Part shown: in pieces, positions 1 to 40,970 of the stretch
Numbering within the stretch: the stretch's first letter is position 1
Layout of the letters: each line of letters starts with the position of its first letter
Virus record (IMG/VR): IMGVR_UViG_3300029787_000069
Location: 1 to 40,970 of that record
Direction: 5' to 3' (one strand)
Source of the DNA: a virus
DNA length: 40,970 nt
Translations under genes and position numbers: made by a program
Notes under the pieces: generated by a model
Told to the model about the DNA's origin: nothing
Databases searched by the model: none
What the model saw: the letters and a program-made list of their open reading frames with translations, nothing else

Positions 1-9
1 ATCTAAGTA

Positions 10-102
10 ATGTTAGTCACAACAGAAATTTTAGCAGCATCTGCTATATTTCTAACTATCATTTACGCTGAAGCTAGATTCTTGTATGGTTACAAGTTTT
101 AA
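10..102 (+). CDS. putative 30-residue single-span membrane peptide
   Basis: A short ATG reading frame encodes 30 residues. Residues 7-19 are hydrophobic (ILAASAIFLTIIY) and the tail is basic/aromatic and ends GYKF, which suggests one membrane span. The frame closes 5 bases before a strong terminator, as expected for the last gene of an upstream operon. No clear Shine-Dalgarno sequence is visible, because the window begins only nine bases upstream. I do not recognise the family. Small membrane peptides are common in marine T4-like phages, but a function cannot be assigned. It could also be a chance frame. Confidence 0.4.
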   Translation: MLVTTEILAASAIFLTIIYAEARFLYGYKF

Positions 103-107
103 ATTAT

Positions 108-135
108 AAGGAGGGGTTGTTACCCTCCTTTTTTT
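108..135 (+). terminator. rho-independent terminator
   Basis: An 8-bp stem (AAGGAGGG at 108-115 pairing with CCCTCCTT at 123-130) has a 7-nt loop and is followed by a run of T to position 135. It separates the upstream operon from the thyX-phoH operon. Confidence 0.85.
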
Positions 136-143
136 GTGTTATA

Positions 144-150
144 ATAAATA
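144..150 (+). promoter_or_regulatory. late-promoter-like ATAAATA
   Basis: ATAAATA lies between the terminator and the first gene of the next operon, 15 bases before its ATG. It resembles the T4 and cyanophage late -10 element recognised by the gp55 sigma factor. The spacing to the ATG would leave only a very short leader, so it may be chance in A+T-rich DNA. Confidence 0.4.
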
Positions 151-165
151 AAATGAAAATTTCTT

Positions 166-333
166 ATGGAAAGAGAAAAGTTAAAACTTCTAGTTCGTAA
201 TTTAGAATTAGCTCTTGACACTCTTAAAGCAGAGGTTTATTCTGATGTGGATGCTTATCAAAATTCAAAAGCATTTAATCCACCTCAAGATTATGATGAA
301 CTTTATGATGATGATGACGGATATGCAGACTAA
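166..333 (+). CDS. small acidic-tailed protein, unknown function
   Basis: A 55-residue protein starting MEREKLKLLVRNLELALDTL. The N-terminal half is a charged amphipathic helix. The C-terminal part is strongly acidic, with a DELYDDDDGYAD end. It is the first gene after the terminator and overlaps the next gene by 11 bp, so the two are probably translationally coupled. The position just upstream of thyX and phoH suggests an early or middle nucleotide-metabolism operon. I recognise no catalytic motif and assign no function. Confidence 0.72.
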   Translation: MEREKLKLLVRNLELALDTLKAEVYSDVDAYQNSKAFNPPQDYDELYDDDDGYAD

Positions 334-490
334 TCGAGCAAAACGACTTATTAAAATGCTTCAAAGACTTCTTAAACAAGAACATTTGTACACAGATGAT
401 CAAATTAAGAGTATGAAATCGCAATTAAAAGTGATAAAAGAAGAACTTTCCGTTGTTGAAGCAAAAAATTCAAAAGGATTTGGTAAATGA
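323..490 (+). CDS. small basic helical protein, unknown function
   Basis: A 55-residue protein starting MQTNRAKRLIKMLQRLLKQE, predicted to be almost entirely helical with many Lys and Arg residues. The frame is open back to an ATG at 215, but the upstream part is the shadow of the preceding acidic gene. The internal ATG at 323 gives the usual short overlap (11 bp) and is the preferred start. Its stop overlaps the thyX start as ATGA. A basic helical protein next to an acidic one could be a nucleic-acid or partner-binding pair, but this is inference only. Confidence 0.72.
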   Translation: MQTNRAKRLIKMLQRLLKQEHLYTDDQIKSMKSQLKVIKEELSVVEAKNSKGFGK

Positions 491-1119
491 ACGTATCACT
501 CATAAGCATTACACCTGATGCAGAAAAAATGATGGCACATATTGCCAGAGTGTCTAATCCAAGTAATCAAGATAATCCAAATTATTCTGGATTATTAAAA
601 TACTGTATTAAACACAATCACTGGTCTGTATTTGAACAGTCTTCAATGACTCTTGAAATTGAGACTACTCGTGCGATTGCAGCACAAATTCTTAGACATA
701 GATCATTTACTTTTCAGGAATTTTCACAAAGATATGCGACTAGCACATCATTAGGTGACATAGAATTACCAGAACTTCGTAGACAAGATTTAAAAAATCG
801 CCAAAACAGTATAGATGATCTAGATGAGAAGACGGTTGATAAATTAAATCGTCAAATGATTACTTTGTTTAGTTCTGCAACTTCTTTATATGAGCAAATG
901 CTTTCTCAAGGTGTTGCGAAGGAATGTGCTAGAATGGTATTGCCACTTTGTACACCTACTCGAATCTATATGACAGGATCATGTCGTTCTTGGATACATT
1001 ATATTAATCTAAGGTCAGCACATGGAACTCAAAAAGAACATATGGATATTGCCAAAGAATGTCAAAAAGTATTCATCAAACAATTTCCAGCAGTCTCCGA
1101 GGCTCTAGAATGGGTCTAA
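487..1119 (+). CDS. thyX: flavin-dependent thymidylate synthase ThyX
   Basis: ThyX makes dTMP from dUMP using methylene-tetrahydrofolate, FAD and NADPH. The 210 residues fit the usual family size. The diagnostic RHRX7S motif is seen at residues 70-80 (RHRSFTFQEFS), followed by QRY. The N-terminal NHWSVFEQSSMTLEIE segment and the C-terminal RSWIHYINLRSAHGTQKEH segment are also typical. The start codon overlaps the upstream stop (ATGA). ThyX is common in marine T4-like phages, where it supports phage DNA synthesis. It sits two genes before phoH, an arrangement seen in cyanophage genomes. Confidence 0.97.
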   Translation: MNVSLISITPDAEKMMAHIARVSNPSNQDNPNYSGLLKYCIKHNHWSVFEQSSMTLEIETTRAIAAQILRHRSFTFQEFSQRYATSTSLGDIELPELRRQDLKNRQNSIDDLDEKTVDKLNRQMITLFSSATSLYEQMLSQGVAKECARMVLPLCTPTRIYMTGSCRSWIHYINLRSAHGTQKEHMDIAKECQKVFIKQFPAVSEALEWV

Positions 1120-1144
1120 ATAATCTTACACAAATTCAAAAATC

Positions 1145-1396
1145 ATGCCGACATATCCAGTAATACATAAAGAGACAAAAGAGAAGAAAGAACTCTCCAT
1201 GACTATGAAACAGTATGATCAGTGGAGAAAGGATAATCCAGAATGGGATAAGGATTGGCAAGCAGGTGTTGCCTCTCCTCAAGAAATGTTTAAATGGACA
1301 GGAGAAGCAAAATCTAGTGGTTGGAATGAAGTATTAGATAGAGCATCTCGTCAACCAGGTTCAAATGTTCGTAAAAATCGAGATTATCAATTCTAA
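1145..1396 (+). CDS. small conserved phage protein starting MPTYPV, unknown function
   Basis: An 83-residue soluble protein lying between thyX and phoH. The MPTY start followed by a short charged beta-like segment recalls FmdB-type zinc-ribbon proteins, but there is no Cys in the whole sequence, so no zinc site can form. The C-terminal half contains the GWNEVLDRASRQPGSNVRK segment, in a style I associate with short cyanophage proteins. Its stop overlaps the phoH start (TAATG), suggesting translational coupling. Function is unknown. Confidence 0.8.
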   Translation: MPTYPVIHKETKEKKELSMTMKQYDQWRKDNPEWDKDWQAGVASPQEMFKWTGEAKSSGWNEVLDRASRQPGSNVRKNRDYQF

Positions 1397-2154
1397 TGCC
1401 AAGAAAAAAAAGAGCAAATGGTGATCAACCCATTGGTGTTGGATTTACTGCGAAACAATTAAAAAAGAAAAAACCTGTAAGTTCTGAATATTTAATTAAT
1501 ATAGAACCTTTAACGGATAATCAAAAACGCTTATTTAAGTCTTATCAAAATAATAAGCAAATTGTCAGTTATGGTGCTGCTGGAACTGGAAAAACATTTA
1601 TTACACTTTTTAATGCTCTAAAAGATGTTTTAGATGAAAACAGTGTTTATGAAAAAATTTATATTGTAAGATCTCTTGTTGCGACTCGTGAAATTGGTTT
1701 TTTACCTGGTGATTATGAAGATAAATCTGATATTTACCAAGTTCCTTACAAACATATGGTAAAATATATGTTTCAAATGCCATCTGATGCTGATTTTGAA
1801 ATGTTGTATGGTAATCTCAAAGCACAAGACACAATTAAATTTTGGAGTACCTCATTTTTGAGAGGAACAACACTTGATAATGCCATTGTAATTGTTGATG
1901 AATTCCAAAACTTGAATTTTCACGAATTAGATAGTATAATGACAAGAGTTGGTGAGAATAGTAAAATATGTTTCTGTGGCGATGCTACTCAGACAGACTT
2001 ACAAAAAACCAATGAAAAAAATGGAATTATTGATTTCATGAAAATTTTAGGAACTATGCCATCATTTAATCTTATTGAATTTGGGGTTGATGATATAATT
2101 AGATCTGGAATTGTTAAAGAGTACATTATAGCAAAAATGCAGTTAGGTTTTTAA
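1396..2154 (+). CDS. phoH: PhoH-like P-loop ATPase
   Basis: A 252-residue PhoH-family NTPase. The Walker A motif is GAAGTGKT at residues 60-67 and the Walker B motif is IVIVDEFQN at 164-172, followed by the GDATQTDL sensor-like segment typical of PhoH and RNA-helicase-like ATPases. The basic N-terminal tail (MPRKKRANG) resembles other phage copies. PhoH is a frequent auxiliary gene of marine phages. Its role in infection is unsettled; proposals include phosphate stress response and RNA metabolism. It is coupled to both neighbours by TAATG overlaps. Confidence 0.95.
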   Translation: MPRKKRANGDQPIGVGFTAKQLKKKKPVSSEYLINIEPLTDNQKRLFKSYQNNKQIVSYGAAGTGKTFITLFNALKDVLDENSVYEKIYIVRSLVATREIGFLPGDYEDKSDIYQVPYKHMVKYMFQMPSDADFEMLYGNLKAQDTIKFWSTSFLRGTTLDNAIVIVDEFQNLNFHELDSIMTRVGENSKICFCGDATQTDLQKTNEKNGIIDFMKILGTMPSFNLIEFGVDDIIRSGIVKEYIIAKMQLGF

Positions 2155-2834
2155 TGTTTAATCATGTTGATTTGAATCTACCATCTCTTGAGAGAGAGCA
2201 CATAGATGGAGTTCGTTATTATTCAATTCCGAATGAGGATGAATTAGTAAAGTTAGTATCTATTACATCTGTTACTAGTCATTTTAATAAGGAAATATTT
2301 GTTAATTGGCGAAAAAGAGTTGGTGATGAAAAGGCTAATCGTATTACGAAAGCAGCTACAGTTCGTGGAACTAACATGCACACTTTAACTGAGAATTACT
2401 TAGATAATAAGGAGTTACCTAAAGTACCACCTATCTCTGAATTTTTATTTAAAATTGCAAAACCAAAGTTAAAATTAATAGATAATATATACGCTTTGGA
2501 AGGACCGCTATATAGTAAGCAATTAGGTATTGCGGGAACTGTTGATTGTATTGCAGAATACGATGGGGAGTTATCAATAATAGATTTCAAAACATCTCAA
2601 AAACCTAAACCACGAGAGTGGATTGAACATTATTTTGTTCAAGCAATGGCATATGGTTGTATGCTATATGAAATGAAAAATATTCCTGTAAAAAAATTAG
2701 TAATCATCATGGCTTGTGAAAATGGAGAATGTGTCGTCTATGAAGAAACCAACAAAAAGAAGTACATCAAACTACTCAACCAATATATTAGAAAATTTAT
2801 TCAAGATAAACTGGAACTCTATGGAACCAACTAA
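2154..2834 (+). CDS. PD-(D/E)XK exonuclease, MGME1/RecB-like
   Basis: A 226-residue nuclease. Motifs visible in order are: RGTNMHTLTE at residues 71-80 (the GxxxH motif I), the motif-II Asp at GTVDCIAEYDG (D131), IIDFKTS at 142-148 (the D-x-K core), and VQAMAYG near 162-168 (motif IV Gln). This set is that of the RecB/Cas4/MGME1 branch of PD-(D/E)XK nucleases, so single-stranded or recombination-associated exonuclease activity is expected. Its place between phoH and genes 33 and 59 fits a replication/recombination role. The last 14 bp overlap gene 33. The exact substrate cannot be read from sequence. Confidence 0.82.
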   Translation: MFNHVDLNLPSLEREHIDGVRYYSIPNEDELVKLVSITSVTSHFNKEIFVNWRKRVGDEKANRITKAATVRGTNMHTLTENYLDNKELPKVPPISEFLFKIAKPKLKLIDNIYALEGPLYSKQLGIAGTVDCIAEYDGELSIIDFKTSQKPKPREWIEHYFVQAMAYGCMLYEMKNIPVKKLVIIMACENGECVVYEETNKKKYIKLLNQYIRKFIQDKLELYGTN

Positions 2835-3081
2835 AGAATTAGAAAAGGCTATAGAGAATAAATTTTTGACACCTCAAAAGTTTGCAATTGAGATTGAGAA
2901 AATTGTTGTCGAAGAAGAACTTAATTATATTGATGCAATTATACATTTTTGTGAAAAAAATAGTGTAGAAATTGAATCAATTACAAAACTTGTTTCAAAA
3001 CCATTAAAGGAAAGATTAAAGTGGGATGCGATTCGTCTTAACTTTATGAAAAAAACATCTAGAGCAAAATTACCTTTATAA
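2821..3081 (+). CDS. 33: late-transcription co-activator, gp33-like
   Basis: An 86-residue helical protein with the pattern ENKFLTPQKFAIEIEKIVVEEELNYIDAI near the start and a basic C-terminus ending in a hydrophobic PL tail. This matches, from memory, cyanophage gp33 proteins (phage late-transcription coactivator family). T4 gp33 links the sliding clamp to RNA polymerase at late promoters. The frame is open upstream to 2716, but that stretch lies inside the nuclease gene. The ATG at 2821 gives a 14-bp overlap and the family's usual length. It fits the late-promoter motifs seen across this window. Confidence 0.75.
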   Translation: MEPTKELEKAIENKFLTPQKFAIEIEKIVVEEELNYIDAIIHFCEKNSVEIESITKLVSKPLKERLKWDAIRLNFMKKTSRAKLPL

Positions 3082-3284
3082 TGAAAAAAACAGAATTGAT
3101 ACATTGGAGATTACAAGCAATGTTGAGAGAACATAGTTTCTCAGACCTAGAATATTTGGGTGTTAGAAAAGACAGTATTGGTATGCCACAACATTGGTAT
3201 ATGATAGATGGAAATGAAGTTCCTGTTGACTCAATTACAGAATTAGAAAGTGAAGAGAGTGATGATGAAAGTGACACCATATGA
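3081..3284 (+). CDS. small acidic-tailed protein, unknown function
   Basis: A 67-residue protein that starts on the last base of gene 33's stop (TAATG). It has an N-terminal helical part (ELIHWRLQAMLREHSF) and a short GMPQHWYMIDGNEVPVDS segment that looks like a beta hairpin. It ends in a strongly acidic tail rich in Glu, Ser and Asp. It overlaps the gene 59 start by 20 bp. I do not recognise the family. The acidic tail could mimic nucleic acid or interact with replication proteins, but this is speculation. Confidence 0.7.
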   Translation: MKKTELIHWRLQAMLREHSFSDLEYLGVRKDSIGMPQHWYMIDGNEVPVDSITELESEESDDESDTI

Positions 3285-3861
3285 GACTTATCAAACTTAT
3301 CTTTCAATGAAAAGTCATTTTACAAATCCAAAGTATGACTTTTTTAAATATGGTGGAAAATCTCGTGCAACAGTTTCATCATTCAATAAGAGAAAAGATA
3401 AGTATTGGTTTGAAAAAACATCTAGAAAGTATTCTGATCAGGAAATTTTAGATTTTCTACTATCAAATTTTATAACAGCCAATAACCCACAAAATTTATG
3501 GATTGGAGAAATAATAAATTCTGGAGAAAGAAATTATTCAGAATGGATGAGACGACAGCAGAGTTTGACTTACTTGTTCAAAGAACAATTAGAGGAATTA
3601 CTCTCCGAAAAAAAATTAGACGAAGTATTCGATTGCTCGAAAGGACACCCGTTAATTCTAAAAAAATATCTAGGTGGAGATCTTTCTTTAGAAACACTTA
3701 TAATACTGGAAAAAGTACTTTCTTTCGTTAAAAATTTTGATAAAACTATAAAAGATCCAGTTTGGGAAACAGTAAGTCTAAAGGTAAAAAAATATATTCC
3801 TTTTATAAATATCAACATGGTCTACTATAAAAAAATTCTGAGGGAAATTGTAAATGAGTGA
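3265..3861 (+). CDS. 59: DNA helicase loader, gp59-like
   Basis: T4 gp59 loads the gp41 helicase onto forked, gp32-coated DNA. The segments YETYQTYLSMKSHF, KYDFFKYGG, KRKDKYWFEK and NLWIGEI align in order with T4 gp59 (LYLMIKQHM, KYDVIKYN, KRRDKYFFQK, DAWIGDI). The protein is about 198 residues against 217 in T4. The ATG at 3265 (MKVTPYETY) is preferred to ATGs at 3250 and 3262 because it shortens the overlap and matches the family N-terminus. The genomic neighbours 33 and 32 support the call. Confidence 0.9.
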   Translation: MKVTPYETYQTYLSMKSHFTNPKYDFFKYGGKSRATVSSFNKRKDKYWFEKTSRKYSDQEILDFLLSNFITANNPQNLWIGEIINSGERNYSEWMRRQQSLTYLFKEQLEELLSEKKLDEVFDCSKGHPLILKKYLGGDLSLETLIILEKVLSFVKNFDKTIKDPVWETVSLKVKKYIPFININMVYYKKILREIVNE

Positions 3862-4186
3862 TTTTTTTGATTCTGAAATAGTTAAAGAAGAACTAGAAGA
3901 AATTAAAGATTTACAAAATGAGATATATGGAAAAATTATGAAACTCCATATGTTTGATCATGATGAAAAAGTCGAACACATTGAAAAATTAGAAACTTTA
4001 TTAGAAAAACAACGTCTAATGTTCACTAGATTATCTTTATCAGATGATTCTGAAGCAATTAAGATGAAAAATCATATGCAAAAAACAGTTGCTTTAATGG
4101 GATTTCCAGAAGGAACTGATATGAGTTTGTTATTTTCTTTCATGCAGGAAACAATTGATAATCTTAAAAAAGAAGTTGATCAGTAA
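3854..4186 (+). CDS. DUF1825-family protein
   Basis: A 110-residue helical protein starting MSDFFDSEIVKEELEEI, with a central FDHDEKVEHIEKLETLLEKQRLMFTRLSLSDD segment and a C-terminal MSLLFSFMQETIDNLKKEV helix. This closely follows the DUF1825 pattern found in cyanobacteria and T4-like cyanophages (FFDSEIVQ..., FDREGK...IEQME). The function is unknown. It is one of the better hints of a cyanobacterial host. The gene overlaps gene 59 by 8 bp and is the last before the gene 32 promoter, so it likely ends the early operon. Confidence 0.8.
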   Translation: MSDFFDSEIVKEELEEIKDLQNEIYGKIMKLHMFDHDEKVEHIEKLETLLEKQRLMFTRLSLSDDSEAIKMKNHMQKTVALMGFPEGTDMSLLFSFMQETIDNLKKEVDQ

Positions 4187-4212
4187 GTTAAAAAAAGAAT
4201 ATTAGAAAGGGG

Positions 4213-4241
4213 TTGACAGATAAATAGTTAGGTATTATAAT
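4213..4241 (+). promoter_or_regulatory. consensus sigma70-type promoter for gene 32
   Basis: TTGACA at 4213-4218 and TATAAT at 4236-4241 are both perfect and separated by 17 bp, the optimum for host sigma70-type RNA polymerase. Initiation would fall near 4248, giving a leader of about 235 nt before gene 32. This is the best host-type promoter in the window. Confidence 0.88.
4220..4226 (+). promoter_or_regulatory. late-promoter-like ATAAATA inside the gene 32 promoter
   Basis: ATAAATA lies between the -35 and -10 of the sigma70-type promoter. If used by the phage late sigma factor, initiation would fall near 4233, so gene 32 could be expressed both early and late. The motif is short and A+T-rich, so chance is possible. 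Confidence 0.45.
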
Positions 4242-4243
4242 AG

Positions 4244-4430
4244 AAATGTTGGACGCAACATGGGAGTGACTGAATAAACTTACTGGCAACCGCTGGTTAA
4301 GGTGATGAGACACAGGTGGTGCTGCTGCAGCGATGCAGAACCGACCTACCAGTCGGGTCTCAGGCAAGGACGTTTTTACACTGTAGTAATGCTCGTTCTT
4401 TGTTGGTACACAGGAACCCAACCTCCCTCT
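4244..4430 (+). ncRNA. structured 5' leader RNA of gene 32 (candidate cis-regulatory element)
   Basis: This stretch has no credible gene and is more G+C-rich than its surroundings. Visible helices: ATGTTG/CAACAT (4246-4251/4256-4261, tetraloop GACG), AGTGA/TTACT (4265-4269/4280-4284, one G-T pair), AACC/GGTT (4288-4291/4295-4298), GAGAC/GTCTC (4307-4311/4357-4361), CCGAC/GTCGG (4341-4345/4352-4356), CTGC/GCAG (4322-4325/4335-4338) and GTTGG/CCAAC further down. The loop at 4346-4351 (CTACCA) could pair with upstream GG-rich bases (4282-4286 or 4315-4320), giving a pseudoknot. It lies wholly between promoter and gene 32. It may be an autoregulatory leader or a riboswitch-like element such as those described from marine phages (manA, wcaG classes). 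No class is assigned. Confidence 0.62.
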
Positions 4431-4450
4431 TTAATGCAACAAAATAAAAT

Positions 4451-4474
4451 CCAATTAATCCAATTAATCCGAGG
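4451..4474 (+). promoter_or_regulatory. tandem A/T-rich repeat and ribosome binding site of gene 32
   Basis: Two perfect copies of CCAATTAAT (4451-4468) sit directly before the Shine-Dalgarno GAGG (4471-4474), which is 8 bases upstream of the ATG. The region from 4430 is unstructured and A/U-rich. In T4, gp32 represses its own mRNA by binding such unstructured repeats next to a pseudoknot, so this is a plausible operator. That is inference by analogy. Confidence 0.5.
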
Positions 4475-4482
4475 TATCCAAA

Positions 4483-5400
4483 ATGTCGTTTGCTAATCTA
4501 AAAAAGCAATCTAAATTAGGTTCTCTTACTCAAAAGTTAGTAAAAGAAGTTGAAAAAATGAATAATACAGGCGGTAGTGCTGATGACCGTTTGTGGAAAC
4601 TAGATGTTGATAAAAGCGGAAACGGTTACGCTGTAATTCGTTTTTTACCTGCTCCTAATAATGAAGATCTACCATTTGTAAAGCTATATTCACATGCTTT
4701 CCAAGGACCTGGTGGATGGTATATTGAAAATTCACTTACCACACTAGGACAAAAAGATCCAGTATCTGAGTACAATACTCAACTCTGGAACAATGGTACA
4801 GATGCAGGAAAAGAAACAGCACGTAAACAGAAACGTAAATTAACTTATGTTTCAAACATCTATGTCGTCAAAGATCCAGCAAATCCTGAGAATGAAGGAC
4901 AAGTATTTTTATATAAGTATGGTAAAAAAATATTTGATAAACTTACCGCAGCAATGCAACCTGAGTTTGAAGATGAGGAAGCAATCGATCCATTCGATTT
5001 CTGGCAAGGTGCGAACTTTAAGTTGAAGGCAAAGAATGTCGCTGGTTATAGAAACTACGATAGTTCTGAGTTTGCTGCACAAAGTCCATTACTTGATGAT
5101 GATGACGCTTTAGAAGGTTTATGGAAAAAAGAATTTTCTCTCGCAGAATTGGTCGGAAATGATCAATTTAAATCATATGATGAACTTAAGAAACGTCTTG
5201 AGTCTGTGCTTCGTGTTTCAAGTCCTGTAAAACATGCAGAAGACTTTGAACTAGAAGATGAAAGTGAAGGACGTGGTTCTTTTAGATCTAATACTAGAGA
5301 GTATGTACAAGAATCTAAACCAGAACCAGTTTCTGTAAGTAGTTCTGTAAATGAAGATGATGAAGCATTATCTTACTTTGCGAAACTGGCAGAAGAATAA
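4483..5400 (+). CDS. 32: single-stranded DNA-binding protein gp32
   Basis: Gp32 coats ssDNA during replication, recombination and repair. The 305 residues align with T4 gp32 in order: an N-terminal basic segment (cooperativity), GNGYAVIRFLP, GGWYIENSLTTLG, RKQKRKLTYVSNIYVVKDPANPENEGQVFLYKYGKKIFDK (OB fold), ANFKLKAKNVAGYRNYDSSEF, and an acidic C-terminal tail rich in Glu and Asp that should bind partner proteins. The zinc-binding Cys residues of T4 gp32 are absent; there is no Cys in the protein at all. It is a single-gene unit with its own promoter, structured leader and terminator. Confidence 0.97.
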   Translation: MSFANLKKQSKLGSLTQKLVKEVEKMNNTGGSADDRLWKLDVDKSGNGYAVIRFLPAPNNEDLPFVKLYSHAFQGPGGWYIENSLTTLGQKDPVSEYNTQLWNNGTDAGKETARKQKRKLTYVSNIYVVKDPANPENEGQVFLYKYGKKIFDKLTAAMQPEFEDEEAIDPFDFWQGANFKLKAKNVAGYRNYDSSEFAAQSPLLDDDDALEGLWKKEFSLAELVGNDQFKSYDELKKRLESVLRVSSPVKHAEDFELEDESEGRGSFRSNTREYVQESKPEPVSVSSSVNEDDEALSYFAKLAEE

Positions 5401-5407
5401 TTTTTTA

Positions 5408-5431
5408 GGGGGTTTCAAACCCCCTTTTTTT
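5408..5431 (+). terminator. rho-independent terminator after gene 32
   Basis: GGGGG (5408-5412) and CCCCC (5420-5424) form a stem around a TTTCAAA loop, extended by T-A pairs, and are followed by seven T. The opposite strand lacks a U-run, so it stops + strand transcription only. The U-run reaches the stop codon of the convergent gene 53. Confidence 0.9.
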
Positions 5432-6095
5432 ATGGCAATGTGATTGATGTATTTTCTGTTTCAATCATGTTGTCATTAATAAATTGTGAGGAATTATCAT
5501 ATACCATAAGATCTCGAAAGTCATTTAAGAACTGTTGTAGGAATTCTGGTTTAAGAACAAAAATATTTCTTTTCTTATCATTTAATAATGTCTCATATTC
5601 ATAATATGAAACTGCGGTTCTAGCCTCAGAACCAGATTTTGTAACGTTAATTGATAAACCAGTATCATAGAAAGTTATTGAAAAATCAGGATCAACAACA
5701 TTATCTTTTGCCATTATTAATTTTCCTTTACTATCTTTAATCTCTCTTGTGACCCAATATTTTGGATTATTTAAATCTGTACCATGTTTGTCAAGAGAAT
5801 AATCATAAATGTCTTTACTTGATAGTGGCCATTGATTTCGTACATTTGTAATTCCCGCTGAAATTAAAACAACCCAATCTAATTCATCACTTCCATATAA
5901 TCCTTCAGCAACTGTATCTGGTCTCAGACCTTCTGGTATTTCAAATTTATCAAATAAAGTAAAAATACTTTTAAAATCATCTCTAAGTTTAATTCTGCGA
6001 AATAAATTTTTTGTTTCGACAAACTCAAGGGATGAATTTTTGTCGGGCAAAAAAGAAGGATAACGCATATTTGGTAGTTCTCTGAAATATCCCAT
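5430..6095 (-). CDS. 53: baseplate wedge protein gp53
   Basis: A 221-residue protein with the gp53 signature region RPDTVAEGLYGSDELDWVVLISAGITN...QWPLS, comparable with T4 gp53 (RPEELANAIYGNPQLYWVLLMCN...GWITS). A C-terminal YEYETLLNDKKRNIFVLKPEFLQQFLNDFRDLM helix pair matches the T4 end (YEAAVLENEKLRQIKII...NSFMNDLIRIM). Gp53 joins wedges at the baseplate. The start overlaps the stop of gene 48 by one base (TAATG), so the two are coupled. It is convergent with gene 32, with a terminator filling the gap. Confidence 0.87.
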   Translation of the reverse strand: MGYFRELPNMRYPSFLPDKNSSLEFVETKNLFRRIKLRDDFKSIFTLFDKFEIPEGLRPDTVAEGLYGSDELDWVVLISAGITNVRNQWPLSSKDIYDYSLDKHGTDLNNPKYWVTREIKDSKGKLIMAKDNVVDPDFSITFYDTGLSINVTKSGSEARTAVSYYEYETLLNDKKRNIFVLKPEFLQQFLNDFRDLMVYDNSSQFINDNMIETENTSITLP

Positions 6096-7114
6096 TAGTA
6101 TCCAACTCCTCCTTGTCCTTGTTCAGAATCATAATCCACATCATATACTGGTTCAAGTTCTTTGAATGATAAGTCTAAAATCATAGAAACTGGTGTTGCG
6201 TCTTCATAAGTTGCGTATACACCTTCTCCAGTATAATTCACCGCTACGTCTGTAAGAAAACACTGTTTAAATTTATGTAAGAATGGATGATCTTGATTAC
6301 CACTTCGATATCTAAGTTCAAATATATTAGGAGACTTCAAGAAAAAATTACCTCTTGATCCAGACTTATTAGATGACTCTCCAGTCTTAGGTGCCATATT
6401 TCTTTTAAATGATCTTATAATTAACTTGATTTGTTCTGCCTCGGCACTACTTCTTGGTGTCATTTTAAATGAAAAACGAAAACTTCTAAGTGTCGGACCA
6501 TTAAAAAGAAGTTCCATATTTGGATTAAATATCTCTCCACTTTGTCTTGCTAATAATTGATTAACTGAAACATTACCACCAAGAGCACCCACAGCTTTTG
6601 AAGTTAAAAACTTAGTCGCAATATCCTGCATTCCACCTCCACCTCCAGCATCAGCAATAACTTTATCTACTTGCGAACCAAGTTCTGTACCAACTTTTGT
6701 AATAGAACCTGCCATATCATCAAATTTTACATTTTTCATTAATGTAGTTGCTGCTTGTGCTCCAGCAGCTACAAGACCATTCATTTTACTGTCACCATAA
6801 TTAGCACTATTACCATCTTGAACTTGTGATGGAATTTGAAGTAAAATTGTTCCACCATCTTTTAATACACGATTTGTTAGTCCACCAATCGATCTATATC
6901 CAACTCGGTTATCTAAACTGTTTCTTCGACTTCCAGGACCACTTATTAAACTACCAGGACCATTTGTATTTTGACTATTTTTTGCCACAGGAACATACTC
7001 TAAGATATCCATCTGTAGATAGTCAGTAGCAGAAGAAAGTGCTTCATAAGGATATCTCAGTATATTACTACCACTACCACCACCTTGTAATAAATTTTGA
7101 AAAAAGTTGAGCAT
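6095..7114 (-). CDS. 48: baseplate tail-tube cap protein, gp48-like
   Basis: A 339-residue protein. It has a Gly-rich N-terminus, a middle QIPSQVQDGNSANYGDSKMNG segment, and a C-terminal tube-fold part with RSFRFSFKMTPRSSAEAEQIKLIIRSFK, FLKSPNIFELRYRSG, FKQCFLTDVAVNYTGEG and PVSMILDLSFKELEPV. These are typical of the T4-like baseplate tube proteins gp48 and gp54, which share the tail-tube fold. Pairing with 53, and the presence of another tube-fold gene at 7960, favour gp48. It sits between 53 and the small unknown gene in a minus-strand late operon with a promoter motif 27 bp upstream. Confidence 0.75.
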   Translation of the reverse strand: MLNFFQNLLQGGGSGSNILRYPYEALSSATDYLQMDILEYVPVAKNSQNTNGPGSLISGPGSRRNSLDNRVGYRSIGGLTNRVLKDGGTILLQIPSQVQDGNSANYGDSKMNGLVAAGAQAATTLMKNVKFDDMAGSITKVGTELGSQVDKVIADAGGGGGMQDIATKFLTSKAVGALGGNVSVNQLLARQSGEIFNPNMELLFNGPTLRSFRFSFKMTPRSSAEAEQIKLIIRSFKRNMAPKTGESSNKSGSRGNFFLKSPNIFELRYRSGNQDHPFLHKFKQCFLTDVAVNYTGEGVYATYEDATPVSMILDLSFKELEPVYDVDYDSEQGQGGVGY

Positions 7115-7135
7115 TTATTAACTTTTAAAATTTTT

Positions 7136-7483
7136 TTAATTATTTAGTTCGATTTTACCATAAGGTATTGAAATAAGATCTTGTAACTCATCAGAATTAA
7201 CGATGTGTAGAGATCCGACTACTTCTTGCCATGTATATTGTCTACTTTGACCCCAATGAAAATTAATTCCTCTAAAACCCCATTGAAATATATCACTTAC
7301 TGCAACTAAAGGGTGAGCATCATATTGAAGATTTGGTGTTTTTGGTGCATAGACAAAAGTATATATGCTACCAACATCAGGAATTGTTGCTGTGCTTGAT
7401 AAAACTTCTAAAATTTGAGCCATTAAATCATCAGGATCTTCGATTCCGATTAATTTATCTCTTATTGTGTTTATACGACTCAT
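7136..7483 (-). CDS. conserved phage structural-operon protein, unknown function
   Basis: A 115-residue protein between genes 4 and 48. The segment IYTFVYAPKTPNLQYDAHPLVAVSDIFQWGFRGINFHWG fits a loose pattern I recall from several T4-like myoviruses (aromatic-D-x-x-P-L-V ... G-F-x-G-x-N-x-H-aromatic), in proteins of unsettled function near baseplate or head-completion genes. Its ATG overlaps the gene 4 stop (ATGA), so it is co-translated with gene 4. A virion or assembly role is likely from context only. Confidence 0.8.
   Translation of the reverse strand: MSRINTIRDKLIGIEDPDDLMAQILEVLSSTATIPDVGSIYTFVYAPKTPNLQYDAHPLVAVSDIFQWGFRGINFHWGQSRQYTWQEVVGSLHIVNSDELQDLISIPYGKIELNN
7141..7147 (-). promoter_or_regulatory. 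minus-strand late-promoter motif CTAAATA for genes 48-53
   Basis: The minus strand reads CTAAATA here, 27 bases upstream of the gene 48 ATG and within the last codons of the upstream gene. It matches the motif seen before other late genes in this window. Confidence 0.5.
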
Positions 7484-7917
7484 TTAATTCCTAATTCGTG
7501 TTCTGTTAATACTTGAAATGTCCATAATCGATCTTTACAAAATTCATCACCAGCTTTCCATTTTGCCATATTTTTCGCATATTCATATACTTCATAAATG
7601 TATCCCTTAGTTTGTCTTTTAGGTTTTTTTGGAGGTACAGTTTGTTTAGATGGTTTAACTTCAATTAATTTATGAACTATCTTTCCACTACTCTCCCTCA
7701 CCTTTACATAAAAATCTGGAAAATAACGATGAACACGGTTATCAACTGGAGACTTATATGGAATTGCGATTTCCTCAGATGACCATTTTAATATTGATGG
7801 TGTTGTATCACAATATTTCATGAATTTCAACTCCCACAAAGACCGATAGATAATGTTTGTTGGATCACCTTTATACTTGTAGGGACATCTCGGTTTATAT
7901 TTACCTTTGTATGACAT
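7480..7917 (-). CDS. 4: head completion protein gp4, endonuclease-like fold
   Basis: A 145-residue protein matching T4 gp4 in order: YKGKYKPRCPYKYKGDPTNIIYRSLWELKFMKY (T4: YSGKWVPKNISKYRGDPKKITYRSNWEKFFFEW), RYFPDFYVKV, IEVKPSKQTVPPKKP, and the C-terminal NMAKWKAGDEFCKDRLWTFQVLTEHEL (T4: NTDKWKAAQSLAEKRGIKFRILTEDGL). The residues E29, D68 and E86-x-K88 form a PD-(D/E)XK-like active site. Gp4 completes DNA-filled heads before tail joining. It begins a minus-strand operon with its own late-promoter motif. Confidence 0.93.
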   Translation of the reverse strand: MSYKGKYKPRCPYKYKGDPTNIIYRSLWELKFMKYCDTTPSILKWSSEEIAIPYKSPVDNRVHRYFPDFYVKVRESSGKIVHKLIEVKPSKQTVPPKKPKRQTKGYIYEVYEYAKNMAKWKAGDEFCKDRLWTFQVLTEHELGIK

Positions 7918-7924
7918 CTAAATA
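7918..7924 (+). promoter_or_regulatory. late-promoter motif CTAAATA, + strand
   Basis: CTAAATA 35 bp before the GTG of the tube-fold gene at 7960. It begins directly after the ATG of the divergent gene 4. An AAGG ribosome-binding sequence lies near 7948-7951. Confidence 0.6.
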
Positions 7925-7951
7925 GATAATAATACAATAATTTATATAAGG

Positions 7952-7958
7952 TATTTAG
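7952..7958 (-). promoter_or_regulatory. late-promoter motif CTAAATA, - strand
   Basis: The minus strand reads CTAAATA, 34 bp before the gene 4 ATG and one base from the divergent GTG start. With the + strand motif it forms a face-to-face pair in a 42-bp intergenic region. Confidence 0.58.
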
Positions 7959-7959
7959 A

Positions 7960-8640
7960 GTGGCAGAATCCTTTGCAAAAAAAATTACGATGACACAGGC
8001 CAAACAAACGTTTGGTAATGTTGCGTTTAATAATCATTATATTGTTAATTTTTCTTCATTAAAACCCACGATCATCAGATATCTTGAGAGATCAACTGGA
8101 TTCAATGATATTGATGAATTTATATCAAGAACCTCTGGACTTCTTTGTAGTGATGCATCTTTACCAGCATCCGCATTTGCGACAGCAGAAGTGAAGGATA
8201 ATTTTATGGGAATTCCACAAGAGTTCGCACATACTCGTTTGTATACTGATATTGATTTTACTTTCTATGTTGATAATAATTATACAATGCTAAGATTTTT
8301 TGAAGGTTGGATGGATTATATTTCAAGTGGATCTGAAAGACAAGGTGTAACTGATCGTGTTAAACCATATTATAGAAGAATGAAATATCCTGATGATTAT
8401 AAAGTTGATACAATGTCAATTACAAAGTTCGAAAGAAACTATGATCGAGAGATACAATATCAATTTATGAACGCATTTCCAAAGTCAGTTACTCCAATAC
8501 CAGTTACGTATGGAGAAGCTGAATTGTTAAAAGTATCTGTAAGTTTTAACTATGACAGATATATAATGAAAAGAATTAATGAACCAGAATATAATTCACT
8601 TTTTGATGCTTTATTTGGTTCAATATCAAACATTTTTTAA
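7960..8640 (+). CDS. 54: tail-tube-fold protein, probable baseplate tube initiator (gp54-like)
   Basis: A 226-residue protein with the gp19-type tail tube pattern: CSDASLPASAFATAEVKDNFMGIPQEFAHTRLYTDIDFTFYVDNNYTMLRFFEGWMDYI, then a C-terminal YQFMNAFPKSVTPIPVTYGEAELLKVSVSFNYDRY strand pair. Both tube monomer gp19 and initiator gp54 share this fold. There is no sheath gene (18) nearby, and it lies directly before 26 and 51, so gp54 is favoured. Translation starts at GTG with an AAGG site nine bases upstream. It opens the + strand late tail operon. Confidence 0.75.
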   Translation: MAESFAKKITMTQAKQTFGNVAFNNHYIVNFSSLKPTIIRYLERSTGFNDIDEFISRTSGLLCSDASLPASAFATAEVKDNFMGIPQEFAHTRLYTDIDFTFYVDNNYTMLRFFEGWMDYISSGSERQGVTDRVKPYYRRMKYPDDYKVDTMSITKFERNYDREIQYQFMNAFPKSVTPIPVTYGEAELLKVSVSFNYDRYIMKRINEPEYNSLFDALFGSISNIF

Positions 8641-8644
8641 CCCC

Positions 8645-8651
8645 CTAAATA
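8645..8651 (+). promoter_or_regulatory. late-promoter motif CTAAATA before gene 26
   Basis: CTAAATA in the 38-bp gap between the tube-fold gene and gene 26, 27 bases before the ATG. An AGGA ribosome-binding sequence (8670-8673) sits correctly downstream. Confidence 0.58.
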
Positions 8652-8678
8652 GATTTACTGAATTGTAATAGGATTATT

Positions 8679-9401
8679 ATGCCTTTACCAAAAATTAATA
8701 CACCGACATATGAGTTGGTGTTACCGTCCAATAGTAAGAAAATTAAATATCGTCCTTTTCTTGTTCGGGAAGAAAAGATTCTAATTATCGCATTAGAATC
8801 TCAGGATATGAAACAAATTACTGATGCGATTGTTGAAATACTAAACGCATGTGTAATGACAAAAGGAGTTGAGATTACAAAATTGGCGACCTTTGACATT
8901 GAATATTTGTTCTTAAATGTTCGTGCGAAATCTGTAGGTGAAACAGTTGATGTCAATATAACTTGTCCTGATGATGGAGAAACATCTGTTGAGATGGAAA
9001 TTCCAATTGATGCGATTAAAGTTAAGAAAACAAAGAACCATCAGAATACTATTAAATTGGATGATCAATATTCAATGAAACTTAAGTATCCTGAATTAAG
9101 TAAATTTGTTGAAAATAATTTTGAAGTTGGTAGTGATACAAGTGATGTATCAAAATCACTGAGCATGATTACTTCATGTATTGAGATGATTTATGACAAT
9201 GAAGAAAGTTGGGATGCGAATGACTCTACAACAGAAGAACTAGAGGAATTTATAGAACAATTGAATACCAAACAATTTAAAGAAGTTGAAAGGTTTTTCG
9301 ATACAATGCCTAAACTATCACACACTGTGAAGGTGAATAATCCAAAAACAAAAGTTGAATCAGATGTTGTATTGGAGGGTTTGGCTGCTTTTTTCACCTA
9401 A
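8679..9401 (+). CDS. 26: baseplate hub protein gp26 (T4 baseplate protein family)
   Basis: A 240-residue protein beginning MPLPKINTPTYELVLPSNSK, followed by KYRPFLVREEKILIIALES, the common start of gp26-like proteins. Further conserved-looking stretches are ATFDIEYLFLNVRAKSVGE and CPDDGE. The C-terminal half is acidic and helical. In T4, gp26 is needed for hub assembly. It is followed two bases later by the gp51-like gene, reproducing the T4 51-26 pairing. Its 3' end holds one copy of a 27-bp repeat found again at 30952-30978. Confidence 0.88.
   Translation: MPLPKINTPTYELVLPSNSKKIKYRPFLVREEKILIIALESQDMKQITDAIVEILNACVMTKGVEITKLATFDIEYLFLNVRAKSVGETVDVNITCPDDGETSVEMEIPIDAIKVKKTKNHQNTIKLDDQYSMKLKYPELSKFVENNFEVGSDTSDVSKSLSMITSCIEMIYDNEESWDANDSTTEELEEFIEQLNTKQFKEVERFFDTMPKLSHTVKVNNPKTKVESDVVLEGLAAFFT
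9363..9389 (+). repeat. 27-bp exact repeat, copy 1 (end of gene 26)
   Basis: The 27 bases beginning GATGTTGTATTGGAGGGT are identical to 30952-30978. Here they are read forward as coding sequence for DVVLEGLAA at the end of gp26. The flanking bases differ on both sides. Confidence 0.9.
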
Positions 9402-9403
9402 GT

Positions 9404-9580
9404 ATGGCTCATACTGACCTTGAGTCATACTTTAAAATCAATTTTGCGTTGATGCAGCATCATAAATATTCATTGACAGAGATTGAAAATATGATTCCTT
9501 GGGAAAGGGAAGTGTATCTTACTTTATTAAGACAACATGTTGAAGAAGAAAACTTAAAGGCACAGCAAAACAATGGATGA
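9404..9580 (+). CDS. 51: baseplate hub assembly protein, gp51-like
   Basis: A 58-residue protein with the segment HKYSLTEIENMIPWEREVYLTLLRQHVEEEN, which fits the short gp51-like proteins of cyanophages (a Y-S-x-x-E-I-E-x-M-I-P-W-E-R-x-x-Y pattern). T4 gp51 catalyses hub assembly and is absent from the finished particle. The gene lies two bases after 26 and overlaps the next gene by 8 bp, so it is translationally coupled on both sides. Confidence 0.75.
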   Translation: MAHTDLESYFKINFALMQHHKYSLTEIENMIPWEREVYLTLLRQHVEEENLKAQQNNG

Positions 9581-11231
9581 GTCATCTCCAGTATATGAAA
9601 ATTTTAGTAATAAAATGACTGCCATGAGTGGCAGACCAAAATTGAATGTGACAAATATGAAATCTCCATTTAGTGGTGGTGGAAGTATTGTGCCAAAAAT
9701 GGCTGCTGGTTCTAGATTTATTCCAAGACCCTCTGGTAGAGGTGGAACTGTTTCTGGATTTATTCCAAAACCTTCTGGTAGAGGTGGAACTATCATACCA
9801 TCATCTGATGGTGAACTAAGAAGTGCAAAAAAAAGAAGAAGTGATGCAAAACCATTCGGACAAGTTAAGGCAGAAATTGATTTAAAAGAAGAAAGAAAAA
9901 AATCTAGAAACGTATTTAAGATGATGGCAAATCTTAAAGAGAAAATTGCTATCAACTCTAAGAAAATTACCTTATTAAAAAATATATTACAAACTAAAGA
10001 TAGTTATGGTGGAAAAGAAGATCCACTAGAGGAAACTAATAAAACAATTGAAGAGATTGGAAAGATAATAGAGAAAGATTACGATTATCGAATTTCTCAA
10101 GAAAAAGAAGAAAATGATAGATTAGGAACAGATAAGTCAAAAGAAAAACAAGATGAATCAGAATCTAAATTAGAGAACGTTAAAAAGGTTGGACAAAAAG
10201 TAGGACAAAGTATCAATCAAGGAGTATCTAAAGTAACTTCTCCAATTGGAAATATTTTTTCAGGTATTGCCGAATCATTAAAATTTATTGGTTTTGGTAT
10301 TTTAGCAAACAATGCATTTGATTGGTTAAAGGATGAGGAAAATAGAGAAAAACTAAGTAATTTCTTCAAGTTCATCGCAAGTAAATGGAAATGGGTATTA
10401 GGAATTGGTGCTGGACTTATAGGTCTTAAAGTTTTAGGATCAATTATCGGTATTGTAAAAATTGTTGGAACTGTGATTGGAATTCTAGCAAGTCCACTCG
10501 CACTTAAAGCGATTGCTGCGATTGCTGCGGGTGTGTTGATATACAAAGCTGGTAAATTCTTGATAGATAAAACAAGAGATTTTGCCACAGGTGGAGGTCA
10601 ATTTAATAAAGAGCATGATGAACTTGATCAGAAATTAAAAGATGCTGGAATGAATAATATAGGCCTTAGTGATGATAGAACTAGGCAAGAGATAAGAACC
10701 AGTAAACATGGTAGATCTCCAGAACAAGAAAAAATATTTGAAGATGTTGAGGCAAAAAGAGAGAAACTTCATGAATTAAAAAATAAACAAAAAGGTGAAA
10801 TAAAAGAATTATTAAAAGAACGTGCAGAAGGTAAGAAGGTATTACGTGCTGATGAAAGTAAACCTAACGATGAGTGGAGTAAATCACTTACAGAATATGA
10901 TAGAGAAACGGAAAGATTAGTTCAAGGAATAAAAGACAAATATGGTAAAATGATTATTTCATCTAAAAAAGCAGATACTTCTGAAAATTTAATTAAAAAA
11001 TCTAATACTGAAAAAAATAATATTGATACAAAAGTTACTTCTGTTACACCAATTTCACGTTCTTCTATGCCTTCTATGTTAAACATGGATCTAGGAACAG
11101 ACACAGGGGTTGATATTGCTGGTGACATAGATCCATCGGGTGGAGAAGCAAATGAAATTGAAGTTATTGATTCTATCAATTTACTTAATCCATATATGAA
11201 AAAGACACCAAAGACACATCAGATAATGTAA
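9573..11231 (+). CDS. tape-measure-like tail protein (paralogue 1)
   Basis: A 552-residue protein. It begins with a flexible Gly/Ser/Pro-rich region with a 14-residue tandem repeat (FIPRPSGRGGT / FIPKPSGRGGT, residues 49-73). Then come charged coiled-coil segments (about 85-210) and a hydrophobic block of about 100 residues (IAESLKFIGFGILANNAF, VLGIGAGLIGLKVLGSIIGIV, ALKAIAAIAAGVLIYKAGKFL). It ends in a second charged helical region. This layout suits a tape-measure protein, which sets tail length and enters the host membrane. T4 gp29 (590 residues) has the same job and a similar length. It shares KLNVTNxKS and a membrane block with the next gene. Confidence 0.65.
   Translation: MDESSPVYENFSNKMTAMSGRPKLNVTNMKSPFSGGGSIVPKMAAGSRFIPRPSGRGGTVSGFIPKPSGRGGTIIPSSDGELRSAKKRRSDAKPFGQVKAEIDLKEERKKSRNVFKMMANLKEKIAINSKKITLLKNILQTKDSYGGKEDPLEETNKTIEEIGKIIEKDYDYRISQEKEENDRLGTDKSKEKQDESESKLENVKKVGQKVGQSINQGVSKVTSPIGNIFSGIAESLKFIGFGILANNAFDWLKDEENREKLSNFFKFIASKWKWVLGIGAGLIGLKVLGSIIGIVKIVGTVIGILASPLALKAIAAIAAGVLIYKAGKFLIDKTRDFATGGGQFNKEHDELDQKLKDAGMNNIGLSDDRTRQEIRTSKHGRSPEQEKIFEDVEAKREKLHELKNKQKGEIKELLKERAEGKKVLRADESKPNDEWSKSLTEYDRETERLVQGIKDKYGKMIISSKKADTSENLIKKSNTEKNNIDTKVTSVTPISRSSMPSMLNMDLGTDTGVDIAGDIDPSGGEANEIEVIDSINLLNPYMKKTPKTHQIM
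9717..9791 (+). repeat. 42-bp-period tandem repeat in tape-measure-like gene
   Basis: Two 33-bp near-identical units (9717-9749 and 9759-9791, about two mismatches) with a 42-bp period encode FIPRPSGRGGT and FIPKPSGRGGT. It probably forms a flexible linker. Confidence 0.85.
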
Positions 11232-11232
11232 T

Positions 11233-12306
11233 ATGGAAACAGCAAGTATTAAAAAATTAAAATTAAATGTTACCAATATTAAGAGTACACTTCTTAAGGG
11301 TAATAAAAAATTAATTAAAATTCAAGGATCAAATCGAAAGATAATGGATGCTGATCTAAGACAAAAAGAATTATCAAATAAAGAAAAGAAAATTGAAACT
11401 CCTCTTGTATCTAAATTTAAATCAACTGGAAAGAAAATATCTCAAAAAACAGGAAGTATGTTCTCTCGAATCTTTGAGGTTTTAGGATTGATTACTGCTG
11501 GAATTATAATTAATAATATTAAAACCATAATTGATAAAGTCAAGGCAATCTATACAGATTTAAAAGAAAAAATTACTAAATTTTATGAGGATAACAAAGG
11601 TATATTTGATTTACTTGGAAAGTTTATAAATGTTTTAAAAGATGGGGTCATGAGCTTACTATCTTTGATTGGTGGAGTAGATGTTGAAAAACAAGAAAAG
11701 GAGCAAGATGAAACTAAAAAGATGGTATCTGAACTTGATACTGATAAATTAACAAAACTAACAGAACCGATGACTGGTTTAATTGGTAAAATTAAAGAAG
11801 CACTACAAGGTAAAAAACAGATAGATGAACCAAGTGAAAAAGAAGTAGAAGAACATGAAAATGGATATCAACAATACTTAGAAGATAATAATCTACAGGA
11901 TACTGCAGAAAATAAATCTGAATATACAATGTCACTGGAGCAAAATGATTCGGAATCCACAGAAAATTCTTCAAAGGAAGTGACCATTACTAAAACTGAA
12001 AAAATTTCTACAACAAAAGAAGTTAGTGGTAGAATTGATACGAATACTGGCAAAACTTATATTAATGATAAAGAAGTTTCTGCTGATGAATACAATGTGT
12101 TTGCTAATATGTCAAAGAAAGAACAAGTACAAAAATATGGACAGACTCAAGAATTAAGTACAAGTGTAAATACTAGTGATAATATCACACCACAGAAAAA
12201 TCAAATTTCCTCAAATAATTTAAAATATGATTCAAATGTTTCTGAAGGTAAGCAAGTTATAGTTCTTACAAAAACTAAGCAAACAACAAAATATGTACCA
12301 GTTTAA
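11233..12306 (+). CDS. tape-measure-like tail protein (paralogue 2)
   Basis: A 357-residue protein starting one base after the preceding stop. It shares a LKLNVTNIKS start and a MFSRIFEVLGLITAGIIINNIK membrane segment with the upstream gene (KLNVTNMKS, IFSGIAESLKFIGFGILANNAF). A second hydrophobic stretch follows (LLGKFINVLKDGVMSLLSLIGG), then a charged, Ser/Thr/Glu/Lys-rich C-terminal half. It is probably a shorter paralogue of the tape-measure-like protein, packed in the tail lumen or hub. No exact family is recognised. Confidence 0.58.
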   Translation: METASIKKLKLNVTNIKSTLLKGNKKLIKIQGSNRKIMDADLRQKELSNKEKKIETPLVSKFKSTGKKISQKTGSMFSRIFEVLGLITAGIIINNIKTIIDKVKAIYTDLKEKITKFYEDNKGIFDLLGKFINVLKDGVMSLLSLIGGVDVEKQEKEQDETKKMVSELDTDKLTKLTEPMTGLIGKIKEALQGKKQIDEPSEKEVEEHENGYQQYLEDNNLQDTAENKSEYTMSLEQNDSESTENSSKEVTITKTEKISTTKEVSGRIDTNTGKTYINDKEVSADEYNVFANMSKKEQVQKYGQTQELSTSVNTSDNITPQKNQISSNNLKYDSNVSEGKQVIVLTKTKQTTKYVPV

Positions 12307-12309
12307 ACC

Positions 12310-13608
12310 ATGAGTGCATCAGCGTCATCAAAATATGCCCATTTAGTCATCAATAAAGATGGCAAAACAGCAAATATTCAGGCAAAGACAATTCAATTTA
12401 ATTATTATGAGAGTTTATATTCTCCAATAGTTACTGCTACTTTGGCATTTTTAGATTCTGGTGGATCAGTTAAAGCTGATAAGGAGCAAGATGCGAATGA
12501 AAGATTAACAAATATACATGATGGATTACCAATTACTGGTTTTGAAGATGTTGAAATTAAAATTGAATCTAAGTTTGGAACTTTAGATTTTAAAAACAAT
12601 CCATTAAAAATAAATTCAGCACCAATCATATCTCAAGAATCAAACAGACAGACTGTCTTTTTATCAATGAATTCAAAACCAGGATTTACAAATAATGACT
12701 CACCAATCGCAAGAAAATTTAAGGGAACTATAAGTGATACCGTTACTAAAATATTGACTAATGATCTTAAGATAACTGAGAATCGAATTAAAGTTGATAA
12801 GACTCGAAATTCTTATGCTTTTGTCGGTAAAAGAAGAGGTGGATTAGATATAATTAATGACTTATGTCGAAGATCAATACCAGCAGATGGTGATGCTGGA
12901 TATTTCTTTTATGAAACTCAAGATGGATTTAATTTTAGATCGATTGATAAATTAATTGAAGAAGGAAATGAAAAAATAAAATCTGATGCATCTTACAAAT
13001 CAAGTCATACTTATTTCTATGATGGTATTTTAACAAACTCTGCGGAAAATGATTTTAAAATATTAATTGAACCAAGATTTACTAAAGATCAAGATGTTCT
13101 TACCGCATTGAAGGAGGGACTTTATTATAGTCGTAATGTATTTTTTGATCCAAGAACACATCGTAAAGATGAAAAAACATTTAAATTGGAAGAAGGTGGT
13201 TTAAAACAAACTCTGGGTAAACCTAAACTTTCATTAAAAGACAAAGTTAAAAGTTATACAAAAGTAAATTGGCATGTTTTAGATATTGGAAGTCAAGAAC
13301 CAGGCGTTGATGTTAATCCAAATAATGATCCGAGAGAATGGTTAGCAACTTCTAGAACAAGATATAACTTACTACATACTCAAATGATGTTTATTCAAGT
13401 TCCATGTAATCCTGAATTAAAAGCTGGTGAAGTTATTCGATGTGAAATAGAATTTCCTGGTGAAAAGAAGGAAGAAGGAGCTGTGAGTCAACAACAGAGT
13501 GGAAATTATTTAATACTTCATTTATGTCATAGTTTTAATTCTCAGAGATCTTTTACATCAATGACCGTTGTTCGTGATACTTATGGACTACATACTAATA
13601 AAGGTTAG
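12310..13608 (+). CDS. 27: baseplate hub protein, gp27-like
   Basis: A 432-residue beta-rich protein with the features of T4-like gp27/gpD hub proteins: a first domain with IQFNYYESLYSPIVTATLAFLDSGG, a SDTVTKILTNDLKI segment, NSYAFVGKRRGGLDIINDLCRRSIP in the middle, GYFFYETQDGFNFRSID, and a C-terminal segment MMFIQVPCNPELKAGEVIRCEIEFPG...SGNYLILHLCHSFN typical of hub carriers. Gp27 forms the trimeric ring carrying the spike. The next gene encodes the gp5 OB domain, its expected partner. Confidence 0.78.
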   Translation: MSASASSKYAHLVINKDGKTANIQAKTIQFNYYESLYSPIVTATLAFLDSGGSVKADKEQDANERLTNIHDGLPITGFEDVEIKIESKFGTLDFKNNPLKINSAPIISQESNRQTVFLSMNSKPGFTNNDSPIARKFKGTISDTVTKILTNDLKITENRIKVDKTRNSYAFVGKRRGGLDIINDLCRRSIPADGDAGYFFYETQDGFNFRSIDKLIEEGNEKIKSDASYKSSHTYFYDGILTNSAENDFKILIEPRFTKDQDVLTALKEGLYYSRNVFFDPRTHRKDEKTFKLEEGGLKQTLGKPKLSLKDKVKSYTKVNWHVLDIGSQEPGVDVNPNNDPREWLATSRTRYNLLHTQMMFIQVPCNPELKAGEVIRCEIEFPGEKKEEGAVSQQQSGNYLILHLCHSFNSQRSFTSMTVVRDTYGLHTNKG

Positions 13609-13610
13609 AT

Positions 13611-14651
13611 ATGGACGATAATATACAAAAATCAACTTTTTTTGGTGAAGATGTTAAATTCTGGTTAGGTCGTGTTGTCAGTTATGATGCACAAGAGGAG
13701 CAAGCGAGTGGCACTGGATCATGGGGATGGAGATATAAAGTCAGAATATATGGTGCCTATGCTGATGATGAAGTTACGGATAGTGATGTTGTTTATGCGA
13801 CTTGTATGATTCCAAATACGGCAGGAACTGGAGCAGCAGCTGGATATAAAACTTTGAGAATATCTCAAGGAGATACTGTTTTTGGATTTTATATGGCACC
13901 TGATGATGGATTTCCTGTCATTATGGGATCGTTACCTCGAACTGATGCTACAAAAGATAATCCTCAAGTATTATCTGGATTCACAGCTGAGAAAAAACCA
14001 GGATTAACTGGTCGTCAAGAAGCAAATGAAAAAGATGGTCCAAACGTACCATTGTTAGATGCGTCAGCTGCGTCTAAAGGATCTGGAAAAGGAAAAGCTG
14101 TAAACAAAGATGCCATAAGTAGTCAATTGGGTATTGATCCAGATGAAGAACCAAAAGTTGATGCTATCAAAGATCCTCCAACTCCAATAACAAAAAAGGG
14201 TGAGGAGATAGTTAATAGTGGAGAGACTTCAAATTCACCAAAACAAACTGTAGCTGAGAGACGTGCAGCAAGAAGAGAATATGAAAATGAAGTTGAAAAA
14301 CTCAAAGAAAGTCAAGGTGGTGTTATATATCATGATCAAGATGAAAAATTAAGAGAAGATATATTATATAAATCTAGAGGCGAAAATAGTGATTTTGTTC
14401 AAAGAGTTGCTCAAAAAAATGATATGGATTCAGAAGAGGTAAGTCAAATTATTACAAGCACAGAAAGAGAGGATCAGGATGCCAAACAAGAGTTACTCTA
14501 TAACATTGGAAATGATGTTCAAGAGAATGTTGATTATGATTTAGATACAGACTTTCAGATTACACCAAAATATCTTGAAGATGGAGTTAGTGTTAATCCT
14601 GAATGGGCTGAACAAAGAATCAAAGATCAGGAGTCCTTCACTCTTTACTGA
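13611..14651 (+). CDS. 5: gp5-like hub/spike OB-fold protein lacking lysozyme domain
   Basis: The 346 residues begin with a gp5 OB domain: FWLGRVVSYDAQEEQASGTG, then KVRIYGAYADDEVTDSDVVYATCMIPNT and GDTVFGFYMAPDDGFPVIMGSLPRT, which follow T4 gp5 in order (VQVRVFGLHTDDK...LPWAHPMMPVTT...VQGSTVLGFFRDG...PVIMGVLPG). After residue 120 it is low-complexity and charged (Ala/Arg/Glu helices). No lysozyme catalytic Glu-x8-Asp/Cys-x5-Thr pattern and no repeat-built beta-helix are visible. So this is a gp5 without lysozyme, paired with gp27 upstream. Confidence 0.8.
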   Translation: MDDNIQKSTFFGEDVKFWLGRVVSYDAQEEQASGTGSWGWRYKVRIYGAYADDEVTDSDVVYATCMIPNTAGTGAAAGYKTLRISQGDTVFGFYMAPDDGFPVIMGSLPRTDATKDNPQVLSGFTAEKKPGLTGRQEANEKDGPNVPLLDASAASKGSGKGKAVNKDAISSQLGIDPDEEPKVDAIKDPPTPITKKGEEIVNSGETSNSPKQTVAERRAARREYENEVEKLKESQGGVIYHDQDEKLREDILYKSRGENSDFVQRVAQKNDMDSEEVSQIITSTEREDQDAKQELLYNIGNDVQENVDYDLDTDFQITPKYLEDGVSVNPEWAEQRIKDQESFTLY

Positions 14652-14657
14652 TAAATA
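14651..14657 (+). promoter_or_regulatory. late-promoter motif ATAAATA
   Basis: ATAAATA overlaps the stop of the gp5-like gene and lies 22 bases before the next ATG. It is the same type of motif, overlapping a stop codon, as at 33469 and 39771. Confidence 0.5.
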
Positions 14658-14679
14658 GATAATAGAGTAAGTTATTATA

Positions 14680-16584
14680 ATGGCCGAAATACGAGAAAAC
14701 GAAACTACTGAAATTTCATCTTTTAAAAATTTACCTCCAGATTTTTTATCTGGTCGTAAACTAGATTATGCTGTTAATCTTATTAAAGATAACCCTTTAG
14801 ATGAAACAAATCAAAAAATTATAAAAGAATTTCAGAAGGATTATCCTGAATTAAAGGGTATGTTTGCTCGCACAGCTGAAGAGTTACAGAATTTATCTCA
14901 AAAAGAAAAAGAAGAAAGAAATAGAAGATTTCAAGAAAGTTATAAAAAAAATGGAAAAGAGGTTGTAGGATCAGCTTCTGAGACCACTGGTCAGACAATT
15001 ATTCTTGCTGATCCTTCTGGAAATGGGTTTTTTGAACAAGTAGAAGCCGACATGGGTAACTTTTTTGATAGAGTTACAAAAGTAGGATCTGCTGGATTAA
15101 ATATGTCCTCAGAAATTAATGATATAGTTGGTAAAATAGGTGCAACGTCTAATCAGTTTGTAGGACAAATTGGCAATGGACTAGCAGATTCAATGGTTGG
15201 TTTTATGAAAGGTGGTATGGCAGCACAGGCAACTCGAATATTTGCTCAATATCCTCAGAATCCAGGTTTAGCAGTCAAGATTATAACAGCTAAACAAAAT
15301 AGTTTAATAAGTCCAGCAAAAGGTTTGTTCAATGGAATTGACTGTTTAACATCTAAAGTCGGAAATGCTTTACTTTCAACCATTAAGGACATGATTTCAG
15401 GTATGATTAAAAATGTAATTAATGCTGCCACATGTGCCATTCAACAATTTATTGGTGGATTAGTTGGAAAAATAACAGGTTTGATTGATAGTTTGATAGG
15501 ACCTCTTCTAAATCCGATACAATCAATACTTAATGCCTCTTTTAATGTTAAACAAGCAATATTTGGTGGATTAAATATGATGAAAAAAGTTGGTAGTTTG
15601 TTTAATTGTGATGAAACATCACCTACACTAGCAACTAACAAGTATGGAATTGATGCTGGTTCAAAAATGAGTAAAAGTGAGATTGAAAAAAATCAAAAGG
15701 TAAATCAAGCGATTACTGCTGCTAACTCCGCTACAAGTGCCATAGATGGTATTACAGGTGGTTTAAATAATTTTGAAAAAAACTATGGACAATGGAGTAT
15801 TTTTGGATCTAAAATTAATGAGGCTGGTAATCATGGTATAGGAAATTGTTATACTGGAAATGTTTTTGCTTGTGGAGTACCAAAAGTTGAAATTTTTGGT
15901 GGTGCTGGAGGAAGAGGTGCTGCTGGCGAAGTGATACTTGGAAAGTTTGTTGATAATTTGGATAAAGATAATATTTACGGTGATCTTAAAAGAACTGGTA
16001 GTATTCTAGGAGTTAATATTACATCGCCTGGTGAAGGATATCTTGATGCTCCATTAATATCATTTACAGATAGTTGTAATCAGGGGTATGGTGCTTATGG
16101 TCAAGCAGTTATTGATACAAATCAAAATTCTCCTACCTATGGCCAGTTAACCGATATTATTATTACATCGCCTGGTATAAACTATCCGACTGATGGTTAT
16201 TCTATAATTGATGAAGATGATCCAGATGGTGTTAATATCATAGATAGTGATGACTCTGAAGTTTACATTGATAAAGTTATAATTGATAATGGTGGAAGTA
16301 ACTATGACCCTGAAGAAGACGAATTAGATACAGGTAATGATATCGATGACTTATCTTTAATAATTAATGATGATACCAATAGTCCTAATTATGGATCTAT
16401 TATTGGTGTAGATATTATTCAACAAATTGGTTATAATGATGTTCCCAATTTAAATATAAAATCAAAAACTGGTGTAAATGCTATTCTTCGTCCAGTAATG
16501 AAAGTTAGAAAAAGAGTTGGAACTGTATCTGAACAAGTTTTACAAAGAGTTCAGTGTGTTGGTAATTTTCCAAGAACAAATTAA
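14680..16584 (+). CDS. large virion structural protein with Gly/Asp-rich C-terminal repeats
   Basis: A 634-residue protein. The N-terminal ~190 residues are charged and helical. The middle (about 195-330) is hydrophobic helical, with VGNALLSTIKDMISGMIKNVINAATCAIQ. The C-terminal 230 residues carry degenerate repeats built on an I-x-V-x-I-T-S-P-G-x-G/N-Y core (GVNITSPGEGYLDAPLISFTD, DIIITSPGINYPTDG, KVIIDNGGSNYDPE, GVDIIQQIGYNDVP). Such repeats occur in cyanophage virion proteins and may bind Ca2+ through their acidic turns. It lies between hub and spike-like genes, so a baseplate or distal tail role is likely. I do not recognise a named family. Confidence 0.7.
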   Translation: MAEIRENETTEISSFKNLPPDFLSGRKLDYAVNLIKDNPLDETNQKIIKEFQKDYPELKGMFARTAEELQNLSQKEKEERNRRFQESYKKNGKEVVGSASETTGQTIILADPSGNGFFEQVEADMGNFFDRVTKVGSAGLNMSSEINDIVGKIGATSNQFVGQIGNGLADSMVGFMKGGMAAQATRIFAQYPQNPGLAVKIITAKQNSLISPAKGLFNGIDCLTSKVGNALLSTIKDMISGMIKNVINAATCAIQQFIGGLVGKITGLIDSLIGPLLNPIQSILNASFNVKQAIFGGLNMMKKVGSLFNCDETSPTLATNKYGIDAGSKMSKSEIEKNQKVNQAITAANSATSAIDGITGGLNNFEKNYGQWSIFGSKINEAGNHGIGNCYTGNVFACGVPKVEIFGGAGGRGAAGEVILGKFVDNLDKDNIYGDLKRTGSILGVNITSPGEGYLDAPLISFTDSCNQGYGAYGQAVIDTNQNSPTYGQLTDIIITSPGINYPTDGYSIIDEDDPDGVNIIDSDDSEVYIDKVIIDNGGSNYDPEEDELDTGNDIDDLSLIINDDTNSPNYGSIIGVDIIQQIGYNDVPNLNIKSKTGVNAILRPVMKVRKRVGTVSEQVLQRVQCVGNFPRTN

Positions 16585-16587
16585 ATT

Positions 16588-17133
16588 ATGTCAGATCAAG
16601 CTAGACAATATGAAATATTCGGTCAGAAATTATTGATCGAGACTGGAGGTAACAAAGTAGGTTTTCCTGGACCTGCAGCGTATATCTTAGAGTCTATAAC
16701 AGATGATGGTAATCGATATAATCAATCACTACATGAAGGTAGTGGTTTATCAAGAATTTATACTGAAAAAACTCTTCAGGTAGAATGTGGAATAAAAAAT
16801 AGTCTAGATGATATTAGTTATCAATTAACATCTCATAAAGGATCTATTGGATTAAATGCTGAAGGTGGTTGGGTTAGAATTAAAGGTAAAAATATTTGTT
16901 TAGAAGCTTCGGATCAACTTGTATTACAAGGTGCGAAAGTAAGAATTGGTTATTCCCAAAGAGGAAGAACTGATAAAATTGATCTTGTTGCTCAAAAAAT
17001 TAATGCCAGTTGTCGTGGTGGTAATATTGGGGATCTTCTTCGTACCAGTAATATTTTTCAGGCATTTAGTGGTAGTTATGTAATTGATGGTTTAGTGAGT
17101 GGTGTCACTAAAGGTGTAGGAAAGTTCGGATAG
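16588..17133 (+). CDS. small beta-helix protein, candidate spike component
   Basis: A 181-residue protein with strand repeats in the middle (GSIGLNAEGGWVRIKG, NICLEASDQLVLQGAKVRIG, KIDLVAQKINASCRGGN) like those of VgrG/gp5-type needles and DUF2345-like domains. The N-terminus has FGQKLLIETGGNKVGFPGPAAYILESI. There is no signal peptide or enzyme motif. As the gp5-like gene upstream lacks its needle, this protein may supply a separate spike or spike-tip element. That is inference. It lies three bases after the previous gene. Confidence 0.7.
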   Translation: MSDQARQYEIFGQKLLIETGGNKVGFPGPAAYILESITDDGNRYNQSLHEGSGLSRIYTEKTLQVECGIKNSLDDISYQLTSHKGSIGLNAEGGWVRIKGKNICLEASDQLVLQGAKVRIGYSQRGRTDKIDLVAQKINASCRGGNIGDLLRTSNIFQAFSGSYVIDGLVSGVTKGVGKFG

Positions 17134-17142
17134 GAAAGTATT

Positions 17143-19701
17143 ATGTCTCAGTTTCCAATAGAAAATTTAAATGTAAATCAGGGAGATTCTGTATTTGAAA
17201 CTCTGTACATTACAGGTAAATTATTTTATGATTTTAGTAATGATGATGTCGCATTTAATAACCTATCTTTAAATGGATTTCTTTCTGTAGGATCGACTGC
17301 TACATTTTCATCAAACGTGAGTGTGAGTGGAACATTAAATATTGTAAATCTTGTAGCAAGTGGAAGTATAACTGCTGATAGTTATGAAAATTTTCAATTA
17401 TTAGATTTACCAGTTGGAACGAGTGAAGAATCTACTTTTGCACCAAATAGGATTCTAAGAGTTAATCAGGGAGGAACTGGATATGAATTGATTGACAGTA
17501 TTCAAATTACACAATCAACTGCAAGAAGTCTTGGAGTAAGTAATGATGGTATAATTTATGAGGGAACTGCTTCAATTGTTGATAATAAATTGCAGATAAG
17601 TGGAATCTCAACATCATCTTTTAATGTTAATGATAAGGTAAAAGTATTTGGTGTTACAAACACAAGTATTGGATCTACAATTCCTTTAGCAGCAGATACA
17701 ATGACTGCTGCTCCAATTCCTACGACTGGTGGTTCAACTGCGAGAACGTATTATTATTGGGTATCTGAATATAATTTATTCACAGGACAAGTTGGTGCTG
17801 CGGTATCAATGACACCAATATCTGGAACAAATAGTACAACTCTCGATTCTATGAATGATGTATCTCACGTTTCTTTAACTCTAAGTCGAAGTACTACAAA
17901 TAACGGATTAATCATCTATCGCCAAGAGTATGTTGGTAATGGAAATGTCACAAATCGAAATACAGCAAATGGTAAATTAATCGCAATTTTAGGTAGAAAG
18001 GAACTAGGAAACTCAAATCTTACTTCAATTAACTGGAAAGATTATGGTAATTATGATCAAACAGCATGGGCTGGCAAAGGAACAAGTAATGAATATATTG
18101 GATCTGGAACAACAACAAATCAAATTCATTTTCCATTAACTCCATCAGGACATCAGAGAGGGTGGGCAATTGATAATGTAGTTTCTCTTGGTTCAAGCAC
18201 AGTTAATTTATCTGGAAATTACAATTTAAATTCTAACAATGCTGTAAAAATGGTTCATGATAATACCTTTGCTCTTGCATCTGTAATCGATGCTGTTAGT
18301 GCTAATGGAGGTAATACAATCATATTAAGTGGTGGAACATATCTAACAAATAAATTAATTATTCCGACTGGATTCACACTTCAAGGTAGTGGAAAAAATA
18401 CAATAATTAAGAGACAATATTTTGGAACGGATTTAACTGATGGTGGTGGGAATAATTTATCTATTAGTGGTAATTGTGTTGGAATTGGAACTACTAATGG
18501 ATCTGATGTTACAATTTCAAATATTACATTTGATGGTAATAATGTTAATAATGTTAACTTTGAGAGTGATAGTGATAATTATCTTTTATATTTTAAAGGA
18601 CTCTCTTCTTCTTTATTCAAAGATATTGAAATTCGAAATTCTTCAGCTTCTGGTTTATATTTGAGAGAATCTCAAAGAGTATCTGTCGAAAATAGTACTT
18701 TTGTTGATGGATCTTTAAGTGATAGATATTATTATCAACCAATTGATGCTCAGAGTTCAAAAGTTTTTAGATTAAATGATTGTTTAATTGAGAATTTTCC
18801 AGGATCAGTTGATATATCAGTAGTTGAAGTTGCATCGACTGGTGGTAATATTATTCGTAATTGTGGAACTGGTATTGATGTGTATGCCACAGGTAAAATC
18901 ACTACAAGTAATAATATTATTCTGGGACCTGCTGATGAGTGGTTCCCATCACCAGACATTTATGATAGTGATTGGGATGGAATAAATATCTATATTACCA
19001 GAGGTAATACTTTTGATGGTCCTGTTTTACAGTATCTAGAAGATGGTAATCCGAAAGATATCAGTTCAACTCAATTAAGTATGTTGAGTGCTGGAATTGG
19101 TACAATGGTTGGATTAGGTGGAACAAATGCTAGTCAAGTAGGTCTTGGTGAAACATTTTTACCTTTTAATTTCTTAACTCCTAATTCGGGAACATTTGGA
19201 AGAGAAAATGGTTACATTCAATTGAATTTAACATCAGCTCAAACAAATACTCTTGGAATATCTTCCAGTATAGGATACCAAATTATAGCTGCTGAATTTC
19301 AAAATGTTCCAACTGGTCTTTCAACGACTGTTGGTATTGCTACTGGATATTGGGGAGGTGATGGAACATTCACTGGTAGTCTTGGTGGAGGCACTAAAAT
19401 CGGTTCAGGATGTACTAATTATGTTATTCGATTATCTGATAGTAATCAAGTCTCAACGTTCGCTGAAGGCGATGTTGTTAAACTTGTAGGACATGAATTA
19501 ACACCTGATCCGAGTGCTCTCGAATTTACTGTTGGTAAAATTCATGATGGAGCTCTTAAACATTTAGAGTTAAGATTTAATCCAAATCCAGGAACCACCA
19601 CTGTTAATACGACTGGTGGATCAAATGCAACTCCTAATACAGGATTCATTTACAAGAAAAAAGTTTTTTTAATCGCTAAAGGCAGAGTGGGAGTGACTTA
19701 A
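17143..19701 (+). CDS. fibre/adhesin with pectate-lyase-like beta-helix
   Basis: An 852-residue protein. Residues 15-80 have short hydrophobic repeats typical of trimeric phage fibres (LSLNGFLSVGSTATFSSNVSVSGTLNIVNL). Residues about 110-340 are beta-rich modules. Residues about 360-620 look like a right-handed parallel beta-helix of the pectate-lyase-3 type (GGNTIILSGGTYLTNKLIIPTGFTLQGSGKNTIIKR, then VTISNITFDGNNVNN, LFKDIEIRNSSASGLYLRES). The C-terminal part is Gly/Thr-rich. Such folds bind or cut surface polysaccharides. No catalytic residues can be assigned. It starts the long structural block after the hub genes, with GGAAAG upstream of the ATG. Confidence 0.78.
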   Translation: MSQFPIENLNVNQGDSVFETLYITGKLFYDFSNDDVAFNNLSLNGFLSVGSTATFSSNVSVSGTLNIVNLVASGSITADSYENFQLLDLPVGTSEESTFAPNRILRVNQGGTGYELIDSIQITQSTARSLGVSNDGIIYEGTASIVDNKLQISGISTSSFNVNDKVKVFGVTNTSIGSTIPLAADTMTAAPIPTTGGSTARTYYYWVSEYNLFTGQVGAAVSMTPISGTNSTTLDSMNDVSHVSLTLSRSTTNNGLIIYRQEYVGNGNVTNRNTANGKLIAILGRKELGNSNLTSINWKDYGNYDQTAWAGKGTSNEYIGSGTTTNQIHFPLTPSGHQRGWAIDNVVSLGSSTVNLSGNYNLNSNNAVKMVHDNTFALASVIDAVSANGGNTIILSGGTYLTNKLIIPTGFTLQGSGKNTIIKRQYFGTDLTDGGGNNLSISGNCVGIGTTNGSDVTISNITFDGNNVNNVNFESDSDNYLLYFKGLSSSLFKDIEIRNSSASGLYLRESQRVSVENSTFVDGSLSDRYYYQPIDAQSSKVFRLNDCLIENFPGSVDISVVEVASTGGNIIRNCGTGIDVYATGKITTSNNIILGPADEWFPSPDIYDSDWDGINIYITRGNTFDGPVLQYLEDGNPKDISSTQLSMLSAGIGTMVGLGGTNASQVGLGETFLPFNFLTPNSGTFGRENGYIQLNLTSAQTNTLGISSSIGYQIIAAEFQNVPTGLSTTVGIATGYWGGDGTFTGSLGGGTKIGSGCTNYVIRLSDSNQVSTFAEGDVVKLVGHELTPDPSALEFTVGKIHDGALKHLELRFNPNPGTTTVNTTGGSNATPNTGFIYKKKVFLIAKGRVGVT

Positions 19702-22700
19702 ATGGCAGACAACACCAATGTTAATAATAATGCGGCTGTCGTAGTTGTAGGTAGAACTGCTCCAGTTCCTCCTGGTCAACAAAAATCTGAAAAGTCTTTA
19801 CCAGTTGTTATTGCAAGTGATCAATCAACAATCCCTGTTGCCGAACAAAATAAAGTTCAGTCAGAAGTTGCTCTTTCTCTTTTAGGTATACCAAGGTCAG
19901 AAGTTGCTCTTGGTATTTTTGCGGATGTTAATACTTATGATGTAAACCCAACAGAATGGACATCTACACCAGAGCAATATGGAGTTGTCGCAGCAGGATC
20001 TACAACTGTTTATACAGGTGCTGGATCAACAATTATGGGATGGGGACTAACTCATGTTCCTGAAGAATCTGGTGCATTAATTGAAGCACCACCTGATAAA
20101 AGTGCGGTCTTAACTTCAAAAAGATTTTTTAGATATCAACCAGGTCGTGTTTCTGCAGCAACTTTTGGTGTTAAAACAACAATTATTAATAGTTCAGGTG
20201 TAGGTATAGGAAATCCAGCGGTTCGTAAGTATGGAATTTTCGATAATTATGATGGATATTATTGGGAAACAAGAAATAGTGGAGAAGGAGATAATTTTTG
20301 TGTTGTTAGAAGAACTCAATCAATAACACCAGACAATCCTTTAATATTTCCATCCCAACAAACAGATGATTATGGTGTTACAAATCCATTAGACCCATTA
20401 GCAGCGAGAGGAGGAGAATCTCTTCCAAGTGATGGAGTTCCAACAAATCCACCAACTCTTCCTGAAGGATATAAAAATCAAGAGTTTGGACATTTAGTTA
20501 TCATTCGAGATGGTTTAATGATGACTCATGCTGGAGTATATGATCCTTCAATATTACAACCAGAAAGTAAAGTTAGTATTAGTACAGTATCAAGTAATTA
20601 TATTCTTGAGATTCCAAATGCTGCTAAACAGATCACACATACAACCTATAATATACAAACTGGTTTAATGGTAATCACAACAAGTGATAATCATGAATTT
20701 AATTTAGGAAAATATTTAACATTAACTGACATTACAATGTCATGTACAGTATATGGATCTGTACAAAATAAAACATATCCAAATAGAAAAGATGGTTATA
20801 ATGTTGTTGGTATAAATTCAGCAACTCAATTTACTGTTAATGTTGGTGTATCAACTGTTCCTACAACCTATGTTTCTGGTGGTTGGGCAGTCGGATTATC
20901 TACAGGTCAATATGTAAGATATACGAAAGGAATTAATGAAAATGTTATAGCAGGTTTAAATGATGATCAAATTTATAAACTTAATGGTATTACTGTAGAT
21001 ACCTCTAGTGGTATATGTACTGCGAGTTTAATTCAAGTGTCTACTGGTACAGATGAGCAAGTTGTCACTGGTTTAACTAATGGTACAACTTATACAAATC
21101 ATAGTTTAATTACTCCAGTTCCATTTTTATTACCAGTTCGTAAAAATCTTACAACGCTTGTTGGAATAGGTACTACAGTTGCTGTGAATAGTCATGAAAA
21201 ATATTCTACTATAGAAACTAATGATGCGAATGTTGATTCTGCGGGTACGGGAATGTTTCCTTATGTTTATGAGGATACTTCAGGAAACAGAGAAGGATAT
21301 ATTGATACAAGAGCATCATCTAATGCAGAGTTATCTACTTTAGCATTGGAAGTAGATAAAGTTAATGATGCATATTATAAATGGATAAATCAAAATGTTC
21401 ATATTGATTTTTGGAATGTTTATGAATATCGAGTTCCAAGATCAAGATTTAGTGGAGATAGATTAGATGCTTTAACTGATAATTTAGTGTATAGTGATTC
21501 TGTAGCTACAAATAAACCAGGAACTCCTGTCATCGATGCAAACACGGGTGAAGTTGTGACAGATGCGAGTATATGGGATCTTGATTTTACAAAAGTTACC
21601 ATGTACAAGGTTGAGTTCTCATGGTATGGTGCTGTTGGTGCTTTATTCCTTGCTTATGTTCCTGTTGGAGCTGGTGAAGCAAGGTGGGTACGTGTTCATC
21701 ATCTAAGAGCATCTAACCAATTAAAAATTGCTTCTCTTGGTAATGCGACTCTTCCTATTACATACATGGTTTATGGTGGAGGCAATCCAAATTGTCTTGG
21801 ATATGCAAATAATTTAAGATTAGAAACTCAATATAACTCAGCTTCTGATCACATCGTTAAGTATGGTGCTTCATATTATATTGATGGTGGAGACAGAGGA
21901 ACTGTAAAATTATTCAGTCATGCCACAGACACAACAGTTGATGTATATGGTTCAAAGAGAACTTTTGTTGTTGGAACTGGTGCTACTCATGTTGGTTTAA
22001 CAACTGCTACAAGTGCGAGCGAACAACCATATATCTATGCCAATTCAAACTCTGGTTTATCAACAACTTTTTATGTTGGAGCAAAGGTAATTACAGGACA
22101 AGCTTTAGATCAAAATATAAGAATCGACCATGTTGGTATTTCAAGTAATAGATTATATTTAAATGCTCCATTATCAACCACAAGTTTGAGTACGATTACA
22201 ATTGTACCAGATCGACCAGTATCTTTAGTTGGACTTAAATGTAGAGATTTTATTCAAAGTAGCACTGGACAATCAGTAAGAAACAGAACTCAAGTTTATC
22301 CGACTCGATTATCAACTGGATCAACTGGACAAATTGTTAAAGTTGATTTACTTAAAACTCCATTTTTTCAAACAGATCATATCATTACAAATAATACAGG
22401 ACCAGTAATTCCAACACTTACAAATATTGGTAGAAGAGGAAAACCCACAAAAGTTGGTCTTGGACTAACTGCTTACATTGGATCTCATACATTTGTTTCA
22501 GGAAGTAGTGATTTAAGTAATGCGATAGCTCTTCAATCAAATATTAATTCTAAAGTTGTAATCACAAATGTGGCATATAATTCAGGAACTGGTAAATTGA
22601 CTGTAACAACTGCATCCTCTCATGGATTGGCTGCTGGAACTGAGATTAGAATTCTAAAAGAATCTTTAACATTTACATGTACTCTTGACAATAATGCTAC

Positions 22701-23451
22701 AGAACACTCATATCCTCGTGTTACTGATCCTATCTTTGATGGACTTGCTCCATTAGGAGGCAGTGATTTTGATGGTGCTGTGGCTAATGACAGTGCTGGC
22801 CGTGAATACAGTAGACCAGTAAGACTTTTAACTGGAACTTCTGGAACTACATTGGTGTTTAGTGTAACTTCAGATACAAGTAGTAATACTGCTACTGATA
22901 CACCTTCTTCTGCCGAATATATTCGAGATATTGGAAAAGGAGCTTATGGTTGGTTCAGAGGATATTTTGATGGTGATCCTGCTCAGAAAAAATTTGGTGT
23001 CTTAGGATATCTTGAAAATAGAGGTTCTGATCGAACTAAGGGTATTGAAGATGATGGATATTATTTCTATGCTTTAGATGCGACTGAAGATTCAATTGTA
23101 CTAATGGCACTTGAACCTTTCTTACGTGAAACAAATGTAAGTCCTGTTGGTATACCATTAACATCATCCGTGAGCGAATTTACATTAGATTCTCTTTCAT
23201 CAATTTTAGTTACTGAAGAAAATAGAAGTCCGATTCCTAATACAGGGACAGTTGTCGCAACAATATTTGTACCTGCGACTGGAGATGAATTTGATCTTTC
23301 TTCTTACTTTGATTATAATAAAGAATACCTATCTTTTCCTTTAACAAATAAAATAGAAAGTTTATATCTTATGGCATCATGCTCTAAAAATTATGAGGCA
23401 GCAGATCCAGCTGCTTCAACTGCTGCGAGTCTTACATGGGAGGAACAGTAG
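19702..23451 (+). CDS. giant virion structural protein (tandem paralogue A)
   Basis: A 1249-residue protein with no signal peptide. Conserved blocks shared with the next gene are QSEVALSLLGIPRSEVALGIFADVNTY (residues 53-79), RYQPGR (about 143-148), EFSWYGAVGALFLAYVPVGAGEARWV (about 638) and VKYGASYYIDGGDRGT (about 718). Two copies of a module of the form xYNxxTGxLxVTTxSxH are visible at about 312-392 and 952-1012, resembling the FCCH-like modules of cyanophage structural proteins. Related cyanophage proteins are, from memory, labelled VrlC or virion structural. A baseplate-rim role is plausible but unproven. Its ATG directly follows the previous stop. Confidence 0.78.
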   Translation: MADNTNVNNNAAVVVVGRTAPVPPGQQKSEKSLPVVIASDQSTIPVAEQNKVQSEVALSLLGIPRSEVALGIFADVNTYDVNPTEWTSTPEQYGVVAAGSTTVYTGAGSTIMGWGLTHVPEESGALIEAPPDKSAVLTSKRFFRYQPGRVSAATFGVKTTIINSSGVGIGNPAVRKYGIFDNYDGYYWETRNSGEGDNFCVVRRTQSITPDNPLIFPSQQTDDYGVTNPLDPLAARGGESLPSDGVPTNPPTLPEGYKNQEFGHLVIIRDGLMMTHAGVYDPSILQPESKVSISTVSSNYILEIPNAAKQITHTTYNIQTGLMVITTSDNHEFNLGKYLTLTDITMSCTVYGSVQNKTYPNRKDGYNVVGINSATQFTVNVGVSTVPTTYVSGGWAVGLSTGQYVRYTKGINENVIAGLNDDQIYKLNGITVDTSSGICTASLIQVSTGTDEQVVTGLTNGTTYTNHSLITPVPFLLPVRKNLTTLVGIGTTVAVNSHEKYSTIETNDANVDSAGTGMFPYVYEDTSGNREGYIDTRASSNAELSTLALEVDKVNDAYYKWINQNVHIDFWNVYEYRVPRSRFSGDRLDALTDNLVYSDSVATNKPGTPVIDANTGEVVTDASIWDLDFTKVTMYKVEFSWYGAVGALFLAYVPVGAGEARWVRVHHLRASNQLKIASLGNATLPITYMVYGGGNPNCLGYANNLRLETQYNSASDHIVKYGASYYIDGGDRGTVKLFSHATDTTVDVYGSKRTFVVGTGATHVGLTTATSASEQPYIYANSNSGLSTTFYVGAKVITGQALDQNIRIDHVGISSNRLYLNAPLSTTSLSTITIVPDRPVSLVGLKCRDFIQSSTGQSVRNRTQVYPTRLSTGSTGQIVKVDLLKTPFFQTDHIITNNTGPVIPTLTNIGRRGKPTKVGLGLTAYIGSHTFVSGSSDLSNAIALQSNINSKVVITNVAYNSGTGKLTVTTASSHGLAAGTEIRILKESLTFTCTLDNNATEHSYPRVTDPIFDGLAPLGGSDFDGAVANDSAGREYSRPVRLLTGTSGTTLVFSVTSDTSSNTATDTPSSAEYIRDIGKGAYGWFRGYFDGDPAQKKFGVLGYLENRGSDRTKGIEDDGYYFYALDATEDSIVLMALEPFLRETNVSPVGIPLTSSVSEFTLDSLSSILVTEENRSPIPNTGTVVATIFVPATGDEFDLSSYFDYNKEYLSFPLTNKIESLYLMASCSKNYEAADPAASTAASLTWEEQ

Positions 23452-23454
23452 TGT

Positions 23455-26400
23455 ATGACTAATGGTGGAAAGGATGTATTTATTGGTCATGATAAACGTC
23501 CAGTTTCTATTGTTCCTCAAGATGAACAGGTTTTAATAAACTTTAGAAATGGACAAATATTAACCGATGAATTTGGAAATCCTCTAATTGTTGAAGTTGA
23601 TACCTTTTTTCTTCCTGATGCGACTGCTAAAAGATCAACATCCGTAGTTTTACCAACAGAAGAAGATGGATTTACTAATGTTCAATATGATGCTGTTGGA
23701 ATTGTAACAGCTACTTATGGAAATTCAAATAATACAATTGTTTTACAAGTTAGTAATAGTGGAGTTGTTGTAGGTGATAAAGTTAGTGGTAATTATATAC
23801 CTCATGGAACAGTAATATCAAGAAAAATATCAAATACTGAATATAGATTATCAGAAAATTCAAGTTTATCTGGAAGTACAACAACAGAACTAATAAACAT
23901 TCAAAGAAGATTTATTGTACAAAAAAAATCAGATCCTGTTCTTAGAGTTGAAGAACAATTTCCATCTCAAAGTGAAGTTAGTAGTACATTACTTGGTGTT
24001 GATCGTGCAGAAACTCAGTTAAGTTTGTTTTCTGATGTTTCATCATATGGACTTGATGATGATGAATTTGAATTTTTTCAAATTCGTGAGGGTAATAGTG
24101 ATCCTCAATGGGAAGCCAGAATTAATGAAACATATGGTGCAAGATATAGAGGAGAATTGTTTGAAGAGACTCAGGAGTCTGGAATTCGTATTGGAGCTTT
24201 TCCTGTGGCATATTCATTTCCATTTGGACCTCGCCTTGAAAGATTAGGATTATATAATGAAGATTTTTATGACGACTACATAAATTTTATTCAGTTAGGA
24301 AACGATTTACATGAATATTATAATGGAATTGGCGGTGCTTCTTATCCAGATTCTTGGAAAAGATCTTTTTTAAATCCTGGTGATGCTTATGTAAATCCTA
24401 GTGGTTTTGGTGGACAAGAAGTTCAATACTCAGATGACCTAGTTTCTTCATTTGCTAGAATAGACACATGGACTGAAACTTTTAGAGATATAATTGCCAA
24501 AGCACGAACAGATCCAACTACTAATTTACCTTTTGCTTTTGAAGATATACAAGAATTAACTTTGCCTGGTACATCCGATAAATTCATAACAAAATATCCT
24601 TCATCTGGAGACATAAGACCTGGATATTCTACTACTCAGGGAATATATTGTATACTTCAATCGAGAAGAACTTTTAGATATCAACCTGGTCGAATAAGTG
24701 GATTTACATTTGGTGTAAGAGCATCAACAGAAAGTAAGGTTGGATATACAACTGAATGGGGAATTGGAAATCCCACTGATCATTATCTTTTTAGAATATC
24801 ACAAGGAAATTTATCAATAGTTCGAAGAAGTACAGTTGCTTTAGGTTCAGTGGCTTTAGCAAGAAGTGGACTTACTCTTATTGATCAAGAACCTCTAACT
24901 TCAGGAAATATACTTGATATAGATCCCGAAACAGGTCAAAACCAAATATATCAAACTATTGAAGTACCTTCTGATAATTTTAATGGTGATCCTTTAAATG
25001 GAAATGGTCCTTCAGGATACAATTTAGAACCATCAAGAGTTACAATGTGGAAAATTGAATTTGGATGGTATGGTGCGATTGGATGTAGATTTTATGCTTA
25101 TATTCCAGCAGGAAATGGAGAAGCAAGATGGGTTGTGGTTCATACATTTATCATTGAAAACTCTCTTGGAGAACCATGTTTAGAAGATTCTTATTTTAAA
25201 TTAAGATATTCAGTGTCTATTCCTGATAGACAAAATATGAGACAACCAGTATTCATATACAAGTACGGTGCTTCATATTACATTGATGGTGGAGATGAAG
25301 GAACTAAAATTATAAATTCTAATTCTTCAGGAGAGAAACAAGTTAGATCTCAAAATGAAGAGACATTAATTGGAATTGCTTCTAAAAGTTTAATTTACAA
25401 TAGTCTTGGTCATCCAATAATTAATAAAAGATCAATTTTTCCAATAAAAGCAACTTTCAGTTCAGATATTTTATCTGAAATAAATGTGAGAGAATGTCAG
25501 GGATGTCCAGGATTTGGTCATGTTTATACACCAGGTTTAAAAACAGGTTCAAATGGTAAAATAGTTAAAGTATCATTTGTAGGATCGGATAAAATAGTTG
25601 GAATTAATACTACATTTCATGAAAGTGATAGAGGATCAAAATTGATTGCTCCGACTTTATGGAATGCATACTTAGAACCTGTTGATCCAACTGGTAATCA
25701 AGATGAATTTGATTCAGCAAATATTGTAGGTTATCCTGGAATAAGGGGGAGGAGACCAACAAGTTATGTTAAAACATCCAGAGAAATAGCTGGATTAGGA
25801 TTCGAATATCGGGATAGTGTTCAAAATGCTAACGTTCTGATACCTTTTGATAGTGAAAATGGTGAAGAATATCCACATGAAGTTAGATTAAGTAATAAAA
25901 ATAATGCTGTTGCTTCTAGTGCGGTAAAATTTACAGGATCTCAGATTGATATTCAATTTGTTCATCCAAATTCACAAGATTCTTATAGTCATTTTGCAGA
26001 TTTTGATATTGGAATTACTTCAGTTGAACCAGATATTGATCCAGCAACACCAACAATTTTAGATGGGTGGAAAGTTGCGGGTGTAACAACTTCTATATTA
26101 CCAGAAAATTTAATGTTATTTGGAACTCATTCTCATAGATTTGCTGATATTAATCCATTAGGTGTGGAAACAAATGAAACTTATTCTGCACAAAGACCAC
26201 CATATGATATGATAATTGATCATCGAATTTCTACACTTTCAAATCCAGGTGGTGGTAGATGTGCATTAGTTACAATTACAATTGGAAATCCCCAAAATAT
26301 AGAAGGGGTGGAATATATTACTACAAATCCACTAACATCAGCAACAGGACATTTTTTACAAAGAGAAGGAACATTTTCAAACTCAGTTAGTTTTTCTAGT

Positions 26401-27123
26401 GGTCAAGTTGCTGTTTCTGATGTTTATAGTAATATAATCTTACCTCAAGATAGTTTCGGTGATCCTATCACATATATTTCAGAACAAGTAACTTACCAAG
26501 TTGATGAAGATGATTTTAGTTTTATTGAAATTAGTGATAATATTACTACAGGTGGTAGTATTCCTTCAACAGGTATTGTTCTTGTTATAAGACCCCTAAG
26601 ACTCGTGAGTTCGGTTCATGACATAACTAAAATCTATAATTTTAATCCATATCCCCTTTATTTTGTTGCTAAATTAGGAGATAATTCTGTAATTAATAAC
26701 ATATCAATCAAAGAAACAATAGGAACTTTTACAAGAACTGTTGCTCCTGTATTTGCCGTAACTTCAAACGTTACAGTAGATAGATACTTAGATACTTCAG
26801 TAACACCATCTCAGAATAGAGCTGAATCAGATGGATCTCCTCCAACTAATTTTGAAGAGGTTGATAGATTATCTTCAGCTCTTATTGATAATCAAAATAC
26901 ACAACAATTAAGACCAACTGTTTTAAAAGATGTTTTTTATATTGGTGAAAATGAATCAAAAATAGTTGATATGTCTGGAGTTTTTGGTCCTGATCGAACA
27001 GCTATTACACCAAATTTACTTAATACAGAAGCGACTTTCTTTACCGCAAAAACTTTTAAAAATAGTAACAATCAAGATACATCAGGTACTATTGAAATGG
27101 GAATTAATTACGGAGAACAATAA
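23455..27123 (+). CDS. giant virion structural protein (tandem paralogue B)
   Basis: A 1222-residue paralogue of the upstream gene, three bases apart. Shared blocks are QSEVSSTLLGVDRAETQLSLFSDVSSY (from about 172), RYQPGRISGFTFGVR (about 408), KIEFGWYGAIGCRFYAYIPAGNGEARWV (about 533) and YKYGASYYIDGGDEGT (about 602). It has a unique N-terminal ~150 residues and an acidic DDDEFEFFQIREGNSD insert after the first block. Its C-terminal part differs from paralogue A. The pair probably forms part of the same peripheral structure. It ends with a one-base overlap into the LRR gene (TAATG). No catalytic motif is seen. Confidence 0.78.
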   Translation: MTNGGKDVFIGHDKRPVSIVPQDEQVLINFRNGQILTDEFGNPLIVEVDTFFLPDATAKRSTSVVLPTEEDGFTNVQYDAVGIVTATYGNSNNTIVLQVSNSGVVVGDKVSGNYIPHGTVISRKISNTEYRLSENSSLSGSTTTELINIQRRFIVQKKSDPVLRVEEQFPSQSEVSSTLLGVDRAETQLSLFSDVSSYGLDDDEFEFFQIREGNSDPQWEARINETYGARYRGELFEETQESGIRIGAFPVAYSFPFGPRLERLGLYNEDFYDDYINFIQLGNDLHEYYNGIGGASYPDSWKRSFLNPGDAYVNPSGFGGQEVQYSDDLVSSFARIDTWTETFRDIIAKARTDPTTNLPFAFEDIQELTLPGTSDKFITKYPSSGDIRPGYSTTQGIYCILQSRRTFRYQPGRISGFTFGVRASTESKVGYTTEWGIGNPTDHYLFRISQGNLSIVRRSTVALGSVALARSGLTLIDQEPLTSGNILDIDPETGQNQIYQTIEVPSDNFNGDPLNGNGPSGYNLEPSRVTMWKIEFGWYGAIGCRFYAYIPAGNGEARWVVVHTFIIENSLGEPCLEDSYFKLRYSVSIPDRQNMRQPVFIYKYGASYYIDGGDEGTKIINSNSSGEKQVRSQNEETLIGIASKSLIYNSLGHPIINKRSIFPIKATFSSDILSEINVRECQGCPGFGHVYTPGLKTGSNGKIVKVSFVGSDKIVGINTTFHESDRGSKLIAPTLWNAYLEPVDPTGNQDEFDSANIVGYPGIRGRRPTSYVKTSREIAGLGFEYRDSVQNANVLIPFDSENGEEYPHEVRLSNKNNAVASSAVKFTGSQIDIQFVHPNSQDSYSHFADFDIGITSVEPDIDPATPTILDGWKVAGVTTSILPENLMLFGTHSHRFADINPLGVETNETYSAQRPPYDMIIDHRISTLSNPGGGRCALVTITIGNPQNIEGVEYITTNPLTSATGHFLQREGTFSNSVSFSSGQVAVSDVYSNIILPQDSFGDPITYISEQVTYQVDEDDFSFIEISDNITTGGSIPSTGIVLVIRPLRLVSSVHDITKIYNFNPYPLYFVAKLGDNSVINNISIKETIGTFTRTVAPVFAVTSNVTVDRYLDTSVTPSQNRAESDGSPPTNFEEVDRLSSALIDNQNTQQLRPTVLKDVFYIGENESKIVDMSGVFGPDRTAITPNLLNTEATFFTAKTFKNSNNQDTSGTIEMGINYGEQ

Positions 27124-29573
27124 TGACACTTAGAAATCCGATAATTTTTGGTTTAGAAGCACAGAGAAATTTAGCAGATGTATCGAATAGTAATCTTGCA
27201 TTACAATCTCTTAATCTTAATATTTTAGATTTAGATATTATTCGAGGATCAAAAAATGCAGGTGCTAGTGAATTTGATTTTAGAAATTTATCTAACTTAA
27301 ATCAACCAGTGTTTAGAAGACTTGGAAGATATGTAGACGACTCAGGAAATTATGAATCTTTGATATCAGAAAAAGCAGGATATAATTCAATTTTATTTGG
27401 TAATTTATTAATTAATGGTGGATTAGATGGGAATGCTGTTCGATATCGTTATGTTGCCACAGATCCTGATAATGGAAGTAAATCAATTGGTATTGCTGAT
27501 ATTTCAACTTCAAGAATTAGTTCTTGGAGTTCATCAGATAATCCAGTAACATCAACTTCTGCTATTTCATACGGTGCACAAGTCGCTCTTAACACTGGTG
27601 GCGAATTACTATTTGGAACACAATCTGGCACAACTGGGACTAGGTTAAAAACTACAATTACACCAGAACTAAAAGAATTTCCATCTGAATTTCCAACTCA
27701 TAAAATTCAAGCAACAATTGATGGACAAACTCGATTTTTATATGCCATGAAAGGAATTCCTCTTACATTTAGAGGTTTTTTTAGAAAAGTTAATGCTGAA
27801 ATTAGATTAAGTTCACTTATCCAAAGTACTCCTCCAAGTTGGAAAATATCAAAAATTGATGGTACTGGAGTTACAAAATTTACAAATCAAGGTGGAATAA
27901 CTAGTATAATAAATTATAAGTCATCGGTCTCAAGAGAAAGATATATTCAATTTTATTATAATCCTGATAACATTACATTTATTCAAATACCCAACGCACA
28001 AATTTCAGAACTACCAGTTTCAAAATTTTCACAATTAACCACTTTTAATTTTCAAAATAATGATTTAAAAAATTTTCCAGATTTCACTGATATCGCTTCA
28101 AATCTTAAGACTTTAAATTTGAGTAAAAATCCATTATACTTATCTGATAATTCAGATGAAAGAAGAGTCAATGAAACTATAATTAATAAAATACCATCTG
28201 GTCTTTTATCATTAAATTTAGGTGGAACTTTTGGTGGTGATATACCAAAAGATATTTTGGGTCGTTTTACAAGTCTTTCAACTTTAAGTTTATCATATCC
28301 AGGTGGAGGATCAAAACGATTTGTTGCTTCAACAAATCCAGGAGTCTGTACTTGTCCAAATGTACCGAATACAGTGGCAAATTATAACATATTGAATAAT
28401 GATTTCACTTCATTTGATTCGAGTCCAGGATCAGGATTAGTATCTGTTGAAACTTCAACTGGAATTGTTAATTTATATTTAAGAGACAATCGTCGTCTTA
28501 CAAAGAATACTTTTAATATTGCTGCGGGTAATAATGTAATATCAATTATTGATATTAGTAGAACAAGATTACCCATACCAAATTTAAGTGGTAGGTCAAG
28601 TCTTACTCAGTTTAGTGGTGTAAATATAAGTAATGTTGGACAGGATTTAACTTTTTTTACTGGTAGCACGTATAAATTTGATAATTGTAATTCATTAACA
28701 CAACTTTTTCTTAGACTTACTCCTGTAACAGGTGCATTTCCTATATTCACTAATTCAAGTTTAACTCGGATTGATTTAAGAAGTACTCGAATAAATGGTG
28801 GAGAACACAATGGAAGCACTAATCATGTTCTTCCTGAATTAACTTTTCAAAATACACCTGAATTATCAGTGCTTCTAGTAACCTCTCCTAGTTTATTAAA
28901 TAATGTAGAAATACATCCAAATGCATTTACATTCACTCCTAAATTATCCACTTTATACTGGATTAGTAATCGTAGAACTAATGGAGAGATAAAGGATTTA
29001 TTTAATCAATGTCCTGTGTTAAGAGACCTTAGATTGCAGGTTAATAAATTTACTGGTAATTGTCCTAATTTTCAACAACAAAAAGATTATATTTATTATG
29101 TTCATTTAGCTTTTAATCAATTATCTGGATCGATTCCAGCTTTTGCTAATTTAAGTCAATTATATCAATTAAGACTTTATAATAATAATTTTACAGGAAT
29201 TGGACAATTTACAAATTTACCCCGTTTAAGATTTTTTTGGTGTCATAATAATCAAATTTCGGGTCAAATACCTGATTTTAGTGAGTGTCCAAGATTATAT
29301 TACTTAGTAATGTATAATAATCAATTTACAACATATAAATCTGGTGCATTTAAAAATATTACACAGATAAGATATATTGATATTGGTCGTAATTCATTAA
29401 CTCAAACTTCAGTAAATCAAATAATTTCAGATTTATATGAAAATTATAATACATCACCTCGTAGTAATGTTGTTATAAATCTTGCTGATGGAAATAATGC
29501 TGCTCCAAGTGGAGATGCTCTTGATCTTATTACTATATTAGAAAGTAATGGTTGGGATATTAGGAGTAATTAA
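27123..29573 (+). CDS. leucine-rich-repeat virion adhesin
   Basis: An 816-residue protein. Residues 16-43 hold the module NLADVSNSNLALQSLNLNILDLDIIRG, also present in the minus-strand gene at 30522. Residues about 45-180 resemble other phage structural proteins, and a linker follows. From about 275 to 770 there are irregular LRRs of the L-x-x-L-x-L-x-x-N-x-L/F-x-G-x-I/F-P type (LAFNQLSGSIPAFANLSQLYQL, LRLYNNNFTGIGQFTNLPRL). The end (SLTQTSVNQIISDLYENY... NLADGNNAAPSGDALDLI... GWDI) is a cap common in bacterial and phage LRR tail proteins. A host-surface ligand-binding role is likely. Confidence 0.85.
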   Translation: MTLRNPIIFGLEAQRNLADVSNSNLALQSLNLNILDLDIIRGSKNAGASEFDFRNLSNLNQPVFRRLGRYVDDSGNYESLISEKAGYNSILFGNLLINGGLDGNAVRYRYVATDPDNGSKSIGIADISTSRISSWSSSDNPVTSTSAISYGAQVALNTGGELLFGTQSGTTGTRLKTTITPELKEFPSEFPTHKIQATIDGQTRFLYAMKGIPLTFRGFFRKVNAEIRLSSLIQSTPPSWKISKIDGTGVTKFTNQGGITSIINYKSSVSRERYIQFYYNPDNITFIQIPNAQISELPVSKFSQLTTFNFQNNDLKNFPDFTDIASNLKTLNLSKNPLYLSDNSDERRVNETIINKIPSGLLSLNLGGTFGGDIPKDILGRFTSLSTLSLSYPGGGSKRFVASTNPGVCTCPNVPNTVANYNILNNDFTSFDSSPGSGLVSVETSTGIVNLYLRDNRRLTKNTFNIAAGNNVISIIDISRTRLPIPNLSGRSSLTQFSGVNISNVGQDLTFFTGSTYKFDNCNSLTQLFLRLTPVTGAFPIFTNSSLTRIDLRSTRINGGEHNGSTNHVLPELTFQNTPELSVLLVTSPSLLNNVEIHPNAFTFTPKLSTLYWISNRRTNGEIKDLFNQCPVLRDLRLQVNKFTGNCPNFQQQKDYIYYVHLAFNQLSGSIPAFANLSQLYQLRLYNNNFTGIGQFTNLPRLRFFWCHNNQISGQIPDFSECPRLYYLVMYNNQFTTYKSGAFKNITQIRYIDIGRNSLTQTSVNQIISDLYENYNTSPRSNVVINLADGNNAAPSGDALDLITILESNGWDIRSN

Positions 29574-30521
29574 ATGGCAAAAGCAAATCAAGGTTATCGA
29601 AGAGATTTAGATTTGGAAGAAACTCCAAATGATTTTGACGCATTTGATAACATAGGTGGTGTTGGTATTTCTTTTGATTTACAAATTATTCAAAATAATT
29701 TACGAAATATATCAACAGCTGGATTCAGTACTTTAACTGACGGTTTTTTTGATTTTGGAACTACTTCAAATTTTGTTTTTACCGATGATGATCCAATTAA
29801 ATTTGGAACATCAGTATCATTTGGAGTGACTACCTTTAACACAACTGATAATTTTTTTGTATGTAATTCAAATGGAGAAAATAAATTTAAACTCTCAACA
29901 ACATCTAGTACTTCTGATACTGGTATAAGTACCATATCAATTACAGGAACTGCGAGTATAAACACATTTAATTTTATTCGAAGTGATGCCGTTACAAAAG
30001 ATAATGTTCTTAATTTAATTGATCCTGTATCACTACAAGATGACGATTTTCAAACTATTAGAAATGTTGAATCTCCAAGAATACTTAATGGTTTTGAATT
30101 AGTTCAAGAAAATATAGAAAATGCTAAATTTTTTATATCTAGAAAATATAGGGGAAATGTTGATACTACGGCAGATACTGATATTAAAGTTGAAGGAGTA
30201 GTTAAAGTTAATGATCCAGTTAATTTTAATGATAGTGTATCTGATTTAGGTGATACTAAATCTCCAGGAGTTTTTATTAATAACACTCGTGCATTTTCAA
30301 GTGACAATAATCCTTGGGAGGAATTAGGAAGTGCTGATGGAACTGGTACTTTATCAACGGATAGTCTTGAAGTTTCTGTAGCAGAATTAAGTCTTGTGAA
30401 TAGTATATCAATCGGAGGAACATCTACAAATTCAGAAACTTCATCAAGTGTTAATTCATATACACATAAACTTCCAGTTGTAATTAATGGCGAAACATAT
30501 TCATTATTATTAAAACAATAA
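29574..30521 (+). CDS. virion structural protein, unknown function
   Basis: A 315-residue protein following the LRR gene immediately (stop and ATG adjacent). The N-terminus MAKANQGYRRDLDLEETPNDFDAFDNIGGVGI is followed by segments ending FGVTTFNTTDNFFVCNSNGENKF, ISTISITGTASINTFNF and VKVNDPVNFNDSV, a Ser/Thr/Asn-rich beta style typical of T4-like fibre or baseplate proteins. The N-terminal DLQIIQNNLRNIS may be an attachment helix like that in its neighbours. I recognise no named family. It ends abutting the convergent adhesin gene. Confidence 0.72.
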   Translation: MAKANQGYRRDLDLEETPNDFDAFDNIGGVGISFDLQIIQNNLRNISTAGFSTLTDGFFDFGTTSNFVFTDDDPIKFGTSVSFGVTTFNTTDNFFVCNSNGENKFKLSTTSSTSDTGISTISITGTASINTFNFIRSDAVTKDNVLNLIDPVSLQDDDFQTIRNVESPRILNGFELVQENIENAKFFISRKYRGNVDTTADTDIKVEGVVKVNDPVNFNDSVSDLGDTKSPGVFINNTRAFSSDNNPWEELGSADGTGTLSTDSLEVSVAELSLVNSISIGGTSTNSETSSSVNSYTHKLPVVINGETYSLLLKQ

Positions 30522-32756
30522 TTATTCACACATAATCTTAAATAATCCTGAAGGTGTTGTTATACCAAATGACTTTGTAGAATTTTCATTTAAAGCAGCA
30601 CTTAGTGCTGTAACTGTAGAAATACCAGTCGCACTTAAAGAATCAAATTTTAAATTACCATCAGCAATTTGTAAGTTTGGTCGAATTGTTTTAGTTTGTA
30701 ATCCATTTTCAGTTGGTGTAAATGGTGGAGATGTATCAAGTGGTGGACAACATAATACTCGTAGATCAATATCACTAAGTTCTTTTGTAACGGTAACTTT
30801 TTCACCTACTAAAAGTTTTGCTGTTGTGGCATTATTGATTACAATATTATTAGTATTAATTGTGGTTATTTGAGTGTTAGCCGCAAATTGAGATCCAAGA
30901 ACCCGATATGTAGCGGAATTATCTAATGCTGCTGTTCCTGAAACTGGAACTGATGTTGTATTGGAGGGTTTGGCTGCTGTAACAACTAAACATTCAGTAT
31001 TTACTGGAGTACAGAAAGCACTTAAAGAATCATTAATTAAACCTTTTCCTTGATAAAAATATAATTCCGTACTAGACATACTTTGACTGGAAGAAATTGT
31101 GACCTGTGAAGAACTTCCTGTGGTCGTGATTCCAGTATATGCAGTAAAATCACCACTTCCAGAATTTCCAAGCACAATCATATCAGTTCTTAAGTTAATA
31201 GTATTACCACTTGATATTGTTAATGTGGTTCCACTTGTAGATCCAGTTACTTTTTTTACAAATCCACGATGATCTATAAATGTTATTGTATTTGTTGCTG
31301 TTGTAGTTGCATTATTATTCATAATAATAAATTCATTGATTATCATATCCTCTACAACAGTATCATTTGGAATACCAGTTCCAAAAATAAGATTTCCAAT
31401 TTCAATATTATTTGTATTATTCAAAGATAAAATTTTCGAACCATTATTTAAATTACAATTAATAGTCGATCTTGTAATATCACTTATCGAAGTTTTTGGT
31501 TCGTATTTTATATCAATTTTTTTAGTTGTTTTAATCTTAATATAATCATCTTTATCTGAGCTTCCACCAAGACCAGATATTAAAGTTGTTCCTCCAAAGT
31601 TAACTGAATTATCAAGAAAAGTTTCAAAAATACCTTTACTTTCATTACTAAAATCATAATCAGTAGTATATAAAAAGCTATATCTCAAGTCTCTCCTTTG
31701 TGGATCCGTAGGACCTAAAAAATCTAAATTTATTGATTTTTGAAAAGATGGATTATTAGGATTGGTGGATGGACTTACGGAATTGGGAATAAAATATTTT
31801 ATTTTTATACAGTATTTTTCAAGTTTATTTAAAACATATGGCAATACAATCACATCCCTTGTAATTTGCCCCATTGTCTTAAAAAATGTTACGTTGTTTG
31901 ATCCACTAAAATTACCCGTAACTGGATTTCCTCCAGTAGGATCCTCAAATGTAATTACACCACTGGTATTATTCACACCATTAACCAAAGCCGTGTTTGA
32001 TATTTGATTTGTTCCACTGGTGCTTGCACTCATTCCAATTGATACATTTACTGTATCAGATGCTGTGGTAAGTGTGATTTGTGTTCCAGCACCAGCAGCA
32101 TTAGATCCAGATATAGTTTTTGTTAAATTAGATCTTTTTAATTCTTCATACTTATCACCTGTACCATTTGTATGGTGAGTTTCTTTTTCAAATTCAAATG
32201 TATAGCAATTAGCAGTATTAATTCTAAAATCATGAGTACCAGTTCGAGTGGGACTAAAAAATCCTTCCCATAAAATACCACCATCACCATCGATTGATGT
32301 TGGATCTAACTTACCAGAGTAATTAAATTCACCGTCTTCCCAAAAATTATCAGTTTTAAATGGGGTTCCTGAAAAAATATCATTACTATTCTCATCAACA
32401 TTACTATTGGAGTAATATTTTGCTGTTAATCCATCACCACCTTGAGTAGTAGATGCTGTAAATAAAGAAAAAATATCTAAACGATTTTTAAAAGTAATTA
32501 ATGGAGTTACTAAGAAATCATTTCCACTCTCATCGGTTTCTTCTACTGTAGTATTAACAATTTGTTGATATTCACTAGTTGATATTCCACTGGTATATAA
32601 ATCTCTAATCACATTTAAATCGTTCGATATAAAACTTCCACCAGAAATATTTGACAGACCATTGAGTAAGTTATTTAATGCTACAACAGAATTTGAAGTA
32701 TCTGCTAAATTTTGATCTCTTCTTAAACCAATTCTTTTGAATATTTTTAAAGGCAT
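30522..32756 (-). CDS. minus-strand virion adhesin with PA14-like domain
   Basis: A 744-residue protein on the opposite strand to its neighbours. Residues 15-50 hold NLADTSNSVVALNNLLNGL...NDLNVIRDL, matching the module in the LRR protein. Residues about 108-190 read as the first half of a PA14 domain: GLTAKYYSN, FSGTPF, then ILWEGFFSPTRTGTHDFRINTANCYTFEFE. PA14 domains bind glycans. The expected final strands (DVIVLPYVLNKLEKYCIKIKYFIPN, about 300-335) appear only after a ~90-residue Gly/Ser/Thr-rich segment, so the domain seems interrupted. The remainder is Thr/Asn-rich modules. It has its own late-promoter motif. Confidence 0.75.
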   Translation of the reverse strand: MPLKIFKRIGLRRDQNLADTSNSVVALNNLLNGLSNISGGSFISNDLNVIRDLYTSGISTSEYQQIVNTTVEETDESGNDFLVTPLITFKNRLDIFSLFTASTTQGGDGLTAKYYSNSNVDENSNDIFSGTPFKTDNFWEDGEFNYSGKLDPTSIDGDGGILWEGFFSPTRTGTHDFRINTANCYTFEFEKETHHTNGTGDKYEELKRSNLTKTISGSNAAGAGTQITLTTASDTVNVSIGMSASTSGTNQISNTALVNGVNNTSGVITFEDPTGGNPVTGNFSGSNNVTFFKTMGQITRDVIVLPYVLNKLEKYCIKIKYFIPNSVSPSTNPNNPSFQKSINLDFLGPTDPQRRDLRYSFLYTTDYDFSNESKGIFETFLDNSVNFGGTTLISGLGGSSDKDDYIKIKTTKKIDIKYEPKTSISDITRSTINCNLNNGSKILSLNNTNNIEIGNLIFGTGIPNDTVVEDMIINEFIIMNNNATTTATNTITFIDHRGFVKKVTGSTSGTTLTISSGNTINLRTDMIVLGNSGSGDFTAYTGITTTGSSSQVTISSSQSMSSTELYFYQGKGLINDSLSAFCTPVNTECLVVTAAKPSNTTSVPVSGTAALDNSATYRVLGSQFAANTQITTINTNNIVINNATTAKLLVGEKVTVTKELSDIDLRVLCCPPLDTSPPFTPTENGLQTKTIRPNLQIADGNLKFDSLSATGISTVTALSAALNENSTKSFGITTPSGLFKIMCE
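30952..30978 (+). repeat. 27-bp exact repeat, copy 2 (in minus-strand adhesin gene)
   Basis: Identical to 9363-9389 on the same DNA strand. Since this gene is on the minus strand, the repeat is read antisense here, giving AAKPSNTTS in the adhesin. Confidence 0.9.
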
Positions 32757-32757
32757 A

Positions 32758-32785
32758 TTGACTTTTTAGTTATTTAGAGTATAAT
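32758..32785 (+). promoter_or_regulatory. sigma70-type promoter, + strand
   Basis: TTGACT (32758-32763) and TATAAT (32780-32785) with a 16-bp spacer lie before the small coiled-coil gene at 32811. The -35 sits directly at the start of the divergent adhesin gene. Confidence 0.68.
32771..32777 (-). promoter_or_regulatory. late-promoter motif CTAAATA for the adhesin gene, - strand
   Basis: The minus strand reads CTAAATA, 14 bases before the adhesin ATG at 32756. It lies inside the + strand promoter spacer, so the two promoters overlap and may exclude each other. Confidence 0.48.
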
Positions 32786-32810
32786 ATATAACATACGTTC
32801 TGATAAAAAT

Positions 32811-33002
32811 ATGAATCAAAAAGAATTGCTTCAAGATCTTTTAAAAAAGAGGGAAGATCTTCAGAAAGAAATTATTGAAATACAAAATGAATACAATAAT
32901 AAAAAAGATCAGTATCTTAGACTACAAGGATCAATTGATGTTATAGATCTTCTTGTACGTGAAGAAAAAGCAGGTAAACCATTAGATGATGATATAACTT
33001 AA
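32811..33002 (+). CDS. small coiled-coil protein, unknown function
   Basis: A 63-residue protein (MNQKELLQDLLKKREDLQKE start) that is almost wholly a charged coiled coil, followed by a short GKPLDDDIT tail. It has its own sigma70-type promoter and is the first of three small genes separating the adhesin from the giant fibre. Small coiled-coil proteins of this kind are frequent in marine T4-like phages, but I can give no function. A host-type promoter suggests early or middle expression, unlike its structural neighbours. Confidence 0.72.
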   Translation: MNQKELLQDLLKKREDLQKEIIEIQNEYNNKKDQYLRLQGSIDVIDLLVREEKAGKPLDDDIT

Positions 33003-33003
33003 C

Positions 33004-33010
33004 ATAAATA
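33004..33010 (+). promoter_or_regulatory. late-promoter-like ATAAATA
   Basis: ATAAATA just after the stop of the coiled-coil gene, about 37 bases before the GTG of the next small frame. It lies in very A+T-rich DNA and is weakly supported. Confidence 0.35.
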
Positions 33011-33046
33011 AATATAATTAAAAATTATTGTGTTTTTTTATTTATT

Positions 33047-33169
33047 GTGGACAAAACAACAGTAGCACTAGAAAGACTTCACGAAGATTACCGTAGTGAA
33101 ATCAAAAAAAATGAAGAGGATGATGAGATCATTCGTATACATACTGAAGAGAATAACGATGGTTGTTAA
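33047..33169 (+). CDS. small charged protein with GTG start, unknown function
   Basis: A 40-residue frame that starts at GTG and encodes MDKTTVALERLHEDYRSEIK, an acidic EEDDEIIRIHTEENNDGC tail following. It fills an otherwise empty gap between two accepted genes, and its stop comes three bases before the next GTG start. The charged, helix-forming composition is unlike the random frames in this A+T-rich DNA. No clear ribosome binding sequence is visible, which lowers confidence. No family is recognised. Confidence 0.5.
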   Translation: MDKTTVALERLHEDYRSEIKKNEEDDEIIRIHTEENNDGC

Positions 33170-33172
33170 TCT

Positions 33173-33472
33173 GTGTACAAAATTTCTTTTAAATACTGTT
33201 GGTTTGAAGATGGTACTAAAATAGTAAAGATGTATTTTATTAACGAAGTACCATTTACTTTTGATGAGTTACCAGACGGACACTTATGGGATGATGATCT
33301 CTGTAGACTAGCAGATGTAAATCGACCATATAGTCCAGAGGACATGTACCAAAGTTTTGGATATTTAATATCTGAAGAAGTCCATCCTTTCTATTTTCCA
33401 GTAGAATTAGAAAATCCTGAAGATATGCCCGATGACATCGAGTATTATTATGAGGAAGATTTACGTAACTAA
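33173..33472 (+). CDS. small acidic protein, unknown function
   Basis: A 99-residue protein with a GTG start (VYKISFKYCWFEDG). It is rich in aromatic and acidic residues: PDGHLWDDDLCRLADVNRPYSPEDMYQSFGYLI, then FYFPVELENPEDMPDDIEYYYEEDL. There is no signal peptide or membrane segment. The stop codon is overlapped by the CTAAATA promoter motif of the following fibre gene. I do not recognise the family. Context suggests a small gene inserted between structural genes. Confidence 0.72.
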   Translation: MYKISFKYCWFEDGTKIVKMYFINEVPFTFDELPDGHLWDDDLCRLADVNRPYSPEDMYQSFGYLISEEVHPFYFPVELENPEDMPDDIEYYYEEDLRN

Positions 33473-33475
33473 ATA
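33469..33475 (+). promoter_or_regulatory. late-promoter motif CTAAATA for the giant fibre
   Basis: CTAAATA overlaps the upstream stop codon and lies 34 bases before the fibre ATG, the spacing also seen at 7918. Confidence 0.6.
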
Positions 33476-33509
33476 GAACATAGTATTAATATTTTGTGTA
33501 AAATAAGCG

Positions 33510-36500
33510 ATGCCTCTTAATAAATTAGAGAATTTTATAAAGAACACTGAGGGTAAAATTCTCTATGTCAACCCAAATGATATAGATGCGACTGATAGTA
33601 TATCTAATCAGGGAAACTCCTTAACTCAACCATTTAAGACGATTCAAAGAGCTCTCCTTGAATCTGCTAGGTTTTCTTATTTGGGTGGTAATGACAATGA
33701 TATTATTGAAAAGACAACAATACTAATATATCCAGGCGATCATACAATTGATAATCGACCAGGTTTTGGAATTAAAGTAGATCCAGGTAATTCAAGTGCT
33801 GCACAAGTTGTATCTCCATCTGGTGCAGCTGCTTCAGCGTCTGAACTACATCTAACACTTAGTTCAAACTTTGATTTAACAGAAGAAGATAATATACTTT
33901 ACAAATTTAATAGTATTAATGGTGGTGTAATCATACCTCGTGGAACCTCATTAGTAGGTTTAGATCTAAGAAAAACAAAAATAAGACCAAAGTACGTTCC
34001 AAATCCAACAGATCCAGATGCTCCATATAGTTCTCTGTTTAGAGTTACTGGTACTTGTTATTTCTGGCAATTCTCAATGTTTGATGGGGATGAGAATGGA
34101 ATAGTATATACAGATAAGAGTGATTTCTCCACAAATAACCAATCAAAACCAACGTTTTCTCATCATAAATTAAGTTGTTTCGAGTATGCTGATGGTGTAA
34201 ATGTTCCTGAAGGATATACATTGACAGATTTAGGTCAATATTATGCCAAACTATCAAATGCTTATAATGTATCATCAACTCGAAATATTTTAGATGCTGA
34301 TAGATATCCTACAAGTGAAACAGGTTTCGCACCACAAAGACCAGAATTTGAAATTGTTGGTGCTTTTGCTAACGATCCAATCGCTATGGCATCTATCAAA
34401 TCTGGAGATGGTGCGACTCCTTCTACTACGATTAACGTCACAACAACGACTTCTCATGGTTTAAATACAGGAACTCCAATTAAGATTAAAGGTATTACAG
34501 TCCCTGATTATAATATATCTACAAAAGTTGCGAGTGTAGTTAGTGCGACTGAATTTACATATATTTTACCATTTGTTCGAAATAATTTACCACCAAATCC
34601 AAGTGCTGCATCAGGAACAATAACAATTGAGACTGATACTGTATCTGGTGCTTCTCCATACATCTTTAACTGTTCTCTACGTTCTGTATGGGGTATGAAT
34701 GGTATGCTTGCCGATGGTAAGAAAGCAACTGGTTTCCGTTCAATGGTTGTTGCTCAGTTTACTGGTATATCTCTACAGAAAGATGATCGTGCGTTTGTTA
34801 AATATGACCAATCAAATAGATCTTATGAAGGTTTAAATGTTACTCTAGTTAGAGGTTCTACACTAGCAGTTCAATCATCATCTACAGATTCTGCGAGTGT
34901 TTATCACTTAGATTCTAATGCTGTTTATCGAAAGGGATGGGGAACAACTCATATTAAGATGGATAATGATGCCATTATGCAGATAGTTTCTGTGTTTGCA
35001 ATAGGTTATCAACAACATTTTGACGCAAATGCTGGTGGTGACGCTTCGGTTACTAACTCCAACTCAAACTTTGGTCAAATATCATTATCATCAAAAGGAT
35101 TTAAAAAAGCAGCATTTATTAAGGATAATAATGCATTTATAACTTCAATAATAACTCCAAGAGCAATTACAGGAAGTGATGCTAATGTTGATTTCCAATC
35201 ATTGGATGTTGGTGTTACGACTGCTGTTGGTGTTTCAAGTCATCTTTATCTCTTTGGATTTACAAATCAGGATGATCCACCTCCAACATCAATACAAGGT
35301 TATCGAATTGGTGCTAGACAGGATGAGAAACTTTCTGTAAGAATTGTATCAGATAATGGAGCATTTGATAATATTAGAGAAGCATCTATCTTTATGACGG
35401 ATAATTCTTTAGGTGTTGGTGCTACAGTTATTCAAGGTACAACATCAAAACAAAAAAAATATATAGTTCAATCAGGACCAACAGCTAATAAATTAGCTCT
35501 AGGAGCTCATGCGATTCAAACTGGTGAAAAAATTAGATTATTCAGTTATGATGGTGACTTACCAGAGAATATTGAAGATAACAAACTTTATTATGCGATT
35601 GATTTAGGTAATAATAATGAAATTAAATTAGCATCTTCCGCTACAAATGCTAGTAACGGAACTGAAATTATAATTTTTGGTGGAACAAATCTTTATATTG
35701 AAAGTCGAGTTCATGATAAAGAGGCTGGAGATGTAGGACATCCAATTCAATTTGATACTAGTGTTAACAACTGGTTTTTACATGTTAATACTAACAATAC
35801 AATTTATACAGATTTAGTAACTCTTGGTACTGGTGGTAATGTTGGTATTGGTCCAAAAACAGCTGTCTCATTAATTAAAAGAACTGATGATCCACGAGGT
35901 CTTGACGAAAAAGTCTATAAGTTACGTGTTGTAATTCCAAAAGAAACAATTCAGGGTAAAAATCCAGAAGAAGGATTTATTATTCAAGAATCAAGTAGCA
36001 CAGGAGCGATTGAAGATAGTGATCTTACCCTCGCAACATTAGAACCAAATGCGAGAACAAAGTTCAATGTAAATAAAAACTTAAGATTAATTGATAATGC
36101 CACAGTTTCTGGAATGACAGTTACTATTGAAACAGAACTTCCACATAATTTAAAAGTGGGTGAAAATATTGATGTTAAAAATATTACAGATACTACAAAC
36201 ACTGCTGGAACATTTGAAGTTGGATACAATGGAACATTTGAAGTTTCTGGTATTACTGATGAAAAAACATTTACATATTCAAGAACTGATGTAAGTGGAG
36301 TAACTCATACAATTCCAAGTTCACTTCAAAATAATATTTCAAGTAGAACTAAACTTTCTCCTAGATTTGAGAGAAATGATATTAAATCAAATTACTACAT
36401 CTATCGAAATGAGGTTATAACACCTTATCTTCAGAACATTCAAGATGGAGTATATCATCTTTTTGTTATAAAAGCAGATAATGCTGTTACTGAAGAATTT

Positions 36501-39500
36501 GTAGATAATTCATACAGTCAGAGAGTTGTTGACTTATATCCACAAAGAGATAGAGATAACATTGATGATAACCCTCCAACAGCAAAATCATTTGCTCTTA
36601 GAAATCCTCTAGGTGATGTTGTTACAAATGAACTTAAAAATAGTATTACCAGAGAATCATTAAACCAATTAGTCCAAGATTTTGGTCAGGGTCTTCGAAT
36701 TTCTGGTGTATCAACAACAAATACTCTTGCTACTCTAACTTTTGATAGAAGACATAATCTTGGAGGACTTGTAACTGGTTCTATCACTGGTGGTTCTGGT
36801 TATACAAATGGAACTTATTATAATGTTAAGATTTTAGAGGGTAATCAGGCTGGAACATGGTCTGGAGCTCTCGCAACAGTAGAGGTATCTGGTAATAGCG
36901 TATCAACTGTAGATATCACATCTGGTGGATCTGCCTATGCTGCTGGAACATATTACTTTGAACAGGCAAAAATTAGTAATGGTAATGCTGATGCGAGATA
37001 TGTAGTTACTGCTGCTGGATTGTCAACAACTTCTGATTTAGATAACGTTCTACAAATTACAGGACTTTCTACTTCTACTGATTTTTATGGAAGAATTACT
37101 ACAATTCCTTCAGCTACAACAGTCAGTCTTGCGAGAACAACTGGTGATCCAGTTCCATCAATAGGTGAATTTGCGATAAACTTAGGTCCTTCACAGGTTG
37201 TTAATAGTGTTTATGAAGCTACATCTGGAATTAGTACATTTACTACATCCACAGGTCACGGTTTAGTCGCTGGTAATTCATTCCAAGTAGTTAATTCAAG
37301 TAATGTTAACTTAGGAGAATTTAATGTAAAAGGAATTGAAAGTCCAGTTAAATTCAGTGTTTCCACAAGTCCTAGATTAACCTCAAACGTAACCGATGGT
37401 AGAATTTTACGTCATGGAATGGATGCTGCCGATGCGATATCTGATGCAGCAAATGAGAGTCTCGGTGCGAGAGGTATGTCATTCTATGATGGTGAAAATT
37501 TAAAATTAGTTGCCAACATCACCAATACAGCAACAGCACTTCGAGTCGATGTTCCTAATGCTGGTATTGGAACAGCAAATCGTTTACCACTTGGATCTTA
37601 TATTCAAGTTGATGCTGAGATGATGAGAATTACTAGCTCTGTGCTAACAGGATCTCAAAATGATGAAATTACTGTAATTCGTGGTGTTTTAGGAACAATA
37701 CAGAAACCTCATACTCTTAATTCAGTAATTCGAAAGATTAAACCACTAGCAATAGAATTAAGAAGACCTTCGATTATTCGTGCTTCGGGTCATACATTTG
37801 AATATGTTGGTTATGGTCCAGGTAACTATTCAACTGGTTTACCTCAAGTTCAGGTCAGAACACTAAATGAAAGAGAAGAATTCTTAGTACAATCACAGGA
37901 AAAATCTTGTGGAACTGTTGTTTATACTGGTATGAACAACCGAGGTGACTTCTTTATTGGTAACAAGAGAGTTAATTCTGCTACTGGTCAGGAGAGAACA
38001 TTTGATGCTCCGATTCCAACAATTACAGGTGAAGATCCTTCAAGATTGTCAGTTATCTTTGATGAAGTTATCATCAAAGAAAGATTAATTGTTGAGGGTG
38101 GTCGAACCAATAAGATTCTATCTCAGTTTGATGGTCCTGTAACCTTTAATAAAGAAGTTAAAATTAATGATAATCTTACAGTAACGGGTTTACTAAAACT
38201 TGAATCTGATATTGAAGTTACATCTGAGACTCAATCCACCAATAAAGATACTGGTTGTATGGTATTGGAAGGTGGTCTTGGTGTTGAGAAAAATCTAAAC
38301 GTTGGTGGTATTACTACGATAACCGATTATCTTAATGTAACAGATGGACACATCGCCATAAAAGCTGGCACTTCAAATGAAGGTTATCGAATTGAGGATG
38401 GTAGTGATATCGAGATGAGTCTCTTTAGATCCACTGTGAGTGGAACTCCTATAGTTCTTAGTGCGAAAGATGGTAAAAGACTTGTTATTGGTGAAAATGG
38501 GTCTGGTCTTGTTGAGATTAGAGATTCTGTAAATGGAACTTATAGGGCAAAATTTACTGAAAATGAGCAGGTATTATATTGGAATGGATCAAATAGATTC
38601 CAAACATATGATTCTGGGGTTGAGATTACTGGAGTTACTACAACTGGTACTTTAATGGTTGGAGCAGCTGCCACAATTACTGGAAACTTGACTGTTAAAG
38701 GCAGTGATATTACTCTTGGTGATTCTAATTCTGATCAACTAATTGTTAATGCTCATATTCTCAGCGATCTTACACCTGCGGGAGTAACTATGGATCTAGG
38801 TGAATCATCAAAACAATGGAGAAATTTATATTTACTTGGCACTGCTGTTGTTGATGGTACAATAGCTGGTGAATTTCTTGAGGCAGATAATTTAGCTCTC
38901 AATAGAGTTCCTTTTACTGTTACTGCTACTAATGCTGGTCATTCAAGACTAGATGATAGTAATAAATTACAATTTAACAATGCTTCTGGTATTCTTACTA
39001 CGGTAAATGGAAATTTAAGTGGTTGGTTAGCGATTGGATCAACAGCAACATTTGATGGAAATGTTACTGCTCCAACATTCATAGGAGATCTTACAGGTAA
39101 TGCTACTACGGCAACTGATCTATCAATCAATGCTACAAATAGGATATTATACCAAGCATCAAATAACAATTCAGCAGTTCTGCCAGCTGGTACTGCTGGT
39201 CAAGTATTAATAAGTGATGGATCTAACGTACCCGTATGGGGAACTAATATTACTGGTAATGCTGCTACTGCAACCAAGATAAGAACAACAAATAAAGCTG
39301 ATGGTTCTCCATCAGCTCATTATCTAACTTTTGTGGGATCCACAGGTACAAATGACTCTGATCTTCATGTTAATTCTGATTTTTATGTACTACCAGATAC
39401 AACTGCTTCTCAGTCTGATCTTCTTATAAGAGGTGATATTACAGCTTTTGCTGCAGCAGCATCTGATGATAAATTAAAAACTAATAAAGTTACAATTAGT

Positions 39501-39779
39501 GATGCTCTAGATAAAGTGATATCATTAAGTGGATTCACATTTGAATGGAATGAACTTGGAGCGAAGATTTTAGGTATTTCTGAAGGTAGTAAAGCAGTCG
39601 GTGTTTCCGCACAGGAAGTTGAAAAAATTGTACCTGAAGCAGTGAAACCAATTGTCACACCAGAAGGTGATGAATTCCTCTCTGTCAAGTATGAGAAATT
39701 AGTTCCTTTACTCATTGAGGCAATTAAAGAATTAAATGATAAGGTCGAAAATTTACAACAACAACTCTCAGATAAATAA
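33510..39779 (+). CDS. giant tail fibre with C-terminal S74 chaperone domain
   Basis: A 2089-residue protein. The N-terminal 100 residues (NPNDIDATDSISNQGNSLTQPFKTIQRALLESA...ILIYPGDHTI) look like the start of a parallel beta-helix. Modules with S-H-G-L-x-x-G-x-x-I (ubiquitin-E1 FCCH-like) occur near 297-350, 863-927 and 1233-1290. The last ~500 residues are fibre repeats (VTGLLKLESDIEV, GVTTTGTLMVGAAATITGNLTVKG). The end is a peptidase S74 intramolecular chaperone: SDDKLKTNK with Ser1985-Lys1990 as likely dyad, then FEWNELG, VGVSAQEVEKIVPEAV, VKYEKLVPLLIEAIKELN. Cleavage at Ser1985 would release about 105 residues after trimer folding. Confidence 0.88.
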   Translation: MPLNKLENFIKNTEGKILYVNPNDIDATDSISNQGNSLTQPFKTIQRALLESARFSYLGGNDNDIIEKTTILIYPGDHTIDNRPGFGIKVDPGNSSAAQVVSPSGAAASASELHLTLSSNFDLTEEDNILYKFNSINGGVIIPRGTSLVGLDLRKTKIRPKYVPNPTDPDAPYSSLFRVTGTCYFWQFSMFDGDENGIVYTDKSDFSTNNQSKPTFSHHKLSCFEYADGVNVPEGYTLTDLGQYYAKLSNAYNVSSTRNILDADRYPTSETGFAPQRPEFEIVGAFANDPIAMASIKSGDGATPSTTINVTTTTSHGLNTGTPIKIKGITVPDYNISTKVASVVSATEFTYILPFVRNNLPPNPSAASGTITIETDTVSGASPYIFNCSLRSVWGMNGMLADGKKATGFRSMVVAQFTGISLQKDDRAFVKYDQSNRSYEGLNVTLVRGSTLAVQSSSTDSASVYHLDSNAVYRKGWGTTHIKMDNDAIMQIVSVFAIGYQQHFDANAGGDASVTNSNSNFGQISLSSKGFKKAAFIKDNNAFITSIITPRAITGSDANVDFQSLDVGVTTAVGVSSHLYLFGFTNQDDPPPTSIQGYRIGARQDEKLSVRIVSDNGAFDNIREASIFMTDNSLGVGATVIQGTTSKQKKYIVQSGPTANKLALGAHAIQTGEKIRLFSYDGDLPENIEDNKLYYAIDLGNNNEIKLASSATNASNGTEIIIFGGTNLYIESRVHDKEAGDVGHPIQFDTSVNNWFLHVNTNNTIYTDLVTLGTGGNVGIGPKTAVSLIKRTDDPRGLDEKVYKLRVVIPKETIQGKNPEEGFIIQESSSTGAIEDSDLTLATLEPNARTKFNVNKNLRLIDNATVSGMTVTIETELPHNLKVGENIDVKNITDTTNTAGTFEVGYNGTFEVSGITDEKTFTYSRTDVSGVTHTIPSSLQNNISSRTKLSPRFERNDIKSNYYIYRNEVITPYLQNIQDGVYHLFVIKADNAVTEEFVDNSYSQRVVDLYPQRDRDNIDDNPPTAKSFALRNPLGDVVTNELKNSITRESLNQLVQDFGQGLRISGVSTTNTLATLTFDRRHNLGGLVTGSITGGSGYTNGTYYNVKILEGNQAGTWSGALATVEVSGNSVSTVDITSGGSAYAAGTYYFEQAKISNGNADARYVVTAAGLSTTSDLDNVLQITGLSTSTDFYGRITTIPSATTVSLARTTGDPVPSIGEFAINLGPSQVVNSVYEATSGISTFTTSTGHGLVAGNSFQVVNSSNVNLGEFNVKGIESPVKFSVSTSPRLTSNVTDGRILRHGMDAADAISDAANESLGARGMSFYDGENLKLVANITNTATALRVDVPNAGIGTANRLPLGSYIQVDAEMMRITSSVLTGSQNDEITVIRGVLGTIQKPHTLNSVIRKIKPLAIELRRPSIIRASGHTFEYVGYGPGNYSTGLPQVQVRTLNEREEFLVQSQEKSCGTVVYTGMNNRGDFFIGNKRVNSATGQERTFDAPIPTITGEDPSRLSVIFDEVIIKERLIVEGGRTNKILSQFDGPVTFNKEVKINDNLTVTGLLKLESDIEVTSETQSTNKDTGCMVLEGGLGVEKNLNVGGITTITDYLNVTDGHIAIKAGTSNEGYRIEDGSDIEMSLFRSTVSGTPIVLSAKDGKRLVIGENGSGLVEIRDSVNGTYRAKFTENEQVLYWNGSNRFQTYDSGVEITGVTTTGTLMVGAAATITGNLTVKGSDITLGDSNSDQLIVNAHILSDLTPAGVTMDLGESSKQWRNLYLLGTAVVDGTIAGEFLEADNLALNRVPFTVTATNAGHSRLDDSNKLQFNNASGILTTVNGNLSGWLAIGSTATFDGNVTAPTFIGDLTGNATTATDLSINATNRILYQASNNNSAVLPAGTAGQVLISDGSNVPVWGTNITGNAATATKIRTTNKADGSPSAHYLTFVGSTGTNDSDLHVNSDFYVLPDTTASQSDLLIRGDITAFAAAASDDKLKTNKVTISDALDKVISLSGFTFEWNELGAKILGISEGSKAVGVSAQEVEKIVPEAVKPIVTPEGDEFLSVKYEKLVPLLIEAIKELNDKVENLQQQLSDK
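39771..39778 (+). promoter_or_regulatory. late-promoter motif GATAAATA for the last fibre gene
   Basis: GATAAATA overlaps the stop of the giant fibre and lies 19 bases before the next ATG. It is the same stop-overlapping layout as at 14651 and 33469. Confidence 0.5.
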
Positions 39780-39797
39780 CTAAAAATAGCATTATAA

Positions 39798-40970
39798 ATG
39801 GCTGATATAAGAAAGACTTTTAATTTTAGAGCTGGTGTACAAGTTGATGACGACGTTTTTATTGTTCGTGGAGAACAGGTCGGTATCGGAACTACAATAC
39901 CAACTCAATCCCTAGATGTTCGTGGTAATGCTAAAGTAGTTGGCATACTTACAGCACAGAACACAGACTTCTCTGCGGGTATCTCTACATTTGGTGATGT
40001 TAAAATTGGAACAGGAATATCAATATCTGCGTCTTCTGGAATCATAAGTGCGACTAAATTTTCTGGAGATGGTTCACTATTACAAAACGTACCAACATCT
40101 GCATGGGTACAGTATAATCAACTTGATGATAATGGATTAAGTGTTGTCTCGATTGCCAAATCTACAGGTAATGTCGGAGTAGCAACAACAGGTGCGAGTA
40201 GTAATAATGATTTTCAAGTTGGAAGCGATCCTCAAGACGGATTTAGTAAGGGAGTTGGTATAGGTTCTGATGGAAACATATATGCTTCGGGAATTATTAC
40301 CGCCACAACATTTAGTGGAACATTAGTTGGTACTGTTGCCACGGTATCAAGTACTCAAGGAAACTTTAGTGACCATATATCAGTTGGTAATACTGTATCT
40401 GTGGGTGGCACAGTTGGACTAGGATCAACTGTATTTTTTGGTAATGGTGTAGAAGCTAGATTTGGTGGTAGTCCGTCTTCTCCAGGTCTTAAAATCTATA
40501 ATAATAATCTGCATACAACTATATTATCATCAAATACTGCTACTATATCAGCTGGGACAGGTATACAAATTTTCGGATTAACATACAATCGTATTCGAGG
40601 AGACAACACACAAATAGTTACTAGTAGTGGAACACAACTATTAAATACTAATACAGAAGAAGTAATTTTAAAATACTCTGGAACGGAGAAACTTAAAACC
40701 ACAAACGAAGGTGTCTTGGTAAGTGGTGGTGCAACATTTACAGGAAATATAGACGCAAATGGAGATTTAGATGTAGATGGACATGCAGAGTTAGATAATG
40801 TAAATGTATCTGGTGTGTCAACATTTACAGGAGCGATTGATGCAAATGGAGATTTAGATGTAGATGGACAAACTGATTTAGATGATCTAGTAGTTGCTGG
40901 TGTTTCAACTTTCAATGATGGAATTACTCTTGGTACAAACTCATCAACATTTGCTGCAAAGTTTATTGAT
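39798..40970 (+). CDS. tail fibre protein, partial at window end
   Basis: An open frame from ATG at 39798 to the end of the window (391 codons, no stop), so the 3' end is missing. It starts MADIRKTFNFRAGVQVDDDVFIVRGEQVGIGTTIPTQSLDVRG, a form typical of cyanophage fibre proteins, and continues with repeats such as FSGDGSLLQNVP and GNFSDHISVGNTVSVGGTVGLGSTVFFG. From 40738 it has a 29-residue repeat containing DANGDLDVDG. Asp/Gly-rich turns suggest Ca2+-binding collagen-like or beta-solenoid fibre. An S74 domain like that of the upstream fibre might lie beyond the edge. Confidence 0.83.
   Translation, partial: MADIRKTFNFRAGVQVDDDVFIVRGEQVGIGTTIPTQSLDVRGNAKVVGILTAQNTDFSAGISTFGDVKIGTGISISASSGIISATKFSGDGSLLQNVPTSAWVQYNQLDDNGLSVVSIAKSTGNVGVATTGASSNNDFQVGSDPQDGFSKGVGIGSDGNIYASGIITATTFSGTLVGTVATVSSTQGNFSDHISVGNTVSVGGTVGLGSTVFFGNGVEARFGGSPSSPGLKIYNNNLHTTILSSNTATISAGTGIQIFGLTYNRIRGDNTQIVTSSGTQLLNTNTEEVILKYSGTEKLKTTNEGVLVSGGATFTGNIDANGDLDVDGHAELDNVNVSGVSTFTGAIDANGDLDVDGQTDLDDLVVAGVSTFNDGITLGTNSSTFAAKFID
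40755..40870 (+). repeat. 87-bp-period tandem repeat in the last fibre gene
   Basis: A 29-bp stretch at 40755-40783 recurs exactly at 40842-40870, an 87-bp period (29 residues) encoding the unit containing ANGDLDVDG. Further units may continue past the window. Confidence 0.88.

Follow-up and report, generated by a model that had tools for sequence, protein, structure and literature searches.

Which RNA stands before gene 32 in this phage, and does it serve the gene that follows or is it a product in its own right? The question arises from a 40,970-nucleotide stretch of viral DNA (IMG/VR record IMGVR_UViG_3300029787_000069; hereafter the window), in which an earlier note, made from the sequence alone, had recognized a structured leader upstream of gene 32. 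It was proposed to be a new regulatory RNA, either an expanded operator for autoregulation by the gene 32 product (gp32) or a metabolite or stress sensor.

A complete manA RNA upstream of gene 32

A cmscan comparison of the window with Rfam 15, the check that the earlier note had suggested, returned a single match, to the manA family (RF01745), at 4247–4432 on the + strand, scoring 184.2 bits (gathering score, 55.2 bits) with an E-value of 6.3e-50. The match spans all model positions, 1–192, and the same RNA scores 202 bits with the covariance model R1 described below. Positions 4247–4432 (+) are a complete manA RNA, a member of a known family of unknown function; given this full-length match the RNA family is not new, manA having been named at first merely as an analogy. 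The RNA shares with those described by Weinberg et al. (2010; PMC2864571) the same helices, the marine T4-like cyanophage context and a position 5′ of a gene, but its downstream gene, gp32, is not named in the accessible portion of that main text. The same portion presents manA as a riboswitch candidate annotated as cis-regulatory (PMC2864571), and Rfam gives RF01745 the type Cis-reg. The wcaG RNA (RF01761) is likewise an orphan RNA of marine cyanophages with a proposed cis role; it had no match in the window in the Rfam scan, the manA loci scanned gave no match to any other Rfam family, and nothing was found on the reverse strand of the leader. The locus is laid out as follows:

4213–4241, + strand: sigma-70 promoter TTGACA-N17-TATAAT, 12 of 12 consensus positions
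4219–4226, + strand: GATAAATA, T4-late-promoter-like motif in the promoter spacer (motif match; putative late activity)
4247–4432, + strand: manA RNA, RF01745, full length (covariance-model match)
4433–4482, + strand: A/U-rich gp32 proximal leader with AAUCC repeats, without manA structure and common to manA-less gp32 leaders
4471–4474, + strand: Shine-Dalgarno (SD) sequence GAGG of gp32 (from the sequence)
4483–5400, + strand: gene 32, ssDNA-binding protein of 305 aa (Pfam PF08804, 159 bits)
5407–5432, + strand: intrinsic terminator behind gp32 (terminator search)

No terminator was found between manA and gp32 in the window. From the consensus promoter on its 5′ side and the lack of a terminator before gp32, manA in this phage is predicted to be part of the gp32 mRNA leader; the original claim of a structured RNA in that leader is borne out, with manA sitting between promoter and gene 32. 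Such a potential 5′ UTR position is found in the window and, across the manA family, at part of the loci. AAUCC/AAUCU repeats are abundant in gp32 leaders with or without manA (window 4440–4482 and the leaders of L001–L080); at 2.4 per 45 nt in manA-less leaders versus 0.19 in shuffled sequences, they constitute a candidate gp32 operator.

RNA structure and covariation

The covariance model R1 was built from an alignment of 32 manA RNAs (A1); alignment A6 came from a search of 100 sources. In A6, which was fitted to the nested structure and hence leans towards nested pairs, loop–loop contacts being outside that model, 93% of cells pair, double-sided changes occur in 41 of 62 pairs, and the covariation score is 0.317, compared with 0.113 after shuffling and no more than 0.062 with slid partners. 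The structure lies far beyond chance because the model match has E = 6e-50 and these pairs change in a compensatory manner; the compensatory changes sought in related phages are thus present. The elements, all on the + strand, are:

4247–4260, + strand: 5′ hairpin TGTTG-GACG-CAACA (loop GACG), located where transcription is expected to start, about 6 nt downstream of the −10 box
4262–4266/4423–4427, + strand: closing helix GGGAG/CUCCC, 99.8% paired in 100 sequences
4282–4297, + strand: hairpin ACUGGC-aacc-GCUGGU (alignment A6)
4306–4362, + strand: multibranch arm UGAGAC/GUCUCA, enclosing hairpins 4313–4324, 4325–4338 and 4341–4356
4317–4320/4348–4351, + strand: loop UGGU with ACCA, the pseudoknot proposed earlier (complementarity)
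4366–4400, + strand: stem AAGGACG/CGUUCUU, all 7 outer pairs covarying
4376–4389, + strand: inner hairpin of that stem, weakly supported in A6
4381–4385/4409–4413, + strand: loop CUGUA with the loop of the last hairpin (covariation)
4402–4422, + strand: last hairpin GUUGG...CCAAC, carrying the partner loop 4409–4413

All helices that the earlier note had listed are present in the sequence and belong to the manA consensus, including GAGAC/GTCTC (4307–4311/4357–4361) and CCGAC/GTCGG (4341–4345/4352–4356), whose 3′ strands are adjacent (4352–4361). The closing helix has compensatory variants GGGUG/CACCC and AGGAG/CUCCU among the 100 sequences and is an ordinary closing helix; its interpretation as a pseudoknot was rejected. 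Nearly every pair of the multibranch arm shows compensatory changes in A6. Within the loop at 4346–4351 (CUACCA), ACCA is able to pair with UGGU as had been suggested; this contact is essentially invariant in the 100 sequences, and covariation therefore speaks neither for nor against it. The second loop–loop helix does covary and is new relative to the nested structure line of Rfam. In the window, CUGU pairs with ACAG but A4385 does not pair with C4409, and relatives carry CUGU/ACAG, AUGU/ACAU, GAGU/ACUC or CUUU/GAAG. This helix and a frequent 3′ terminator domain fall outside the nested structure of RF01745. Weinberg et al. placed a "pseudoknot?" label in manA, which in the accessible part of that report may refer to either loop contact (PMC2864571).

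Thermodynamic folding of the whole leader gave no stability above that of shuffled sequence (z = −0.05), and the minimum-energy fold omits much of the covariation-supported structure; folding energy, which yields the wrong helices, was rejected as evidence for structure. No conserved protein is encoded in the feature, whose open reading frames are short and mechanical. Elsewhere, "hypothetical proteins" have been annotated over manA (L203 2477–2653, L208 2556–2730, L211 2505–2711 and L296 2625–2816); such short entries in the P-HM1, P-HM2, S-SSM5 and S-TIM4 records are probably misannotations.

Genes adjoining manA

The sample comprised the best 80 gp32 relatives listed, at least 120 contigs with a manA core 16-mer, and phage isolates found by BLAST. 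Among the matches listed, gp32 (54–96% identical) lies directly downstream of manA at 25 of 104 loci, the window included, and is its commonest single neighbour, although selection by an exact 16-mer and the use of listed matches mean that neighbour fractions are not population frequencies. The isolate P-HM2 has manA directly before gp32, as in the window. In other phages manA precedes talC, thyX, purS, hsp20, tRNAs or a terminator; some neighbours recur (talC, thyX, hsp20 and a phosphomannomutase-like gene), in agreement with the accessible part of Weinberg et al. (PMC2864571). The RNA stands directly before a gene, with no recognized terminator, tRNA or late promoter in between, at the 25 gp32 loci and at 25 of 77 others among the matches listed. 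Genes for tRNAs (Gly, Asn, Asp) follow manA at L332 (1501–1771), L117, L082, L102, L151, L186 and L197, and in S-SSM7 the first base of the tRNA is also the final base matched to manA.

One of the 80 nearest gp32 relatives listed has manA, and most keep a similar promoter and proximal leader; together with the many other downstream genes, this is not the pattern of a conserved element specific to gp32 leaders. The expanded autoregulatory operator first proposed gains no support, since talC, thyX, purS, hsp20, tRNAs or a terminator follow the same RNA in other phages and most gp32 relatives listed lack it; a gp32-specific operator was rejected on the family's other downstream genes.

In phage T4, a pseudoknot in the gene 32 leader nucleates gp32 binding for autoregulation. 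Both leaders place a structured element and then an A/U-rich stretch before gene 32, but manA is much larger, is not gp32-specific and is also found before other genes, tRNAs and terminators, and most cyanophage gp32 leaders listed lack it. By analogy, manA might nonetheless act as a 5′ stabilizer or a gp32 operator, its hairpin and fold protecting the mRNA from 5′-end-dependent decay and/or nucleating gp32 binding, with autoregulation along the A/U linker. We consider this improbable: the start of manA with a hairpin at the expected transcription start, the 50-nt A/U-rich stretch with AAUCC repeats behind it and the rank of gp32 among its neighbours (25/104 among the matches listed) would all suit such a role, yet a comparable A/U-rich leader that lacks manA is present in most gp32 relatives listed, terminators and tRNAs are likewise found behind manA, and a stabilizer would need neither a single copy nor such strong loop conservation.

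Copy number, location and hosts

A search of whole records with RF01745 found exactly one manA in every record with a match, including 16 complete cyanophage genomes, and the RNA occupies differing places; that each phage genome holds a single copy is a new observation, and as a rule it is suggestive, the 16 genomes representing few independent lineages. In these isolates manA lies behind gp23 (P-HM1, MED4-213, P-RSM4, S-TIM4, MbCM1, S-SSM5) or pstS (P-SSM3, P-SSM4, S-SSM4), or before gp32 (P-HM2), talC (P-RSM6, P-TIM40), purS (P-SSM2), a carbamoyltransferase gene (P-SSM7) or tRNA-Gly (S-SSM7). PMC3037559 compared 16 genomes, half of which (eight) contain one manA while the other eight lack it; manA is present in 6/6 of those with P- names and 2/10 of the others (naming per PMC3037559).

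Among 200 Prochlorococcus genomes searched, manA was found in one only, on a contig that also bears phage gp23, and a host origin of manA was rejected on this ground. A pattern scan of GTDB gave two full-length manA RNAs, one on the same phage-gp23 contig and one on a short metagenome contig. The single-cell Prochlorococcus genome AG-418-C09 contains a 189-kb contig with phage gp23 and manA (L251, contig C3 of G016), and probably represents an infected cell.

A single copy at a variable place, with a strong promoter and a structured transcript, would also be compatible with a role at the DNA level, such as an origin of replication primed by transcription, with the transcript remaining at the DNA. 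This is pure analogy and, in our judgement, highly improbable, as many cyanophages lack manA (8/16 genomes of the PMC3037559 set) and a terminator right behind manA would be unexpected for a primer.

Promoters and terminators of manA loci

Among the matches listed, a sigma-70 promoter of their own, matching at least 10 of 12 consensus positions, is present at 96 of the 98 manA loci for which upstream sequence is available, and 91 reach at least 11, a score attained by 0.3% of shuffles. The position of these promoters would put the transcription start at the first hairpin of manA, a new observation at the level of predicted elements. The terminator of the preceding gene (GAGGGTGCTTGACACCCTCTTTTTTTATGCTATAAT) contains the −35 TTGACA in its loop or stem at L105, L097, L088, L184 and L333, and a compact terminator–promoter overlap is seen upstream of many manA RNAs. 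The T4-late-like motif NTAAATA occurs upstream of manA at 18 of 21 gp32-linked loci listed, versus 1.9 to 2.8 expected; after manA and before the next gene, it occurs at 23 of 77 other loci listed (3.5 expected) and at 0/25 for gp32. Sigma-70 boxes and NTAAATA are combined in gp32-linked promoters (window 4219–4226, L134, L163, L084, L111), suggestive of transcription of gp32 plus manA at early as well as late times.

Many manA RNAs are followed within 5–20 nt by a hairpin, GACCUAAGAUGCA-(hairpin)-GGGCAGAUGGUC, so that a terminator of their own, absent from the window, is frequent. The hairpin, whose interior is conserved in L163, L109, L096, L125, L352 and about 55 more loci, may resemble a k-turn. 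It is not covered by the Rfam manA model and would serve as a terminator when a U-tract follows. That tract has 6–9 T of 9 in 37/37 distinct copies listed from contexts other than gp32 or tRNA, 2–5 T of 9 in 15/15 copies listed before gp32, and 2–4 T of 9 in 7/7 copies listed before a tRNA-Gly-like sequence; the classes do not overlap (p = 4e-10, a value that overstates independence since the copies are related). The tract thus appears to be intact elsewhere and broken before gp32 and tRNA, which is a new observation. The window has no such hairpin, and the sequence after its manA (TTTAATGCAACAAAATAAAA) resembles the post-hairpin sequence in L396 (TTTAATACAACAAAACAAAT), as would be expected after a deletion of the hairpin. 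The domain was rejected as an independent element: almost all real newly found copies lie directly behind a manA match, the exceptions being two unrelated sequences and one copy at a contig edge.

Comparisons between related phages

The co-isolated phages P-HM1 and P-HM2 are highly syntenic (PMC3037559), and each holds one manA, as a separate unit behind gp23 in the former and in the gp32 leader in the latter, which is likewise a new observation. Behind gp23, P-HM1 has a promoter, manA and a terminator (AACCTCG...CGAGGTTTTTT), whereas manA is absent from P-HM2 and the CACTAAATAATRTTACAGGAGG signals of the following gene (late-promoter-like) are unchanged. At gp32, the promoter (TTGTCA...TATAATAAATAGT) and leader (ATACGAGGAATAC) are common to both; P-HM2 has manA where P-HM1 has about 25 nt, with promoter and ribosome-binding site unchanged. 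The window gives a similar picture against P-SSM2, AG-345-L05 and L001, the promoter and leader (ATTAATCCGAGG) occurring in all and manA between them in the window only. On a gp32 tree of 109 rows the presence of manA needs 9 changes, at least 5 of them forced by well-supported branches, which points to repeated gain or loss of manA at the gp32 position. In AG-345-D19, where manA lies beside gp32, a terminator-like hairpin comes after manA and gp32 possesses a separate promoter.

These arrangements bear on the reading under which the family was named, in which manA, as a riboswitch-like leader, would sense a metabolite or the state of infection and switch gp32 and other genes in cis through termination or translation. 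We regard it as unlikely, though it keeps appreciable weight because half of the sampled loci are leader-like and the family is annotated in this way (riboswitch candidate in PMC2864571; Cis-reg in Rfam). The compact, strongly covarying structure, its position directly upstream of gp32, talC and others, and the terminators near many copies would agree with it. On the other hand, one copy per genome stands before unrelated genes, joint manA–tRNA transcripts are predicted, the gp32 SD and leader are common to manA-less relatives, and in P-HM1/P-HM2 the manA–terminator unit comes or goes while the late-promoter-like motif of the next gene is unchanged; the presence of manA in just one of 200 Prochlorococcus genomes, one with a phage contig, likewise speaks against it. 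No conserved expression platform connects the RNA to a terminator or SD: the window has no terminator between manA and gp32, an SD-like motif occurs in 10/22 manA-linked gp32 leaders among the matches listed, and the U-tract is broken before gp32. An SD/anti-SD switch (CUCCC with gp32 GAGG) was rejected as a general mechanism, on that 10/22 count and on the same SD in manA-less leaders. Of the sensor first proposed for gp32, then, the simple cis-switch is argued against by single copy, shifting location, own promoter and frequent terminator, and sensing itself survives as a lesser contender.

Discussion

The explanation that we favour, with slightly better than even confidence, is that manA is a single-copy phage RNA gene, probably trans-acting and here co-transcribed with gp32. 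The fuller version, in which manA is not cis-regulatory and is instead a mobile, single-copy, trans-acting RNA gene of Prochlorococcus-type T4-like phages, repeatedly fused into gp32 or tRNA units via terminator loss, we hold to be an evenly balanced proposition. Relative to RF01745, the evidence favours a free-standing RNA over the cis-regulatory label.

Under the RNA-gene explanation, transcription would start at the manA 5′ hairpin from the strong sigma-70 promoter, the transcript would fold into a compact multibranched RNA with two loop–loop contacts, and in many phages it would end at its own terminator. The RNA itself would probably be the product, acting in trans during infection, with a target likely in the host, since manA is common in Prochlorococcus phages and was not found in Prochlorococcus chromosomes. 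The unit would move within phage genomes while being kept at one copy; where it joins gp32 or a tRNA, its terminator would be disabled and the neighbour still transcribed. In the window, the gp32 mRNA would carry manA as a 5′ segment of about 185 nt, possibly removed by cleavage within the A/U-rich linker, and manA–tRNA fusions would fit release of manA by RNase P. In its favour are the RF01745 match and covariation, the single copy at differing neighbours, the reciprocal presence and absence of manA in P-HM1 and P-HM2, the promoters at 96 of 98 loci listed, the U-tract pattern, the repeated gain or loss at gp32 and the one manA, on a contig with phage gp23, among 200 Prochlorococcus genomes. 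The predicted transcription of some manA RNAs into a tRNA, abutting in S-SSM7, also counts for an RNA gene because a translational switch cannot regulate a tRNA. Against it weigh the position of about half of the sampled manA RNAs directly before a gene, as expected for a 5′ UTR element; the partly repeating neighbours (talC, thyX, hsp20, phosphomannomutase-like); the fact that a terminator beside a structured RNA may also be a riboswitch platform; and the small phylogenetic breadth of the 16 single-copy genomes.

GOLLD and ROOL are large, ornate noncoding RNAs of phages or bacteria. Like them, manA as an RNA gene would be independent, elaborately folded, phage-encoded and sometimes found beside tRNAs, but it is far smaller, lies at times within mRNA leaders, and has no Rfam match to either family here.

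The listing of manA as a likely riboswitch dates from 2010, and our literature search found neither a ligand nor a function. If manA is a free-standing phage RNA, ligand searches would be the wrong experiment. P-HM1, in which manA forms a separate unit, and P-HM2, with manA in the gp32 leader, both infect Prochlorococcus MED4 and make the question directly testable. If the RNA-gene explanation is true, an abundant group of marine phages carries an uncharacterized RNA with a possible action on the most numerous photosynthetic organism.
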